A stretch of DNA of 64,000 nt, taken from the NCBI RefSeq assembly GCF_963378095.1, contig NZ_OY726397.1, positions 4,340,001 to 4,404,000 on the forward strand, in the 5' to 3' direction. The DNA is from Mycolicibacterium sp. MU0053 (GTDB lineage: Bacteria > Actinomycetota > Actinomycetes > Mycobacteriales > Mycobacteriaceae). Position 1 is the stretch's first letter. Every line of letters starts with the position of its first letter. Below are positions 1-64,000 of this stretch, in pieces. The notes below the pieces were generated by a model. It was not told the origin of the DNA. It did not search any database and saw only the letters and a program-made list of their open reading frames with translations. The position numbers and the translations under genes are program-made.

Positions 1-41
1 TCGTCGCCCCACTGGGCGCCGATGAGGACGATTGCCGGCAT
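1..41 (-). CDS. purA: Adenylosuccinate synthetase, N-terminal end (partial)
   Basis: Reading the minus strand from the ATG at 41 gives MPAIVLIGAQWGD, the highly conserved start of adenylosuccinate synthetase, which joins IMP and aspartate using GTP on the way to AMP. Only 13 codons are inside the window; the rest lies to the left. An AGGAG ribosome site sits just before the start (minus-strand AGGAGAA then ATG). The gene diverges from the next one at 111, so the shared 69-bp gap must hold both promoters. Purine biosynthesis is the family role; the call rests on the N-terminal signature alone, plus its expected place beside the Rv0358/Rv0359 homologues. Confidence 0.85.
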   Translation of the reverse strand, partial: MPAIVLIGAQWGD

Positions 42-110
42 GGCATTTCTCCTGGTTATTGTGTTCCAGCCGGTGACCCACCTTATCCGAGTGCGGGAGC
101 AGGAGCTGCG

Positions 111-719
111 TTGACTGTTGTGTTGCTGTTCGGCGGCCGCCGGGCACCCCGCCCACTCCGCGCCGTGCCGGGCGTTGCTGTCGGCACCGGGAGCGCGGCC
201 ACCGAGGCCATCGATGCGGCCACCGCGACCAATGGCCGGGTGGTCGTGGTGGGCTCCCCCGCCGACCTGGCCGCGGTGCTGACCCGGCTGCTCAAGACCG
301 AGCGGCTCGACGTCGAGGTCGCCCACGTGCGCCGGTCATTCCGCGCCCGCCGCGCGCTGACCGGTGCGGCACAACGGATTCCGTTGATCCGCGACGAGAC
401 TGGCACGGTGCTGGTCGGCGCGGCGCGCTGGTTGCCGCCGCCGGAGGCCGACGGGCTGGTGGGCGAGGGCATCGTCGACGACTCGGTGTTGTTCGACGGG
501 ACCGTGACCGAGGTCCGGATCGAGCCGATACCGACCGTGCCGGGGTTGCGGGCGCGGGTCCTGATGCCCCGATCGAGCCGCACCGGCTGGCTGGTGGGGC
601 GCGCCGCACAGCTGGGCACCACGGGCGCGTCGGTGGTCCGCGACGGCGTGCCGGTGCCCCGTCCGGTGCGTCGCTCGACGTTCTACCGGCACATCCAGGG
701 CTGGCTGCGGGTGTCATGA
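111..719 (+). CDS. Conserved mycobacterial protein, Rv0358-like
   Basis: A 202-residue protein starting at TTG (111), preceded at close spacing by AGGAG (101-105). It begins TVVLLFGGRRAPRPL and contains no membrane segment, signal peptide or catalytic motif that I recognise; the sequence is rich in Arg, Val and Ala. Its stop codon overlaps the start of the membrane protease gene that follows (ATGA at 716-719), so the two are translationally coupled. By position between purA and an M50 protease it corresponds to M. tuberculosis Rv0358, which to my knowledge has no assigned function. A weak SigA-like promoter (TTGTGT at 59-64, TTATCC at 83-88, 18-bp spacer) may drive the pair. Confidence 0.8.
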   Translation: MTVVLLFGGRRAPRPLRAVPGVAVGTGSAATEAIDAATATNGRVVVVGSPADLAAVLTRLLKTERLDVEVAHVRRSFRARRALTGAAQRIPLIRDETGTVLVGAARWLPPPEADGLVGEGIVDDSVLFDGTVTEVRIEPIPTVPGLRARVLMPRSSRTGWLVGRAAQLGTTGASVVRDGVPVPRPVRRSTFYRHIQGWLRVS

Positions 720-1495
720 GGACCCGGCGGCCGGCGGTGCGCCCCAGCCCGGTTTTCCTGCTGATCCTGGCGGTCACCGGCCTCGGCGGCGCGCTGGCCT
801 GGGTTTCGGGCGCCGTCGGGGCGTCGAATCCGCCGCTGGCACATGCCGGGGTGTTCCTGTTCGTGATCGCGGGCTGGGTGGTCTCGCTGTGCCTGCACGA
901 ATTCGGCCACGCGTACACCGCGTGGCGGTTCGGCGACCATGACGTGGCCGGCCGTGGCTACCTCACGCTGAACCCGCTGAAGTACTCCCACCCGATGTTG
1001 TCGCTGGGGTTACCGCTGCTGTTCATCGCGTTGGGCGGCATCGGCCTGCCCGGCGGCGCGGTGTGGCTGCGTACCGGCGCGATGACCAAGGCGCAGCGCA
1101 CCGTGGTGAGCCTGGCCGGACCGTTCGCCAATCTGGTGCTGGCGGTCCTGTTGCTGGGCGCCGGCCGGGTCCTCGCGACCCCCGAGCGGTCGGTGTTCTG
1201 GGCGGGCGTGGCGGTCCTGGGCCTGCTGCAGGTGATGGCGGTCGTGCTCAACCTGCTACCGGTGCCGGGCCTGGACGGCTACGGCGCGCTGGAACCGCAC
1301 CTGAGCCCGGAGACCCAGCGCGCCCTGACCGGCTTCAAGCAGTGGGGTGTGCTGCTGTTGGTGCTGGTCCTGCTGGCGTCGCCGCTCAACCAGTGGTTCT
1401 TCGGTCTGGTCTACCGCCTCTACGCGCTGCTCGGCGGCGTCGGCGCGTTGGCCTCGGCGGGCTTCGACCTGGCGCTGTTCTGGTCGCTGCGCTGA
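716..1495 (+). CDS. M50-family (site-2-protease-like) membrane metalloprotease
   Basis: A 259-residue polytopic membrane protein. The zinc motif HEFGH is at residues 61-65 inside a hydrophobic segment, and the second conserved element of this family (NLLPVPGLDGYG, with the metal-ligand Asp) appears further on, after an SLAGPFANL stretch. These are the hallmarks of intramembrane site-2-type proteases, which cleave substrates within the membrane. It corresponds to Rv0359. The length is short for the family, with no PDZ domain, so it belongs to the minimal subgroup. It is translationally coupled to the upstream Rv0358-like gene through an ATGA overlap, which suggests that protein works with the protease. 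The substrate is unknown. Confidence 0.85.
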   Translation: MRTRRPAVRPSPVFLLILAVTGLGGALAWVSGAVGASNPPLAHAGVFLFVIAGWVVSLCLHEFGHAYTAWRFGDHDVAGRGYLTLNPLKYSHPMLSLGLPLLFIALGGIGLPGGAVWLRTGAMTKAQRTVVSLAGPFANLVLAVLLLGAGRVLATPERSVFWAGVAVLGLLQVMAVVLNLLPVPGLDGYGALEPHLSPETQRALTGFKQWGVLLLVLVLLASPLNQWFFGLVYRLYALLGGVGALASAGFDLALFWSLR

Positions 1496-1529
1496 CGCGC
1501 CCGCGCGACCCTGCTTGCAAACCATGCAG

Positions 1530-1545
1530 GAATACGCATACATTC
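1530..1545. promoter_or_regulatory. Leaderless promoter with an overlapping ArsR-type half-palindrome
   Basis: TTGCAA (1515-1520) and TACATT (1539-1544) form a SigA-like promoter with an 18-bp spacer. The -10 ends 7 nt before the ATG at 1552, so the transcript probably starts at or next to the start codon. Across the spacer and -10 lies GAAT-N8-ATTC (1530-1545), an interrupted dyad like those bound by metal-sensing ArsR/SmtB proteins such as NmtR and KmtR. The regulator is inferred, not identified; no ArsR gene is in the window. Confidence 0.4.
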
Positions 1546-1551
1546 GAGCCC

Positions 1552-2439
1552 ATGGGTGCCGGCCACGAACACAGTCACACTGACACCAGGGTCAGTCGGA
1601 TGCTCATCGCGGCGGGCATTCTGGCGGTCTTCTTCGTCCTGGAACTGACCACCGCGCTGATGATCAACTCGATCGCGCTGCTGGCCGACGCCGGTCACAT
1701 GCTCACCGACCTGGTCGCGATGTTCATGGGCCTGACCGCGGTGTTGCTGGCCAAACACGGTCCGGTCGCGCCCGGGCGGACCTACGGCTGGCACCGCGCC
1801 GAGGTGTTCACCGCGGTGGCCAACGCGGCGCTGCTGCTCGGGGTCGCCGGATTCATCCTGTACGAGGCGATCGACCGGCTCGGCGACGCGCCGGCGGTGC
1901 CCGGCGTCCCGCTGATCGTCGTCGCGCTGGCGGGACTGGTCGCCAACGGCGCGGTGGTGTTGCTGCTGCGGGCGGATTCGCAGCACAGCCTCGCGGTCAA
2001 GGGCGCCTACATGGAGGTCATCGCCGACACCCTGGGCAGCGTCGGCGTGCTGATCGCCGGCATCGTCACCGTCACCACCGGGTGGGCGTACGCCGACGTG
2101 GTGGTCGCGGTCCTGGTGGCGCTGTGGGTGCTGCCGCGGGCGTTCTCGCTGGCCCGGACCGCCCTGCGGATCCTGTCCGAGTCGTCGCCGCCCCACATCG
2201 ACGTCGACGAGCTGCGGTCCGCGCTGCAAGCCGTCGACGGCGTCAGCGAGGTGCACGACCTGCACGTCTGGACCCTGGTCCCGGGGCGAGACATGGCCAC
2301 GGCGCACCTGACCAGCGGCGCCGATTCGGCCCGGGTGCTCGTCGATGCGCGCGCGGTGCTGGCCGCCCGCGGCCTCGCGCATGCGACCGTGCAGGTGGAG
2401 CCGCCGGGCGGGGCCACCGACTGCGGCGCCGACTGTTAG
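1552..2439 (+). CDS. Cation diffusion facilitator (zinc/cobalt-type metal efflux)
   Basis: A 295-residue CDF transporter. I chose ATG 1552, not the far-upstream frame opening, because it lies right after a promoter and gives the expected His-rich N-terminus (MGAGHEHSHTD). Six transmembrane segments follow. The metal-site motif appears in LLADAGHMLTD (H-x3-D), and the C-terminal domain has the family motif VHDLHVWTLVPG. CDF proteins exchange divalent metal for protons and lower cytoplasmic zinc, cobalt or similar ions. The gene ends in tail-to-tail overlap with the DUF3151 gene. A palindrome over the promoter suggests induction by metal. Exact metal specificity cannot be read from sequence. 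Confidence 0.92.
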   Translation: MGAGHEHSHTDTRVSRMLIAAGILAVFFVLELTTALMINSIALLADAGHMLTDLVAMFMGLTAVLLAKHGPVAPGRTYGWHRAEVFTAVANAALLLGVAGFILYEAIDRLGDAPAVPGVPLIVVALAGLVANGAVVLLLRADSQHSLAVKGAYMEVIADTLGSVGVLIAGIVTVTTGWAYADVVVAVLVALWVLPRAFSLARTALRILSESSPPHIDVDELRSALQAVDGVSEVHDLHVWTLVPGRDMATAHLTSGADSARVLVDARAVLAARGLAHATVQVEPPGGATDCGADC

Positions 2440-2852
2440 CTCAGGCCCAGTTCGCGGCGCGCCGCCGGATCGCAGTCGTCCAGCAGGTCCAGGCAGCGCG
2501 CGTGTTCGGCGGTCTCCCCGATCACGTCGGCCGCCCGCGCCAGGGTGGCCACGCAGCGCAGGAAGCCCCGGTTGGGCTCATGCGAGTACGGCACCGGCCC
2601 GTAGCCTTTCCAGCCGTTGCGGCGCAGCTGATCGAGTCCGCGGTGATAGCCGGTGCGGGCATATGCGTAGGCGGTCACCGCCTTGTCGTCCGCGAGCGCC
2701 TGTTCGGCCAGCGTCGCCCAGGCCACCGAGGCCGACGGGTGCGCTGCCGCCACGGTCTCGGGATTCTCACCGGCCGCCAAGCCGTCCTCGGCTTCGATGT
2801 CCCCGGGAAGCAAAACCGGGTCTGGCCCTAAAAGATCACCCATCCGTGTCAT
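2436..2852 (-). CDS. DUF3151 protein, Rv0360c-like
   Basis: A 138-residue soluble protein of the actinobacterial DUF3151 family (MTRMGDLLGPDPVLLPGD at its start; GYGPVPYSHEPNRGFLRCVATLARAADVIGE toward the C-terminus). Two in-frame ATGs (2852 and 2843) are possible; I chose the first. The mid-region is helical and Ala-rich, resembling a repeat-type fold, but I see no catalytic motif. It matches Rv0360c in place and size. Function unknown. It converges on the CDF gene with overlapping stop codons (2436-2439) and diverges from the Rv0361-like gene, with about 118 bp between starts. Confidence 0.8.
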   Translation of the reverse strand: MTRMGDLLGPDPVLLPGDIEAEDGLAAGENPETVAAAHPSASVAWATLAEQALADDKAVTAYAYARTGYHRGLDQLRRNGWKGYGPVPYSHEPNRGFLRCVATLARAADVIGETAEHARCLDLLDDCDPAARRELGLS

Positions 2853-2970
2853 GGCCCCATTGTGCCGTGTGGCCTGGGCAGGAGCGGGACGTGGGCGCAG
2901 CGCTAGGCTGAGTCCGAGTATTTTCACTCCCAGCCCAGCAAGCGCGAAACCGTGGAGGACCGCAGCACCG

Positions 2971-3738
2971 ATGTCGATTCCACCAGGATCCGATCCGGAC
3001 GACGAGTCGAGTCGGCCGGACGAGGACCTCGAGACCGAGATCTTCGAGGCCCAGGACGACCCCGATGCCGGGGCGCCGCTGCCGTCGGTGAACCCGGGCG
3101 AGCGTCGGTTCACCGCGCCCTCGGGCATGGACGACGGCTCCACCCAGATCATCGGGCGGCCGTCGCCGGATCCGGTGACCGAGGTGTTCGGTGCTGTCGA
3201 CGGCGGCGCGGCCGCCCAGGACGTCGGCGATACCGGCCCGAAAGCCGCCACCCCGCAAGCCATTCCACCCCGCCCCGGCGGCCCGAACCCACCCAAGCAG
3301 CGCAGCTGGGGGTGGGTGATCGCGGTGGTGCTGGTGATCGCCGCACTGGTCGCGGTCGCCGTGTTGGTCACCGTGCTGCTGACCCGCGGCACCTCGCTGG
3401 GGACCTCGCAGGAGGACCGGGTTCGCGAGACCATCCGCACCTACGACACCGCGATCGAGAAGGGTGATCTGGCCACCCTGCGCAGCATCACCTGCGGGCA
3501 GACCGCCGACGAGTACCGCAGGGTCGACGAGGCCAAGTGGACCGAGACCCACCAGCGCATCGCCGATGCCGGCCAGTACCCGGTGATCGCCAGCATCGAT
3601 CAGGTGATCGTCAACGACGGCCACGCCGAGGCCAATGTCACGACGTTCGTGGAATACGATCCCAGCACCCGCTCGACCCGCAGCCTCGATCTGCAGTTCC
3701 GCGACGATCAGTGGAAGATCTGCCAGGACGGCAGCTAG
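2971..3738 (+). CDS. Single-pass membrane protein with extracytoplasmic domain, Rv0361-like
   Basis: A 255-residue protein with three parts: an acidic, proline-rich cytoplasmic N-terminus of about 115 residues (SIPPGSDPDDESSRPDEDLE); one transmembrane helix (WGWVIAVVLVIAALVAVAVL); and an outside domain of about 120 residues ending in WKICQDGS. The outside part has the helix-plus-sheet look of DUF4878/lumazine-binding-like domains, with two Cys that could pair (SITCGQ and KICQ). The ATG at 2971 follows GTGGAGGAC, a good ribosome site. It matches Rv0361. Such proteins are common in mycobacterial envelopes, but their role is unknown. Confidence 0.8.
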   Translation: MSIPPGSDPDDESSRPDEDLETEIFEAQDDPDAGAPLPSVNPGERRFTAPSGMDDGSTQIIGRPSPDPVTEVFGAVDGGAAAQDVGDTGPKAATPQAIPPRPGGPNPPKQRSWGWVIAVVLVIAALVAVAVLVTVLLTRGTSLGTSQEDRVRETIRTYDTAIEKGDLATLRSITCGQTADEYRRVDEAKWTETHQRIADAGQYPVIASIDQVIVNDGHAEANVTTFVEYDPSTRSTRSLDLQFRDDQWKICQDGS

Positions 3739-3749
3739 TCAGGGCTGGC

Positions 3750-4379
3750 TCACCACACGCGATTCGATCGGATTGTGTCGAGACGGTAGTCGCTGACCGG
3801 AGTCGTGTAGAGCCGCTCGGCAAGGCCACGCGCTGCAGCTACCGGGCCTCGGGGATCCTGGACGATCTCGCCGCGGGTGTTTCCGTGGCCGACCACCACA
3901 CCGACAAGGTCCTGGTTGAGATAGCGGGTGAGTTCCTGAAACTGGGCGATGACACCCTGCGTGGCGCCGACATAGGTTTCCTCACAAGAGATCAGAACTC
4001 CCACCTTCTTGTCCATGATGTTCGAAACGACGCTGTCCTGCTGGGGTGCGCTGTCCGAGGTGTAGCAGAACAACCGATCGAACACCGTCTTGAGGCGCCC
4101 GGGCATGCCGTAGAAGTAGAGCGGCATGGCATAGATCAGACCAGCCGCGGGAAGCATCTTGTCCAGCAACAACTCTGCGTATCGGTCGTCCAGAGAACAC
4201 TGCTGATCCTCTGGTCGCCGACACCGGCGGCAGTTGTCGAGCATCAGCTGTACGTAGTCGTCAAGGAAGACGTGTTCGACGGTGTGGCCGGCGGAGCCGG
4301 CACCGTCCACGGCGGCGTGCGCCAGCACGTGGGAGTTGCCGTCATGACGCGGGCTGGCGCTGATGATCAAAGTTTTCAT
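3750..4379 (-). CDS. NAD(P)H-dependent FMN reductase-like flavodoxin-fold oxidoreductase
   Basis: A 209-residue protein starting MKTLIISASPRHDGNSHVLA, the phosphate-binding loop of the NADPH-dependent FMN reductase/flavodoxin-like family. PLYFYGMPGRLKTVFDRL is the second FMN-contact motif. Three Cys cluster in CRRCRRPEDQQC, as in the iron-sulfur-flavoprotein-like branch, although the spacing does not fit a standard 4Fe-4S site. It probably reduces a quinone, nitro compound or flavin. It reads in the same direction as, and 71 bp after, the whiB gene and could be its target or co-transcribed. M. tuberculosis has mgtE (Rv0362) in this interval, so this is accessory content. Confidence 0.85.
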   Translation of the reverse strand: MKTLIISASPRHDGNSHVLAHAAVDGAGSAGHTVEHVFLDDYVQLMLDNCRRCRRPEDQQCSLDDRYAELLLDKMLPAAGLIYAMPLYFYGMPGRLKTVFDRLFCYTSDSAPQQDSVVSNIMDKKVGVLISCEETYVGATQGVIAQFQELTRYLNQDLVGVVVGHGNTRGEIVQDPRGPVAAARGLAERLYTTPVSDYRLDTIRSNRVW

Positions 4380-4450
4380 GTTCTGCTGAGTCCTTTGAAG
4401 AAGGTGCACGCGGCGAATGTGGGGCGCTCTCGATATCCGTTCGACATTGC

Positions 4451-4783
4451 CTATCCGTGGCGCTGCAGACCCTCCCCCCGCTCGCGGAGCTCGGCGCGCC
4501 GCACGCGCCGACCGAACGGCCTGGCCGCAGCACCGATACGGTCCCGCTCTTCTTCGGACAGACCGCCCCAGGTCCCGAAGTGCTCGGGGAACCGCAAGGC
4601 GTGCTCGCGGCAACGTCGCCGGACCGGGCACCGCTCACACACCGCCTTGGCATTGAGTTGCCGCGCCCGCCGGCGTCGGCCGCGCTCACCGTCGGGGTGG
4701 AAGAACAGCGGGTCCTGACCGGCGCAGGCGGCGTCGCGTTGCCATCCCCAGGGATCGGTCGGGTCCGGCGCGTGCGGGTTCAT
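4451..4783 (-). CDS. WhiB-family iron-sulfur transcription factor
   Basis: A 110-residue WhiB-like protein. The four cluster cysteines are C20, C49, C52 and C58 (DAACAGQD; CERCPVRRRC), followed by the beta-turn signature GTWGGLSEEER and an Arg-rich C-terminus that would bind the DNA minor groove. WhiB proteins carry an O2/NO-sensitive 4Fe-4S cluster and usually act with the primary sigma factor. Its start overlaps the glutaminase stop codon (ATGA at 4780-4783), and I see no ribosome site of its own, so translation depends on the glutaminase. That arrangement makes it the last gene of the nitrogen operon. I cannot assign it to WhiB1-7; the Arg-rich insertion before C49 is distinctive. Confidence 0.9.
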   Translation of the reverse strand: MNPHAPDPTDPWGWQRDAACAGQDPLFFHPDGERGRRRRARQLNAKAVCERCPVRRRCREHALRFPEHFGTWGGLSEEERDRIGAAARPFGRRVRRAELRERGEGLQRHG

Positions 4784-5697
4784 TCGATCTCGAGCACCTG
4801 CGCCAGCAGCCGCATAAGTCGCAGTCCGCCAATACTATTGGCGGAATCGTCGAGCGCCGGGCCGTAGATGCCGACCCCGGCGCGGCGCGGGACCACGCCG
4901 ATCATCGCGCCCGAGACCCCGCATTTGGCCGGGATGCCCACCTCGCAGGCGTAGCGCCCGGACGCCTCGTACATGCCACTGAACAGCATGAGCCGGCGCA
5001 CCAGTCGCACGTGCCAGGCCTGCAGCATGCGACCGCCCAGGTGCACGTCGACGCCGTCGGCCAACACCCGGCCCGCGCGGGCCAGGTCGACCACGTCGAC
5101 CTCGATGGCGCACATCTGGCAGTACGCCCACAGCAGTTCCTCGACGTCGGTCGAGACCAGGCGGTGGCTGCGCAGAAAATAGCCGAGTGCGCGATTACGG
5201 TCCGAGAGCGCCAGTTCGGACCGGGCCGTGCTGTCGTCGACGGCGATGGTCGGGTTGCCGGTGAGCGCGCGGATGAAGTCGACCACCACCGCGACCCGCT
5301 CCGCGGGCCGCTCGCCCGGCAGCATGTCGACCACCACCAGCGCACCGGCGTTGACAAACGGATTGACGGGCACGCCGGACCCCCGGATGAACGTTTCCAG
5401 CGAGTTGTAGGAGCCGATGCCCTGATCGCGGCCCACCCGCGCGAAGACGTGGTCCTCGCCGCGGTGGTGCAGCGCCAACAACAGCGTGAAGATTTTCACC
5501 ACGCTCTGAATGGTGAACTGGGCGTTGATATTTCCTGCTGTCAGGATCCTGTCGTCACCCAGGTCGACCGCCACCGCAAGGTCGTCGGCGCTGGCCCGGC
5601 CAAGCTCGGGCAGGTAGGTCGAAACCGCCCCGCCCGCGAGGTGCGGGCGTACCTCGTCCACCAGTGTGGTCAACCAGTTCTCTGTAATCACCGTCAT
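4780..5697 (-). CDS. glsA: Glutaminase
   Basis: A 305-residue serine-dependent beta-lactamase-fold glutaminase, the usual bacterial GlsA length. The catalytic S-x-x-K is seen in FTIQSVVKIF, and other family blocks include SGVPVNPFVNAGALVVVD, GIPAKCGVSGAMIGVVP and a GIYGPALDDSANSIGG end. It hydrolyses glutamine to glutamate and ammonia in the cytoplasm. ATG 5697 follows GGCGGATC. It lies 84 bp after the GS-like gene on the same strand and overlaps whiB by 4 bp. A glutaminase next to a GS-type ligase would be a futile cycle if both used glutamine, so one of the pair probably handles another gamma-glutamyl amide. Confidence 0.92.
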   Translation of the reverse strand: MTVITENWLTTLVDEVRPHLAGGAVSTYLPELGRASADDLAVAVDLGDDRILTAGNINAQFTIQSVVKIFTLLLALHHRGEDHVFARVGRDQGIGSYNSLETFIRGSGVPVNPFVNAGALVVVDMLPGERPAERVAVVVDFIRALTGNPTIAVDDSTARSELALSDRNRALGYFLRSHRLVSTDVEELLWAYCQMCAIEVDVVDLARAGRVLADGVDVHLGGRMLQAWHVRLVRRLMLFSGMYEASGRYACEVGIPAKCGVSGAMIGVVPRRAGVGIYGPALDDSANSIGGLRLMRLLAQVLEIE

Positions 5698-5781
5698 GAT
5701 CCGCCGTTTCCGTACCGTGCATTCGCGCGCCCGGTGCGGCCGAAGCCGCACCGGGCGAGTCCGTCTCCGTGGCCAACCGGC

Positions 5782-7152
5782 CTAGTAGTACACCAGGTGA
5801 TCGGCCCGCTCGGCATCGCTGACCGGCAGGTGATCCTTTTCCCATTCCATCCGCTTGGTGGCGGTGTAGTCCTTGATGAAGTCCGCGCTGAAGACCTCGT
5901 GGGTCAGCTCATCTGCCTCGAAGGCCTCGACCGCCTCGAGCAGGGTGCGCGGCAGCCGCGAGATCTCGTCGCGATCCGACGCCAACTCGGTGATGGCCGG
6001 GCCCGGATCGATCTCGTTGGCGATGCCATCGAGTCCGGCCGCCAACAGGAAGGCCCCGGCCAGATAGACATTCGCCGATGCGTCGGGGTTGCGGACCTCG
6101 ATCGCCGGCCGGTTCTCCGGCAGCCGGATCATGCAGGACCGGTTGTTGGGTCCGTAGGCGATCTTGATCGGCGCCCACGACACCGACCCGTCGACGAGCC
6201 TGGGGGTCAGCCGCTTGTAGGAGTTCACCAACGGGTTGGTGATGGCCGTCAAGGCACGGGCATGCTTGAGCAGTCCGCCCACGAAGTACTTGGACTCCTT
6301 GGACCACTCCTCTTCGCCGGGAATGGCGGGATTGCCCAGTCGCAGCACGCTTTCACCCGAGCCATCCACCGAGTACAGGCCGAGGTTGAAGTGCGCACCC
6401 GAACCCCACAGGTTGGCAAAAGGTTTTGGCATGAACGTCACAGCCAGCCCGTGCCGCTTGGCGATCTGGTGCATCATCAACCGGAAAAGCGTTACCCGGT
6501 CCGCCATTGCGAGCAGATCCTGGTAGTAGAAGTCGATCTCGAACTGCCCCACGCCGCCCTCCGCGCCGAGCGCGAACGCCTTGAGTCCGATCTGTTCCAT
6601 GGTCTGCACGACGTCGTCGAGGAAGTCGGCCACGTCGTAGGAGGTTTCGACGTCGTAGGCGGGACTGGGCTCGATGCCGCCGGTGACGGTCAGTGAGCCG
6701 AAGCCGGCCGAGCTGATGTCCTCGGGCCGGTACACGTAGAACTCGGGCTCGATGCCCAGCGTGCAGCGGTAGCCCTGATTCGCCGCGCGCTCGATCTGCT
6801 TCTTCAGGATCGACCGGGGGCACAGCGAGAACGTCTCACCCGAGTCCGACCACATGTCCGAGGCCATCCAGGCAAAGCGGTTGTCCCACGGCAACACGGT
6901 GAGGGTGTCGAGGTCCGGCAGTGCAGTGACCTCTTGCTCGACGGGGTCCATCTCGCCGATTCCATTGATCCCGCGCGGGGTGTACCGCGCGAAGCCCGCC
7001 ATCAGTTCCGGCAGCATGCCCACCGGATGGCTCTTGGCGCGGTTGCGTCCGAAGATGTCGGCCCACGAGGCGGTGACATAACGCACTCCGGCGTCCGCCA
7101 ACTCCTTGGCCTTTGCCGCGTGGGACGGGTCAATTGCGTTGAGGGTATCCAT
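5782..7152 (-). CDS. Glutamine-synthetase-like gamma-glutamyl ligase (GlnT / type III-annotated group)
   Basis: A 456-residue GS-family enzyme. Glutamate- and metal-binding residues are present: E135 and E137 (GIEPEFYV), E198 and E205 (GAEGGVGQFEID), H254 (GSGAHFNLGL), and Arg residues in NNRSCMIRLPENRPAIEVRNPD. The adenylylation-site Tyr segment of GlnA1 (NLYDLP) is absent, so it escapes GlnE control. The N-terminus (VRYVTASWADIFGRNRAKSHPV) resembles the GlnT/gamma-glutamylmethylamide synthetase branch more than housekeeping GlnA. Members of that branch often ligate glutamate to amines. Its neighbours (NCS1 permease, glutaminase, DUF1116) suggest it captures nitrogen released from an imported compound. 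The amine substrate is not predictable from sequence. Confidence 0.85.
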   Translation of the reverse strand: MDTLNAIDPSHAAKAKELADAGVRYVTASWADIFGRNRAKSHPVGMLPELMAGFARYTPRGINGIGEMDPVEQEVTALPDLDTLTVLPWDNRFAWMASDMWSDSGETFSLCPRSILKKQIERAANQGYRCTLGIEPEFYVYRPEDISSAGFGSLTVTGGIEPSPAYDVETSYDVADFLDDVVQTMEQIGLKAFALGAEGGVGQFEIDFYYQDLLAMADRVTLFRLMMHQIAKRHGLAVTFMPKPFANLWGSGAHFNLGLYSVDGSGESVLRLGNPAIPGEEEWSKESKYFVGGLLKHARALTAITNPLVNSYKRLTPRLVDGSVSWAPIKIAYGPNNRSCMIRLPENRPAIEVRNPDASANVYLAGAFLLAAGLDGIANEIDPGPAITELASDRDEISRLPRTLLEAVEAFEADELTHEVFSADFIKDYTATKRMEWEKDHLPVSDAERADHLVYY

Positions 7153-7257
7153 ATTGCTGTTTCTCGCTTTTCTTCTCTTTATCGGTGTTGAGCAGTTCGT
7201 TAGTTGGGGTAGATGTTGACGGTCACCACCTCTACCGAATACGGGGATTTCAGTGGC

Positions 7258-8820
7258 CTATCCGATCCGCCAGCGGACCTTGCTCATGTCCATCTCTTGG
7301 ATGGGCATGAATTCGCCGTACCGCTCCGGCGGCGCACTGGCGATCCGGGCGCCCTCCGGACCGAAGTTGTAGGCCGGTTCCGGGTTCAGTTTCAAGAACA
7401 TCAGGTAGACCGTTGCCGCCACGCTGGTGGACACGATGAACCCGAAGTCCGCACCGTCGAACAGCCTTGCGCCCGGGCCGACGTACCAGCCGGTGTTGAC
7501 GAACAGCATCCCGACGCTCACCGCCGAGATCCAGGCGATCACCGCACGGTGATTCAGGCCCGCGGAGGACCAGTACCGGCCGCCCATCTGTCCACGGTTG
7601 TAGACCTGCAGCGAATCCGGGTCGTAGTAGCCGCGGTTGTTGAAGTAGCCGATCAGGTTGATGACGCTCCAGGGCGCTCCCAGCACGATCAGGATGGCCA
7701 GATACGAGCTCACGATCGCCGAAAGCTGTTGGTAGAACGCGCCAACGAAGACCAGCGCGGTCGACACCATCGACAGGTAGATCGTCGCCCGCACGCGGCT
7801 GATCCCAGGAACGATCGACGAGAAGTCGAGCCCCATGTTGTAGATGTTGATGACCGCCTGGGCGGTTCCCGGGATGAAAGCCAGGTACAGCGCGAAGAAC
7901 AGGAACCAGTACGGCACGTTGTTGGCGAATTCGGTCGCGTAGGCGTTGAGCGGGTCCTTGAAGGTGACGGCGGTGTAGGCACCGAACATGAACGCCCCGC
8001 CCATCCCGAAGAAGCCGCCGACCCAGGCCGCCGCGACGGAGTGCCGGGGCGGGTACTTCTTGGTCGAGATGTGCCGCGTCCAGTCGCCCACGTAGGGGCC
8101 GTAGGAATTGACCGTGCCCGCGCAGGCCAGCATGCCGAGGATCCAGGTGGGCCAGAAGCTGCCCAGCACATAGTCGCCGCCCGCGTAGCTGGGATCGAAG
8201 TTCTTCGAGGCAACGAAGACGTAGACGATCATGATGGTGCCGGCGGTGGGCACCATCCACTTGGTGAAGGTCACCATGTTGGCGTGGCCCAGCACCGCGA
8301 TGATGGTCATCACGACCGCCACCAGGGCGTAGGCGACGATCAGCAACGCCACCGTGACGGCTTGGCTTTCGATGCCGAAGATTCGGACCACGCTGCGCGC
8401 CAGCACCTCGCCGGCCGCCCAGATACACAGCGCGGCGAAAACGATGTCCGCGGTGATGCCCAACGCCGAACCGATCATTCGCCCGAGCGCGCCGAAGTGC
8501 GCACCGCTGGCCACCGGGTTGTTGCTCCCGCTGCGCAGCCCGAGCAGTCCCATCGGCGCCATCAGCGTGGCGCCGATCGCCGATCCCACCACGATGGCGC
8601 TCGCCGAGGCCCACCAGCCCAAACCCAGCGAGACCGGCACCCAGCCGATGACGATGATCCCGAAGGTCATGCTGCCACCGAACAGAATCCACAACAGGTT
8701 CCGGGGGCGGGAGTGCCGGTTCTCGTCGGGGATGTACTCGATTCCGAAGCTCTCTACTTTCCCGACCGCGTCCACCGGGGCCGCGGGCAGCTCCGTGGGA
8801 TCAGCGACTTCTTCTTGCAT
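7258..8820 (-). CDS. NCS1-family permease (nucleobase/hydantoin/allantoin type)
   Basis: A 520-residue transporter with about twelve membrane segments. The NCS1 signatures are SGSNNPVASGAHFGALGR and, further on, YGPYVGDWTRHI, which is the substrate-site region equivalent to the D-Y/W-T-R stretch of CodB/Mhp1-type proteins. It imports a purine-, pyrimidine-, hydantoin- or allantoin-like compound with Na+ or H+. ATG 8820 has AAAGGAA upstream. Gaps to the neighbours are 74 bp (DUF1116) and 105 bp (GS-like). Its substrate would define what the operon consumes. The C-terminal cytoplasmic tail (APPERYGEFMPIQEMDMSKVRWRIG) is longer than in CodB. Confidence 0.88.
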   Translation of the reverse strand: MQEEVADPTELPAAPVDAVGKVESFGIEYIPDENRHSRPRNLLWILFGGSMTFGIIVIGWVPVSLGLGWWASASAIVVGSAIGATLMAPMGLLGLRSGSNNPVASGAHFGALGRMIGSALGITADIVFAALCIWAAGEVLARSVVRIFGIESQAVTVALLIVAYALVAVVMTIIAVLGHANMVTFTKWMVPTAGTIMIVYVFVASKNFDPSYAGGDYVLGSFWPTWILGMLACAGTVNSYGPYVGDWTRHISTKKYPPRHSVAAAWVGGFFGMGGAFMFGAYTAVTFKDPLNAYATEFANNVPYWFLFFALYLAFIPGTAQAVINIYNMGLDFSSIVPGISRVRATIYLSMVSTALVFVGAFYQQLSAIVSSYLAILIVLGAPWSVINLIGYFNNRGYYDPDSLQVYNRGQMGGRYWSSAGLNHRAVIAWISAVSVGMLFVNTGWYVGPGARLFDGADFGFIVSTSVAATVYLMFLKLNPEPAYNFGPEGARIASAPPERYGEFMPIQEMDMSKVRWRIG

Positions 8821-8894
8821 ATCGAAATTCCTTTGGTCTCAACGGAATACCTAGGTTGAATAAATCGATCGTGATGCCTGCGCGCACGCGGGAA

Positions 8895-10124
8895 CTACGC
8901 CGTCGTCAACGCCTCCCACGCCTTGAGGAACGGCTCGCGGGGGGCTCTGGCCACGCCTCCCCCGATCTGCCGGCCCGACCGGCCCGCGATACCGATGTCC
9001 AGGAACGGGGTGATGCCGGTGGGCTGGATGATTCTCTCGACGTCCAGCCCCAGCGGGGTCCCGCGATAGTTCAGGACGGGGATCAGAAAGTCGGGACTCT
9101 CGGTCACGGTGATGTCGTACATCGCGGTGGTGCGCGCGACCATCCGTACCACGCTGCGTCCGCTCGATCGTTGCAACGGCAGCCCGGCAGCCTGGGCAAT
9201 GCCACCCAGGCCGACTACCTCGGTGATGATGCTCTCACCGCCCATGAACTCGATGTCGTCGGCGTCGTATCCGGATTCCAGCCGAAAGTCCTCGAAGGTG
9301 GGCAGCGGCCCGGTGAACCAGGTGTCGCCGGTGCCCGAGGTCTGGATGCCGAACTGCGCACACGAGAACGCCATCGCGGTGACGACGCTGGAGTTGGCCA
9401 CGCCGCACATGGCGTTGGCCATCACCTTGCTCGCCGCCATCGAAAGCCGCAGGAAGAAGTAGTCGTCGCACAGCGAATCGAGCGCGTACTCGAGTTCCTG
9501 ACCCAACTGCTTGGCGCCGACGAGCAGCCGGCGCAGGAACAGCAGCGTCGCGGCCGCGTTGCGGCTGTGCAACTCGTCGCCCATGGTCAGCGCGCGGGCC
9601 ATGATCGGCTTGAGTCGCAGCGGTTCGGTCTGCGCGGCGATCAGGGTGTTCAGCGCCGGCGCCACCTGCAGCCGCAGCGTCTCGAGGTTCTCCCGGGTCG
9701 CGGCGGTATAGCTGCCGTAGTTCAGGCGGTCCACGCTGTCACCCTCGTACAGCGTGCAGTAGGCCCGCTCACCGGTGGCCTCGTTCGCGACGACGACCAC
9801 CGGCATGGACGCGGTGGTGACCCCGGCCAGCGATCCCACGCAGCCGAACTCCTGACAGCCGCGCACCACGATCGCGCCGCTGTCGAACGCGGCGACCGCC
9901 GCGGCCTCGTCGGGTGCCAGGCCCTCGTAGAGCGCCCCGCCGATGATCGCGGCCCGCTGACCGCCGGTGTAGGCGGCGAACGGCATCGTCGGGCCCGAGG
10001 TCAGCACGGTGGTCTTCGGCAGCCCCATCGCGCTCTGCGCGCTTTCGATCCCCAGCAGCACCGGGTCGGCGGCCAGCAGCGCATCGACCGCTTCGCGGTT
10101 GGCTCTGGCGCGGGTACTCGACAT
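8895..10124 (-). CDS. DUF1116 family protein (AllG/YlbE-YahG-like)
   Basis: A 409-residue soluble protein. The Gly-rich blocks (SGPTMPFAAYTGGQRAAIIGGALYEGLA, RNAAATLLFLRRLL, MANAMCGVANSSVVTAMAFSCAQFGIQTSGTGDTWFTGPLP, FLDIGIAGRSGRQIGGGVARAP) match my memory of DUF1116, the family of E. coli YahG and YlbE/AllG. AllG is a subunit of oxamate carbamoyltransferase in allantoin breakdown. FdrA- and AllH-type partners are absent here, so the activity may differ. It is first in the operon, with AGGAGG at 10131-10136 before its ATG, and it is under the promoter at 10257-10286. Family assignment is moderately sure; the reaction is inference. Confidence 0.72.
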   Translation of the reverse strand: MSSTRARANREAVDALLAADPVLLGIESAQSAMGLPKTTVLTSGPTMPFAAYTGGQRAAIIGGALYEGLAPDEAAAVAAFDSGAIVVRGCQEFGCVGSLAGVTTASMPVVVVANEATGERAYCTLYEGDSVDRLNYGSYTAATRENLETLRLQVAPALNTLIAAQTEPLRLKPIMARALTMGDELHSRNAAATLLFLRRLLVGAKQLGQELEYALDSLCDDYFFLRLSMAASKVMANAMCGVANSSVVTAMAFSCAQFGIQTSGTGDTWFTGPLPTFEDFRLESGYDADDIEFMGGESIITEVVGLGGIAQAAGLPLQRSSGRSVVRMVARTTAMYDITVTESPDFLIPVLNYRGTPLGLDVERIIQPTGITPFLDIGIAGRSGRQIGGGVARAPREPFLKAWEALTTA

Positions 10125-10140
10125 GGGGCAGCCTCCTGGT

Positions 10141-10150
10141 AAAACGTTTT
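10141..10150. promoter_or_regulatory. LacI/PurR-type operator AAAACGTTTT
   Basis: AAAACGTTTT is a perfect 10-bp palindrome with the central CG typical of LacI-family operators. It lies 16 bp upstream of the DUF1116 start, next to the AGGAGG ribosome site, and 186 bp downstream of the end of a LacI-family gene. Binding by that regulator is the natural inference. Confidence 0.65.
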
Positions 10151-10226
10151 GTCACAGCGACCGAGGCCGGCGGCGGGCAATCGTGAGGGGAGTCCAACCG
10201 TCGATCCAGGCGATGTCCGTTCGGGT

Positions 10227-10244
10227 AGCCAAATGGTTTTGGCT
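10227..10244. promoter_or_regulatory. 18-bp palindrome downstream of the operon promoter
   Basis: AGCCAAA-TGGT-TTTGGCT has perfect 7-bp arms. It sits just after the predicted transcription start of the DUF1116 operon (around 10250), where a repressor would block elongation. It may be a second LacI-type site or belong to another regulator; its centre lacks the CG step of the other operator. Confidence 0.6.
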
Positions 10245-10256
10245 CAGTGGTTTGTG

Positions 10257-10286
10257 ACCGTAGTCACGGCTGGGCGCGCCTGTCAA
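10257..10286 (-). promoter_or_regulatory. SigA-type promoter of the DUF1116-permease-GS-glsA-whiB operon
   Basis: On the minus strand, TTGACA (10286-10281) is followed by an 18-bp spacer and TACGGT (10262-10257). This is close to consensus for the mycobacterial housekeeping sigma factor. It predicts a leader of about 125 nt that contains both palindromes. Confidence 0.65.
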
Positions 10287-10336
10287 GGGGGTCACCACAT
10301 TTGGGTGTCGGGCCCGTTCGGGCCGCGCCGGCAGGC

Positions 10337-11320
10337 CTAACGGGGCGTGCTGGATGCCCGAGCAACGAACTCCGTGGGCATCAGTCGGGTCGGGAAGGCA
10401 CCCGGCCCGCTCTCGAGTCGCTCGATCAAGAGTTCGGCGGCGGTCTCCCCCGTGCGGAACGGGAAGAGGTTGGTCGCCGAGATCTGCGGCGAGGTCAGGG
10501 CCAGCGAGCGATCATCGACCGCGGAGGCGATGGCTAACTCCTGCGGCACGCGCACACCGGCGCGCGAGGCGGCATCCAGCAGCGCCAGGGCGAGGTCGTC
10601 CGAGCTGGTGTAGACCGCGTCGACGGGCGCCGCCAACAGCTCGGTGAAGGCCTCGTCCACGGCGGCCCTGTCCAGCGAACCCACCGTGACGATGCGCTCC
10701 GGTGCGCCGTGTTCGGCCGCCCAGGAGCGGTACCCGGTCAGCACGTCTTTCACATAGGAGCGCCGCGTCCGGTCGGCCACCAGGGCGGGCCGGCGCCGGC
10801 CCTGCTCGGCAAAGTGATCGAGCACCGTTCTCGTGGCCCCGGCGTGGTCGTTGTCGACCGTCAGGACCTCGCGGGTCTCGTGCAGGGCGACCCCGATCGT
10901 GACCATCGGGACGTCGGTCCGGAAGACCGGCTCCTCGCCGTGCGGGTCCACGATGATCGCGCCGTCGATGGCAAACCCGTTGAGGACATTGGCCTTGCCG
11001 CCCGACGGCGACACCACCAGCGCATACCCCGAGCTGTCGGCGGCCGCGGCCGCGCCGTTGATGAGCTCGAGAAAGTACGCCGAGTGCGGGAGGGACGGGC
11101 CCGGGGTGTCGCCGAGGTCCGGCATCTGGATCGCGATGATCCGGCTGCGACGGGTGACCAGCTGCTGGGCGTGCACATTGGCCTGATAGCCCAGCTGGCT
11201 GGCCGCCTTGAGCACCTTGATGCGGGTTTCCTCGGCGATGCGGCCCCGGTTGTTCAGGACGTGGGAGACGGTCGTCGGCGAGACTCCCGCCGCCGCGGCC
11301 ACGTCGACAATTCCTACCAC
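10337..11320 (-). CDS. LacI-family transcriptional regulator
   Basis: A 327-residue LacI/GalR-type protein. The N-terminal helix-turn-helix and hinge read VGIVDVAAAAGVSPTTVSHVLNNRGRIAEETRIKVLKAASQLGYQANVHAQQL. The periplasmic-binding-protein-like effector domain follows (DGAIIVDPHGEEPVF; TSSDDLALALLDAASRAGVRVPQELAI). I used the GTG at 11320; GAGGTGACGG lies upstream at a slightly long spacing. Repression relieved by a small ligand is the family norm. Its nearest target is the nitrogen operon, whose control region starts right after its stop codon and has AAAACGTTTT. The ligand is unknown, possibly the compound imported by the NCS1 permease. Confidence 0.88.
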   Translation of the reverse strand: MVGIVDVAAAAGVSPTTVSHVLNNRGRIAEETRIKVLKAASQLGYQANVHAQQLVTRRSRIIAIQMPDLGDTPGPSLPHSAYFLELINGAAAAADSSGYALVVSPSGGKANVLNGFAIDGAIIVDPHGEEPVFRTDVPMVTIGVALHETREVLTVDNDHAGATRTVLDHFAEQGRRRPALVADRTRRSYVKDVLTGYRSWAAEHGAPERIVTVGSLDRAAVDEAFTELLAAPVDAVYTSSDDLALALLDAASRAGVRVPQELAIASAVDDRSLALTSPQISATNLFPFRTGETAAELLIERLESGPGAFPTRLMPTEFVARASSTPR

Positions 11321-11382
11321 CGGCCTACCACCGTCACCTCGCTACCTGGGGTCACCCCACGATAGCGAAGCGCCCCGGTCGG

Positions 11383-12420
11383 CTACCCGGCGGAGACCGA
11401 GCGACCCGCGCTGTGCAGGTCGTTGCAGGCCTCGATGACGCGCTCGGTCATCGACGCCTCGGCCTTCTTCAGGTAGCTGCGCGGATCGTAGGCCTTCTTG
11501 TTGCCGACCTCGCCGTCGATCTTGAGCACCCCGTCGTAGTTGTTGAACATGTGCGCCGCGACCGGGCGGGTGAAGGCGTACTGGGTATCGGTGTCGACGT
11601 TCATCTTCACCACGCCGTAGCGCAGCGCGTCCTCGATGTCGGACTTGGCCGACCCGGATCCGCCGTGGAACACGAAGTCGAACGGCTTGGCGTCCGCGGC
11701 CAGCCCCAGCTTGGCGGCGGCGACCTTCTGGCCCTCGGCCAGGATCTCGGGCCGGAGCTTCACGTTGCCGGGCTTGTACACGCCGTGCACGTTGCCGAAC
11801 GTCGCGGCCAGCAGATACTTGCCGTGCTCGCCGACGCCCATGGCCTCGACGGTCTTCTCGAAGTCTTCGGGCGTGGTGTACAGCTTCTCGTTGATCTCGG
11901 CCTCGACGCCGTCCTCTTCACCGCCGACCACGCCGATCTCGATCTCCAGGATGATCTTGGCCTCGACGGACAGCTTCAGCAGCTCCCGCGCGATGGTCAG
12001 GTTCTCGTCGATCGGCACCGCCGAGCCGTCCCACATGTGCGACTGGAACAGCGGGTTCTGCCCCTTGGCCACCCGCTCGGCCGAGATGGCCAGCAGCGGC
12101 CGGACGAAGGTGTCCAGCTTGTCCTTGGGGCAGTGGTCGGTGTGCAGGGCCACGTTGATGGGGTACTTCTCGGCGATCACATGGACGAACTCGGCGAGCG
12201 CCACCGCGCCCGTGACCATGTCCTTGACGCCGAGACCGGAACCGAACTCGGCCCCACCGGTGGAGAACTGGATGATGCCGTCGCTGCCGGCATCGGCGAA
12301 GCCCTTGATGGCCGCGTTGATGCTCTCGGACCCGACACAGTTGATCGCGGGGAACGCGAATGAGTGCTCCTTGGCGCGGCCCAGCATCTCGGCGTAAACC
12401 TCGGGAGTGGCGATAGGCAT
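11383..12420 (-). CDS. fba: Class II fructose-1,6-bisphosphate aldolase
   Basis: A 345-residue class II (zinc) aldolase, matching M. tuberculosis Fba (Rv0363c) in size and place. Zinc and substrate motifs visible are VALHTDHCPK, EIEIGVVGGEEDGVE, FGNVHGVYKPGNVKL, FDFVFHGGSGSAKSD and GVVKMNVDTDTQYAFTRP. It cleaves fructose 1,6-bisphosphate into two triose phosphates in glycolysis and runs backwards in gluconeogenesis. ATG 12420 has an excellent AGGAGGAAG ribosome site. It stands alone between the LacI gene (62-bp gap) and the divergent DedA gene. Nothing unusual. Confidence 0.97.
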   Translation of the reverse strand: MPIATPEVYAEMLGRAKEHSFAFPAINCVGSESINAAIKGFADAGSDGIIQFSTGGAEFGSGLGVKDMVTGAVALAEFVHVIAEKYPINVALHTDHCPKDKLDTFVRPLLAISAERVAKGQNPLFQSHMWDGSAVPIDENLTIARELLKLSVEAKIILEIEIGVVGGEEDGVEAEINEKLYTTPEDFEKTVEAMGVGEHGKYLLAATFGNVHGVYKPGNVKLRPEILAEGQKVAAAKLGLAADAKPFDFVFHGGSGSAKSDIEDALRYGVVKMNVDTDTQYAFTRPVAAHMFNNYDGVLKIDGEVGNKKAYDPRSYLKKAEASMTERVIEACNDLHSAGRSVSAG

Positions 12421-12566
12421 GGAACTTCCTCCTGGCTGTCTGGCGTCTTGGTGCGTCCATAGCAGTATCTCAGTTGGGCCGTGAGCAGCGCAGGCGAGTG
12501 TGTCGCAACGAGCCCCCGGCCGCGCGTTTACCGATCTGCGGGCGACCACCGGTATGTTTGAACCCC

Positions 12567-13232
12567 ATGACCAGCACCACCCTGGCCCTCATGCCGGACT
12601 TCCTCGATCCGATCACGCTGATCGGTTATTTCGGCACCTGGGCCCTGCTGGGGCTGTTGCTGGTGGTTTTCGTGGAGTCCGGGGTGCTGTTCCCGGTGCT
12701 GCCCGGCGACTCGCTGCTCTTCATGGCCGGCATGATCGCCGCGGGTACGGCGGCCGCCGCCCAGGACGGCACGGTGCAGGCCAACTTCGCGCTGTGGCAG
12801 TTGCTCGTGTTCATCCCGATCGCCGCGGTGGCCGGCAGCCAGGTCGGGTACTGGATCGGGCGCAACGTCGGGACCGCGATGTTCAAGCCGAACGCGCGCT
12901 TCCTCAAACAGAAGTATCTCGATGAGGCGCACGCGTTCTTCGAGGCCCGCGGCCCGTTCGCCATCGTGGTCGCCCGGTTCATCCCGATCGTGCGGACGCT
13001 GGCGCCGATCACCGCGGGTGCGGCCCGGATGAACTACGCGGTGTTCACCCTTTTCAATGTCATCGGCGCCCTCATCTGGGGCATCGGCCTGACCCTGCTG
13101 GGCTACTGGCTCGGGCAGTTCGAGGTGGTGCAATCGCTGCTCGAGCCCATCATCATCCTGATCGTGGTGATCTCGGTGCTACCGATGGTCTACGAGTGGT
13201 ACCGGCGTCGCCGCGAAGCCGCCCAAAGGTGA
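12567..13232 (+). CDS. DedA-family membrane protein
   Basis: A 221-residue polytopic membrane protein of the DedA/VTT family (Rv0364 equivalent). The conserved parts are VFVESGVLFPVLPGDSLLFMAGMIAAG, GYWIGRNVG and FEARGPFAIVVARFIPIVRTLAPITAGAARMNY, the last being the re-entrant loop with Arg residues needed by DedA proteins. The family is linked to lipid-carrier (undecaprenyl phosphate or phospholipid) translocation and envelope stress tolerance. ATG 12567 was chosen because TATGTT (12553-12558) lies 8 nt upstream, a leaderless arrangement, and an N-terminal extension upstream looks non-coding. The C-terminus is basic (YEWYRRRREAAQR). Confidence 0.9.
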   Translation: MTSTTLALMPDFLDPITLIGYFGTWALLGLLLVVFVESGVLFPVLPGDSLLFMAGMIAAGTAAAAQDGTVQANFALWQLLVFIPIAAVAGSQVGYWIGRNVGTAMFKPNARFLKQKYLDEAHAFFEARGPFAIVVARFIPIVRTLAPITAGAARMNYAVFTLFNVIGALIWGIGLTLLGYWLGQFEVVQSLLEPIIILIVVISVLPMVYEWYRRRREAAQR

Positions 13233-13289
13233 GTTCGGGCCACTTTGTGCGAGTGACTGCCGGCATTTCGTAAATCTCGGCGAGACTCA

Positions 13290-14198
13290 TCACCCCAGAT
13301 TCAGCACCCGGGCCAACTCACGCAGGTCCGGCCGGGGATCGGCCATCGGATTGTCCCCGAGCACCTGGATGACGACGTGGTCGGCGCCGGCGTCCAGATG
13401 GGCGCTGACGACCTCGGCGGCCTGCTCGACCGAACCCATGCCGACGACGGCGCGCTTCAGCCGCTCCGAGCAGCCGCGCACCAGGTCGGACTCGTCGAAG
13501 CCCTGCCTCAGCCAGGAGTTGCGGTAGTTCGGCAGCCCGCTATAGACCTCGAGGTGCCCGTGCGCGCGCCGCAGTTGGTCCTCGTCGTCGCCGCCGATGG
13601 CCACGGCCTGTTCGGAGACCACCCACTTGTCCGGGCCGAGGATGTCCCGGGTGACCTTGGTCTGGGCCGGCGTCACCAGGTACGGGTGGGCCCCGTCGGC
13701 GTGCGTGCCGGACAGTTCGATCATCTTCGGCCCCAGCGCGGCCAGCAGCACCGGCGGACGCCCCACCCCGGGCTCGATCTGCGGTGCCACGGCGGCCATC
13801 TTCTCGAGATAGCCGCGCATGGTGGCCAGCGGTTTCGCGTACGTCCCGCCGATGCTGTGTTCGACCAGCGGGGCGTGGCTGACGCCGAGCCCGAACGCGA
13901 ACCGACCCGGGTACACCGCGTTCAGCGTGCGCGCCCCGGTTTCGGCGGCCGAGGGCACCCGCACGTGGAGGTTGGCGATCCCGGTCCCGATCACCAGCCG
14001 GTCGGTGGCGGCCAGATATGCCGCGGACTGGCTGAAGCACTCCTTGCCGCCGACCTCCGGCAGGAACAGCGAGCCGTAGCCCATCTGTTCGATGTCGCGC
14101 GCGACGGCTTGCGCGTCGGGCATGGCCCAGGTCTCACTGGCCCACCAGACGCCGATGCGGGAGGGGAAGTCGATGCGGGCACGATCGGAGGAGGTCAT
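13290..14198 (-). CDS. LLM-class F420-dependent oxidoreductase
   Basis: A 302-residue luciferase-like TIM-barrel protein. Features are RIGVWWASETWAMPDAQAVARDIEQMGYGSLFLPE, a LVIGTGIANLHVRVPSAAETGARTLNAVYPGRFAFGLGVSH block and a C-terminal AAEVVSAHLDAGADHVVIQVLG, all typical of mycobacterial F420-dependent enzymes. It probably reduces or oxidises an organic substrate with F420; the substrate is unknown. It lies 10 bp after coxE on the same strand, so it is likely the last gene of the CO dehydrogenase operon. A functional link to CO oxidation is not evident from sequence. It converges on dedA. Confidence 0.87.
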   Translation of the reverse strand: MTSSDRARIDFPSRIGVWWASETWAMPDAQAVARDIEQMGYGSLFLPEVGGKECFSQSAAYLAATDRLVIGTGIANLHVRVPSAAETGARTLNAVYPGRFAFGLGVSHAPLVEHSIGGTYAKPLATMRGYLEKMAAVAPQIEPGVGRPPVLLAALGPKMIELSGTHADGAHPYLVTPAQTKVTRDILGPDKWVVSEQAVAIGGDDEDQLRRAHGHLEVYSGLPNYRNSWLRQGFDESDLVRGCSERLKRAVVGMGSVEQAAEVVSAHLDAGADHVVIQVLGDNPMADPRPDLRELARVLNLG

Positions 14199-14208
14199 GT
14201 CTGCGATC

Positions 14209-15405
14209 TTAGGCAGCGAGTTCGTCGAACAACTCCCGGAGCCCGGTCAGCGAGTGCGCCGGCAGGAACACATCGCAGTACGGCAGCGCCGCGGCCATCG
14301 ACCCGGCGGCGGGGACGAACTCGACACCGGCCGCGCGCGGGTTCAACCACACCACCCGCTCGGCGCGCCGTCGCAGCCGCGCCATCGCCCGGTCCAGCAC
14401 CTCGGGCGGGTCGGCATCCCAGCCGTCGGAGGCGATCACCGTCACCGCACCGCGCAGGGCGCTGCCGTGCGGTCCCCGGACCAGTTCGTTGACCGCCCGG
14501 CCCAGGTGCGTGCCGCCGTAGCGGTCGGCGACCTTGTCGTTGGCCCGGGCCAGGGCGGCCTCCGCGGAGCGGTGGGACAGCGCGGGGGTCAGCCGCGTCA
14601 GCGAGGTCGAGAACGCGAACACCTCGGGGCGGGCCGCCTGGCGCCGCAGCACCAGCGCCCGCATCAGGTGCAGGTAGATCCCCACGTAGGGCTGCATCGA
14701 CCGGCTCACGTCGCAGAGCAACACCACGCGCCGCGGCCGTTGCCGACGCCGGGTGCGGAGCAGGTGCACCGCCTCCCACCCGGTGGTCCGGGACGCGCGG
14801 ATGGTCCGGCGCAGATCGATGCGCCGGCCCCGGCGACTGGTCTCGCGCCGACGGGTGCGGCGCTGCGGCCACCGCGGCGCCGCGCGCTCCAACCAGTCGC
14901 CGATGATGCGCAGATCGGCCTCGTCGAAGGTCTCGAAGGCCTGATCGGCGCGCACGACCAGGCGGCTGGGCAACGCGTCGGGCAGTGCTACCGCCGGCTC
15001 GACCGGCGCCGCGGCGGCGACCCCGGTCAGCGACGTCGGCCGGGTCAACCACGGCAGACCGGGTCCCTCCAGCCGCGCGGCGTCGGCGTCGGAAAGCCCC
15101 GACGCCGGCGAAACCGAGCCCGCGGCACGCGATTTCAGACTCACCGGATCGGTCCCCAGCACCGCATCGGCGAAGGCCGCGGCGAACACCTCGTCGAATG
15201 CCGGCAGATCCTCGGACCGGTTGACCAGCGTCAGCCGCGCCGACCAGTAGACCTCGCGACGCGACCGCGCGGTGGCACCGAGTGCGGCCACGAAATCGGC
15301 CGGGCCGCTGGCGGATACGCGTACCCCTCGACCGCGTAACCGGCCCACCAGGGCCACCGCCAGCGCCGCCCGGTCCACCCCTCGCAGCAACGGCGCAGCA
15401 CTCAT
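14209..15405 (-). CDS. coxE: CoxE-type VWA-domain protein
   Basis: A 398-residue protein with a von Willebrand A domain in its C-terminal half. The metal-ion-dependent adhesion site starts DVSRS at residue 232, followed by GGTHLG (MIDAS Thr) and VTVIASDGWDADPP. The middle is a very Arg-rich linker. In Oligotropha-type systems CoxE works with the AAA+ ATPase CoxD to assemble the Cu-S-Mo centre of CO dehydrogenase. The start overlaps the coxG stop by 4 bp (ATGA), giving tight coupling. It corresponds to Rv0368c. Role assignment comes from operon context and domain pair, both strong. Confidence 0.9.
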   Translation of the reverse strand: MSAAPLLRGVDRAALAVALVGRLRGRGVRVSASGPADFVAALGATARSRREVYWSARLTLVNRSEDLPAFDEVFAAAFADAVLGTDPVSLKSRAAGSVSPASGLSDADAARLEGPGLPWLTRPTSLTGVAAAAPVEPAVALPDALPSRLVVRADQAFETFDEADLRIIGDWLERAAPRWPQRRTRRRETSRRGRRIDLRRTIRASRTTGWEAVHLLRTRRRQRPRRVVLLCDVSRSMQPYVGIYLHLMRALVLRRQAARPEVFAFSTSLTRLTPALSHRSAEAALARANDKVADRYGGTHLGRAVNELVRGPHGSALRGAVTVIASDGWDADPPEVLDRAMARLRRRAERVVWLNPRAAGVEFVPAAGSMAAALPYCDVFLPAHSLTGLRELFDELAA

Positions 15406-16058
15406 CGGCGGTCGCGTCGTCCCTGTCGGTGCAGCAGCAGCCGGCCGACGGTGAAGATCGCCGCGGCCGCGGCGAACAGCGCGGCCACCACCGGTCCGTA
15501 GCGCTTGAGGGCCTGGCCGCCGGCGAGTTCGAGCAGGTCGATGGGTGCGGCCTCCTCGCGCGGCGGCGCGACAGCCTGGACGGTCGGCGTCGAAGGCGCG
15601 GCCGCCGGGGCGCCGCCGGTGGCGAGTTCGGCCTCCAGCGAGTCGACGAACTGACCGAGCAGCTTCTCCGAAACCTGTTGCAGCATACCGCTGCCGAACT
15701 GTGCGAGCTTGCCGACGACCTTGAGATCGGTGTCGACGGTGACCCGGGTCCGCTCCCCCGCCTCGTGCAACTCGGCCGTGACGGTCGCGGTCGCGTTGCC
15801 GGTGCCGCGGGCCTCCTTGCCCTTGGCGTCGATGACCGCCCGGTACCGCTGCGCGTCCTGCTCGACGAAGCGCACCCGGCCGCTGAACTCGCTGGTCACC
15901 GGGCCCACCTTGACCTTGACCTTGCCCAACACCTCCTCGCCCTCGCGGCCGCCGAAGGTCGCGCCCGGCATCAACGGGATCACCTGCTCGAGATCGGTGA
16001 GCACCGCCCAGGCGCGGTCGACGGGGGCGCTGACGGTGAACTCGTTGGCAATCTTCAT
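15402..16058 (-). CDS. coxG: CoxG-type SRPBCC protein with C-terminal membrane anchor
   Basis: A 218-residue protein with two parts. Residues 1 to about 150 are a START/SRPBCC fold (MKIANEFTVSAPVDRAWAVLTDLEQVIPLMPGATF; VDTDLKVVGKLAQFGSGMLQQVSEKLL). A Pro/Ala-rich linker then leads to a C-terminal transmembrane helix (YGPVVAALFAAAAAIFTVGRLLL) with a basic tail. CoxG proteins anchor CO dehydrogenase to the membrane or deliver electrons to quinone; the tail fits that role. ATG 16058 overlaps the coxD stop by 4 bp. It is equivalent to Rv0369c. Confidence 0.92.
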   Translation of the reverse strand: MKIANEFTVSAPVDRAWAVLTDLEQVIPLMPGATFGGREGEEVLGKVKVKVGPVTSEFSGRVRFVEQDAQRYRAVIDAKGKEARGTGNATATVTAELHEAGERTRVTVDTDLKVVGKLAQFGSGMLQQVSEKLLGQFVDSLEAELATGGAPAAAPSTPTVQAVAPPREEAAPIDLLELAGGQALKRYGPVVAALFAAAAAIFTVGRLLLHRQGRRDRR

Positions 16059-16984
16059 GACTGGGTCCTCTCCTGGGTGACTTCCTGGGCGGCGTCCGCG
16101 GTCGCGTAGTCGGTGAGCGCCGCGTTGATCAACTCGCGATCGTCCGGGGTCTTCGCGAGCGCGCCCAGGCTGTTGGTCAAGGCCACGCTCTGGTCGGCGA
16201 CCAGGTCGCCGACCCCGAGGGCGGCCAGCGCCGCGACCCAATCGATGGTCTCGGCCAGTCCGGGCGGCTTGTCCAGATCGAGATCGCGCGCGCCGCCCAC
16301 GAATTGGGCCGCGTTCTCGATCAGTGCCGCGGTGGCCCCGGGGACGGTGCGCCGCACGATCGCGGCCGCCCGGACCGGGTCGGGATAGTCGATCCAGTGG
16401 TAGAGGCAGCGCCGGCGCAGGGCGTCGTGCAGATCGCGGCTGCGGTTGGAGGTCAGCACCACCACCGGCGGCCGCGCCGCGGTGAAGGTGCCCAGTTCGG
16501 GCACGGTGACGCTGGCCTCACCGAGGAACTCGAGCAGCAGCGCCTCGAATTCGTCGTCGGCCCGGTCGATCTCGTCGATCAAGAGCACCGGCGGGATGGG
16601 CCCGGGGTGGCGCACACACTGCAGGATCGGGCGGTCCACCAGGTACGGCTCGGTGTACAGGTCGGCCTCGTCGATGCCGGTGCCGCGGGCCTCGGCCAAC
16701 CGGATCGACAACAGCTGCCGCTGATAGTTCCAGTCGTACAACGCCTCGGCCGCGGTCAGGCCCTCGTAGCACTGCAGCCTGATCAGCGGTGCGCCCAGCA
16801 CCGCGGCCAGGGTCTTGGCGGCGGTGGTCTTACCCACCCCCGGTTCCCCCTCGAGCAGCAGCGGCCGCCCCAGTGTCGTGGCCAGATAGCAGGCCGCCGC
16901 GGTCCCCTCGTCGAGCAGGTGATCGTGGGCGTCGAAGCGGCGCACCACCTCATCGATATTGGCGAAGGCACCCGTTGGCGTCAT
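16055..16984 (-). CDS. coxD: MoxR-type AAA+ ATPase, CoxD-like
   Basis: A 309-residue AAA+ protein of the MoxR group. Walker A is GEPGVGKTT (residues 46-54), Walker B is VLLIDEIDRADDEFEALLLEFL, and sensor 1 is VVVLTSNRSRDLHDALRRRC, with the Arg finger region just after. CoxD ATPases partner with the VWA protein CoxE to insert sulfur and copper at the molybdenum site of CO dehydrogenase. Start at 16984 overlaps the XdhC-YHS stop (ATGA), and the stop overlaps coxG. It is the Rv0370c equivalent. The four-base overlaps on both sides imply equal translation of coxD, coxG and coxE. Confidence 0.93.
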   Translation of the reverse strand: MTPTGAFANIDEVVRRFDAHDHLLDEGTAAACYLATTLGRPLLLEGEPGVGKTTAAKTLAAVLGAPLIRLQCYEGLTAAEALYDWNYQRQLLSIRLAEARGTGIDEADLYTEPYLVDRPILQCVRHPGPIPPVLLIDEIDRADDEFEALLLEFLGEASVTVPELGTFTAARPPVVVLTSNRSRDLHDALRRRCLYHWIDYPDPVRAAAIVRRTVPGATAALIENAAQFVGGARDLDLDKPPGLAETIDWVAALAALGVGDLVADQSVALTNSLGALAKTPDDRELINAALTDYATADAAQEVTQERTQS

Positions 16985-17868
16985 CGCGACGCCGCGGCGT
17001 ACGAATCCCGACAGCCGGTGCCACAGAACCAGTAGTCGTCGCCGTCGCGGCGCAGGTGCGGTGTCGCGGCCAGCACCGCGACCGTCATACCGCACACCGG
17101 ATCGATCGCCGTCGGCGCGGCCACGGCCTGCTGCGGCCGGTCCCGCAGCCCACCTCGTCGCACCTCGGCGATCACCTCGGCCAGGATCGACACCGCGATC
17201 TCGGGCGCGGTCTTGGCGCCGATGTCCAGGCCGATCGGGGTGTGCACCCGGTGGGCCTCCTCGGCGGTGACCGCGGCCGCGTCCAGGACGGCGGCCCCGC
17301 GCACCCGGCTGGCCACCATCCCGACATAGCCGACCCCGGCGTCCAGGGCGGCGCGGATGATCTCGGCCTCCGGCCCGCCGTGGCTCGCGATCACCACCGC
17401 GGTGCCGGCCGCCACCTCGGCGAGGTCCGCCTCCGGTGCCGTCGCGCGCACCGCCTCGTATCCGACCGTGCCGCACACCTGTGCCAGCGCCTCGGCGATC
17501 GGCGTCGTGCCGTAGACCCAGACCTGCGGTGCCGGCATCTCGGGCACCAGGAAGATCTCCAGCGCACCGCCGGACAGGCACGGGTTGACCACGACGCTGG
17601 CGCCGGGCGCGTCCGGGAAGTGCACCTCGCCGTCCGGAAGCACCCGCAGCAGCAGCGATTCGCCGTCGCTCAGCGCACCGAGACCGGCCTGACGGACCGA
17701 ATTCTGCGCGCACACGCCGCCGACGAAGCCCTCGATTGTGCCGTCGGCCAACAGGATCGCCTCATCCCCGGGCCGCGCGGAGGCCGGCGGTTGTGCACGG
17801 ACCACCGTCGCGTGTACGAACGGGGTCCGTGTCCGGCGCAACTCGGCGACGCGATCGGTCACTGCCAT
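16981..17868 (-). CDS. XdhC/CoxI-family maturation protein fused to a YHS domain
   Basis: A 295-residue fusion. The N-terminal XdhC region carries FVGGVCAQNSVRQ and the Rossmann half includes VWVYGTTPIAEALAQVCG and HTPIGLDIGAKTAPEIAVSILAEVI. The C-terminal 40 residues form a YHS domain (DPVCGMTV, then DDYWFCGTGCRDSYAA), a small metal-binding module found on copper ATPases and some oxygenases. XdhC proteins hold and sulfurate the molybdenum cofactor. The YHS part could supply copper for the Mo-Cu centre, which is inference. ATG 17868 with AGGAGGTGCC upstream; only 8 bp from the coxL stop. A separate MobA-like gene (Rv0371c equivalent) does not follow it here. Confidence 0.87.
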   Translation of the reverse strand: MAVTDRVAELRRTRTPFVHATVVRAQPPASARPGDEAILLADGTIEGFVGGVCAQNSVRQAGLGALSDGESLLLRVLPDGEVHFPDAPGASVVVNPCLSGGALEIFLVPEMPAPQVWVYGTTPIAEALAQVCGTVGYEAVRATAPEADLAEVAAGTAVVIASHGGPEAEIIRAALDAGVGYVGMVASRVRGAAVLDAAAVTAEEAHRVHTPIGLDIGAKTAPEIAVSILAEVIAEVRRGGLRDRPQQAVAAPTAIDPVCGMTVAVLAATPHLRRDGDDYWFCGTGCRDSYAAASR

Positions 17869-17876
17869 GGCACCTC

Positions 17877-20263
<2,387 letters not shown>

Positions 20264-20267
<4 letters not shown>

Positions 20268-20809
20268 GCTTGGCTCCCGGCTTCGAGCAGGGGTTCGGCG
20301 GCGTCCCCGCCGAGGGTCGCCTCGGTCTGCACGTCCGGAGCGAAATCCGCCCGCTGACTCTTCGCGGCCCACTGGATCGAGCGCACGATCGTGGTGTAGC
20401 CCGTACATCGGCAGATCTGACCCGAAATCGCTTCCCGGATCTCGTCTTCGGCCGGATCCGGATTGCGGTCCAGCAGCGCACGTGCGGTGATCATCATGCC
20501 CGACGTACAGAATCCGCACTGCAACCCGTGGCACTCCATGAAGCCCTGCTGCACCGGATCCAGCTTGCCGTCGACCTCGAGGCCCTCGACGGTGCGGACG
20601 CTACGCCCGGCCGCCATCGCGGCCAGCATGGTGCACGATTTCACCGGGTCACCGTCGACCTCGACGACACAGGTGCCGCAGTTGGAAGTGTCGCAGCCCC
20701 AGTGTGTTCCGGTCAGGCCGAGATTGTCCCGCAGAAAATGCACCAGCAACGTGCGGGGCTCCACCTCCGCGCTCATCTGCTCGCCGTTGACCGTCATCGT
20801 TACCTGCAT
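20264..20809 (-). CDS. coxS: CO dehydrogenase iron-sulfur (small) subunit
   Basis: A 181-residue subunit with two [2Fe-2S] centres. The plant-ferredoxin-type cluster uses C39, C44, C47 and C59 (WGCDTSNCGTC ... KSC). The second uses C98, C101, C133 and C135 (QCGFCTSG ... ICRCTGY). It passes electrons from the molybdenum site in CoxL to FAD in CoxM. It lies 3 bp after coxM, and its stop overlaps coxL by 4 bp. It has a C-terminal extension of about 20 residues (DFAPDVQTEATLGGDAAEPL) beyond the usual family end. Equivalent to Rv0374c. Confidence 0.96.
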
Positions 20810-20812
20810 CGT

Positions 20813-21718
20813 TCAATCCCCTTGCCGCGCCGACATGGTGAGCGCACGCTCGACCGAGCGGCGCAGAGTTCGGATGGTCAACTCACCCGCGAGGTGACGC
20901 TTGTAGTCGACGCTGCCCCGCATGTCGCCCACCGGATCGCAGGCCGCGGCGGCCGCGACGCCGGCTTCGGCGAAGGTGTCCTCGGTGGCGGGTCTGCCCG
21001 CCAGAGCCGCCGAGAGTGCCCGCAGGGCCTCGGCGTCGGGGTTCACCGCGGTCAGACCCACCCGGGCGGCCACGATCGTCGGCGCCGCCGCGTGGTCGTC
21101 GAGGCTCACCTGGGCGCCCGCGGCGGTCACCGCCCAGTCGCCCACCCGCCGTTCGACCTTCGCGTACGCACTCGAGGTGCGCGCGCGCAGCGGGATCCGG
21201 ATCTCGAGCAGCATCTCGTTGTGCGCGAGGGCGGTCTCGTACGGGCCCTGCAGGAAGTCGTCGATGCCGATCTCGCGTTCGCCGCCGGGACCGCGCGCCA
21301 GGCAGGAGGCCCCGAGCACCGCGCACACCGTGGTCAGATCCTCGGCCGGATCGGCCTGACACAACGAGCCTCCGACGGTGCCGCGGTTGCGCACGACGGG
21401 ATCGGCGATCACCTTCTCGGCGTCGCGGAAGATCGGTAACACCCGGGCCAGGTCCTCGGAGTCCAACACCTCGCGGTGCCGGGCCATCGCACCGATCCGG
21501 ACCGTGCCGGCCTCGTCCACCGTGATGTGACCGAGTTCGGTCGCGAGGTCGTTGATGTCGACCAGATATTCGGGGTTGGCGATCCGCAGTTTCATCATCG
21601 GCAGCAGGCTGTGCCCGCCGGCGACGATCATCGCGTCCTCGCCGAGGCGATCCAGCAGGCCCACGGCCTGATCGATGCTGGTGGCACGTTCGTACTCAAA
21701 GGGCCCTGGTACCTGCAT
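20813..21718 (-). CDS. coxM: CO dehydrogenase FAD (medium) subunit
   Basis: A 301-residue FAD-binding subunit of the xanthine oxidase family. FAD contact motifs are AGGHSLLPMMKLR (residues 33-45) and TVGGSLCQADPAEDL. It receives electrons from CoxS and delivers them to the quinone pool, probably through the membrane-anchored CoxG. It is the first structural subunit gene. Upstream, a perfect TGTGA-N6-TCACA box overlaps the start codon and contains the GAGG ribosome site, and a 13-bp dyad lies 37 bp upstream, so CRP- and LysR-type control is likely. Equivalent to Rv0375c/CutB. Confidence 0.95.
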   Translation of the reverse strand: MQVPGPFEYERATSIDQAVGLLDRLGEDAMIVAGGHSLLPMMKLRIANPEYLVDINDLATELGHITVDEAGTVRIGAMARHREVLDSEDLARVLPIFRDAEKVIADPVVRNRGTVGGSLCQADPAEDLTTVCAVLGASCLARGPGGEREIGIDDFLQGPYETALAHNEMLLEIRIPLRARTSSAYAKVERRVGDWAVTAAGAQVSLDDHAAAPTIVAARVGLTAVNPDAEALRALSAALAGRPATEDTFAEAGVAAAAACDPVGDMRGSVDYKRHLAGELTIRTLRRSVERALTMSARQGD

Positions 21719-21733
21719 GTGACAAACCTCACA
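21718..21733. promoter_or_regulatory. CRP/FNR-type box TGTGA-N6-TCACA at the coxM start
   Basis: A perfect TGTGA-caaacc-TCACA sequence begins on the first base of the coxM start codon and extends upstream. It matches the cAMP-receptor-protein consensus. I recall the same inverted repeat being described in the cutB (coxM) promoter of Mycobacterium sp. JC1; this is from memory. Because it covers the ribosome site, protein bound here would block initiation, or the box belongs to an upstream-start promoter. Confidence 0.65.
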
Positions 21734-21754
21734 CTCGCGGCTGGGCCCCCAGTC

Positions 21755-21767
21755 TCGGCAATGCCGA
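21755..21767. promoter_or_regulatory. LysR-type T-N11-A dyad upstream of coxM
   Basis: TCGGCA-A-TGCCGA is a perfect 13-bp palindrome that fits the T-N11-A rule for LysR-type regulators. It is 37 bp upstream of coxM and about 1.2 kb from a LysR gene. Binding by that regulator is inferred. Confidence 0.45.
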
Positions 21768-21820
21768 CGCGGGTGTCAACAGCTGGTTAAGCGATCACTG
21801 AAGAAGGTCGCTGAACAGCC

Positions 21821-22942
21821 CTAATGGGTCTCGCCGTGAATGGGTCCGTCGGTCTCGGTCAGCGGCCGTCCCGCACCGCCCCAGTGGCGGGCGATGATTT
21901 CGGCCGCGATGGACACCGCGGTCTCCTCGGGTGTCCGGCCGCCCAGATCGAGCCCGATCGGGCTGGCCAGGCGGGCGATCTCGGCCTCGGTCAGCCCCGC
22001 TTCGCGCAGCCGGGTCAGCCGGTCGTCGTGGGTGCGCCGCGACCCCATCGCCCCGACGTAGGCCACCTCCAGGCGCAGGGCGACCTCGAGCAGTGGCACG
22101 TCGAACTTCGGATCGTGGGTCAGCACGCAGATCACCGTGCGAGCGTCGACGGCGCCGGCGGCCACCTCGGCGGCCAGATACCGGTGCGGCCAGTCGACGA
22201 TCACCTCGTCGGCCGTGGGAAACCGCGCCGGGGTGGCGAACACCGGGCGCGCGTCGCACACCGAGACCCGGTAACCCAGGAACGAGCCCTGGGCCGCGAC
22301 GGCCGCGGCGAAGTCGATCGCGCCGAACACCAGCATCCGCGGGCGCGGGGCGTGGCTGCCGACGAAGACCTCCATCCCCTCCCCGCGGCGCTGACCGTCC
22401 GGACCGTAGGTGAGCACCTCGCTGCGACCGGCGTCCAGCAGGCCGCGGGCGTCATCGGCGACCGCCGCATCCGCGCGCGCGGAACCCAACGATCCGTGCG
22501 CCGCGTCGGGCCGGACCACCAGGCGGCGTCCGAGCCACGCCGGGTCCGGATGCGCGATCACGGTCGCGATCGCGACCGGGCGGTGCGCTTCGATGTCCTC
22601 GGCGACGGCGGCCAACTCGTCAAACGTGCGCTGCGACACCGGCTCGACGAAGATGTCCAGGGTGCCGCCACAGGTCAGGCCCACCTCGAAGGCGTCGTCG
22701 TCGCTGACCCCGTAGCGCTGCAGAACCGGTACCCCCGTACCGATCACCTCGGTCGCCAGCTCGTAGACCGCGCCCTCGACGCAGCCGCCCGACACCGATC
22801 CGCTGACCGTCCCGTCGGCGGCCACGACCATCGCCGCTCCGGCGGGCCGCGGTGCCGAGCGGAAGGTGCGCACCACGGTCCCCAGCCCGGCGGTCTCGCC
22901 GGACCGCCAGCGGGCTAAGAGGTCGCTCAGCACATCTCGCAC
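21821..22942 (-). CDS. XdhC/CoxF-type molybdenum-cofactor maturation protein
   Basis: A 373-residue XdhC-family protein. N-terminal XdhC_CoxI signatures are RDVLSDLLARWRSGE, VSGSVSGGCVEGAVYE and GLTCGGTLDIFVEP. The C-terminal Rossmann domain has MLVFGAIDFAAAVAAQGSFLGYRVSVCDARPVF and the terminal LASPIGLDLGGRTPEETAVSIAAEIIA. It binds and protects the molybdenum cofactor before insertion into CoxL. The GTG at 22942 lies 6 nt after a TACATT -10 on the minus strand, so it is likely leaderless; longer versions of the frame run through the divergent LysR gene and are not real. It heads the CO operon, with coxM 102 bp downstream. Equivalent to Rv0376c. Confidence 0.9.
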   Translation of the reverse strand: MRDVLSDLLARWRSGETAGLGTVVRTFRSAPRPAGAAMVVAADGTVSGSVSGGCVEGAVYELATEVIGTGVPVLQRYGVSDDDAFEVGLTCGGTLDIFVEPVSQRTFDELAAVAEDIEAHRPVAIATVIAHPDPAWLGRRLVVRPDAAHGSLGSARADAAVADDARGLLDAGRSEVLTYGPDGQRRGEGMEVFVGSHAPRPRMLVFGAIDFAAAVAAQGSFLGYRVSVCDARPVFATPARFPTADEVIVDWPHRYLAAEVAAGAVDARTVICVLTHDPKFDVPLLEVALRLEVAYVGAMGSRRTHDDRLTRLREAGLTEAEIARLASPIGLDLGGRTPEETAVSIAAEIIARHWGGAGRPLTETDGPIHGETH

Positions 22943-22976
22943 GCCCCCAATGTAGGACACGTCTACTCTCACACTC
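22943..22976. promoter_or_regulatory. 34-bp divergent leaderless promoter pair (xdhC / lysR)
   Basis: TACATT on the minus strand (22954-22949) lies 6 nt from the xdhC GTG, and TACTCT on the plus strand (22964-22969) lies 7 nt from the LysR GTG. The two -10 elements are only 9 bp apart and face away from each other, so each -35 lies within or beyond the opposite coding region. The two promoters probably exclude each other. Confidence 0.5.
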
Positions 22977-23933
22977 GTGACACCGGCGCAGCTGCGGGCT
23001 TTCTCAGCGGTCGTACGCCTCGGTTCGGTGCGCGCCGCCGCCGAGGAACTCGGGGTGTCCGACGCCGGCGTCTCGATGCATGTGGCGCAGTTGCGCAAGG
23101 AACTCGACGACAAGTTGTTCGTCCGGACCGCATCGGGGCTCGCGTTCACCCCCGGCGGCCTGCGCCTGGCGAGCCGGGCCGTGGAAATCCTGGGCCTGCA
23201 GCAGCAGACCGCGATCGAGGTGACCGAGGCGGCGCACGGCCGGCGGCTGCTGCGGATCGCGGCCTCGGCGGCATTCGCCGAACATGCCGCGCCGGGCCTG
23301 ATCGAGTTGTTCTCGTCGCGCGCGGCCGATCTGTCGGTCGAACTCAGCGTCCATCCCGCCGCGCGCCTGCGCTACCTGGTCGAGTCGCGGGCCGTGGATG
23401 TGGCGCTGGGCCCCGCCGACGGCCCGCCCGACGACGCCGTCGCGGTCCGGCCGTTCCTGAAATACCAGCTGATCGCGGTCGCCGCGCCCGGTTCCCCGCT
23501 GAGCGCCGGCGCACCCACCCCCGCGCTGCTGCGGGAACAGCACTGGATGCTGGGCCCGGCGGCGGGCAGCCCCGACGGCAAAATCGCGGGGATACTGCGA
23601 GGTTTGGCGATCCCGGAGACTCAGCAGCGGATCTTCCAGAGCGATGCCGCCGCGCTCGACGAGGTGCGCCGAGTCGGCGGCGTGACCCTGACGATCGGCT
23701 TTGCCGTGGCCAAGGATCTGACCGCCGGGGACCTGGTGCACATCGACGGACCGGGGCTGCGGCATTCGGGGCAGTGGTCGGCGACCACGCTGCCGCCGGC
23801 GGCCCGGCAGCCCGCGGTGTCCGAACTCATGCGGTTCATCACCACCCCGCGCTGCACCCAGGCGATGATCCGCGGCACCGGTGTCGGCGTGCGCCGGTTT
23901 CGGCCCAAAGTGCATGTGACACTGTGGAGTTAG
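22977..23933 (+). CDS. LysR-family regulator, CutR-like
   Basis: A 318-residue LysR-type protein. The helix-turn-helix is in PAQLRAFSAVVRLGSVRAAAEELGVSDAGVSMHVAQLRKELDDKLFVRTASGLAFTPGG, followed by a two-lobed effector domain. It is transcribed away from the CO dehydrogenase operon from a GTG only 34 bp from xdhC. Its place matches Rv0377 and CutR of Mycobacterium sp. JC1, an activator of CO dehydrogenase genes (recalled, not searched). A candidate binding dyad is at 21755-21767. The gene converges on nhaA with overlapping stops (23930-23933). Confidence 0.88.
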   Translation: MTPAQLRAFSAVVRLGSVRAAAEELGVSDAGVSMHVAQLRKELDDKLFVRTASGLAFTPGGLRLASRAVEILGLQQQTAIEVTEAAHGRRLLRIAASAAFAEHAAPGLIELFSSRAADLSVELSVHPAARLRYLVESRAVDVALGPADGPPDDAVAVRPFLKYQLIAVAAPGSPLSAGAPTPALLREQHWMLGPAAGSPDGKIAGILRGLAIPETQQRIFQSDAAALDEVRRVGGVTLTIGFAVAKDLTAGDLVHIDGPGLRHSGQWSATTLPPAARQPAVSELMRFITTPRCTQAMIRGTGVGVRRFRPKVHVTLWS

Positions 23934-25765
23934 GGCCGCGTTGACTCCTCGGAATCCTGCAGCGCGCGGATCAGGCTCGCGGCGTCCCACGGCCCCCGGT
24001 GCCGCTTGCCGTTGACGAAGAAGGTTGGGATCGCCGTAAGGTCCATCACCTCGGCGTCCTCGACGTCGTCCTCGACCCGGTGTCGCACCGTCGGCGAGCG
24101 CAGATCCTCGTCGAAGCGGTGGATATCGCATCCCACGCTGTCGGCGTAGCGGTACAGGTGCTCCCATTCCAGGTGGTCCTGGAACCGGAACAGCACCGGT
24201 GCGATGTCGAAGAACTTGCCCTGCAGTGCCGCGGCCTCGCTGGTCAGCGCGGCGTCCCGGGCCCGGGGATGCTCCTTCTCCAGCGGCAGGTGCCGCCACA
24301 CGTACCGCAGTCGGTCACCGAAGTGCGCCCGCACCTCGTCGATCGAACCGGTGGCACGGCTGCAGAACGGGCATTCGAAGTCGCCGTACTCCACCAGCGT
24401 CAGCGGTGCGTCCGGGTTGCCGACGATGTGGTCCCGCGTCGGGTCGACGGGACGGACCAGCGTGGCACCCAACGGCGCCGGCGGGTTGAGCCGGTCGGTG
24501 ACCCGAAAGATGGCCCATCCCAACAGGAATGCCAGCACCGAGGCAACCAGCACACCGACGCGGGCCTGATCCTGCTTGGCCGGATCGTCGATCGCCAGGT
24601 CGATGATGAACAGCGAGATGGTGAAACCGATGCCCGAGAGCGCCGCGCCGCCGGCGATCCGCCGCAGCGTCAGCCCCGGCCCCAGCTCGCCGATCCCCAG
24701 CGTGCGCACCAACGCGGTGGCGCCGGTGATGCCGACGAGTTTTCCGACCACCAGACCCGCGATGATGCCCCAGGTCAGCGACGAGGCGGCGGCGGCCGAC
24801 AGCGTGGCGTGGTCCAGCCGGACCCCGGCGTTGGCCAACGCGAACAGCGGCAGCACCACGAACGACACATACGGGCCGAACGCGGTCTGCAGCCGTTCGT
24901 TGATCGAGATCGAGTCCCGCAGACTGCGGGTCGCCGCGCGGGCGTACTCGGAGTTCGGCGACTGCCGAAACGCCCGGATCACCTCGACCGCGGACTCCAC
25001 TGTCTGCCGTTGCGGCAGGAACACCGGAATCAGCAGGGCCACACCCACCCCCGCCAGCGTGGGGTGCACGCCCCCGGCCAGCAGCGCGACCCACAGCGCC
25101 AAGGCCAGCACCGCATACGCCGGGCCCCGTCCGGCCGGCAGCAGCCGCACCAGCGCGATCGCCACCAGCAGCACCATCGCGACCACCAGCGCCAGGATGT
25201 TCAGGTCGTCGGAGTAGAACACCGCGATCACCACGAGCGCACCGATGTCGTCGACGACGGCCAGGGTCAGCAGAAACGCGCGTAGCCGGCCCGGAAACCT
25301 CGGGCCGATGACGGCCAGCGCGCCGACCAGAAACGCGGTGTCGGTGGAGATCACCACGCCCCACGCGCGGGCGTCGGGCCCGCTCGGATTCAGCAGCAGG
25401 AAGATGATGGCGGGCAGGATCAGCCCGGCCATGGCGGCCAGGACCGGCACCACGGCCCGTGCGCGGTCGGTGAGCTCGCCGATCCGGAATTGGCTGGCGA
25501 CCTCCAGACCCACGATGAAGAAAAAGAAGGCCATCAGGCCGTCGTTGACCAGGTGCTTGACGGTCAGCTCGGCGTGGCGCTGGCCGAAGCTGATGCCGAG
25601 GTCGGTGTTCCAGAACGCCCAATAGCTCTCGGCCCACGGCGAATTGGCCCAGACGATCGCAATCACCGTGAACAACAACAGCAACGCCGCCGCACTGTTC
25701 TCGCCGCTGCGCGGCGAGGTGGGATCGCGCCCGAATTTGCCGGGCCGCAACCGGATCCCGGTCAT
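23930..25765 (-). CDS. nhaA: NhaA-type Na+/H+ antiporter fused to a DsbA-like thioredoxin domain
   Basis: A 611-residue fusion. Residues 1 to about 420 are NhaA with about twelve membrane segments, including GVVISTDTAFLVGALAVIG, VVDDIGALVVIAVFY (the Asp pair that carries ions) and GGAALSGIGFTISLFIIDLA. After a linker, a DsbA-like domain begins (DHIVGNPDAPLTLVEYGDFECPFCSRATG) with the redox motif CPFC near residue 465 and the cis-Pro loop DLTAIPTFFVNGKRH. NhaA exchanges Na+ for H+. The fused domain may sense or catalyse thiol chemistry. Because NhaA has an even number of segments, the domain is expected in the cytoplasm. ATG 25765 lies 8 nt after TATTCT, so it is probably leaderless. Confidence 0.92.
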   Translation of the reverse strand: MTGIRLRPGKFGRDPTSPRSGENSAAALLLLFTVIAIVWANSPWAESYWAFWNTDLGISFGQRHAELTVKHLVNDGLMAFFFFIVGLEVASQFRIGELTDRARAVVPVLAAMAGLILPAIIFLLLNPSGPDARAWGVVISTDTAFLVGALAVIGPRFPGRLRAFLLTLAVVDDIGALVVIAVFYSDDLNILALVVAMVLLVAIALVRLLPAGRGPAYAVLALALWVALLAGGVHPTLAGVGVALLIPVFLPQRQTVESAVEVIRAFRQSPNSEYARAATRSLRDSISINERLQTAFGPYVSFVVLPLFALANAGVRLDHATLSAAAASSLTWGIIAGLVVGKLVGITGATALVRTLGIGELGPGLTLRRIAGGAALSGIGFTISLFIIDLAIDDPAKQDQARVGVLVASVLAFLLGWAIFRVTDRLNPPAPLGATLVRPVDPTRDHIVGNPDAPLTLVEYGDFECPFCSRATGSIDEVRAHFGDRLRYVWRHLPLEKEHPRARDAALTSEAAALQGKFFDIAPVLFRFQDHLEWEHLYRYADSVGCDIHRFDEDLRSPTVRHRVEDDVEDAEVMDLTAIPTFFVNGKRHRGPWDAASLIRALQDSEESTRP

Positions 25766-25785
25766 GGTCGGTGAGAATACTCGAA

Positions 25786-26583
25786 TCAGGCGTTGCCCGC
25801 CTTGAGTCGGCCCGAGAGCACGTGGGCCTGTTCGAGCAGCAGCGTCCCCAGTTCGTGACGACGGTCCGGCTTGAAACGGGTCTCGACGCCGGTGAGACTC
25901 AACGCCCACGCGGGTCTGGCGCTGCGGTCGAACACCGCCGCGCCGATCCCCCAGCTGCCCTCGACGATCAGGGCGGGGTTCACGGCGTAGCCGGTGGTCC
26001 GGGTGGCGGCCAGCCGGGCCCGGACCGCAGGCTCGCAATGGTCCGCGCCAAACGTCGGCTCGAGCCGAACGCGCGCGAAGTACTCGTCGATCTCGCGGTC
26101 GGACAGATGGCTCAGGATCGCCAGCCCCGCCGAGGCGACGCCCAGCGGGAACCGGATTCCGACGTGCAGGACGTGGGAGCGGACCGGGAAGCTGCCCTCT
26201 TCGCTGAGCACACAGACTGTTTCGTCACCGCGACGCGCCGACAGAAAGGCGCTCTCGCCGGTCGCACGGGCCAGCCCGATGACCAAGTCGCGGGCCTGCT
26301 CGACGATGTCGTACCGGTTGGCGGCGCCGGCGCCGAGCAGGTACAACTCCGGGCCCAACGTCCATCGGCCGGTCACCACGTCCCGGTCGATCAGCCCCTC
26401 CGCGGCCAGCGAGGTGAGCAAGCGGTGCGCGGTCGGGCGCGCCAGCCCCGCGGTCTTGGCCAGTTCGGTGGTCGACGCGCCGGCCGGTTCCTCGGTCCCC
26501 ACGGCCCGCAACAGGGCGCCCACGCGCGCCACCACGTGCGAAGACTGAACCCGCGGAGCCACGGCGGCCAGTTTAGCGTTCAT
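25786..26583 (-). CDS. IclR-family regulator
   Basis: A 265-residue IclR-type protein: an N-terminal winged helix (SSHVVARVGALLRAV ... STTELAKTAGLARPTAHRLLTSLAAEGLIDRD) and a GAF-like effector domain (GIRFPLGVASAGLAILSHLSD; GYAVNPALIVEGSWGIGAAVFD). I took the ATG at 26583; a GTG 33 bp upstream would put an operator inside the coding region. It diverges from scoAB with 164 bp between starts. A perfect 7-bp-arm inverted repeat covers the start codon, so autorepression is likely. PcaR/PcaU-type members control beta-ketoadipate or ketone-acid genes, which suits an adjacent CoA-transferase. It lies 20 bp upstream of nhaA on the same strand. Confidence 0.87.
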   Translation of the reverse strand: MNAKLAAVAPRVQSSHVVARVGALLRAVGTEEPAGASTTELAKTAGLARPTAHRLLTSLAAEGLIDRDVVTGRWTLGPELYLLGAGAANRYDIVEQARDLVIGLARATGESAFLSARRGDETVCVLSEEGSFPVRSHVLHVGIRFPLGVASAGLAILSHLSDREIDEYFARVRLEPTFGADHCEPAVRARLAATRTTGYAVNPALIVEGSWGIGAAVFDRSARPAWALSLTGVETRFKPDRRHELGTLLLEQAHVLSGRLKAGNA

Positions 26584-26594
26584 CTGGTGAACGC
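26576..26594. promoter_or_regulatory. IclR-type operator GCGTTCA-N5-TGAACGC
   Basis: Perfect 7-bp arms around TCTGG. The site includes the IclR start codon. Further half-sites of the same kind occur at GTGAACA (26617-26623) and TGTTCAC (26671-26677), which are inverted to each other, on the way to scoA. The spread of half-sites resembles IclR/PcaR-type control regions. Confidence 0.6.
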
Positions 26595-26747
26595 CACCGA
26601 TCCACTCGATCACCACGTGAACAGTTGGCGGCCTTTCGCGAGGGAAGCTTGATCCCGATGGCGGTGGGCCTGTTCACTTGAGGCGACAGCACGGGTGTTT
26701 GCAGAGTGGACATCGCGACGACAACACGGTTTGAGGAGAGACCCACC

Positions 26748-27518
26748 ATGACTTCGAAGGTGTATGCGTCGGCGGCCGATGCGGTCGCCGACATCACCGC
26801 CGGCGCCTCCCTGGCGGTGGGCGGCTTCGGGCTGTGCGGCATTCCGGATGTGCTCATCCAGGCCATCGCCGACTCCCCCGCCACCGACCTGGAGGTGTTC
26901 TCCAACAACTGCGGCGTCGACGGCCTCGGGCTGGGGGTGCTGTTGGAGTTGGGCAAGGTCCGCCGCGTCACCGCCTCGTATGTGGGGGAGAACAAGGAAT
27001 TCGCCCGGCAGTATCTGGCCGGCGAACTCGAGGTCGAGTTGACCCCGCAGGGCACCCTGGCCGAGCGGTTGCGCGCCGGCGGCGCCGGCATCCCCGCGTT
27101 CTACACCCCGGCCGGCGTCGGCAGCCCGGTGTCCGACGGCGGCCTGCCGTGGCGCTACGCCGCCGACGGTTCGGTCGCGGTGGCCTCGCCGCCCAAGGAG
27201 GTCCGGGAGTTCAACGGCAAGCGCTACGTGCTGGAGGAGTCGATCAACGCCGACTTCGCCCTGGTGCACGCCCAGCGCGCGGACACGCTGGGCAACCTGG
27301 TGTTCAACAAGACCGCGATGAACTTCAACCCGCTGGCGGCGATGGCCGGCAAGATCACCATCGTCCAGGTCGAGGAACTGGTCGAACCCGGCGAGATCGA
27401 CCCCGGCGCAGTGCATTTGGCCGGCGTGTTCGTGCAGCGCATCGTCCACACCGGGCCGCAGGACAAAAAGATCGAGAAACGTACCGTGAGCGACGCACAG
27501 AAAGCAACCGCCAAATGA
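26748..27518 (+). CDS. scoA: Succinyl-CoA:3-oxoacid CoA-transferase, subunit A
   Basis: A 256-residue family I CoA-transferase alpha subunit. Characteristic parts are [24 protein letters not shown] (CoA-binding Gly-rich loop), [21 protein letters not shown] and [42 protein letters not shown]. With ScoB it moves CoA from succinyl-CoA to acetoacetate or another 3-oxoacid in ketone-body and aromatic catabolism. ATG 26748 follows GAGGAGAG. It overlaps scoB by 4 bp. Probably repressed by the divergent IclR protein. Confidence 0.93.
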
Positions 27519-28177
27519 CCGATGCCAGCACCGTGACCGGCTGGTCCCGCAACGAGATGGCCGCCCGCGCCGCCAAGGAGATGGTCGACGGCGAGTACGT
27601 CAACCTCGGAATCGGGCTGCCCACCCTGATTCCCGGCTACCTCTCCGGCGACGTGCACGTGATCCTGCACTCGGAGAACGGGATCCTGGGCACCGGCCCC
27701 TACCCCACCGACGACGCCGTCGACGCCGATCTCATCAACGCGGGCAAGGAGACCGTCACCGTCAATCGCGGTGCGGCATACTTCGATTCGTCGCTGTCGT
27801 TCGGCATGATCCGGGGCGGTCACATCGACGCGGCCGTGCTCGGCGGCATGGAGGTCTCCAAGACCGGCGACCTGGCCAACTGGATGGTGCCCGGCAAGAT
27901 GGTCAAGGGCATGGGTGGCGCAATGGATCTGGTGCACGGCGCCCGGCGGGTGATCGTGCTGATGGAGCACACCGACAAGGCCGGCAACTCCAAGATCGTC
28001 GACGTGTGCAGCCTGCCGTTGACCGGTCAGGGCGTCGTCAACCGGATCATCACCAACCTGAGCGTCATCGACGTCGTCGGCGACGGCACCCTGAAACTGC
28101 GGGAACTCGCCCCCGGTGTGACGGTCGAGGATGTGGTCGCGGCCACCGCGGCCGAATTGACCATCGCACTCGATTAA
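27515..28177 (+). CDS. scoB: Succinyl-CoA:3-oxoacid CoA-transferase, subunit B
   Basis: A 220-residue beta subunit. The catalytic glutamate is E54 in HSENGILG, which forms the CoA-thioester intermediate. [51 protein letters not shown] and [20 protein letters not shown] are all standard. ATG 27515 overlaps the scoA stop (ATGA), giving coupled translation. Its TAA stop overlaps the stop codon of the opposing GH76 gene (28174-28177). Confidence 0.94.
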
Positions 28178-29289
28178 TCCGCGTCGTCGCCCAGGGTGTG
28201 GGCGGCCTCCATCAGCATCCAGCCCGACAGCTGCACCGACAGGTCCCGTTCGGGCGCGGCGGAGGCGTTGACCGCACCCGCCACGAACTGCGCCTCCTCC
28301 CCCTCGGCGACCTCGGCCGCCGGGATGACCGCGGAGCGGTCCCAGAACGGGCCGAACAAGGGCAGCCCGGCCACGGTCTGACGGTGGTCCCACGCCGAGC
28401 GTGCCGAGGCCAGCACGATCTTGCGCGCGGTGTCGCGGGCCGCCGCGGTCTGCGCGTCCGCGCCGGGCAACGTCGTGGCCGCCTGCGCGAGATAGCGGAC
28501 GGTGATCCCGGAGAACAGCCCGCCGTCCCCGCCGCCGGCGCCCTTGAGCACCCCGGCCGGGGCCATGTGTTCGTCGATCGCGGCGATCAGCCGGCAGGCC
28601 CGCTGCAGGTGCCGCGGTTCCCCGGTGCGCACCGCGAGTTCGGCTTCCAGCCCCACGACCACGCCCTGGCAGTAGGTGTACTGCGCGCGCACCAGCGACC
28701 CGGATTTGATGCCGTCGAAAATCAGCAGGGTTTCCGGATCCAGCAGCGTCTCCTCGATCCAGTCGGCCATCTGCTGCGCGCGGCGCAGCCGATCGCCGTA
28801 GCGCGCCAAGAAGATTCCGGCCGGGCCGTTGGCCGGCGCGTTGAAGAACTGATCCTGCTTGCGCCACGGGATGCCGCCGCCGTCCTCGGGCACCCAGGCG
28901 TGTACCAGTTGGTTCGTCAGCTTGGTCAGCGGTCCCGGTTTGACCACGCCCGCCAACCGGCCCGCGCGTTCGAGCGACAGCGCGAGCCAGGCCATGTCGT
29001 CGTAGTAGTTGTTGACCCAACCGGTGTTTCGAATCCACTGGCCGCGGATCTGGCGATTGATCATCTCCACCCGCTCGGGCTTCGGGTCGCGGATCTCGGC
29101 GTCCACCAGGCAGTCCAGCAGGTGCGCCTGCCACCAGTAGTGCCAGGTCTTGAACCGTTTGTCGGTGCCCGTCGGCGGCCAGGCCACGACACCGAGTTGA
29201 GTGCCGGGCAGACCCCAGAGCTTCTTGAGGTGCCGGTTGGCGATCGCGGCCTCCGCCGAGGCTGCACGGTTGGCCCATACCTGATCCAT
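28174..29289 (-). CDS. Glycoside hydrolase family 76-like (alpha-1,6-mannanase-type) protein
   Basis: A 371-residue all-alpha protein. The GH76 catalytic Asp pair is seen in [23 protein letters not shown]; other family blocks are [21 protein letters not shown] and [24 protein letters not shown]76 enzymes cut alpha-1,6-mannan, the backbone type in mycobacterial lipomannan. There is no signal peptide at its [16 protein letters not shown] start, so it should be cytoplasmic, unlike most secreted GH76 enzymes. A cytosolic role in glycolipid turnover is possible. The start follows GCAGGATGCC. It has a 14-bp gap to the upstream methyltransferase gene on the same strand. Confidence 0.82.
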
Positions 29290-29303
29290 AAAGGCATCCT
29301 GCC

Positions 29304-29966
29304 CTACCAGGCGCGGCCGAGGTCACCCCACTGGCTGATCCATTTGTGCATCGCGATGCCGGCCGCGACCGACGCATTGATGCTGCGCGTCGAACCGAAC
29401 TGCGCGATCGAGACCACGACCGCCGCGCCCGCGGCGGTCTCGGCCGTGATGCCCGGGCCCTCCTGACCGAACACCAACAGGCAGTCGCGGGGCAGCTCGG
29501 TGTGTTCGAGCCGGACCGAGCCGGGCACGTTGTCGACGGCCACCACCGTCAAACCGGCGCCGGCGGCGAAGTCGAGCAGTTCGGCGGCGCTGTCGTGGTG
29601 CTGCAGCCGCTGATAACGGTCGGTCACCATGGCACCGCGCCGATTCCAGCGTCGCCGCCCGACAATGTGCACGGTGTCCACGGCGAAGGCATTCGCGGTG
29701 CGGACCACCCCGCCGATGTTGGCGTCGTTGCCGAAGTTCTCGATCGCGACGTGCAACCGATGGCGACGCTCGTCGATGTCGGCGATGATCGCCTCGCGGG
29801 TCCAATAGCGGTACTGGTCCACGACATTGCGGGTGTCGCCGTCGCGCAGTAGCTCCGGGTCGTAGCGTGGATCGTCCGGTGGCTCGCCGACCCACGGCCC
29901 GACGCCATTGGTCACCGGACCCCATTCGGTGGGGCCCGGTCCCTGGGCGGAACCCGCGGGGTTCAT
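29304..29966 (-). CDS. SpoU/TrmH-family RNA 2'-O-methyltransferase
   Basis: A 220-residue SPOUT enzyme. Three motifs are clear: ENFGNDANIGGVVRTANAF (motif 1), LVFGQEGPGI (motif 2) and VSIAQFGSTRSINASVAAGIAMHKW (motif 3, trefoil knot). It would methylate ribose 2'-OH of a tRNA or rRNA nucleotide using SAM. About 50 residues of N-terminal extension precede the domain. ATG 29966 overlaps the stop of the lipoprotein gene (ATGA), so they form an operon, as for Rv0381c-Rv0380c. The target nucleotide cannot be read from sequence. Confidence 0.9.
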   Translation of the reverse strand: MNPAGSAQGPGPTEWGPVTNGVGPWVGEPPDDPRYDPELLRDGDTRNVVDQYRYWTREAIIADIDERRHRLHVAIENFGNDANIGGVVRTANAFAVDTVHIVGRRRWNRRGAMVTDRYQRLQHHDSAAELLDFAAGAGLTVVAVDNVPGSVRLEHTELPRDCLLVFGQEGPGITAETAAGAAVVVSIAQFGSTRSINASVAAGIAMHKWISQWGDLGRAW

Positions 29967-30892
29967 CGCCCACCGCCGCGGTCGTCGCGGTCGTTGTTGG
30001 CGAGCCACACCGCGGCCCGGGTGCCTACCACCGACACGGTGGCGTAGAGCAGCGCCTCGTTGATCTCCCCCTGGGTGCACAGCGACGCCTCGAGTTGCAC
30101 CGAGTCGTAGGACGCATCGGGCAGCACCAGCACCGAGGACCCGTAGACCGAGCAGGCCGGGCTCAGCCCGGGCGGCGGCAGCGTCGGGGCCACCAGCACC
30201 ATCATCGGGCCGCCGCGCGCGGCCGAGTCGTCGCGATAACGCGCACCCAGGGCCTGGATCCGCAGCCCGAGCAGCATGTACCCGCCGCCGGTGAACGCGT
30301 CCGCGTCACCGAGCGCCGCGGGCGTCAGCGCAGTGCCGTCGGCGCGCCACGCCTCGACGCTGGTCGCGGACAACTCCAGACCCGAGTCGGCGGCGTTGGT
30401 CGGCGGCAATCCCACCGGATACGCCGCTGGGTAGGCGACGACGGTGCCGGGGATACGCTCCCGGGGTGAATATGCATAGACCCCCCGGACCTGGGACTGA
30501 TCGCGAATGGGGCCGAGACATACGGTGCCGGACAGTCGGTCGGGCGCCGCGGTCGCCAGTGGTCTGATGTCGGAGCCGACGACGCGCTGACAGCTGCCGA
30601 GGCCGGTCGCCTCGATCGGGTGGATGAGCCCGCCGTAGAGGCCGAACCGGAGGTCCTCGGGCTTGGCATGGTCGGCCTCGGGATCGGCGTCGGCGACCGC
30701 GGCATCGATGTCGACGAGCACGTGATCGGCCGCGAATCGCAGGTTGGCCACCGAGATGTTCCAGCCCAGCACCTGCTGCGCCGCCCCGATGTCCGCGGTG
30801 CTCGCACCGTAGGTGGCCGCGGTGCCGGGGTCGTGGCCGCAGGAGGTCAGCAGTAGCGCTGCAGCCACCAGGATGGCTCGTAGGGTGTCCAC
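29963..30892 (-). CDS. Lipoprotein, Rv0381c-like
   Basis: A 309-residue protein read from GTG 30892. It starts MDTLRAILVAAALLLTSCGHDPG: a signal peptide with lipobox LTSC, so Cys is lipidated after cleavage and the mature protein sits on the outside of the membrane. The rest is a hydrophilic domain with several Cys (GSCQRVVG, TVCLGPIR, SPACSVYG, SLCTQGE) that could form disulfides. I recognise no enzyme family. It is coupled by a 4-bp overlap to the SpoU methyltransferase, a pairing conserved in M. tuberculosis but functionally unexplained. The frame is open further upstream, but without a signal peptide. Confidence 0.8.
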   Translation of the reverse strand: MDTLRAILVAAALLLTSCGHDPGTAATYGASTADIGAAQQVLGWNISVANLRFAADHVLVDIDAAVADADPEADHAKPEDLRFGLYGGLIHPIEATGLGSCQRVVGSDIRPLATAAPDRLSGTVCLGPIRDQSQVRGVYAYSPRERIPGTVVAYPAAYPVGLPPTNAADSGLELSATSVEAWRADGTALTPAALGDADAFTGGGYMLLGLRIQALGARYRDDSAARGGPMMVLVAPTLPPPGLSPACSVYGSSVLVLPDASYDSVQLEASLCTQGEINEALLYATVSVVGTRAAVWLANNDRDDRGGGR

Positions 30893-31516
30893 GGTAGCTC
30901 CAGCACGTCGGTCAGTGCCTCGAAACTGACCGAGGCGTACTTGGGTTGCACTGTAGACCGCGGCCGGCCCGCGCCCCCAGTCACACCGACTTCCGCGCCC
31001 CGGCACCGCACCTTCCAGCAAATTTTACCGGCGTTGCGGATGCATCGATCGCAAATTTTCACCGAGCCCAAATTTCGCCGCGATCCGACCCCTCGCGGCG
31101 ATCCAGCGCACAGCGCGGGATGGCGCCGAACGCCTGCCGCTCGGGCGCCGCCGAGAAAACTCGCGCCACCGCGTCTCGGCGGCCGGCGGCCCACCGCGAC
31201 AGCCCCGGGGCGCAAGTTGTACGCGCTCGTGCAATTTGGGCAAATCCACAATGGCTGGTTGGAAATTGGACCGCGGACACCCATTTCGGAAAGTTTTCGC
31301 CGCGAAATCGATACCTCCGCTAATCAATTGCCCGTATTCATGAGGACGTCATCTGCACTTTCGCCCCACGGTGGGTCTGATCAGCAAGAATGACCCAGCC
31401 TCGACGGCGGTTCGCGAGATAATTATGGGTAGCAATAAAACGGGTCGGGGTACTCGCAAAGAAGAACTCAGCTCCGCGCAACATCGGTGCCGGACTGACC
31501 GACAGATAGGAAAGCC
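30893..31516. other. 624-bp gene-free stretch ahead of the acyltransferase-P450 operon
   Basis: No convincing gene on either strand: the open frames present lack ribosome sites, family features and normal composition. It contains AT-rich islands unusual for this DNA (AAATTTT at 31020-31026 and 31053-31059, AAATTT at 31070-31075, ATAATTAT near 31419) and a 13-bp palindrome TTTCGC-C-GCGAAA (31295-31307). It separates divergent genes (lipoprotein and acyltransferase), so it is a plausible complex control region, perhaps with nucleoid-protein (Lsr2) binding. Confidence 0.6.
31295..31307. promoter_or_regulatory. 13-bp palindrome, candidate operator of the acyltransferase operon
   Basis: TTTCGC-C-GCGAAA has perfect 6-bp arms and lies about 210 bp upstream of the acyltransferase start. 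No regulator gene is adjacent, so the binding protein is unknown. Confidence 0.35.
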
Positions 31517-32245
31517 GTGAATCATCAGCTTACCGAATTGCACGCCCCATCGGTGCGCCTCGAATCCAGCGCCCACTGGTGGGACCCCGACACGGAGTGC
31601 ACTTTGGTGCTTGCCCGGCCGGGGGACGAACCGGCGCTGTGGCAGGAATACCTCGCCGGAGCCGATTACAGCTACCGTAAACACGGTGTCGAATGCGCGC
31701 TTGACATCGAGGAAATCCAAGACGGTAGCGACACCGCGCTGTTCTTCGTAGCTATTGACAGCAACAAGCGCATCGTGGCCGGTGTCCGCGCCAAGGGTCC
31801 GCTGATCGATGCCGATGATTCCCACGCCGTGGTGGAGTGGGCCGGCCAGCCGGGGCTGCCGGCGGTGCGCAAGATGATCGACGACCGCGCCCCGTTCGGC
31901 ATCCTCGAGATGAAGTCCGCGTGGGTCACCGATGAGCCGGGCCATGCCCGCGCATTGACCCGCGCCATCGCCCGGTCCGGCTTCCATGCGATGGCCGTGA
32001 TGGATATCCAGTTCTGCATGGCCACCGCCGCGGCCTACGTCCTGGACCGGTGGCGATCCTCGGGCGGCGTGGTCGCCGCCCACATCCCACCGACGCCGTA
32101 TCCCGACGACCGGTACGAGACCACGATGATGTGGTGGGACCGCAGCACCTTCGCCAACCACGCCAAGCCCGAGCAGGTCGCCAAGATCCTGCGCGAGACC
32201 GCCATGCTGCGTCGGGAAACCCTGAGCCAGGGGGCGTCGGCATGA
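31517..32245 (+). CDS. GNAT-superfamily N-acyltransferase, LuxI/FeeM-like layout
   Basis: A 242-residue protein from GTG 31517 (AGGAAAG ribosome site). The order of elements recalls acyl-homoserine-lactone synthases and FeeM N-acyl-amino-acid synthases: an Arg/acidic segment DYSYRKHGVECALDIEEIQDGSDTALFFVA, then a strand plus IVAGVRAKG, then EMKSAWVTDE where LuxI proteins have E-L-S-R-F-A-V, and a helix ending MATAAAYVLDRW. The key LuxI Arg after that Glu is replaced (K-S), so the acceptor probably differs from S-adenosylmethionine. It would join a fatty acyl group (from acyl-CoA or ACP) to an amine. First gene of a coupled operon with P450, ThiF-nitroreductase and GGDEF-EAL proteins. Fold-level assignment is moderate; product unknown. 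Confidence 0.6.
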   Translation: MNHQLTELHAPSVRLESSAHWWDPDTECTLVLARPGDEPALWQEYLAGADYSYRKHGVECALDIEEIQDGSDTALFFVAIDSNKRIVAGVRAKGPLIDADDSHAVVEWAGQPGLPAVRKMIDDRAPFGILEMKSAWVTDEPGHARALTRAIARSGFHAMAVMDIQFCMATAAAYVLDRWRSSGGVVAAHIPPTPYPDDRYETTMMWWDRSTFANHAKPEQVAKILRETAMLRRETLSQGASA

Positions 32246-33651
32246 CCGCGGTACTCGAACCCCTGCTGGCGCCGCGCACCGTCCCGGCGCCCGAGCGGAC
32301 CCCCGCGATCGCGGATTTGCCGGCGGCGCCGCGCAATCCGCTGCCCTACCGGCAGCGCCTGGCCGCGGTGAAGTCCTATCACACCGGCACCGAGATCCTG
32401 CGGGACGCGGGCGGTCCGGTGACCCGGATCGTGTTGGCGCCCCGGTGGTTGATGTCGCCCATCGTGCTGGCCACCTCGCCGCAGGCGATCCGGGATGTGC
32501 TCGGTGTGCGCGACGGCACCGTCGACAAGATGTCACCGGTGTTCGCCGAACTGCGCGCGATCCTCGGGGAGAATCTGGTGAATCTGCCGCACGACCGGTG
32601 GCTGCCGCGGCGCCGCACGATCCAGCCGGTGTTCACCAAGCAGCGCATCGCACAGCTCGGCACGCACGCGACCGCGGCCGCGGACTCCGTCGTCCGCGAC
32701 TGGCAGCACGGCGCCGAGATCGACCTGGGCGCCGAATCCCGGAAGCTGACGATGCGGGCGCTGGGCCGGTCGGTCTTCGGCATCGACCTGGCCGACCGGA
32801 CCGAGGCCATCGAGGAGCATCTGCAGACGACGCTGACCTACGCGGTGCGCCGCGCCCTGCGGCCGGTCCGGGCGCCCGGGTGGCTACCGACGTCGGCGCG
32901 ACGTCGGGCACACCGCGCCAGTGCCGAGTTGCACGGCCTGGCCAACGACATCCTGCAGCAGTGCCGGGCCCAGCCGGAGCGGGAGGCGCCGCTGGTGCAG
33001 GCGTTGATGGCGGCCACCGACCCGGTCACCGGCCGCGGGTTGACCGACCGGGAGATCTGCGACGAGCTGATCATCTTCCTGTTCGCCGGCCATGACACCG
33101 TCGCCACCACCCTCACCTATGCGCTCTGGCAGCTCGGGCGTAATCCGCACATCCAGCAGCGGATGGCCGATGAGGTGCACCGGCTCGGCGATCGGATGCT
33201 CACCGGCGCCGACCTGCCGGGTCTGGAGTACACCAGCCAGGTGGTCAAGGAGGCGCTTCGGCTGTGCCCACCGGCGCCCACCGGCACCCGCACGGCAACC
33301 CGCGACCTGAACGTCGGCGGGTACCGGGTGCCGGCCGGCACCACCCTGGCGTTCGGCCGGATGGCCGTGCAACGGGATCCGGCGTTGTGGGACAACGCGC
33401 TGGTCTTCGACCCGGACCGGTTCGCGCCGGGCCGGGCCGCCGGGCGCGACCGTTGGCAGTATCTGCCGTTCGGTGGGGGGCCGCGGTCCTGCATCGGCGA
33501 CCACTTCGCGATGATGGAGGCGACGCTGGCATTGGCGATGTTGATCCGGGAGGTCGAAATCGATTCGCTCGAGGACACCTTTCCGCTCGCCGTCCATTTC
33601 ACGCTGGTCGCCGACGGCCCCATCCCGGCCCGGCTGCGCAGGCGCCGATGA
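32242..33651 (+). CDS. Cytochrome P450
   Basis: A 469-residue P450. The heme ligand is Cys417 in LPFGGGPRSCIGDHFAMMEA. The oxygen-activation I-helix is FLFAGHDTVATTLTYALWQ, the E-x-x-R is in KEALRLCPPAP, and DNALVFDPDRFAPGR is the PERF-like region. Overall style resembles fatty-acid-type actinobacterial P450s close to mycobacterial CYP132/137/138, but I do not assign a family number. It probably hydroxylates the product or substrate of the acyltransferase. Start and stop overlap both neighbours by 4 bp (ATGA at 32242 and 33648), so expression is tightly tied. Electron donors are not encoded here. Confidence 0.93.
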   Translation: MTAVLEPLLAPRTVPAPERTPAIADLPAAPRNPLPYRQRLAAVKSYHTGTEILRDAGGPVTRIVLAPRWLMSPIVLATSPQAIRDVLGVRDGTVDKMSPVFAELRAILGENLVNLPHDRWLPRRRTIQPVFTKQRIAQLGTHATAAADSVVRDWQHGAEIDLGAESRKLTMRALGRSVFGIDLADRTEAIEEHLQTTLTYAVRRALRPVRAPGWLPTSARRRAHRASAELHGLANDILQQCRAQPEREAPLVQALMAATDPVTGRGLTDREICDELIIFLFAGHDTVATTLTYALWQLGRNPHIQQRMADEVHRLGDRMLTGADLPGLEYTSQVVKEALRLCPPAPTGTRTATRDLNVGGYRVPAGTTLAFGRMAVQRDPALWDNALVFDPDRFAPGRAAGRDRWQYLPFGGGPRSCIGDHFAMMEATLALAMLIREVEIDSLEDTFPLAVHFTLVADGPIPARLRRRR

Positions 33652-35768
33652 GTAGTTCCGACCCCACCCGATGGCGGCCGGTCATCCTCGACGAGGACGT
33701 CGCCGAGGACCGGGATGCGTTGGCCCGGCTCCGCGGCGACCCCGCCGTGGAGTTCCTCGACCATCGGTCGGCGCAACTGGCGGGGCTGCATGAGCTGCGC
33801 CCGCCACCCGGGGACGACGTGCTCGGCGAGCGGCACCGCTGGGTGCACTACCCGTGGCGTCGGACGGTCGTGGGCCTGCTGGGGCCCCGGGCGTTCCGGA
33901 CGCTGCGCCTGGACCGCAACCGGAACCTGATCACGGCCGCCGAGCAGCAGCGGCTCGGCCGGCTGTCGATCGGGGTGGCCGGCCTCAGCGTCGGTCATGT
34001 CATTGCACACACCCTTGCCGCGCAGGGACTCTGCGGGCAGCTGCGGCTGGCCGACTTCGACCTGCTGGAGGTGTCCAACCTCAACCGGGTCCCGGCCACG
34101 GTGCTCGATCTCGGCGTCAACAAGGCGGTGGTGACCGCGCGGCGGATCGCCGAACTGGATCCCTACCTCCCAGTCACGGTGTTGCCAGCCGGGGTCACCC
34201 GGGACACCGTGGACGGGTTCGTCGACGGACTCGACGTGGTGATCGAGGAATGCGATTCGCTCGACATCAAGGCCGTGGTCCGGGAGGTCGCCCGACGGCA
34301 CCGGGTGCCGGTGCTGATGGCCACCAGCGACCGCGGCCTGATCGACGTGGAACGCTTCGACCTCGAACCCGAACGGCCCATCCTGCACGGCCTGTTGGGG
34401 GCGGTCGACGCCGAGACGCTCGCCGGGATGTCGGCGCGCGACAAGATCCCGCACATGCTGGGGCATCTCGACGTGCCGCGGGCCTCGGCGCGCGCGGCCG
34501 CGTCGATGGTCGAGGTCGGCAGGACCCTGACCACCTGGCCGCAGCTGGCCGCCGACGTGGTGCTCGGGGCGACGACGGTCGCCGAGGCGGTGCGCCGCCT
34601 CGGCCTCGGCGAGCCGTTGCCGTCCGGGCGCACCCGCGTCGACGTCAGCGCCGCACTGGACGGACTCGCCGAGCCCCCGCCGGTCCCCGACCCCACCGGC
34701 ACGCCGGCACCCGAGCCTCCGGAGGTGCCCGCCGACGTGGTGGCGCGGATCGCCGCGGCGGCCAACCGCGCCCCCTCGGGCGGCAATGCGCAGCCGTGGC
34801 GGATTGTGACGCAACCGGATTCGGTGTCGGTGCGGCTGAATCCCGACTATCGGGCGACCATCGACGTCGGCCACCGCGGCAGCGCGGTGGCCGTGGGCGC
34901 CGCGGTGTTCAACGCGCGCGTCGCCGCGGCGGCCCACCGAATGCTGGGCCCGCTCAGCTGGCAGCAGGACCCGCTGACCGCGACGCTGCGGCTCGAACCC
35001 GGCGAGGACGCCGCGCTGGCCGACCAGTACGAGGCGATGTGGCACCGGGAGACCAACCGCAACCGCGGCGCGGGCGGCGCATTGGACCGCGACGCCCTCG
35101 ATGACTTGCAGTCCGCGGCCCTGGCCGAGGGGGCCCGGCTGCAGATGATCGCCGCCGGGGCCGACACCGAGGCACTGATCGACATCCTCGCGGCCACCGA
35201 CCGGATCCGGTACCTGACGCCGCGGCTGCACCACGAGATGATCAGCGAATTGCGTTGGCCCGCAGACCCCGAACCGGACTCGGGCATCGAGGTGGGACTG
35301 CTCGGTCTCGACGACAGCGACCTGGCGGTCCTGGAGGTGCTGCGCCGGCCCGACGTGATGGCCCACCTGGCCGACTGGGAGGCCGGATCCGCGCTCGGCG
35401 ACGAGGTCGGCGAGCGGATCCGGGTCAGCTCCGGACTCGGCGTGGTGTGGGTCGACGGGCGCACGTTGGGCGACTACGCGCGCGGCGGTGCCGCGGCCGA
35501 GGCGGTGTGGATTGCCGCGGCGGCCCGGGGGCTTGCGGTGCAACCGATCTCGCCGGTCTTCCTGCACGCCCATGACGAGGACGAACTGCAGGAGGTTTCG
35601 GCCGACTTCGCGCCGCACCTGCACGAACTGTCCGGCCGGTTCCGCCGGCTGGTCGGGGTTCCCGCCGATGCGGGCCTGATCCTGCTGCTCAGATTCGCCG
35701 CGGCGCCGCCCACCGCGGGGCGCAGCCGGCGCCGGGCCCTGACGCTGTCCCATCGACCGGAGAGGTGA
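33648..35768 (+). CDS. ThiF/E1-like adenylyltransferase fused to a nitroreductase domain, Rv1355c (MoeY)-like
   Basis: A 706-residue two-domain protein. Residues about 100-330 are a ThiF/MoeB/E1-like Rossmann domain (LSIGVAGLSVGHVIAHTLAAQG, RLADFDLLEVSNLNR, VVIEECDSLDIK), which would adenylate a carboxylate. The usual zinc-binding Cys pairs of MoeB/ThiF are missing. Residues about 360-700 look like a nitroreductase/FMN domain (AAANRAPSGGNAQPWRI; HHEMISELRW). The architecture and length match M. tuberculosis Rv1355c, named MoeY, whose role is unproven. There it neighbours the GGDEF-EAL gene Rv1354c, exactly as here. E1-nitroreductase fusions occur in peptide/natural-product tailoring, so a modification role is plausible. 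Confidence 0.82.
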   Translation: MSSSDPTRWRPVILDEDVAEDRDALARLRGDPAVEFLDHRSAQLAGLHELRPPPGDDVLGERHRWVHYPWRRTVVGLLGPRAFRTLRLDRNRNLITAAEQQRLGRLSIGVAGLSVGHVIAHTLAAQGLCGQLRLADFDLLEVSNLNRVPATVLDLGVNKAVVTARRIAELDPYLPVTVLPAGVTRDTVDGFVDGLDVVIEECDSLDIKAVVREVARRHRVPVLMATSDRGLIDVERFDLEPERPILHGLLGAVDAETLAGMSARDKIPHMLGHLDVPRASARAAASMVEVGRTLTTWPQLAADVVLGATTVAEAVRRLGLGEPLPSGRTRVDVSAALDGLAEPPPVPDPTGTPAPEPPEVPADVVARIAAAANRAPSGGNAQPWRIVTQPDSVSVRLNPDYRATIDVGHRGSAVAVGAAVFNARVAAAAHRMLGPLSWQQDPLTATLRLEPGEDAALADQYEAMWHRETNRNRGAGGALDRDALDDLQSAALAEGARLQMIAAGADTEALIDILAATDRIRYLTPRLHHEMISELRWPADPEPDSGIEVGLLGLDDSDLAVLEVLRRPDVMAHLADWEAGSALGDEVGERIRVSSGLGVVWVDGRTLGDYARGGAAAEAVWIAAAARGLAVQPISPVFLHAHDEDELQEVSADFAPHLHELSGRFRRLVGVPADAGLILLLRFAAAPPTAGRSRRRALTLSHRPER

Positions 35769-35770
35769 GG

Positions 35771-37624
35771 ATGCCGCGCAGTCTCGAATTGGTCGTGACG
35801 TCGGTGGCCACCCAGCTGATGGCGGCCGATTCGGCCAACGTCATCCCGGTGATCGAACGCATCCTGGCCGACCTGGTGGCCTACTTCGGCGTCGACGTGA
35901 GCTTTCTGCGGCGCAACGATCACGACATCAAGGCGTCCATCCTCGTCGCCGAGTGGCCACCGAGACCCTATGTGCCCGATCCGGATCCGCTTGCCGTCAT
36001 CTACTTCGCCGATGCCGACCCGGTGTTCGCGATCTCCGAGCACGGCAAGAAACCGCAGGTGTTCCGCCCCGAACCGAACACCGACGAATACCAGCAGACC
36101 ATCGAGGGCGGCGGGGGCGTGCCGCACAGCTCGATGGCCGCGGCACCGCTGGTGTCGGGTGATCTGACCACCGGGGTGCTCGGCTTCGTCAAGTTCGGTG
36201 ACCGGCGCTGGTCCCAGGAGGAACTCAACGCGCTGGAGGCCATCGCGTCCCTGTTGGCGCAGGTGCAGGCCCGGATCAAGGCCGAGCAGCAGCTGCGGTA
36301 CCTGGCCGAACACGACGACCTGACCGGGGTCTACAACCGCCGCAATCTGATCGCTCATCTCGAGGACCGGCTGCAACCCGGCCAGACCGAGCCCGTGCCG
36401 TTGTTGTTCCTCGACCTCGACCGGCTCAAATCCGTCAATGATTACCTGGGCCACACCGCGGGCGACAAGTTCATCCAGGTCTCGGCCCAACGGCTGCGCC
36501 AGGAGACCGGGTCGGACTGCCTGATCGCCCGGCTCGGCGGCGACGAGTTCGTGGTGGTGCCGGTGGCGACCATGTCCCCCGCGGCCGCCCAGGAGCTGGC
36601 CCACCGGCTGCACACCGCGTTGAGCGAGCGGGTCGCGGTCGACGGCGAACTGTTGTCCCGCACCGTCAGTATCGGTGTGGCCATGGGAAATCCGGGCCAG
36701 CATTCGGCCTCGGACCTGTTGCGCCGCGCCGACCAAGCTGTGCTGGAAGCCAAGGATTCCGGCGGCAACGCGGTCAGCGTCTTCACCGAGGACATGGAGT
36801 TGCGCACGGCGCTGCGCAACGACGTCGAATTGCACCTGCAGGGCGTCATCGAGGGCGATGCCCTGGTACTGCACTATCTCCCCGAGATAGACATGCGCAC
36901 CGGCGAGGTGTTGGCGGCCGAGGCCCTGGTGCGCTGGCAGCACCCGACCCGCGGACTACTGTTTCCCGACTCCTTCATCGGGGTGGCCGAATCCATCAAC
37001 CTGGCAGGCGAATTGGGCCGCTGGGTGCTCCGCACCGCGTGCGCGGAGTTTCGCCGGTGGCGCGCCGGCGGCGTGGGACTCGACGCCGTGCTCCGGATCA
37101 ACGTCTCCCCCGTGCAACTGGTGGCCGCCGGGTTCGCCGAAACCGTGGAGGGCATCCTGAGCGAGTTCGGGTTGCCCGGCAACGCGGTCTGCCTCGAGCT
37201 CACCGAAAGTCTGGTGGTGCAGGACATCGAGGCCACCCGGATCACCCTCGCGGCCCTCAAGGAGGTCGGGGTGCAGATCGCCATCGACGACTTCGGCACC
37301 GGCTACAGCGTGCTGTCCCATTTGAAGTCGCTGCCCGTCGACACCCTCAAGATCGACCGCAGCTTCGTTCGCGACCTCGGCAACAGCGCCGGGGATCTGG
37401 CGATCGTGCGGGCCATCATCGCGCTCGCGGAGGCCTTCGGACTCGACCTGGTGGCCGAGGGCGTCGAGACCGTCGCGGGCGCACAAACCCTGTTGGAGCA
37501 GCGCTGCTACCGGGCACAGGGCTATCTGCTCTCGAAGCCGTTGGAAGGCCCGGCCATGGAAGCCCTACTGGCGCAGGGACGTATCCAACTGCCCTTCCCC
37601 GCTGCCGAGCCGCTACCGCGGTAG
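35771..37624 (+). CDS. GAF-GGDEF-EAL cyclic-di-GMP turnover protein, Rv1354c-like
   Basis: A 617-residue soluble protein with an N-terminal GAF sensor domain (about 1-170), a GGDEF diguanylate cyclase domain (canonical GGDEF at 256-260) and an EAL phosphodiesterase domain (EAL at 384-386; LELTESLVVQD, IAIDDFGTGYSVLSHLKSLPVDTLKIDRSFV). Both catalytic signatures look intact, so it may make and break c-di-GMP. The four residues that would form the RxxD inhibitory site read GSDC, so product inhibition is probably absent. M. tuberculosis Rv1354c has the same domains. ATG 35771 (GAGAGG upstream) is 2 bp after the ThiF gene. A GTG at 35765 is an alternative start. Confidence 0.93.
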   Translation: MPRSLELVVTSVATQLMAADSANVIPVIERILADLVAYFGVDVSFLRRNDHDIKASILVAEWPPRPYVPDPDPLAVIYFADADPVFAISEHGKKPQVFRPEPNTDEYQQTIEGGGGVPHSSMAAAPLVSGDLTTGVLGFVKFGDRRWSQEELNALEAIASLLAQVQARIKAEQQLRYLAEHDDLTGVYNRRNLIAHLEDRLQPGQTEPVPLLFLDLDRLKSVNDYLGHTAGDKFIQVSAQRLRQETGSDCLIARLGGDEFVVVPVATMSPAAAQELAHRLHTALSERVAVDGELLSRTVSIGVAMGNPGQHSASDLLRRADQAVLEAKDSGGNAVSVFTEDMELRTALRNDVELHLQGVIEGDALVLHYLPEIDMRTGEVLAAEALVRWQHPTRGLLFPDSFIGVAESINLAGELGRWVLRTACAEFRRWRAGGVGLDAVLRINVSPVQLVAAGFAETVEGILSEFGLPGNAVCLELTESLVVQDIEATRITLAALKEVGVQIAIDDFGTGYSVLSHLKSLPVDTLKIDRSFVRDLGNSAGDLAIVRAIIALAEAFGLDLVAEGVETVAGAQTLLEQRCYRAQGYLLSKPLEGPAMEALLAQGRIQLPFPAAEPLPR

Positions 37625-38437
37625 CGACTCCGGCGCCGCGGACAGCAACTCCAGCCGTCCGAATCGGCTCGCGGGCCGGGTCACGAAGGCCAGCTCCGCG
37701 CGTGCGCCGGTGGTCTCGGACGGCCACGACAGCTCGGTCACGTCCTCGCGCAGCGCCATCACCACCCCGCGGCGCGCGCGCACCAACTCGGTGCCCACCT
37801 CGGTCGCCAGCACCACCCCGACCACCCGACCGTCGTCGAATACCAGCTCGACCAGCACATCGGCCGGGTTCGACGCAATGTCGTGGCGAGCCATCTCGTC
37901 GGCGAGCCAGTCCCCGACCGAGACCGGCTCGGCCCCGAAGTCCACGGCACCCACCGGGAACGCCTCGATGTCCGCACCGACGCCGTGGTAGCGGGTCATC
38001 AGCCGCGGGTCCGCGACCTCCGTGGACAGCACGCCACCGACCGCGTCGATGCACTGCGCGGCCCAGCTGCGCAGTGCCGACCCGACGAAAGTGACTGTCC
38101 CGATGGGAAATTCGCGGTCGCTTGGGGCCGGACCGGTGATGCGGCGCAGCGGCACCGAATGGGTCCGGTCGTCGGGTTCGACCGGGACCACGTCATCGGT
38201 GACCTGACGCAGATACTCGGCGCTGTCCCCGACGAGTTCCCGCGCCGGGCGCACCCGGCACACGTGCCAGCCGAGGTTCGCGGCGGCCACCGCGGCGGCC
38301 GCGGCGACCGGGCTCAGGCCGACGCAGACCACGTCGACGGCGTCATCCCAGGCGAAACCGTCGGAGTCATCCGAATACTCGGGCTGATGCTGTGGCTCGG
38401 GCGCCGAGCGCCTCCCGCGGCGGTGTCCGTCAGCCAT
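37613..38437 (-). CDS. Uncharacterised protein with a degenerate FAD/NAD-binding Rossmann motif
   Basis: A 274-residue protein. Near residue 32 it has DDAVDVVCVGLSPVAAAAAVAAANLGWHVCRVRPA, a beta-alpha-beta unit like FAD-dependent dehydrogenases, but with GLSPVA where GxGxxG is expected. Later parts (GAVDFGAEPVSVGDWLADEMARHD; VLVELVFDDGRVVGVVLATEVGTELVRARRGVVMA) resemble the succinate dehydrogenase/flavocytochrome-c-like FAD family, shortened from about 500 residues. It may have lost FAD binding. Start overlaps pyrE by 8 bp, and it ends inside the last codons of the opposing GGDEF-EAL gene (12 bp). No equivalent lies beside pyrE in M. tuberculosis as I recall it. Confidence 0.65.
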   Translation of the reverse strand: MADGHRRGRRSAPEPQHQPEYSDDSDGFAWDDAVDVVCVGLSPVAAAAAVAAANLGWHVCRVRPARELVGDSAEYLRQVTDDVVPVEPDDRTHSVPLRRITGPAPSDREFPIGTVTFVGSALRSWAAQCIDAVGGVLSTEVADPRLMTRYHGVGADIEAFPVGAVDFGAEPVSVGDWLADEMARHDIASNPADVLVELVFDDGRVVGVVLATEVGTELVRARRGVVMALREDVTELSWPSETTGARAELAFVTRPASRFGRLELLSAAPESLPR

Positions 38438-38993
38438 CGGCCAGCCCGAGATCATCCAGGCTGAGCACGCTGCGGTAGGGCAGCCCCTCGGCCTCGATGA
38501 TCTCAGCGGCCCCGGTAGCGCGGTCGACAACGGTGGCCACGCCGACCACCTCGCCGCCCTTCTCTCGGACCGCGCGGACCGCGGTCAGCGGCGAGGCACC
38601 GGTGGTGCTGGTGTCCTCGACCACCAGCACCCGCTGTCCAGCGACATCGAATCCCTCGATGAGTCGTTGCATGCCATGGGTTTTGGTCGACTTGCGTACC
38701 ACGAACGCGTCCACCGGAGGGCCCGGCGCGTGCATGATCGCGGTGGCCACCGGATCGGCGCCCAACGTCAGCCCGCCGACCGCGACGTAATCCCAGTCCG
38801 CCGTGAGTTCCCGCATCAGCGAACCGATCAGCCGGGCCGCCCGATGCTGCAGGGTGGAGCGGCGCAGGTCCACGTAGTAGTCCGATTCCTGCCCCGAGGA
38901 CAGCACCACCCGGCCGCGGACCACGGAGAGTTCACGAACCAGGGCGGCCAATTCGGCGCGGTCGGTAGCCGTCAATTCGGGTGTGAGCGTCAC
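38430..38993 (-). CDS. pyrE: Orotate phosphoribosyltransferase
   Basis: A 187-residue enzyme. The PRPP-binding loop is VLVVEDTSTTGASPLTAVRAV; SSGQESDYYVDLRRSTLQHRA and GGLTLGADPVATAIMHAPGPPVDAFVVRKSTKTHG complete the active site. It converts orotate and PRPP to OMP in pyrimidine synthesis. It reads from GTG 38993, 8 bp after the membrane-protein stop, and closely matches Rv0382c. It is unlinked from other pyr genes, as in other mycobacteria. Confidence 0.95.
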   Translation of the reverse strand: MTLTPELTATDRAELAALVRELSVVRGRVVLSSGQESDYYVDLRRSTLQHRAARLIGSLMRELTADWDYVAVGGLTLGADPVATAIMHAPGPPVDAFVVRKSTKTHGMQRLIEGFDVAGQRVLVVEDTSTTGASPLTAVRAVREKGGEVVGVATVVDRATGAAEIIEAEGLPYRSVLSLDDLGLADG

Positions 38994-39001
38994 GGCGGCT
39001 G

Positions 39002-39769
39002 CTAACGCTGGTAGTGGGGGGCTTGCCTGACGTTGTGCGGCGGGGCCGGCCGTCGGACCGGGTCGACCGGTCGGGCGGGTGGCTCGGGCCGGGCGCCCGG
39101 CGCGGTGGCCAGCGGCCGTCCCGGTGCCGCGTTGCGGCGCGGCGCGGCGATCGCGCGCTGCGCGGTCGGCGGCAGCACCCGCAGCAGGTCGTTGAACTGC
39201 CGGACGGTGCGCAGTCCCTCGTCCCACTGCGCGCGGGTGCTCGAGATCGGCATCGAGACCAGCGTCCAGTTCTCCTCGTTCCACATGATCTCCGCGCAAT
39301 CCGGCGCGGTGTGGGCGAAGGTGACCATCCGGCGGTCGCAGGCCCGCCGCGCGGCATCGAGGTTGGTGGAGTACACGATCCGCGGGCCGATGGCACCCAG
39401 CAGCCAGATGTCGCTTTCCCGGGGCTCGTTGAGACCCTTGAGTCGCATGTCCATCACGACGCTCGTGCCGACCTTGCGATGCAGCGCGATGACGGTGGCG
39501 GCATCGTCGAGATCGAAGATGAACACCGCCTCACCGCGGATCTGTCCGAGCACCACATTGCGGGCCGTGACCTCGCCGACGCTCGACATGACGCCACGCT
39601 TCCAGCGTTCGAGGATCTCGGTCGACTCGGGCTCGTAGTCGAATCCGTGCGACCGAGCCCACGACTTCCGACGACGACCGAGTCCCCGACGCCGATCAAT
39701 GTCGACATATAGCAGCACCCCCGCGCCTGTGAAACAGAGCGCGGACAGCGTGAACCAGAGCGGGACCAT
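39002..39769 (-). CDS. Membrane-anchored protein, Rv0383c-like
   Basis: A 255-residue protein with one N-terminal transmembrane helix (VPLWFTLSALCFTGAGVLLYVDI), a basic loop (RRRGLGRRRKSW), a globular domain of about 170 residues (GFDYEPESTEILERWKRGVMS ... GEAVFIFDLDDAATVIALHRKVG) and a Pro/Arg-rich tail. No catalytic motif is evident. ATG 39769 sits 7 nt after TAGGCT on the minus strand, which suggests leaderless expression; a GTG 51 bp upstream is the alternative. It heads a run with pyrE and the Rossmann-like gene. Equivalent to Rv0383c, function unknown. Confidence 0.8.
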   Translation of the reverse strand: MVPLWFTLSALCFTGAGVLLYVDIDRRRGLGRRRKSWARSHGFDYEPESTEILERWKRGVMSSVGEVTARNVVLGQIRGEAVFIFDLDDAATVIALHRKVGTSVVMDMRLKGLNEPRESDIWLLGAIGPRIVYSTNLDAARRACDRRMVTFAHTAPDCAEIMWNEENWTLVSMPISSTRAQWDEGLRTVRQFNDLLRVLPPTAQRAIAAPRRNAAPGRPLATAPGARPEPPARPVDPVRRPAPPHNVRQAPHYQR

Positions 39770-39854
39770 TGCGCCTAGCCTATCTGTTTCGGGCCGGATC
39801 CGAGAACGGCTGCCGGTCACAACCCAGTTACACCCTGTTCAGACCGGTGCGACC

Positions 39855-42401
<2,547 letters not shown>

Positions 42402-42464
42402 GTCACCTTCACTTTCTCCTAGAAGGGCCGTCAGGTGGCCCGGTAAATGCTTCTCGCCCTACTC

Positions 42465-42490
42465 AACGTAGTCAAGGTTGAGTCTGTTCC
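42465..42490 (-). promoter_or_regulatory. SigH-type promoter of clpB
   Basis: On the minus strand GGAAC (42490-42486) and CGTT (42468-42465) are 17 bp apart, matching the mycobacterial SigH consensus GGAAC-N16-20-CGTT. M. tuberculosis clpB is known to respond to SigH. The -35 lies inside the HspR operator. Confidence 0.6.
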
Positions 42491-42497
42491 GCTCAAC
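42477..42497. promoter_or_regulatory. HAIR element (HspR operator) at clpB
   Basis: GTTGAGT-N7-GCTCAAC matches the HspR-associated inverted repeat CTTGAGT-N7-ACTCAAG in spacing and core. A further half-site ACTCAAC is at 42461-42467. HspR, encoded 4 kb away, should repress here until heat shock. Confidence 0.8.
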
Positions 42498-42597
42498 TTT
42501 AGCTCTTTTTTCGCGGCGGGCGCGATTTCATCCCCGACCCGCCGCAAAACTCGGGTCGTGCCGCACAACCGGGGCCATAACCGCTACCTTCTCTCCC

Positions 42598-43266
42598 GTG
42601 CGCCCCGGCTTCGGTTCCGCCCTGCTCGACCTCATCCCGCTCGCGGTGGTGATTGCGCTTTCGCCGCTGTCGATCATCCCGGCGGTCCTGGTGCTGCACA
42701 GCCCGCGACCGCGCCCGGCCGGGCTGGCATTCATGGCCGGCTGGCTGATCGGGCTGAGCGCGCTGACCGCCGCGTTCATCGGGGTCTCCAGCATGCTCGG
42801 CGGCATGGGCGAGGAGCCGCCCGGTTGGGCGTCCTGGGCGCGGGTGGCCGTCGGTGCGGCGCTGATCGTCTTCGGACTGTTCCGCTGGTTCACCCGGCAC
42901 AGCAAGCCGCATCAGATGCCCGGCCAGCGCCACCTCACCGCTGCGACACCGGTCAAGGCCCTGGCGTTGGGCGCGCTGCTGACCGTGGTGAATCCCAAAG
43001 TCCTGTTCATCTGCGCCGCAGCCGGGTTGGCGATCGGGACGGCGGCCCTGGGTCCGGCCAGCTGGATCGCGGCCGCGGTGTTCGTGGCGGCCTCGGCGTC
43101 CACCGTCGCGCTGCCGATCCTGGGCTACGCGATCTGGAGCCAGCGCCTGGACCCGGCGCTGGCCAAGCTCAAGGCGTGGATGGAGCAGCACAACTCCGCC
43201 CTGGTCGCCGGGATCCTGATCGTCATCGGGCTGATGGTGCTCTACAAGGGCATGCACGGGCTGTGA
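42598..43266 (+). CDS. GAP-family (SfLAP-like) small-molecule transporter
   Basis: A 222-residue protein with about six transmembrane segments (LIPLAVVIALSPLSIIPAVLVL; GLAFMAGWLIGLSALTAAFIGV; GALLTVVNPKVLFICAAAGLAIG; GILIVIGLMVLYKGMHGL). The LysE-superfamily GAP family includes the mycobacterial glycopeptidolipid and sulfolipid-addressing proteins, and the N-P-K in the third segment is typical. GTG 42598 follows TACCTT by 7 nt, a leaderless arrangement; the longer frame upstream crosses the HAIR element and is not likely translated. Substrate unknown. Divergent from clpB, so stress-linked control is possible. Confidence 0.78.
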   Translation: MRPGFGSALLDLIPLAVVIALSPLSIIPAVLVLHSPRPRPAGLAFMAGWLIGLSALTAAFIGVSSMLGGMGEEPPGWASWARVAVGAALIVFGLFRWFTRHSKPHQMPGQRHLTAATPVKALALGALLTVVNPKVLFICAAAGLAIGTAALGPASWIAAAVFVAASASTVALPILGYAIWSQRLDPALAKLKAWMEQHNSALVAGILIVIGLMVLYKGMHGL

Positions 43267-43324
43267 CGGCTCGCCGCCGCGGCGGTGCCGCACCAACGGG
43301 CCCGCGGCGGGCTAACGTCTAGCC

Positions 43325-43966
43325 ATGTCCGATACCGGTTCCGGAGATTTCGAGTTCGAACGGAAGTTCTTCGTTCGCGAACTACCCGTGCTGGCCGCGT
43401 CGGACCCGACACCCACGCTGATCGTGCAGGCGTACCTGTTCGCCGCCGACGGTTACGCGGTGCGGGTCCGCGTGCACGGCTCGGCCCCGGCCGAATTGGG
43501 CTCCAACCCCGGCAAACTCGTGGCGGCCCTGGGCCCGGATTCGATCGGCACCATCACCACCAAGGGCCCCGCGATCGGCGGCACCCGGTACGAGGCCGAA
43601 CGCGAACTCGACCCGGTGGTCGCCGGCGAGATCGTGCGCCGGTCCGACCATGTGGTGGCCAAGATCCGGTATTCGGTCTGGCTCGGGCAGGACGGCTGGG
43701 TCATCGACCGTTTCCTGGGCGCTAACGCCCCGCTGGTGGTGGCCGAGGTCGAACGGGGCGGTCCCGTGGTCGATTTGGAGATCCCATCCTTCTGCGCCAC
43801 CGAACTGTCCGAGGACCACCGCTTCCGCAACGAGTACCTCGCGCACCGGCCGTTCGGCGCCTGGGCCGCGGACTATCTGAGGGAGCTCGAGCGCCGCGGT
43901 CCGGTCTTCGTGGACACGCTGGGGCACAACCAGTTCGAGGGCAACCGGCCCAGCGATCGCCGCTAG
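43325..43966 (+). CDS. CYTH-domain protein
   Basis: A 213-residue CYTH (adenylyl cyclase class IV / thiamine triphosphatase superfamily) protein. The signature EFERKFFV (ExExK-type) is at residues 9-16. Alternating strands then carry charged residues of the triphosphate tunnel (YAVRVRVHG; TITTKGPAIGGTRYEAERELD; VAKIRYSVWLGQDGWVIDRFLG; LVVAEVERGG). It likely hydrolyses a triphosphate (inorganic or thiamine) with divalent metal. ATG 43325 lies 6 nt after TAACGT, so it may be leaderless. The stop is 4 bp from the end of the opposing tetR gene. Confidence 0.88.
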   Translation: MSDTGSGDFEFERKFFVRELPVLAASDPTPTLIVQAYLFAADGYAVRVRVHGSAPAELGSNPGKLVAALGPDSIGTITTKGPAIGGTRYEAERELDPVVAGEIVRRSDHVVAKIRYSVWLGQDGWVIDRFLGANAPLVVAEVERGGPVVDLEIPSFCATELSEDHRFRNEYLAHRPFGAWAADYLRELERRGPVFVDTLGHNQFEGNRPSDRR

Positions 43967-43970
43967 CGCG

Positions 43971-44609
43971 TCACGCCCGGTAACCCTGCGGGATACCCAG
44001 TTCGTCGAGGCTCCCGGTCAAGTAGCGCTGCACGCTCGGCGCGACCATTCGAACGACCTCGTCGGTGCTCACCTCGGCCAGCGGGCCGATCGCCATCACA
44101 TACCGCAGCATCGCGGTGCCCACCAGGTTGGTCGCGGCCAGCATGGCCCGCAGCCGGGTGTCGGGACCGCCGCCGAGCGCGCCGGCCACGCCCGCCAGCA
44201 CATAGTCCCGCATGAATTCTCGAAATGCCTCGCGCGCATCCGAATTGGAGGTGGCCGAGGCCAGCATGGTGGCCATGCTGGGGCCGGACTCCGGGCGGTC
44301 CCAGATGTCTAGATAGGTCCGGGTCACCCGGACACCGAGTTCCTGGCGCGGGGACTCGGCGATTGTGGCGACCAATACCCGCGGGTCGATGATCAGCCGC
44401 ATCGACTCGCGAAAGAGCTCGTCCTTGGACCCGAACAGGTACAGCACCATCGAGGCGTCGACCTGCACGTCGGCGGCCACCTGACGCAGCGTCGTCTTTG
44501 CGTAACCCTGCTCGGCGAAGCGCTTCTTCGCGGCGAGCAACACCTGCTCCCGCGACACCGAGGCGCCCTTCCGGCGGCCACGCCGTGGCTTTTCAGCAGG
44601 TGAGCCCAT
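43971..44609 (-). CDS. TetR-family regulator
   Basis: A 212-residue TetR-type protein. An Arg-rich N-terminus (EKPRRGRRKGASVSREQVLLAAKKRFAEQGYAKTTLRQVAADVQVDASMVLYLFGSKDELFRESM) holds the helix-turn-helix, and the C-terminal ligand domain follows. ATG 44609 follows TACCGT by 6 nt on the minus strand. It diverges from a membrane-protein gene, with dyads of TTTCA half-sites between, so it probably represses both. The ligand is unknown. Confidence 0.88.
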   Translation of the reverse strand: MGSPAEKPRRGRRKGASVSREQVLLAAKKRFAEQGYAKTTLRQVAADVQVDASMVLYLFGSKDELFRESMRLIIDPRVLVATIAESPRQELGVRVTRTYLDIWDRPESGPSMATMLASATSNSDAREAFREFMRDYVLAGVAGALGGGPDTRLRAMLAATNLVGTAMLRYVMAIGPLAEVSTDEVVRMVAPSVQRYLTGSLDELGIPQGYRA

Positions 44610-44624
44610 CCGCCGACGGTAACA

Positions 44625-44688
44625 TTTCACCGGCTGTTGAAAACAGTCCGCGGCGGGGTTACGCTCGCTGAAAGGATTTCAACAGCCG
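44625..44688. promoter_or_regulatory. TetR-type operator region with long inverted repeats
   Basis: CGGCTGTTGAAA (44631-44642) is repeated in inverted form as TTTCAACAGCCG (44677-44688). Each copy also belongs to a local dyad: TTTCA-N8-TGAAA (44625-44642) and TGAAA-gga-TTTCA (44669-44681). Two operators therefore flank the divergent promoters (TACGCT at 44660-44665 is a possible plus-strand -10). Confidence 0.6.
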
Positions 44689-44713
44689 ATGAATACCGTC
44701 CCGGGAGTCCGCC

Positions 44714-45700
44714 ATGACCACGCAACCCCACGAACCGCCCGCGGCCGCCAAGGCCGTCGGACTCATCGTCGTGCTCACAGTCGTGCTGGCGGTGATCTTC
44801 GTCGCGTTCGCGCTGCCCGCCACCCGGTCCGCCCCGAACGACGTCCCGATCGGGGTGGCCGGACCGCCGCCGGCGGTCGCGCAGATCGAATTGGCGCTCG
44901 CCGAGCGCGCCCCCGGTGGCTTCGCCGTCACGGGCTTCGCCGACCCCGGTGCGCTGCGCGCCGCCATCGAAAACCGGGAGGCCTACGGCGGACTGGCCGT
45001 GGGACCGCAGGGTCCCACCGTGCTGGTGGCCTCGGGTGCCAGCCCCATGATCGCCGGGGTGTTGACCCAGATCGGCACCTCAATCGGCGAACGCAGCGGC
45101 CTGCCGGTGCGCACCGAGGACCTCGCACCGCTACCCGCCGGGGACCCGCGCGGCGTGGGGCTGGCCGCCGCGGCGTTGCCGCTCACGCTGGCCGGCCTGC
45201 TGCCGGCCATCGCCCTGGTGTTCGCCTTCGCGGGCCGGCCGTGGCTGCAGCTGGGCACCATGGTCGCCTTCGCCGTGGTGGCCGCGGTCACCATCGCCGC
45301 GTTGATGCGCTACCTGTTCGACGCCATCGACACCAACTTCTGGGGTGTCACCGCCGGTCTGAGCCTCGGGATCGCCGCGATGGGCCTCGCGGTGCTGGGC
45401 CTGGGCGCACTGTTCGGCCGCATCGGCCTGGGCGTCGGCGCGGTGCTGGCGGTGCTGGTCGGCAATCCGCTCTCGGGGATCAACAGCGCCCCGGAACTGC
45501 TGCCGGGTGGCTGGGGCACCTTCGGCCAGCTGCTGCCGCAGGGCGCCAATGCGACGCTGTTGCGCTCGACGGCCTACTTCGGCGACGCCTTCCCGGAACC
45601 GCGCGCCACCACCGCGATCATCGTGCTGGGCTGCTGGGTGCTGGTCGGTGTGGCGCTCATCGCCATCGCCGCACTGAGGGATCGGCGCAGCGACGCATAG
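44714..45700 (+). CDS. ABC-2-like / YhgE-Pip-type membrane protein
   Basis: A 328-residue membrane protein: one N-terminal segment (AVGLIVVLTVVLAVIFVAFALPA), an outside domain of about 110 residues (NDVPIGVAGPPPAVAQIELALAERAPGGFAVTGFAD ... EAYGGLAVGPQGPTVLVASGASP), then five to six segments near the C-terminus. This layout (TM, extracytoplasmic loop, TM bundle) is that of ABC-2 export permeases and YhgE/Pip proteins. No ATPase gene is adjacent. It may export a toxic compound under control of the divergent TetR protein. ATG 44714 has GGGAG upstream. The downstream flavohemoprotein begins 11 bp later but has its own leaderless promoter. Confidence 0.75.
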   Translation: MTTQPHEPPAAAKAVGLIVVLTVVLAVIFVAFALPATRSAPNDVPIGVAGPPPAVAQIELALAERAPGGFAVTGFADPGALRAAIENREAYGGLAVGPQGPTVLVASGASPMIAGVLTQIGTSIGERSGLPVRTEDLAPLPAGDPRGVGLAAAALPLTLAGLLPAIALVFAFAGRPWLQLGTMVAFAVVAAVTIAALMRYLFDAIDTNFWGVTAGLSLGIAAMGLAVLGLGALFGRIGLGVGAVLAVLVGNPLSGINSAPELLPGGWGTFGQLLPQGANATLLRSTAYFGDAFPEPRATTAIIVLGCWVLVGVALIAIAALRDRRSDA

Positions 45701-45711
45701 GATCGGGCATT

Positions 45712-46875
45712 GTGGGCCTGGAAGATCGCGCTGCGTTGACGGTGTTGCACACCGCGGTCACCCGGCCCGACGCCGACGAACTCATCGGGCGCTTCTACAC
45801 CTGCTGGTTCGCGATCGACCCGCCGGTGCGCGACCTGTTCCCGCCGGACATGGCGGGCCAACGCGCGCTGTTCGGTCAGGTGCTGGACTTCGTGCTGACC
45901 GAATTCATCGCCCAGCGCGCCGAGGAACCGGTGGCCTTCCTGGCCCAGCTGGGTCGCGACCACCGTAAATACGGTGTGACGCAGGAGCATTACGAAACCC
46001 TGGCGCATGCCCTGTACGCGACGCTGAGCAGCGACCTGTCCGACCGGTGGACCGATGAGGTCGACGACGCGGCCCGCCAGGCCATCAACTTCATCGCGGG
46101 GGTCATGAGCGGGGCGGCCGAGGCCGAGCCCGGCCCGGGCCGCTGGCAGGGCACGGTGCTGGAGCACCATCGGGTGTCGCGGGATCTGGCCGTGGTCCGG
46201 CTGCAACTCGACCACCCGCTGAACTATCTGCCGGGCCAGTACGTCAAGGTCGAGACGCCGCAATGCCCGCGGCGCTGGCGGTACCTGTCCCCCGCGATTC
46301 CGGCCCTGCCCGACGGGCGGATCGAGTTCCACATCCGCGCCGTCACCGGCGGACTGGTGAGCAACGCCATCGTGGCCGAGACCCGGCCGGGCGACCAGTG
46401 GTCGGTGTCGAGCCCGCACGGCGCGCTGGAACTCGACCGCGACGGCGGCGACGTCCTGATGGTGGCCGGCAGCACCGGCCTGGCGCCGCTACGCGCGATG
46501 ATCATGGACATGTCCCGGTTCGGGGTCAATCCGCGGGTGCACCTGTTCTTCGGCGCCCGTTATCCCTGCGAACTGTACGACCTGCAGACCCTGTGGCAGG
46601 TCGCGGCGCACAATCCATGGCTGTCGGTCACCCCGGTCAGCGAGTACGCGACCGACCCGCCGTGGGCCGCCGACTACCCGGATGTGGCGCCGCCGCGCGG
46701 CCTGCACGTGCGCCAGACCGGGCTGCTACCGGAGGTGGTGACCCGCTACGGCGGGTGGGGCGATCGGCAGATCCTGATCAGCGGCAGCCCCGCGATGGTG
46801 GCCGCCACCAAGTCCGCCCTGATCGCCAAAGGCGCTCCGGCGGAGCGCATTCAGTACGACCCGCCGTTCGGCTAG
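45712..46875 (+). CDS. Flavohemoprotein-type globin/FAD-NAD reductase, Rv0385-like
   Basis: A 387-residue protein. Residues 1 to about 130 are a globin with the proximal His84 in LGRDHRKYGVT. Then a ferredoxin-reductase FAD domain (LNYLPGQYVKVETPQ ... RWRYLSPAIP) and an NAD domain (VLMVAGSTGLAPLRAMIMDM; HLFFGARYPCELYDL; QILISGSPAMVAATKSALI). Type II flavohemoglobins of mycobacteria, such as Rv0385, differ from classic NO dioxygenases and may oxidise D-lactate. I cannot decide the reaction here. GTG 45712 lies 8 nt after TAGGAT, a leaderless start. Its TAG overlaps the hspR stop codon (46872-46875). Confidence 0.88.
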   Translation: MGLEDRAALTVLHTAVTRPDADELIGRFYTCWFAIDPPVRDLFPPDMAGQRALFGQVLDFVLTEFIAQRAEEPVAFLAQLGRDHRKYGVTQEHYETLAHALYATLSSDLSDRWTDEVDDAARQAINFIAGVMSGAAEAEPGPGRWQGTVLEHHRVSRDLAVVRLQLDHPLNYLPGQYVKVETPQCPRRWRYLSPAIPALPDGRIEFHIRAVTGGLVSNAIVAETRPGDQWSVSSPHGALELDRDGGDVLMVAGSTGLAPLRAMIMDMSRFGVNPRVHLFFGARYPCELYDLQTLWQVAAHNPWLSVTPVSEYATDPPWAADYPDVAPPRGLHVRQTGLLPEVVTRYGGWGDRQILISGSPAMVAATKSALIAKGAPAERIQYDPPFG

Positions 46876-47270
46876 CGCCGCGGCCGGCGCGGCTGCCAAA
46901 CCACCACCGCGGTGGAGGTCGCGGGCTTGGCGACCAGGTCGCGGCGCTGGCTGGCGCGCGCGGCCGCGAGTTCCTCGGCCAGTTCGGCGATCCGGGACTG
47001 CAGCGCCTCGACCTGGTTGGTCAGTTCGATGATCCGTTTGATACCAGCGAGATTGACGCCCTCGTCCTGGGACAACCGCTGCACCTCGCGCAGCAGGTCC
47101 ACATCGCGCTCCGAATAACGGCGGCCGCCACCGGAACTGCGGCGCGGCGACACCAGCCCCAGCCGGTCGTAGGTGCGCAGCGTCTGCGCATGCATACCGG
47201 CCAGTTCGGCGGCCACCGAGATCAGGAACGTGGCCGATTCCTTGCGTCGAGCATCGTCAGTTGCCGACAT
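46872..47270 (-). CDS. hspR: HspR, MerR-family heat-shock repressor
   Basis: A 132-residue MerR-family repressor. The winged-helix region is ATFLISVAAELAGMHAQTLRTYDRLGLVSPRRSSGGGRRYSERDVDLLREVQRLSQDEGVNLAGIKRIIEL, followed by a coiled coil (QVEALQSRIAELAEELAAARA) and a basic C-terminus. HspR binds HAIR sites with DnaK as co-repressor and switches off dnaK and clpB after heat shock. It is the last gene of the dnaK operon, 6 bp after dnaJ, which gives autoregulation. HAIR sites are seen at 51060-51080, 51005-51025 and 42477-42497. Confidence 0.96.
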   Translation of the reverse strand: MSATDDARRKESATFLISVAAELAGMHAQTLRTYDRLGLVSPRRSSGGGRRYSERDVDLLREVQRLSQDEGVNLAGIKRIIELTNQVEALQSRIAELAEELAAARASQRRDLVAKPATSTAVVVWQPRRPRR

Positions 47271-47276
47271 CGAACA

Positions 47277-48455
47277 TCACATCCGATTCCCGGCCCAGCC
47301 GGCCCGCGGATCGAAGCCGCCGGCGCGTTCGGCCGCGGCGTAGGCCTCCAGGGCCTCCAGCGCCTCGCCCTCGAGGTTCGGTGGCACCGCGACCTTCACG
47401 GTGACCAGCAGATCACCGTGGCCGCCACTGCGTTTCGGCACGCCGCGGCCACGCACCCGCAGGATGCGCCCGTCGGCGGTGCCCTTGGGCACCCGGACGC
47501 CGACCTTGCCCTCCAGCGTGGGCACCGAAAGGGTGGTGCCCAGCGCCAATTCGGCGAAGCTGACCGGGACCGTGACCGTCAGGTCGTCGCCGTTGCGGCC
47601 GAATACCTTGTCGGGGCGCACATGCACGGTGACATACAGGTCGCCCGAGGGCGCCCCGCGCAGTCCCGCTTCGCCCTGACCGGCCAGCCGAATACGCTGA
47701 CCGTCCTCGACACCGGGCGGGATGCGCACGTTGATGGTGCGGGTGCGGGTGGTCACGCCGGTACCGCGGCACTCATCGCACGGATGCTCGATGATCGAGC
47801 CGCTGCCGCGACATTCCGTGCACGGTTCGGAGAACCCGAAGGCGCCCTGGTTGCGGTTGATGACGCCGGCGCCGTTACAGCTGGCGCAGACCTTGGGGCT
47901 GGTGCCCGGCCGCGCCCCGCTGCCGTGACAGTTGGTGCACGGCGCCGGGCTGGTGAGCCGCAGCGGCATCGCCACGCCCTTGGTGGCCTCGAGGAAGTCG
48001 AGTTGGGTCTCGGTCTCCAGGTCGTTGCCCCGGCGCGGACGGCTGGGCCGCGGTTGCGCCCCGCGGCCGAACAACCCGCCGAACAGGTCGCCGATGTTGG
48101 TGCCACCGGTCTGCCCCGCCGCGTCGAACAGGTCGCCGAGGTTGAACTCGGTCCCGTCGGCGCCGTACCCACCGAATCCCGGACCCCCGTTGGTGAACCG
48201 GCGGCCGAAGCCGCCGCCCGCGAACAGCCGACGGGTCTCGTCGTACTCCTTGCGTTTGGCGTCGTCGGTCAGCACTTCCTTGGCCTCGGAGGCGGCCTTG
48301 TACCGCTCCTCGGCCGCCGGGTTACCGGGATTCCGATCGGGGTGGTGCTCGGCAAGGACCTTGCGCGCGGCGCGCTTGATCTCATCCTTGCTGGCGTCGG
48401 AGGTGACGCCCAGCTCCTTGTAGAAGTCCTTCTCAACCCACTCGCGTTGAGCCAC
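47277..48455 (-). CDS. dnaJ1: DnaJ co-chaperone
   Basis: A 392-residue type I Hsp40. The J domain has HPD at residues 38-40 (LAEHHPDRNPG), followed by a Gly/Phe-rich stretch (AGGGFGRRFTNGGPGFGGYG) and four zinc-binding CxxCxGxG repeats (CTNCHGSG, CASCNGAG, CTECRGSG, CDECRGTG), then two beta-barrel substrate domains. It delivers clients to DnaK and stimulates its ATPase. GTG 48455 has AAGGAGGTG upstream. It is 44 bp after grpE in the dnaK operon; the operon position marks it as DnaJ1. Confidence 0.96.
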   Translation of the reverse strand: MAQREWVEKDFYKELGVTSDASKDEIKRAARKVLAEHHPDRNPGNPAAEERYKAASEAKEVLTDDAKRKEYDETRRLFAGGGFGRRFTNGGPGFGGYGADGTEFNLGDLFDAAGQTGGTNIGDLFGGLFGRGAQPRPSRPRRGNDLETETQLDFLEATKGVAMPLRLTSPAPCTNCHGSGARPGTSPKVCASCNGAGVINRNQGAFGFSEPCTECRGSGSIIEHPCDECRGTGVTTRTRTINVRIPPGVEDGQRIRLAGQGEAGLRGAPSGDLYVTVHVRPDKVFGRNGDDLTVTVPVSFAELALGTTLSVPTLEGKVGVRVPKGTADGRILRVRGRGVPKRSGGHGDLLVTVKVAVPPNLEGEALEALEAYAAAERAGGFDPRAGWAGNRM

Positions 48456-48499
48456 TGCGCGTCACCTCCTTACCGGTGTTCATCTCGATGTCGTCTCAT

Positions 48500-49119
48500 C
48501 TACGATTCTGCGGGTCCATCCGGATCCGCAGCGGGAGGTTCGGTGTCCTCCGCGGTCGTGTCGGGGTTGTCGTCGGTGTCGATGACACCGACCATGGCAT
48601 GCCGCAGCACCTGCTCGCCGAGCCTGTAACCGCGGCGCATGACCGTCCCGATCACCGGCTTGGAACCGTCTCCCTCGTGCTGCACGGCCTCGTGCAGGTC
48701 GGGATCGAATTCGTCGCCCTCTTCACCGAATCCCTTGAGCCCCAGCCCCTCCAGGGTGTCCAGGAGCTTGTCGGAGACCGCCTTGAGCGGCCCCGTCTCC
48801 AGATCACCGTGGCTGCGGGCGCGGTCGAGGTCGTCGAGAATCGGCAACAGCTGGCCGACCACCGCTCCCTTGGCCCGTTCGGCGGCCACCTGCTGGTCGC
48901 GCAGGGCCCGCTTGCGGTAGTTGGCGAAGTCGGCCTGCACGCGTTGCAGATCGGCGATCAGCTCGGCGGCTTTGTCCTCCTCCGCGCTGCCCGCGGCCGC
49001 CGCCGGCTCCGACCCCTTTTCGGGGGCCGGGCCGGCGGTCGCCTCACGTACCTGACCGGTCTCGGGATCGATGCGCCGTTTGTCGGTGACGGTCACCGGC
49101 TCGTGCGGATCGTTTTGAC

Positions 49120-49123
<4 letters not shown>
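48500..49123 (-). CDS. grpE: GrpE nucleotide-exchange factor
   Basis: A 207-residue GrpE. An acidic, low-complexity N-terminus leads into the long dimerising helix ([53 protein letters not shown]) and the beta domain ([40 protein letters not shown]). It exchanges ADP for ATP on DnaK. The GTG start overlaps the dnaK stop by 4 bp (49120-49123), coupling their synthesis. Confidence 0.96.
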
Positions 49124-50973
<1,850 letters not shown>

Positions 50974-51004
50974 AGTTACTGCCTCCTGTATAGCTTCAAT
51001 AGGA

Positions 51005-51025
51005 TCTGAGTGAACCTCGCTCAAG
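51005..51025. promoter_or_regulatory. Second HAIR-like element at dnaK (promoter-proximal)
   Basis: TCTGAGT-N7-GCTCAAG keeps the exact 7-bp spacing and the GAGT/CTCAAG core of HAIR, with two mismatches in one arm. It lies 35-55 bp upstream of the dnaK start codon, near the expected transcription start. Confidence 0.65.
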
Positions 51026-51047
51026 CCTGCTACCGCTGACGCCTGCT

Positions 51048-51080
51048 TGTCAACTCATAGTTGAGTCTGATGCACTCAAG
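51048..51080. promoter_or_regulatory. dnaK promoter -35 and upstream HAIR element
   Basis: GTTGAGT-N7-ACTCAAG (51060-51080) is a near-perfect HspR operator. A consensus TTGACA -35 lies just downstream on the minus strand (51053-51048), followed by a weak TAGCAG about 15 bp on. Two HAIR sites on either side of the promoter suit repression by HspR-DnaK. Confidence 0.8.
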
Positions 51081-51183
51081 TTATCAATACCCCCAACGGG
51101 TCGGTCGCGGGATTTGTTCCCGGTGCCCCCGCGCGATCGTCGCCGCGACCCCGCCGCTCCCCCGGCACCCCGCGACAGTGCGA

Positions 51184-51217
51184 TTTCATCCGCGAAACGC
51201 CGACCTGCCGGATGAAA
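51184..51217. repeat. Inverted repeat, intergenic
   Basis: TTTCATCCG (51184-51192) and CGGATGAAA (51209-51217) are perfect 9-bp arms with a 16-nt loop. The flanks are partly symmetric too (TGCGA / CTGCGC). It lies in the 493-bp stretch between dnaK and the next gene and may be a dispersed intergenic element or an RNA hairpin. I see nothing else in 51081-51249. Confidence 0.5.
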
Positions 51218-51249
51218 CTGCGCTCTCGCGCGTCGGCCCTGCCGCCGGA

Positions 51250-51431
51250 ATGGGTCGCACGGCGCCGCCGGTGCAGGCGACCGTCGGCTACAACGAGGCC
51301 GCCCACCGCAGCCGGCTGACGATCTTCGAAGCCCAGCACATCGTGCCGGACCGATCGCCGAGGCGTGGCTGCCGTTCCATCTGCCGATGAGCTATCACGG
51401 GGTATTCACCAGCGGCATCGCGGTGCACTGA
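51250..51431 (+). pseudogene. Possible decayed gene fragment
   Basis: Two adjacent stretches in different frames have protein-like composition: VGYNEAAHRSRLTIFEAQHIV in one frame, then, after a shift near 51350, IAEAWLPFHLPMSYHGVFTSG ending IAVH and a stop at 51429-51431. Joined by a one-base frameshift they could be the C-terminal end of a lost gene. I recognise no family. The region otherwise lacks a start and ribosome site. Confidence 0.25.
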
Positions 51432-51466
51432 AAGCGCTCCGCCAGGGTCACTGCCGGAGGAACATT

Positions 51467-52195
51467 GTGCAGATGAACTCGACGGAGGTCGACGAGATCG
51501 CGGCGGGCATCTACCGCATTTCGACCTGGATACCGGGCATCACCGAGAACGGTTTCACGTTCAATCAGTTCCTGCTGACCGGTGATGAGCCGCTGCTTTT
51601 CCACACCGGTCAGCGTTTTCTGTTCGCGCAGGTATCCGAGGCAGTCGGACGCGTCCTCGGCGGGCGACCGCTGCGCTGGATCTCCTTCGGCCACCTGGAG
51701 GCCGACGAATGCGGAGCGGTGAATCTGTTTCTCGCGACCGCACCCCAGGCCGAGGTCATCCACGGTCCGCTGGCCTGCATGCTGTCGCTGACGGATATGT
51801 GCGATCGGCCCCCGGTGGTGGCGCCCGACGACGATGTGCACGATATCGGCGGGCATCGCCTGCGGTTCCTGCCGACCCCACACGTTCCGCACAACTGGGA
51901 AGCGGGGCTGTGGTTCGACGAGACGACCTCGACACTGCTGGCCGGAGACCTGTTCACCCACACCGGACGCTGTCCCGCCTTGACCGAATCCGATTGCGTT
52001 GCACCGGCCCTGGAGGCCGAGCAGATTTTCCACGCCACCGGACTGACGACGAATCTGGTGCCGACACTGACGGAGCTCGCAGCCTTGCGTCCGGCCACGT
52101 TGGCCGTCATGCACGGTGCATCGTTCTCCGGCGACGGGTCGGCGCAGCTGCAGGCGCTGGCGGATGGCTATTCCGGGATGCTCACGGCCTCATGA
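51467..52195 (+). CDS. Metallo-beta-lactamase-fold protein, flavodiiron (ODP)-like
   Basis: A 242-residue MBL-fold protein. The first metal motif is H-x-E-x-D (H76, E78, D80 in GHLEADE), the pattern of flavodiiron oxygen-reductase domains, which bind two irons, not zinc. Further ligands come from PTPHVPHNWEAG, LLAGDLFTHTG (Asp) and VMHGASFSG (His). There is no flavodoxin domain, so it is a stand-alone di-iron or di-zinc hydrolase/oxidoreductase. The GTG at 51467 follows GGAGG by 6 nt; an ATG 6 bp later is the alternative. It ends overlapping the opposing DUF488 gene by 6 bp. Confidence 0.82.
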   Translation: MQMNSTEVDEIAAGIYRISTWIPGITENGFTFNQFLLTGDEPLLFHTGQRFLFAQVSEAVGRVLGGRPLRWISFGHLEADECGAVNLFLATAPQAEVIHGPLACMLSLTDMCDRPPVVAPDDDVHDIGGHRLRFLPTPHVPHNWEAGLWFDETTSTLLAGDLFTHTGRCPALTESDCVAPALEAEQIFHATGLTTNLVPTLTELAALRPATLAVMHGASFSGDGSAQLQALADGYSGMLTAS

Positions 52196-52744
52196 GGTCT
52201 GCTCCTCCGGCGGATAGCTGACCCGCTTCCCGTCGACCCGCGCGAACGACGTCAGCACGTGCCTGCGCGCATTTGTCGCCGACATGATCTCCACGGCCGG
52301 CACCCCGCGCGCCTCGAGCGCGTCGGCCACCAGCGACCGGTGGCAGCGCCACGGCACCGCCTCGGCGCACATGATCGCGGTGCGCCCGGACTCGGCGCCG
52401 GCGACGAGTTCGGCTACCGCAGCGGCGAACTCGTCGGTCTGCATGTAGTCGGCGTAGCCGCGGAAGCTCTTGTTGCGCCACGCGCTGTTGGGGGAATCCT
52501 TGCGCGCATGCCGCAGCCCGCCTAGCGCGGGCATCGGTACGTATGCGATGCCGGCCGCCGGCAGGGACTCGGCCAGCTCGTCGGCGTTGAACTGTGGGTT
52601 GTGCCGCGACCGGGGAATGGTCCGAATGTCGGCCAACCGCTCGATGCCGTAGCCGTGCAGCAACGCGACGAACTGCTCCGAGGGCAGCGTCGAATGCCCG
52701 AGCGTGAAGATCGCATCGGGGGGCCACGACGGTTCGGGCGCCAC
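52190..52744 (-). CDS. DUF488 protein
   Basis: A 184-residue DUF488 protein: FTLGHSTLPSEQFVALLHGYGIERLADIRTIPRSRHNPQFNADEL at the start and a conserved CAEAVPWRCHRSLVADAL near the end, with two Cys and His that may bind metal or nucleic acid. The family is widespread and functionally undefined. GTG 52744 lies 6 nt after TATCCT on the minus strand, so it is likely leaderless. It diverges from the lipoprotein gene at 52830. Confidence 0.87.
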   Translation of the reverse strand: MAPEPSWPPDAIFTLGHSTLPSEQFVALLHGYGIERLADIRTIPRSRHNPQFNADELAESLPAAGIAYVPMPALGGLRHARKDSPNSAWRNKSFRGYADYMQTDEFAAAVAELVAGAESGRTAIMCAEAVPWRCHRSLVADALEARGVPAVEIMSATNARRHVLTSFARVDGKRVSYPPEEQTS

Positions 52745-52829
52745 GGGCGCAGGATAGCCCCGGCTACGGCTTCGTAAACATCATTAGCCACAGGTTTCAC
52801 TCCCGCACCACCGCGGGTACCGTGAGGCC

Positions 52830-53381
52830 ATGGTCTCCAGGCTGGCGTTGGCCGGCACCGCGCTGCTCGCCACGTTTGCGTTGGTGAGCTGTAGCAACGT
52901 CACCGACGGCACGCCGGCCTGCCCGGGCTGCGGCACCCACGCCGAACCCGAGTTCCCCACCGCGCGCCCGCCGGTGCCGTCGCCGACCACCCCGACGCCG
53001 GCGCCCGGCCCGACCGCCACGGCCGCACCGCCCTCGGGCACCGAGACCCTGCCGGCCGATGCCCAGGGCTACGTGTTCGTCCAGACCAAGTCCGGCAAGA
53101 CCCGCTGCCAACTCAACTCCGAGGCCGTCGGCTGCGAATCGCAGTTCGAGAACTCCCCCGACGTCGACGGCCACCCCGCCAACGGCGTCAACGTCACCTC
53201 GTCCGGATCGGTGCGCTGGATCCTCGGCAACCTCGGCAACATCCCGGCGATCACCCTGGACTACCGCGATTACAGCGCGCAGGGCTGGACCATCGCCGCC
53301 AGCGCGGAGGGCACCCGCTTCACCCATCAATCCACCGGCCACGGGATGTTCGTCGCTGTGCAGGGCGTCGAGACGTTCTGA
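52830..53381 (+). CDS. Small lipoprotein with Pro/Thr-rich linker
   Basis: A 183-residue exported protein. The signal peptide MVSRLALAGTALLATFALVSCSN has lipobox LVSC, so Cys21 is the lipidated residue. A Pro/Thr-rich spacer of about 40 residues follows, with a CPGCG pair, then a compact domain with a Cys pair (TRCQLNSEAVGCESQ) ending GHGMFVAVQGVETF. The domain resembles the mycobacterial LppP/LprE-like group with unknown function. ATG 52830 lies 6 nt after TACCGT. Same strand and 18 bp before the F420 oxidoreductase gene, which has its own -10. Confidence 0.82.
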   Translation: MVSRLALAGTALLATFALVSCSNVTDGTPACPGCGTHAEPEFPTARPPVPSPTTPTPAPGPTATAAPPSGTETLPADAQGYVFVQTKSGKTRCQLNSEAVGCESQFENSPDVDGHPANGVNVTSSGSVRWILGNLGNIPAITLDYRDYSAQGWTIAASAEGTRFTHQSTGHGMFVAVQGVETF

Positions 53382-53399
53382 TCCGCCTAGGCTGGGGGC

Positions 53400-54332
53400 A
53401 TGGATTTTCGGGTATTCGTCGAACCTCAGCAGGGCGCCAGTTACGCCGATCAGCTCGCCGTCGCCAAAGCCGCTGAATCACTTGGGTATTCGGCTTTCTT
53501 CCGCTCCGACCACTACCTCGCCATGAGCGGCGACGGCCTACCTGGCCCCACCGATTCGTGGGTCACCCTGGCCGGGCTCGCGCGCGAGACCAGCACCATC
53601 CGGCTCGGCACCATGGTGAGCTCGGCAACCTTCCGCTACCCCGGCCCGCTGGCCATCTCGGTGGCCCAGGTCGACGAGATGAGCGGCGGCCGGATCGACC
53701 TCGGCCTCGGCACCGGCTGGTTCGAGGACGAGCACACCAGCTACGGCATCCCGTTCCCGTCGCTGCGGGAACGCTTCGAGCGGCTCGGCGAACAACTCGA
53801 CATCCTGACCGGGCTGTGGACCACCCCGACCGGGCAGACCTTCGACTACACCGGCGCGCACTACACGGTCGCGGACTCGCCCGCGCTGCCCAAACCCGCC
53901 CAGCGTCCGCATCCGCCGATCATCATCGGCGGCAAGGGCGCCAAGCGCACCCCCGCCCTGGCGGCCAAACACGCCGCGGAGTTCAACGTCCCCTTCGATT
54001 CGCTGGACGTCATCAAGACCCAGTACGGCCGGGTCGCCGAGGCCGTCACCCAGGCCGGCCGCGAACCCGACTCGATGACCTATTCGGCGTGCTTCGTGGT
54101 GGCGGCCGGGCGCAACGACGCCGAGGTGGCCCGCCGCGCCCAGGCGATCGGGCGCGAGCTCGACGAACTGCGGACCAACACGCCGCTGGTCGGCACCCCG
54201 GCCGAGATCACCGACCGGCTCGCACCGTTCGGCGAGGCCGGCGTGGAACGGGTGTACCTGCAGGTGCTCGACCTGTCCGATCTCGACCACCTGGAATTGT
54301 TTGCCGACGGGGTTGTCGCTGCGCTGCGCTGA
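53400..54332 (+). CDS. LLM-class F420-dependent oxidoreductase
   Basis: A 310-residue luciferase-like protein: MDFRVFVEPQQGASYADQLAVAKAAESLGYSAFFRSDHYL, IRLGTMVSSATFRYPGPLAISVAQVDEMSGGRIDLGLGTGWFEDEH and PPIIIGGKGAKRTPALAAKHAAEFN are typical of mycobacterial F420-dependent TIM-barrel enzymes. Substrate unknown. It is a different subgroup from the LLM protein at 13290. ATG 53400 is 6 nt after TAGGCT, so it is predicted leaderless. Confidence 0.88.
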   Translation: MDFRVFVEPQQGASYADQLAVAKAAESLGYSAFFRSDHYLAMSGDGLPGPTDSWVTLAGLARETSTIRLGTMVSSATFRYPGPLAISVAQVDEMSGGRIDLGLGTGWFEDEHTSYGIPFPSLRERFERLGEQLDILTGLWTTPTGQTFDYTGAHYTVADSPALPKPAQRPHPPIIIGGKGAKRTPALAAKHAAEFNVPFDSLDVIKTQYGRVAEAVTQAGREPDSMTYSACFVVAAGRNDAEVARRAQAIGRELDELRTNTPLVGTPAEITDRLAPFGEAGVERVYLQVLDLSDLDHLELFADGVVAALR

Positions 54333-54359
54333 CGGCCGCGGCCGTTACTATCGGAGCCC

Positions 54360-54965
54360 GTGGCCCGTAACGACACTCCTGACGACGAGTTCTACAGCGA
54401 CCCGACCCGCGCGGCCAACTACGGCGGCGACAGCGGCGGCCAGGCCTACAGCGAGCTCCCCCCGGAGCCGCCGGTCCCGCCCGCCGATTACGGCTACCCG
54501 ACCGGCTATCAAACCGGCTACGGGCAGGCGCCCGAACCGCCGACGCCGTGGTACCGCAAACCCGCCGCCCTGGTGGCGCTCGGCGCGGCGGCCGCCTTGC
54601 TGCTCGCGCTGGCCATCTACGCCATCGTGCAGTTGACCGGCGATTCCTCGAGCCCGACCGACGCCACCACCACCACGACGACGACGCCGACCACCACCGC
54701 GGCCCCGACCGAGACCGGCGGCACGCAGGCCCCGGCGCCGGCCCCGGTCCCCGGCGAGACGCTCACGGTCACCGAAACGCCGCCGCCGATCGAGGAGCCG
54801 CCCGCCGAGGAGACCACCACCACGACGACCGAGGCGCCCACCACCACCGAGGAGCCGACGACCACCACGGCACCGCCGACGGAGACGGTGACCGAGACCG
54901 AGACGGTGCGGCCGACCTGGACCCGGCCCACCCTGCCGACGCTGTTCCCGCGCCCCGGCGAGTAG
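54360..54965 (+). CDS. Single-pass membrane protein with Thr/Pro-rich tail (PWxxxP-TM type)
   Basis: A 201-residue protein from GTG 54360, 8 nt after TACTAT. It has an acidic, Tyr/Gly/Pro-rich N-terminus (about 60 residues), the juxtamembrane motif PWYRKP, one transmembrane helix (ALVALGAAAALLLALAIYAIVQL) and an outside tail of about 105 residues that is mostly Thr, Pro and Glu, ending LPTLFPRPGE. Such tails are usual targets of protein O-mannosylation in mycobacteria. It converges on iniC-like (stop codons 1 bp apart). The same plan occurs in the proteins at 56520 and 61042, so these form a family tied to the ini cluster. Function unknown. Confidence 0.8.
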   Translation: MARNDTPDDEFYSDPTRAANYGGDSGGQAYSELPPEPPVPPADYGYPTGYQTGYGQAPEPPTPWYRKPAALVALGAAAALLLALAIYAIVQLTGDSSSPTDATTTTTTTPTTTAAPTETGGTQAPAPAPVPGETLTVTETPPPIEEPPAEETTTTTTEAPTTTEEPTTTTAPPTETVTETETVRPTWTRPTLPTLFPRPGE

Positions 54966-54966
54966 G

Positions 54967-56460
54967 TCAGTAGCCGCGCGCGGCGAACAGGGCCACCAGT
55001 GCCTCGGCGCTGCGCACCGCGGCGCGACAGGCGCGGGTGGTGAACGGATCGTTGAGCGGATGCTCGGCGCGGCGGCGCCACCGCTGCGCGGCCGCGAACG
55101 CCGCCCGCGGCCCGTCGTAGGGTTCCTCGGCGGTCAGCCCCAGCCGGCTGGCCGCATCCGTTCCCGACCCGCCGATGATCCGGCGCAGCGACACGATCTC
55201 GTCGTCGGTCAAAGTGGTTGGTCGCGAACGTAGTTGGCTGAGCAGCCGCAGCTCTTCGAACGCGTGCGTGTCGGCCAGCAGCGGATCGATGTCGGCAATG
55301 ATGTAGGGCGTCGCCCGGATCGGGTGCACCTCGACGAACCGGCGCAGCGCGAGCATCGCGGTGTGCGCCTTGAGCAACTCGGAGCGCTGCGCGAACTGCT
55401 GATCGATGACGTCGCGCAGCGCCACCAGCCCGCTGCGCTCGAGCAGTTCGTCGGCCAAACCCACCGAATCGCCGATCCCCGAGCGCAGCACCGCGATCGA
55501 GATCCGGATGCCGAACATCCCGAACCGGTCGAGCAGCGCGGCGCGGGTGGCGGCGTCGACGGGCAGGGTCTGGTCCTCGCGCACGAACCGGTCCACGCTG
55601 AGCATGGCCTTGTTCAACTCGGCCGCGTCGACCCCGGCGAGCTTCTCCAGCGCCACGAACTCGCTCTGGCGCAACGTGCGCGCGGTCAGCGCCAACAACC
55701 CGGACACCGGCACCACGGCCTGACAGATGCCGGTCTTGTCCATCTCGGTGGTGAATCGTTGCGCGACATCGTTGGCCGAGAGCATCGCGTCGATCCGGCC
55801 CGCCCCGATTTCGTCGGCGCGCGAGGCCACCCCGATGACGCCCAGCGCCCCGGCCGATCCGCCGACCAGTTCACCGATCTGCTTGAGCAGCGCGATGTCG
55901 GCGGCGTTGAGGGTGCGCAGCAGGAACACCACCGCGTCCACCCGCGGCACCCCGTCCTCGGGTACCAGTAGCCGCAGCGTGCGCTCGGAGACGTCGCGCG
56001 ACAGCGACGACGTCCCGGGGGTGTCGATGATCGTGGTGTCGATCAGTTCCGCGGCCGGCCACTCCACGTCGAGCCCGGCCACCTCGGCGGGGTCCAGCGC
56101 CGCGAGGTCGAAGGTCAGGCCGCGGTCCTCGGCGTCGCGGCCGATCGGCACGTTCGCGCGGCGCCCGCCGTAATAGTTGGCGGTCACCTTGGGCGTGGGA
56201 CCGTGCCGGAACCAGGTGACGATCCGGGTGGCCTCGGTGGCGTCGGTGGGGGCGATGTTCTCCCCGACCAGCGCGTTGACCAAGGTCGACTTGCCGGCCT
56301 TGAGCGTCCCGGCCAACGCGATGCGGATGGGCTCGTTGAGCTGCCAGCCGATCCGGTCGAGTTCGCTGAACACGTCCGGGCGCTGCTGATAGGCGGGTTC
56401 GCCCTGATAGGCGCGGATCGTTCCACCCAGGATCGCGCGCACCTGATCGCTAGTGCTCAT
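54967..56460 (-). CDS. iniC: Dynamin-like GTPase, IniC-like
   Basis: A 497-residue dynamin-family GTPase. The P-loop is GTLKAGKST (residues 51-59), switch Thr is in IAPTDATEATRIVT, and the G3 motif DTPG is in IDTTIIDTPGTSSLSRD. The remaining 300 residues are helical stalk. Length matches M. tuberculosis IniC (493). Ini proteins are induced by isoniazid and other cell-wall inhibitors; IniA folds as a bacterial dynamin that remodels membrane. Unlike the M. tuberculosis operon, a plus-strand gene separates it from iniA-like, so it must have its own promoter in the 59-bp gap at 56461-56519. Confidence 0.85.
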   Translation of the reverse strand: MSTSDQVRAILGGTIRAYQGEPAYQQRPDVFSELDRIGWQLNEPIRIALAGTLKAGKSTLVNALVGENIAPTDATEATRIVTWFRHGPTPKVTANYYGGRRANVPIGRDAEDRGLTFDLAALDPAEVAGLDVEWPAAELIDTTIIDTPGTSSLSRDVSERTLRLLVPEDGVPRVDAVVFLLRTLNAADIALLKQIGELVGGSAGALGVIGVASRADEIGAGRIDAMLSANDVAQRFTTEMDKTGICQAVVPVSGLLALTARTLRQSEFVALEKLAGVDAAELNKAMLSVDRFVREDQTLPVDAATRAALLDRFGMFGIRISIAVLRSGIGDSVGLADELLERSGLVALRDVIDQQFAQRSELLKAHTAMLALRRFVEVHPIRATPYIIADIDPLLADTHAFEELRLLSQLRSRPTTLTDDEIVSLRRIIGGSGTDAASRLGLTAEEPYDGPRAAFAAAQRWRRRAEHPLNDPFTTRACRAAVRSAEALVALFAARGY

Positions 56461-56519
56461 CGGTTCATTGAGTTTACGGGCCGCGCCGCGGCGCGGGTTC
56501 GCGGCTAGGATCGGCGCCC

Positions 56520-56969
56520 GTGGCTGACGACGACCGTTCCGACGAAGTGCCGTGGCATCGCAACCCCAATGTGGTGTTCACCGCCGGCGCGTTGGGACTG
56601 CTGCTGATCGTCGCGCTCGTCATCACCGTCGTGCGGATGTCCGACGAGTGGAGCAAACCCGAGCAGACCACGGTGTTCACCACCCCGCGGACCCCGGAGC
56701 CGACGACGTCGCGCGAGCGCCAACCCTTCGTGGTCACCCCGTCGGAGTCCACCACGACGTTCACCACCAGCGTGCCGCTGTCCACGACGGACATCGGGGT
56801 GCCACCGCCCGCCGAGGGCCCCACCGAGACCGGCACCACCACTACCACCACGACCACCACGGCGGAGGCCCCGGACACCGACGAGGATTCCGAGGCCACC
56901 ACCACCACGCGGAAACGCCCGCGGTTCAACCAGACTCGGACGCTGTTCCCCAACGGCTCGCGGGACTAG
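56520..56969 (+). CDS. Small single-pass membrane protein with Thr-rich tail (PWxxxP-TM type)
   Basis: A 149-residue protein from GTG 56520, 8 nt after TAGGAT. Its N-terminus is only about ten acidic residues, then PWHRNP (11-16), a transmembrane helix (VVFTAGALGLLLIVALVITVV) and a Thr/Pro/Glu-rich outside tail ending RTLFPNGSRD. It lies head-to-head with iniC-like (59 bp apart) and tail-to-tail with iniA-like (stops overlap at 56966-56969), so it is inserted antisense into the ini gene order. The TLFP end is shared with the protein at 54360. Function unknown; likely an envelope partner of the dynamins. Confidence 0.8.
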   Translation: MADDDRSDEVPWHRNPNVVFTAGALGLLLIVALVITVVRMSDEWSKPEQTTVFTTPRTPEPTTSRERQPFVVTPSESTTTFTTSVPLSTTDIGVPPPAEGPTETGTTTTTTTTTAEAPDTDEDSEATTTTRKRPRFNQTRTLFPNGSRD

Positions 56970-58822
56970 CGACCCGGCCCGCGCAGCTTCTCGATGTTGT
57001 CGCTGACCTGGGTGAGGATGTTCAGCTGCCGCTGCAGTTCGCGGACCCGGTTGTTGCGTTCGGCCTCTTCCAGCTGCGCCGAGGCGATGGTGGCCTGCAG
57101 CGACTCGTTCAGGGATCGGGTGGTCTGGTTGGCGATCTCGCGGTAGTGGTCGCGCAACTGCCGTTGGATGCCCTTGAGCCGGTCCCGGGACTCCTTGCCC
57201 ACCGCGAACGAGATGTCGTCGACGAAGCGGCGCAGGTTGGTCTTGGCCTCGTTGCGCACCCGCAGCATCCGGTTGTCCATTTCTTCGCGGTAGGACTTTC
57301 GACCCACCAGCAGACCGGCCCCCAGCGAGATGGGGTTGAACATGCCCAGACCGGCGATTGAGGTGAGCATGCCGAACATCAACACCCCACCGAAGGAGCC
57401 CCGCATGCTCGATACCGCCTTGTCCCCGACGCCGGCCGACTTGGACTCCAACCGCCCCAACGACTTCAGTCCATCGAAACCGGCGCCCATCTCGCGCGCG
57501 CTGACGTGCGGCAGCTTGATGGCGTCCAACCCGGCCTCGACGAAGGTCCGGGCCACCTCGTGCGCCAGCGCCTCGGCCCGCTGATAGGCCCAGACGAAGT
57601 TGTCCCCGACGGCGGTGGCCACGGCCTCCTCGACCTCGGTGCCGATCTCGGCCCAGTGCTGGGTCGGGTCGCAGGAGTCGATCACGCCTTCGGTGTGCGC
57701 CACGATCGCGCGAAACCGCGCCCGCAGATCGTGCTCGACGTCGGCGGTCAGGTCCGCGATCCCGTCGTTGAGCACCTGCTGCCACAGCGCGGTGTGCTGC
57801 AGCGCCTGCTGGGCTTCCTGCTTGCGGCGCTCCAGATCGTCGGTGAGTCGGCGGACGTCCTCGGGGTCGTTGATCGCCGACAGCTCGGCGTTCACCGCCA
57901 GAGTGAGATGCTCGGCGGCCGAATTGATTTCGCCCAGCACCTGGTCCCGAACCCGGTCGTTCTCGCGGGAGAGCACCTGCTCGGACAGGAACCGGACAAT
58001 CGCCGGGAAGTTGGATTCCTCGTTGAGTTCCTTGTCGTTGAGTTGCACCGCGTGACCCCGCAGCAACGCCGACGCCGGGATCATCGGGATCGGCAGCCCC
58101 GCCCGCTGCAGGTGCGCGGTGTTGGCCTCGACGATCTGGCGCCAGTGCGGGTACAGGTCGGTCTTGGCGGCGATCACCACCCCCACCGGGCAGATCTCGT
58201 AGGCCTGCCGGATGAACCGCATCTCCGGTTCGGTGAACTCCTGGCTGGTGTCGCTGACCATGAGCATCGCGTCGGCGTCGGGCAGCAGACCCAGCGTCGC
58301 CGACAGGTGCGGCTGACCGTGCCCGCCCACGCCGGGGGTGTCGACGAACGCCAGGCCGCCCTTCAGCAGCGGGCTGGGCGCGCTGACCTCGACGCGCATC
58401 ACCTCACGACCGCCGGCCTGGGGGGCGCGGCGTAGGTCGTGTTTGATGTCGTCGATCGGGATCGGGATGACCTCGGGCTCGGTGCCGCCCGGGCCCGGCG
58501 CGACCACCAGCCGGGCCGAGGGCTGTTCGCCGTAGGTGACGATCGTGACCAGCGCGGTGGTCTCGTCGTCGCCGACGCGGGCCACCGGCATGTTCAACAG
58601 CGAGTTCAGCAGCTGACTCTTGCCCTGCTTGAGCTGGCCGGCGATGACGACCCGAATCTGCGGGTCGCTGATCCGGTTGCGCGCTACCGCAAGCCGTTGC
58701 CGCAGGTCCGCGCGGTCATTGAGGTCGGCGATCGCGCTGGTGTGGTCGATCAGCTCGACGATCACCTTCACTCGGCGCGGGTCGTCGGCCCGGTTGGCCG
58801 GTGCGCTGTTCGCCTGTGTCAC
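56966..58822 (-). CDS. iniA: Dynamin-like GTPase, IniA-like
   Basis: A 618-residue dynamin-like protein (M. tuberculosis IniA, 640). The P-loop is GQLKQGKSQ (62-70), the switch region is GDDETTALVTIVTY and G3 is FVDTPGVGGHG. A long helical region with a hydrophobic hairpin (GVLMFGMLTSIAGLGMFNPISLGAGLLVG) is the membrane-inserting tip, and the C-terminus is coiled coil (LEEAERNNRVRELQRQLNILTQVSDNIEKLRG). It probably remodels or repairs the inner membrane during cell-wall stress. GTG 58822 follows GAGGGAGAAACG. It lies 82 bp after iniB-like, with a strong hairpin in between. Confidence 0.88.
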   Translation of the reverse strand: MTQANSAPANRADDPRRVKVIVELIDHTSAIADLNDRADLRQRLAVARNRISDPQIRVVIAGQLKQGKSQLLNSLLNMPVARVGDDETTALVTIVTYGEQPSARLVVAPGPGGTEPEVIPIPIDDIKHDLRRAPQAGGREVMRVEVSAPSPLLKGGLAFVDTPGVGGHGQPHLSATLGLLPDADAMLMVSDTSQEFTEPEMRFIRQAYEICPVGVVIAAKTDLYPHWRQIVEANTAHLQRAGLPIPMIPASALLRGHAVQLNDKELNEESNFPAIVRFLSEQVLSRENDRVRDQVLGEINSAAEHLTLAVNAELSAINDPEDVRRLTDDLERRKQEAQQALQHTALWQQVLNDGIADLTADVEHDLRARFRAIVAHTEGVIDSCDPTQHWAEIGTEVEEAVATAVGDNFVWAYQRAEALAHEVARTFVEAGLDAIKLPHVSAREMGAGFDGLKSLGRLESKSAGVGDKAVSSMRGSFGGVLMFGMLTSIAGLGMFNPISLGAGLLVGRKSYREEMDNRMLRVRNEAKTNLRRFVDDISFAVGKESRDRLKGIQRQLRDHYREIANQTTRSLNESLQATIASAQLEEAERNNRVRELQRQLNILTQVSDNIEKLRGPGR

Positions 58823-58860
58823 CGTTTCTCCCTCGCGTCAGGTCCACCGTAAGCCGCGAA

Positions 58861-58890
58861 CGCGGCGGGAACCCGAAGGTCCCCGCCGCG
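58861..58890. terminator. GC-rich hairpin between iniB-like and iniA-like
   Basis: CGCGGCGGG (58861-58869) pairs perfectly with CCCGCCGCG (58882-58890) around a 12-nt loop, just after the iniB-like stop. There is no U-tract, as is common in mycobacteria. It could end part of the transcripts or protect the iniB 3' end, lowering iniA expression relative to iniB. Confidence 0.55.
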
Positions 58891-58904
58891 CGGCGGATGC
58901 TCGA

Positions 58905-59987
58905 TCAGAAGCCGAGCATGCTGTTGTCCGATCCCAGCGACGCCTCGTGTCCGGTGTCGAGTGCGCTGTTGGTCGCCGAGGTCTCCCGGCTGTTGTCGAA
59001 CAGCGAGGCACTGCGCTCCGAGGAGTTGTCGTAGACCTCGGTCTGCGAGTGATCGGAGTAGTCGGCCGTGGTGCTGGAGGTGGCGACCTCGGTCTGGGTG
59101 TACACCGAGGTGTCCGACGAGTTGCCGCTGCCGGCGTTGCCGCCGACCTGGGTCTGATCGCCGCCGACGACGTTGCTGGTGGTCTTGTCGCTGACGATGA
59201 CGATCCCGCCGCCACCGGCGTTGCCGCCCTGGGTGGTGTCGCCGCCGAGGCCGATGTCGATCAGACCGCCGCTGCCGCTGCCGGCGCCACCGCCGTTGCC
59301 GCCGCTGGCGTCGACGTCCTGGAACACCGGGCCCTCGTTGTCGGAGATCACCGAGCCGCTACCGGTGTTGACCGTGCCGTCGTCGTCGATGCTGCCGTCG
59401 CCGATGTTGACGTTGGAACCAGTGCCGGCCCAGACGTCACCGTTGACGACGTCGTTGTTGTTGCCGAGCACCGCGCCGTCACCGCTGACGATGTCGCCAC
59501 GGTTGTCACCGTCGATCACCACGGCGCCGTCGGTGGCGGTGGTGGTCGTCTTGTTGCCCAGGGTGATGTCACCGAAGCCGAGGTTGAACGCACCCTGCTG
59601 GGCGTTGGCGCCGGCGTCCTGGACCGGGCTCATGATCGGCACCTGGTTGTGGCTGGCCAGATCGGTGTTGTTGTGGCTGGCCAGGTCGGTGTCCGGGGCG
59701 AACGTCGGCGACGGCGCCCAGGTCGGGGACAGCAGGCTGGTCGAGGCCGAGTAGTCGTTGGCCGGGGCGAACCCGTAGTGGTTGGACACCGCGCGCTGCA
59801 GGCCCACCACCGGGTCGCCACCGCCGAGCATCATGCTCGGGACCGCGGTGGCCGCGACGGTGGACAGCTGGGCGGCGGACAGTCCGGACAGGCCGGCGTC
59901 GCGCATGGCCGCCTCGGGCGAGGCGACGAAACTGCGGGCCGCACTCTCATCGCGGAAAAGGTTCAGGATCCAGTCGATAATGTTCAT
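58905..59987 (-). CDS. iniB: IniB-like protein
   Basis: A 360-residue protein. The first 50-60 residues form the IniB N-terminal domain (MNIIDWILNLFRDESAARSFVASPEAAMRDAGLSGLSAAQLSTVAATAVPSMMLGGGDPVVGLQRAVSNHYGF). The rest is low-complexity, rich in Gly, Asp, Asn, Ser and Thr with hydrophilic repeats (IDGDNRGDIVSGDGAVLGNNNDVVNGDVW), unlike the Ala/Gly-rich repeats of M. tuberculosis IniB. No signal peptide or membrane segment. Start ATG 59987 with AAAGG upstream. It heads iniB-iniA, and the upstream region has TAGGGG repeats. Confidence 0.85.
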   Translation of the reverse strand: MNIIDWILNLFRDESAARSFVASPEAAMRDAGLSGLSAAQLSTVAATAVPSMMLGGGDPVVGLQRAVSNHYGFAPANDYSASTSLLSPTWAPSPTFAPDTDLASHNNTDLASHNQVPIMSPVQDAGANAQQGAFNLGFGDITLGNKTTTTATDGAVVIDGDNRGDIVSGDGAVLGNNNDVVNGDVWAGTGSNVNIGDGSIDDDGTVNTGSGSVISDNEGPVFQDVDASGGNGGGAGSGSGGLIDIGLGGDTTQGGNAGGGGIVIVSDKTTSNVVGGDQTQVGGNAGSGNSSDTSVYTQTEVATSSTTADYSDHSQTEVYDNSSERSASLFDNSRETSATNSALDTGHEASLGSDNSMLGF

Positions 59988-60097
59988 CTCTGTGCCTTTC
60001 GGTCATCCGCCGGACCTCCCGGCGATCTGGCAACAACGTTATGGGTTGACGCACCCCCCGGAAACGGGGCGCAAACCCGTGCTGCACCCCGCTTCGC

Positions 60098-60184
60098 TAG
60101 GGGTAGGAGTCCCCAGGCCATTAGGGGATTAGGGGGTCGATGGGGTTTGATGCGGGCAGTGCGGGGCATGCGGTGAAACCCCTA
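60098..60184. promoter_or_regulatory. TAGGGG repeat array upstream of iniB-like
   Basis: ATTAGGGG occurs twice in direct tandem (60120-60135), with another TAGGGG at 60098-60103 and an inverted copy CCCCTA at 60179-60184. On the minus strand, which is the iniB direction, they read CCCCTAAT. The 8-bp tandem suggests a protein that binds direct repeats, plausibly the STAND regulator at 62901. Confidence 0.55.
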
Positions 60185-60225
60185 GACGAGCCGGGCATTT
60201 GACCTGGTGGTGGCCCCAACCAGCA

Positions 60226-60257
60226 CAACGCCGACAACACGGGTGTTGTCGGCGTTG
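60226..60257. terminator. Perfect hairpin after the IniB-N-domain gene
   Basis: CAACGCCGACAACAC (60226-60240) and GTGTTGTCGGCGTTG (60243-60257) are perfect 15-bp arms almost touching. It lies 26 bp after the stop of the minus-strand gene at 60283 and ahead of iniB-like. No U-tract follows, as usual here. It should separate this gene's transcript from iniB. Confidence 0.75.
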
Positions 60258-60282
60258 CGGTATTCGGGTCTGTGGCGCGCGG

Positions 60283-60819
60283 TCAGAACAGGTCGAAGCC
60301 CCCGGGCTCGTCGGCCGAACCGGGATCGGCCGGCAGCGCGGAGTCGAGCACGCTCTGGTCCCAGTGCGCCACCTCGTCCAAGGCCGGGTCCTCGAGCGGT
60401 TCGGAAATCCCGCTGAACTGTGGGTCCTGCTGGATCGTTGGCACCTGCTGGGCCAGATCCAGGTCGTCGCCGCGGACCGGGGCGCCCAGGTTGGGGTCGA
60501 TCACGGTGTTCGGCACGTCGGCCAGGGCATCGATGCCCGCCTCGGGAACGGCCGGCGCGAAGGCGTCGAACGCCTCGAACGCCTGGGTCGCCGCGCCGCT
60601 GGTCCACACGTTGTCGTCGAGCGGCGTCGCGGCGCCGAACGACGGGGTCGTCATGGACAGTGAGTCGGCGACCACCGGGATCAGGTTGTCGACATCGACG
60701 CTGGTCACCGAGGTGAGATCGGCCGCGGCGAGGGCGCCTTCCGGGTCCGCCGCGTAGCGGGCCGCGACCGCGGGATCACGCACCAACGACATCACGAAGT
60801 CGAGCAATTCGTTGGCCAT
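60283..60819 (-). CDS. IniB-N-terminal-domain protein, Rv0340-like
   Basis: A 178-residue protein whose first 55 residues (MANELLDFVMSLVRDPAVAARYAADPEGALAAADLTSVTSVDVDNLIPVVADSLSM) are a second copy of the IniB N-terminal domain. The rest is acidic and Pro/Ala/Asp-rich, ending PGSADEPGGFDLF. No signal peptide. In M. tuberculosis a similar protein (Rv0340) sits just upstream of iniB. ATG 60819 has GGGGAGAAG upstream. It is divergent from the Hsp70-like gene, and both face the TAGGGG repeats at 60927-60964. Function unknown; the domain may be an interaction module for the dynamins. Confidence 0.82.
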   Translation of the reverse strand: MANELLDFVMSLVRDPAVAARYAADPEGALAAADLTSVTSVDVDNLIPVVADSLSMTTPSFGAATPLDDNVWTSGAATQAFEAFDAFAPAVPEAGIDALADVPNTVIDPNLGAPVRGDDLDLAQQVPTIQQDPQFSGISEPLEDPALDEVAHWDQSVLDSALPADPGSADEPGGFDLF

Positions 60820-60924
60820 GACGTGTCTTCTCCCCTGTGCGGATAGTGCTGTCCGATGTCCCCAAAGACTAGCCAGCCGTACGGCGGGTGGGATCGGTGC
60901 TGACCCCACCGCGCCGTCGCGCGC

Positions 60925-60964
60925 ATTAGGGGGTCACCCCATAGGGGATCGAAGACAATAGGGG
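60925..60964. promoter_or_regulatory. TAGGGG repeats in the IniB-N / Hsp70-like divergent region
   Basis: Three copies with one orientation: ATTAGGGG (60925-60932), CATAGGGG (60940-60947) and AATAGGGG (60957-60964). Between the first two lies the perfect palindrome GGGGT-C-ACCCC (60930-60940). The same motif occurs in the iniB upstream region, so one regulator probably controls both. Confidence 0.55.
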
Positions 60965-61041
60965 GAAATGTCGTCGACCTCCGCCGACCCGGCCCGATCA
61001 CCCGCTATCGTGAGAATCGTTATGAGCGACGGACATGAGTC

Positions 61042-62886
61042 ATGAGTGACGTGCTGGGCCTGTCGATCGGCCAGACCAATCTGGGAGCGGCTCGGACCGC
61101 ACGCCCACCGGTGACCCGTCGGGCGGTGCTCACGCTGTTCGACCATCGTCCCCCCGAGGTCGGGGTCCCGAGCGAGAACCCCAACCTGACCGAACCCGGC
61201 CTGATCATGTGGGGTTTCGTCGAGCGGGTCGGCGACCCGGTCCCGCTGGTCGCCCAGGACGGTTCCTCGCATCGCGGTGACGTGCTGACCGCCGAGGCGC
61301 TCGACGCCATGGCCCGCGCGGTCGCCACCGGTTCTCCACCGAGCAAGGTCACGGTCGCGTTCCCCGCGCACTGGGGTCCGGCGGTGGTGGGGTCGCTCCG
61401 CGCGGCGCTGCGCAACAAGCCGTCGTTGTTCTCCGACGGGGCGCCGCCGGAACTGGTCTCCGACGCGGCCACCGCGCTGGCCGCGCTGCAAACCGGCCCC
61501 GGGCTGCCCAGTTCCGGGGTGATCGCGCTGTGCGACTTCGGCGGCACCGGCACCACCCTCGCGCTCGCCGACGCGGGCCAGGGGTTGGCGCCGGTCGGCG
61601 AGGTGGTGCGCTTCGGCGAGTTCTCCGGCGACCAGATCGATCAGGCCGTCCTCGGCCACGTGCTCAACGGCCTGCAGGAGTCCGGCGACTCCGATCCGGC
61701 CGGGACGGCCGCAGTCGGTTCGCTGACCCAGTTGCGCGCCGAGTGTCGGGCGGCCAAGGAACGGTTGTCCGCCGAGACCTCCGCGGTGATCGGGGTGCAG
61801 TTGCCCGGCGCCACGGCCGACGTTCGGATCACCCGCGCCGAGCTGGAGGATCTGATCGACGCGCCGCTGCGCGACTTCCTCGACATGCTCGGGGATACCT
61901 TGGAGCGCAACCGGATTCCGGCCGCGCAGCTCTCCGCGGTGGCCACCGTCGGCGGCGGTGCCGCGATCCCGCTGATCACCCAGCGGCTTTCGGAGCTGCT
62001 GCGGGTCCCGCTGGTGACCATGCCGCAGCCGGCGTTGACCGCCGCCGCCGGCGCTGCCGTCATCGCCGAGCAGGGCCCCTCCCCCGACGCACCCACCGGC
62101 ATGGCGCCGGCCCCCGACGCCGCGGACCTGCCCACCGGGTTGGCGCCGGCCGCCTGGGCCGCGGGCGCGGCCGGGGCTGCGGCCGCCGAGTCGGCGTCGG
62201 ACGGATCGCCGTCGGCCACCTTCCGTGCGCTGGCCTGGTCGCAGGACGACGACGGCAGCGAACCGGTGCCCTACACCGGCGCGGATTACACCTTCGATCA
62301 GGCCGCCGCCGCCCGCCCGCCGATCGAATTCGAGACCGACGAGGTCGACGCGTTCGGGTCCGACGGCGGCGAACCGCCGTCGCTGCCCTGGTACCAGCGT
62401 CCCCCGGTGCTCTTCGGTGCCGCCGCGGTTGCACTGCTCGCGGTCTCCGGGGTGGCCTTCTCGCTGACCGGCAACTCCGCCGACAGCGAACCGGTCACGG
62501 TGAAGACCACGCTGCCCACCTCGGAGACCCTCACGACCGTGATCACCGGTACCGACGGCGAGCGGACAGTGTCCACCACGGTGGTGCCCCCGCCGCCGCA
62601 GCCGACGACGACGACCGAACCGACGGCCGAGCCCACCACCACCACCACCCAGCCGACCACCACGACAACCACGACGACGACCACCACCACCACCACCACC
62701 ACGACCCAGCCCACGACGACCACCACCCGCCCGACCACGACGACCCCGCCGCCCACCACCACCGAGCCGCCCCCGACCACCACCGTGGCGCCGCCCACCA
62801 CGACGCAGGCCCCGCCGCCGACCCCGGACGAACCGATCATCGATGACGGCGCCGCGGGCGGCGACGTCCCGATCGACGGCGAGTAG
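61042..62886 (+). CDS. Membrane-anchored Hsp70-like protein with Thr/Pro-rich tail, Rv0312-like
   Basis: A 614-residue protein. Residues 1 to about 340 form an actin/Hsp70-type ATPase domain (VLGLSIGQTNLGAA; VIALCDFGGTGTTLALADAG; AVATVGGGAAIPLITQRL), with relaxed phosphate loops compared with DnaK and no substrate-binding domain. An acidic linker, the motif PWYQRP near residue 450, a transmembrane helix (LFGAAAVALLAVSGVAFSL) and an outside tail of about 135 residues follow. The tail has a run of about 18 Thr. M. tuberculosis Rv0312 is similar as I recall. It may couple cytoplasmic ATP state to the envelope. Confidence 0.85.
   Translation: MSDVLGLSIGQTNLGAARTARPPVTRRAVLTLFDHRPPEVGVPSENPNLTEPGLIMWGFVERVGDPVPLVAQDGSSHRGDVLTAEALDAMARAVATGSPPSKVTVAFPAHWGPAVVGSLRAALRNKPSLFSDGAPPELVSDAATALAALQTGPGLPSSGVIALCDFGGTGTTLALADAGQGLAPVGEVVRFGEFSGDQIDQAVLGHVLNGLQESGDSDPAGTAAVGSLTQLRAECRAAKERLSAETSAVIGVQLPGATADVRITRAELEDLIDAPLRDFLDMLGDTLERNRIPAAQLSAVATVGGGAAIPLITQRLSELLRVPLVTMPQPALTAAAGAAVIAEQGPSPDAPTGMAPAPDAADLPTGLAPAAWAAGAAGAAAAESASDGSPSATFRALAWSQDDDGSEPVPYTGADYTFDQAAAARPPIEFETDEVDAFGSDGGEPPSLPWYQRPPVLFGAAAVALLAVSGVAFSLTGNSADSEPVTVKTTLPTSETLTTVITGTDGERTVSTTVVPPPPQPTTTTEPTAEPTTTTTQPTTTTTTTTTTTTTTTTTQPTTTTTRPTTTTPPPTTTEPPPTTTVAPPTTTQAPPPTPDEPIIDDGAAGGDVPIDGE
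62635..62770 (+). repeat. ACC/ACG triplet tract encoding poly-Thr
   Basis: About 45 codons consisting almost only of ACC and ACG with occasional CCG and CAG, including a run of about 18 Thr codons. Such tracts can change length by slippage. The mixed ACC/ACG use would dampen this. Shorter versions occur in the tails at 54660-54880 and 56830-56910. Confidence 0.8.
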
Positions 62887-62900
62887 CCGTTGGCCCCGCC

Positions 62901-64000
62901 GTGACCGAAGTCCCCCCGGCCGCCCGGGCCGTCGTGAGCGCATTCGGCGATCCGGCCGCCACGCCGGCGAAACTGCTCGTGGCCGGCGGCATCGGCACCG
63001 GCAAGACCGCAACGCTGCTGGCCATCCGGGAAGCGTTGCGGGCCAACGGGATCGAGGCGAGTACCACCGCAGCCGCGGAGCTCGCCGGGACGGCGATGGT
63101 CATCGACGACGCCGAAGCGCTCACCGACGCCGAACTCGGGGTGCTCACCGGATTGGCCAGGACGCCCGGGTCGACGGTCGTGGTGGCGACGCAACCCTGT
63201 GAACAGCGCCGTGCCCTGCGGGAGCTGATGACCACGATCGAACGCGAGCGGCCACGGGTGACACTGGGCGCGCTGTCCCGCATCGAGGTGAGCCGCCGGC
63301 ACGACAATCAGGACGCCGAGATCATCAGTGCCATCCTGGCCGCCACCGCCGGGTTGCCGTTCCTCGTCGACGCCGTCGCGGTGACCGAGAACATCGCCCG
63401 ATCAAGCTATTTCGCGCTCGTCGACCGGTTGCGTCGGGTCGACGAGGCGTTGCTCGAGGCGATGCTCATCGCGTCGCTGAGCCCCGGCTTGGGCCCGGCC
63501 GACATCGCGGCGGCATTGCACATCGAACCCGACCCGGCGCGCGAGGTCACGGACCGGGCGTTCGCCACCGGGTTGCTCGACGCCGCGCTGGGCGCGCCGT
63601 TCACCGCGACCGTGCACCGCGCCGTGGCGCAGATCCTCGGCGCCGTCCGGCATCACGAGATCGAAACCGCCCTGCTGCGCAGCCAGCTCGAATTGGGCAC
63701 AATGTCAACGGATCTCGCGCTGCAGTTGGCCGAACACGGCATGCGCGAACCGGGCCTGTCCGCGGTGCTGACGGAGGCCGCGACGCGCGCCGACGGCCGC
63801 GCCGATATGGTGCGCGTCTATCGGGCCGCGATCGACGCCGGACCGGAAGCCGGCTCCGAGGCCCTGTCCGCACGGCTGGCCGATGCCCTGGCGCAGCGGG
63901 GCCGGTGCGGTGAGGCGGCCGCGCTCAGCGATGCGCTGCTCGACAGTGCGGACCCGGACGTGCGGGCGACCGCGGTGCGGGTGGGCGCCTCGGTAGCCAT
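62901..64000 (+). CDS. STAND-type ATPase transcription regulator, IniR/Rv0339c-like (partial)
   Basis: The frame opens at GTG 62901 and runs to the window edge (366 codons, no stop). The start reads MTEVPPAARAVVSAFGDPAATPAKLLVAGGIGTGKTATLLAIREAL, with Walker A GGIGTGKT (29-36) and a Walker-B-like VIDDAEALTD. A helical region with winged-helix and TPR-like character follows (LEAMLIASLSPGLGPADIAAAL; VLTEAATRADGRADMVRVYRAAIDAG). STAND regulators usually end with a LuxR-type helix-turn-helix, which would lie outside the window. M. marinum IniR, the activator of iniBAC, is of this type (from memory). It begins 14 bp after the Hsp70-like stop. Confidence 0.75.
   Translation, partial: MTEVPPAARAVVSAFGDPAATPAKLLVAGGIGTGKTATLLAIREALRANGIEASTTAAAELAGTAMVIDDAEALTDAELGVLTGLARTPGSTVVVATQPCEQRRALRELMTTIERERPRVTLGALSRIEVSRRHDNQDAEIISAILAATAGLPFLVDAVAVTENIARSSYFALVDRLRRVDEALLEAMLIASLSPGLGPADIAAALHIEPDPAREVTDRAFATGLLDAALGAPFTATVHRAVAQILGAVRHHEIETALLRSQLELGTMSTDLALQLAEHGMREPGLSAVLTEAATRADGRADMVRVYRAAIDAGPEAGSEALSARLADALAQRGRCGEAAALSDALLDSADPDVRATAVRVGASVA

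What the first reader, a model, noticed from the sequence alone, without database searches (positions are those of the whole stretch)
31517..37624. Coupled operon of LuxI/FeeM-like acyltransferase, P450, ThiF-nitroreductase and GGDEF-EAL protein
Four plus-strand genes overlap by 4, 4 and -2 bp, so they must act together. The acyltransferase could make an N-acyl molecule, the P450 oxidise it, and the E1-like/nitroreductase protein activate or tailor it, while the GAF-GGDEF-EAL protein ties it to cyclic-di-GMP. Rv1355c and Rv1354c of M. tuberculosis look like the remnant second half of such a set. A mycobacterial acyl-signal or lipopeptide pathway physically joined to c-di-GMP turnover would be new to my knowledge.
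Basis: partly seen in the sequence, partly recalled or inferred. Interest (0 to 1): 0.82.

Follow-up and report, generated by a model that had tools for sequence, protein, structure and literature searches.

The report
P450-equipped oxazolone operon with c-di-GMP switch
A mycobacterial operon joins relatives of the two enzyme genes of a recently described oxazolone-lipid pathway to a cytochrome P450 that is predicted to oxidise the product and to the genome's only EAL-type cyclic-di-GMP enzyme gene, so a little-understood lipid family would gain an added chemical step and a likely link to a bacterial second messenger.

Summary
The chemistry is no longer unknown: genes 1 and 3 are relatives of Rv1356c/Rv1355c, shown in December 2025 to be TrzA and TrzS, which make N-acyl tryptazolones (oxazolone lipids). 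That paper remarks once that trzAS lies beside c-di-GMP genes in M. tuberculosis; its main text never mentions a P450. New here is the P450. One P450 clade (35 rows, 34 beside a trz gene) goes with one TrzS clade through many gene orders. In one lineage P450 and TrzS together appear to have replaced the resident TrzS between near-identical trzA and GGDEF-EAL genes at one chromosomal site. P450 remnants lie at the same spot in genomes of the leprosy bacilli's sizes. The GAF-GGDEF-EAL gene closely follows TrzS in 60 of 77 Mycobacterium loci and in 26 of 27 picked loci from other genera. In this genome it is the only EAL gene and the only GGDEF with an intact motif. Whether its GAF domain senses the product is open: sequence evidence is mixed.

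The parts
31517..32245 (+). trzA-like N-acyl amino acid synthase (TrzA relative by position and fold, FeeM/LuxI-type)
32242..33651 (+). cytochrome P450 of a trz-linked clade
   Evidence: Pfam p450 234 bits; F410-G411-R415-C417-G419, E337..R340 and A282-G283-D285-T286 conserved in 43 rows; clade of 35 rows, 34 beside trz genes
33648..35768 (+). TrzS-like ThiF cyclase fused to nitroreductase-type flavin oxidase
   Evidence: NCBIfam NF005901 'Rv1355c family protein' 980.7 bits, cut-off 476; ThiF and Nitroreductase Pfam matches; D203 and R521 invariant in 150 rows, Q632 in 118 of 150
35771..37624 (+). GAF-GGDEF-EAL cyclic-di-GMP enzyme (Rv1354c/DcpA type), motifs GGDEF, EAL, DDFGTGYS intact
   Evidence: Pfam, motifs; only EAL domain found in the genome, only GGDEF domain with an intact motif
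31377..31516 (+). upstream block with stretches conserved among A-P-S-D clusters (CTGATCAGC 31377-31385, GATAATT 31418-31424, GGGGTACTCGCAAAG 31447-31461, AGGAAAG before the GTG); candidate promoter/leader
   Evidence: alignment of 6 upstream regions, two of them the same contig; no sigma-70 consensus match; no Rfam match above gathering score

Best explanation
This operon is a P450-bearing relative of the trzAS oxazolone-lipid cluster: it is predicted to make an N-acyl, probably tryptophan-derived, oxazolone that the P450 likely oxidises, and it would tie that product to cyclic-di-GMP through the GAF-GGDEF-EAL enzyme. Proposed order of events: (1) the TrzA-like enzyme transfers a short or medium acyl chain from acyl-CoA to an aromatic amino acid (shown for relatives in the 2025 paper, inferred here). 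(2) The ThiF half of the TrzS-like enzyme adenylates and cyclises the N-acyl amino acid to an oxazolone, and the flavin half desaturates it (shown for relatives, inferred here). (3) The P450 oxidises the oxazolone or its N-acyl precursor; because P450 and TrzS appear to have moved together while trzA stayed, the P450 most likely works on TrzS's substrate or product (inferred). (4) The GAF-GGDEF-EAL enzyme makes and breaks c-di-GMP (shown for its relative Rv1354c in print, inferred here); its GAF domain may bind a pathway molecule, or c-di-GMP may set pathway output (weakly supported).
For: Family: the TrzS-like protein passes NF005901 at twice its cut-off; TrzA/TrzS chemistry read in parts 1-4 of 7 of PMC12856293. 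TrzA fold. P450 tied to TrzS: of 31 P450 hits of 600 bits or more in 148 genomes, 26 lie near TrzS and 2 beside a second trzA; P450 clade support 98; in a 60-row TrzS tree all 29 P450-linked rows fall in one group of 37 (8 members without an intact P450 nearby), support 93, and in a 149-row tree in a group of 39, support 92; P450-TrzS identity correlation 0.86, 0 of 999 permutations as high, 29 loci (kinship of the hosts not removed). Module swap: in L039, L044, L048, L053, L056 trzA and GGDEF-EAL average 90% and 86% identity to same-site clusters without P450, but TrzS averages 59% and is of the P450 clade. c-di-GMP link: A>S>D in tight order at 53 of 77 Mycobacterium loci with full flanks and 26 of 27 picked loci from other genera; 82 of 85 genomes with TrzS hold a GGDEF-EAL relative, against 32 of 63 without.
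Against: No product has been measured for any P450-bearing cluster, as far as the papers I searched show. Sister clusters without a P450 exist inside the same TrzS clade (8 of 37 rows; two of these carry remnants, and some lie on short contigs), so the P450 is dispensable. Four P450-TrzS loci have neither trzA nor the c-di-GMP gene within the fetched flanks (L040, L067, L069, L124). The GAF-sensing step is weak: over 75 loci GAF similarity does not follow TrzS similarity once catalytic-domain similarity is held (partial rank correlation -0.22; with TrzA 0.06). The gene-swap clusters keep nearly the same GGDEF-EAL catalytic domains, and 32 of 63 TrzS-less genomes hold a GGDEF-EAL relative. Of 22 named-contig loci with full flanks only 13 show tight A>S>D; the Williamsia loci have no close relative of the GGDEF-EAL gene behind TrzS. 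The P450-TrzA (0.70) and P450-GGDEF-EAL (0.71) identity correlations are also high (20 loci each), so co-divergence alone does not single out TrzS.
Confidence: 0.66

Rival explanations
1. The operon makes an oxazolone, but the P450 is a passenger that acts on an unrelated substrate such as a sterol or fatty acid.
For: Mycobacteria hold many P450s (recalled); the P450 can be lost while trzA, trzS and the GGDEF-EAL gene stay (8 of 37 rows; remnants).
Against: The clade is nearly always beside trz genes (34 of 35 rows; 28 of 31 strong hits in 148 genomes), through many gene orders, co-diverges with TrzS and appears to have moved with TrzS in a gene swap.
Confidence: 0.15
2. The GAF domain senses another cue (redox state, another small molecule), and c-di-GMP controls when the lipid is made or exported; the enzyme does not sense the product.
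For: GAF similarity does not track TrzS or TrzA similarity; GAF bursts also occur at splits without a P450 change; standalone relatives without TrzS exist.
Against: At equal catalytic identity, GAF domains of trz-linked proteins are 5 to 11 points more alike than trz-linked against standalone ones; 13 of 133 GAF sites but 0 of 389 catalytic sites are fixed differently between the gene-swap clusters and same-site clusters.
Confidence: 0.4
3. The acyltransferase is an acyl-homoserine-lactone type quorum signal synthase.
For: Fold like LasI, BjaI, RpaI, TofI.
Against: No Pfam match to an autoinducer synthase model at E 0.01; beside a ThiF-flavin oxidase gene as in trzAS; the characterised trzA relatives acylate tryptophan (PMC12856293).
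Confidence: 0.03
4. The four genes are neighbours by chance or only share a promoter.
For: Overlap alone does not show joint function.
Against: Conserved adjacency across genera and co-occurrence.
Confidence: 0.03

Closest known systems
trzAS (Rv1356c-Rv1355c and M. smegmatis, R. jostii RHA1 homologues), N-acyl tryptazolone biosynthesis, PMC12856293
   Same: Acyltransferase followed by ThiF-flavin oxidase fusion; in M. tuberculosis also beside c-di-GMP genes
   Different: A P450 gene sits between the two, overlapping both; TrzS belongs to the P450-linked clade; product unknown
tyzACB of M. tuberculosis, tyrazolones, PMC10404671
   Same: Same three activities
   Different: Separate ThiF and oxidase genes, different acyltransferase; the words P450 and c-di-GMP do not occur in its main text
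OxzAB of Pseudoalteromonas rubra (as described in PMC10404671 and PMC12856293)
   Same: Acyltransferase plus ThiF-oxidase fusion
   Different: Proteobacterial; its ThiF domain is in another subcluster of the 2025 paper's network; no P450 or c-di-GMP partner in the text I read
Rv1354c (MtbDGC) and MSDGC-1/DcpA of M. smegmatis, PMC2994820, PMC5517500 (passages)
   Same: GAF-GGDEF-EAL architecture with intact motifs; Rv1354c shown to make and degrade c-di-GMP
   Different: Here the gene is the last of a P450-bearing operon, 2 bp behind trzS
FeeM (PDB 2g0b) and LuxI-type synthases LasI, BjaI, RpaI, TofI

Membership tests
trzAS tryptazolone cluster | TrzS: ThiF domain fused to nitroreductase-type flavin oxidase | tested here: met
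   Pfam both domains; NF005901 980.7 bits, cut-off 476
trzAS tryptazolone cluster | TrzA: acyltransferase of FeeM/LuxI-like fold next to trzS | tested here: met
   Model and fold comparison; same operon, with a P450 gene between
trzAS tryptazolone cluster | Residues shown to matter in M. smegmatis TrzS (D217, R540, Q651) | tested here: inconclusive
   That sequence was not in hand; placed by me through offsets of 14 (ThiF half) and 19 (oxidase half) at which the letters agree: D203 and R521 invariant in 150 rows, Q632 in 118 of 150
trzAS tryptazolone cluster | Product is an N-acyl tryptazolone | not testable with these tools
   Needs mass spectrometry
Cytochrome P450 | Heme-cysteine loop, ExxR, I-helix A-G-x-D-T | tested here: met
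   Pfam 234 bits; residues F410 G411 R415 C417 G419, E337 R340, A282 G283 D285 T286 (motif names recalled)
GAF-GGDEF-EAL bifunctional c-di-GMP enzyme | Intact GGDEF and EAL motifs | tested here: met
   GGDEF at 256-260, EAL at 384-386, DDFGTGYS
GAF-GGDEF-EAL bifunctional c-di-GMP enzyme | Both cyclase and phosphodiesterase activity | not testable with these tools
   Shown for Rv1354c in PMC2994820 (passages)
LuxI acyl-homoserine-lactone synthase | Match to an autoinducer synthase sequence model | tested here: not met
   Only one Pfam row, unrelated and under its cut-off; no NCBIfam row
LuxI acyl-homoserine-lactone synthase | GNAT-like acyl-synthase fold | tested here: met

The most novel reading that the evidence does not exclude
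A P450-modified tryptazolone is a mycobacterial small-molecule signal whose own operon carries its receptor: the GAF domain of the co-encoded GGDEF-EAL enzyme reads the oxidised oxazolone and sets cellular c-di-GMP, and P450-TrzS cassettes swap between clusters to change the signal's dialect, with the GAF domain changing after the swap.
Probability: 0.22. Interest if true: 0.88.

Novelty: new variant of a known kind. Interest (0 to 1): 0.64.

Why it matters
The role of oxazolone lipids is called a major unresolved question by the group that found tryptazolones. A P450 that travels with TrzS predicts a set of modified oxazolones; I found no report of them in the papers searched. An operon that holds the genome's only EAL gene and its only intact GGDEF makes the suspected link to c-di-GMP directly testable in harmless hosts. 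The decayed P450 in genomes of the leprosy bacilli's sizes suggests that some simpler clusters of host-adapted mycobacteria descend from P450-bearing ones.

Tried and rejected
Sequence search of solved structures for the acyltransferase gave one meaningless row (E 1.3), so the fold was predicted instead. The P450's nearest solved relatives are listed only as 'Putative cytochrome P450' (7wzl, E 1.1e-74; 3dbg, E 3.6e-51); the best NCBIfam row, an albaflavenone monooxygenase, is far under its cut-off (236.8 of 700 bits). This gives no substrate. Rfam scan near the operon, for a c-di-GMP riboswitch or another RNA: two rows, both under gathering score and neither a riboswitch. Promoter scan: none. 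A look at 87 splits of the GGDEF-EAL tree (some are one split seen from both sides): the gene-swap split is second by Fisher p, but other splits with no P450 change also show an excess of GAF change. A hand-picked list of 13 control splits had one similar case (ratio 18.5). Paper searches that showed no report of the P450 association: 6 papers with Rv1355c, two of them read in part; 0 papers; 1 paper, the 2025 one; 5 papers, three of them read in part; 3 papers, unrelated by title and abstract; 7 papers, listing only apart from passages of PMC10198500; P450 has 0 occurrences in the main texts of PMC12856293, PMC10404671 and PMC12479983. Supplements could not be read and most subscription papers are not in the library. 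(DcpA; GAF and diguanylate cyclase) added only PMC5517500 (passages). Rejected: acyl-homoserine-lactone synthase; molybdopterin enzyme (old name of the Rv1355c family).

Full report
OBSERVATION. The four genes are present as described: 31517-32245, 32242-33651, 33648-35768 and 35771-37624, all plus strand, with overlaps of 4 and 4 bp and a gap of 2 bp. Pfam confirms P450, ThiF plus Nitroreductase, and GAF-GGDEF-EAL. The window is bases 4,340,001-4,404,000 of a single-contig 5.45-Mb genome. The nearest TrzS relative named to species, 80% identical, is from [Mycobacterium] wendilense.

THE P450 IS PART OF IT. In 148 genomes of the genus, 31 P450 hits reach 600 bits. Of these, 26 lie near TrzS (the window's own), 2 lie beside a second trzA away from TrzS (L156, L159), and 3 do not: one is on a 4.6-kb contig (L155) and two fall outside the clade (L157, L158). 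In a tree of 42 P450 rows one clade of 35 (support 98; two pairs of rows are the same contig) holds all 34 trz-linked P450s, and its one other member is that on the small contig. Most rows of this tree were fetched because of their TrzS, so the 31 hits above are the less biased figure. Of the P450 hits under 600 bits I fetched 5 (L160-L164): all are unlinked and fall outside the clade; the others I did not look at. The order of P450, TrzA, TrzS and GGDEF-EAL differs widely: 12 order strings among 32 rows (30 distinct contigs, some cut by contig or fetch ends). A-P-S-D, as in this window, is found in six rows (five distinct loci: the window, L003, L035, L122 and L036, which is the same contig as L004), and L011 has it with a second GGDEF-EAL gene.

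ONE CLADE AND A GENE SWAP. In a mixture-model tree of 60 TrzS proteins (P450-linked rows, the 8 others that fell among them in the first tree, and 23 further rows that I picked), the 29 P450-linked rows plus the 8 form one group (support 93). The first, 149-row FastTree puts all 31 P450-linked rows in a group of 39 (support 92). P450 and TrzS identities go together (r = 0.86, 29 loci), as do P450 and TrzA (0.70) and P450 and GGDEF-EAL (0.71, 20 loci each), each with 0 of 999 permutations as high; kinship of the hosts is not removed. Five clusters (L039, L044, L048, L053, L056) sit at the same chromosomal site as four clusters without P450 (L041, L046, L054, L058), between genes for a SpoU methylase/GH76 protein and a phosphoribosyltransferase/ClpB block (of L039 only the methylase side lies in the fetched stretch). 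Their trzA and GGDEF-EAL proteins average 90% and 86% identity to those of the four, yet their TrzS averages only 59% and belongs to the P450-linked clade. The simplest reading is that a P450-TrzS pair replaced the resident TrzS. Since trzA stayed, the P450 most likely acts at or after the TrzS step. The window's cluster sits at this same site.

DECAY OF THE P450. Between trzA and trzS, the genome of 3,271,694 bp (L077; the length stated for M. lepromatosis in the abstract of PMC9248898, seen in the listing) has a 51-residue P450 remnant (best E 9e-17), and the 3.27-Mb genome G400 (L074; size as recalled for M. leprae) has two shorter pieces in different frames (E 4e-10). A 4.24-Mb genome (G628) has a broken P450 there and three GAF-GGDEF-EAL genes in a row. 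TrzS and the GGDEF-EAL gene give long matches without stops in the first two, and trzA one unbroken match each. So some A-S-D clusters look like A-P-S-D clusters that lost the P450. Whether this holds for M. tuberculosis itself I could not test.

THE c-di-GMP LINK. Of 87 loci fetched from the genus sample, 86 passed the TrzS score limit (L121 did not) and 77 have 4 kb on both sides. In 53 of the 77 the order A>S>D is tight, and in 60 the GGDEF-EAL gene follows TrzS closely. Of 122 genomes of other genera with a match, I picked 27 loci, mostly strong matches; 26 show tight A>S>D. Of 22 named-contig loci with full flanks (32 fetched), 13 show tight A>S>D and 17 tight S>D (all). Named contigs extend the adjacency to Acidimicrobiales and other actinobacterial bins and to Phytoactinopolyspora and Haloactinopolyspora, while the Williamsia loci lack it. 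Of 85 genomes with TrzS, 82 hold a GGDEF-EAL relative, against 32 of 63 without TrzS (not corrected for kinship). In the window's genome this is the only EAL domain found. One other GGDEF-family match exists, with DSEF in place of the motif, and one HD-GYP-type protein, so another c-di-GMP phosphodiesterase is possible. The relative Rv1354c both makes and degrades c-di-GMP (PMC2994820, passages).

DOES THE GAF DOMAIN READ THE PRODUCT? For: at equal catalytic-domain identity, GAF domains of trz-linked enzymes are 5 to 11 points more alike than trz-linked against standalone ones, in all 7 bins that hold both kinds of pair (four rows were left out beforehand as second copies or as misfits). In the gene-swap group, 13 of 133 GAF sites but 0 of 389 catalytic sites are fixed differently from the same-site clusters, and this split is second of 87 by Fisher p. 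The predicted GAF domain is a complete one, with phytochrome and methionine-sulfoxide-reductase GAF domains, which bind small molecules, among its best structural matches. Against: 9 of the 11 rows scored as standalone form one clade, so the first point is close to one event; other splits show GAF bursts without a P450 change (one of 13 hand-picked controls too); over 75 loci GAF similarity does not follow TrzS (-0.22) or TrzA (0.06) similarity after allowing for the catalytic domains. I hold product sensing at roughly one in four.

VERDICT. Known pathway core, with a new P450-bearing variant that has its own evolutionary history, and a wider link to a c-di-GMP enzyme than the one-sentence remark in print. 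I saw no report of the P450 association in the searches and the papers read; this is limited to the open library and main texts.

Noticed in passing
G365:C1 1032796, 2375079, 2846265; operon locus L077: A genome of 3,271,694 bp shows three copies of the GAF-GGDEF-EAL gene with identical scores at distant places; real repeats or an assembly matter.
   Followed up: no
L210 7495-14013 (G628): Three GAF-GGDEF-EAL genes in tandem behind TrzS, with an EAL-type match upstream of trzA.
   Followed up: partly
L007 (contig JAKIXW010000178.1): An 'Acidobacteria' MAG contig carries mycobacterium-like trz genes (55-70% identity to the window) and flanking genes (67-84%); probably a misbinned mycobacterial contig.
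   Followed up: partly
genome position 1882328-1882786 (-), L206: Second GGDEF-family protein of the genome, 403-residue open frame, motif DSEF instead of GGDEF; likely inactive as a cyclase.
   Followed up: partly
L061/L159 and L081/L156 (genomes G319, G355): Two genomes with trzA-trzS but no GGDEF-EAL relative at the cut-off carry a separate trzA-P450 pair elsewhere.
   Followed up: partly
PMC10198500 (passages): A 4,752-bp deletion that removes rv1354c and moeY (rv1355c) and cuts rv1353c and rv1356c is reported in 30 M. tuberculosis genomes, so the pathway and its c-di-GMP gene can be lost together.
   Followed up: no
L013, L014, L016, L018, L019, L025, L028, L030, L033: In Acidimicrobiales-type and other actinobacterial bins about 600-800 bp lie between TrzS and the GGDEF-EAL gene, room for a further small gene, and a second GGDEF match follows.
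   Followed up: no
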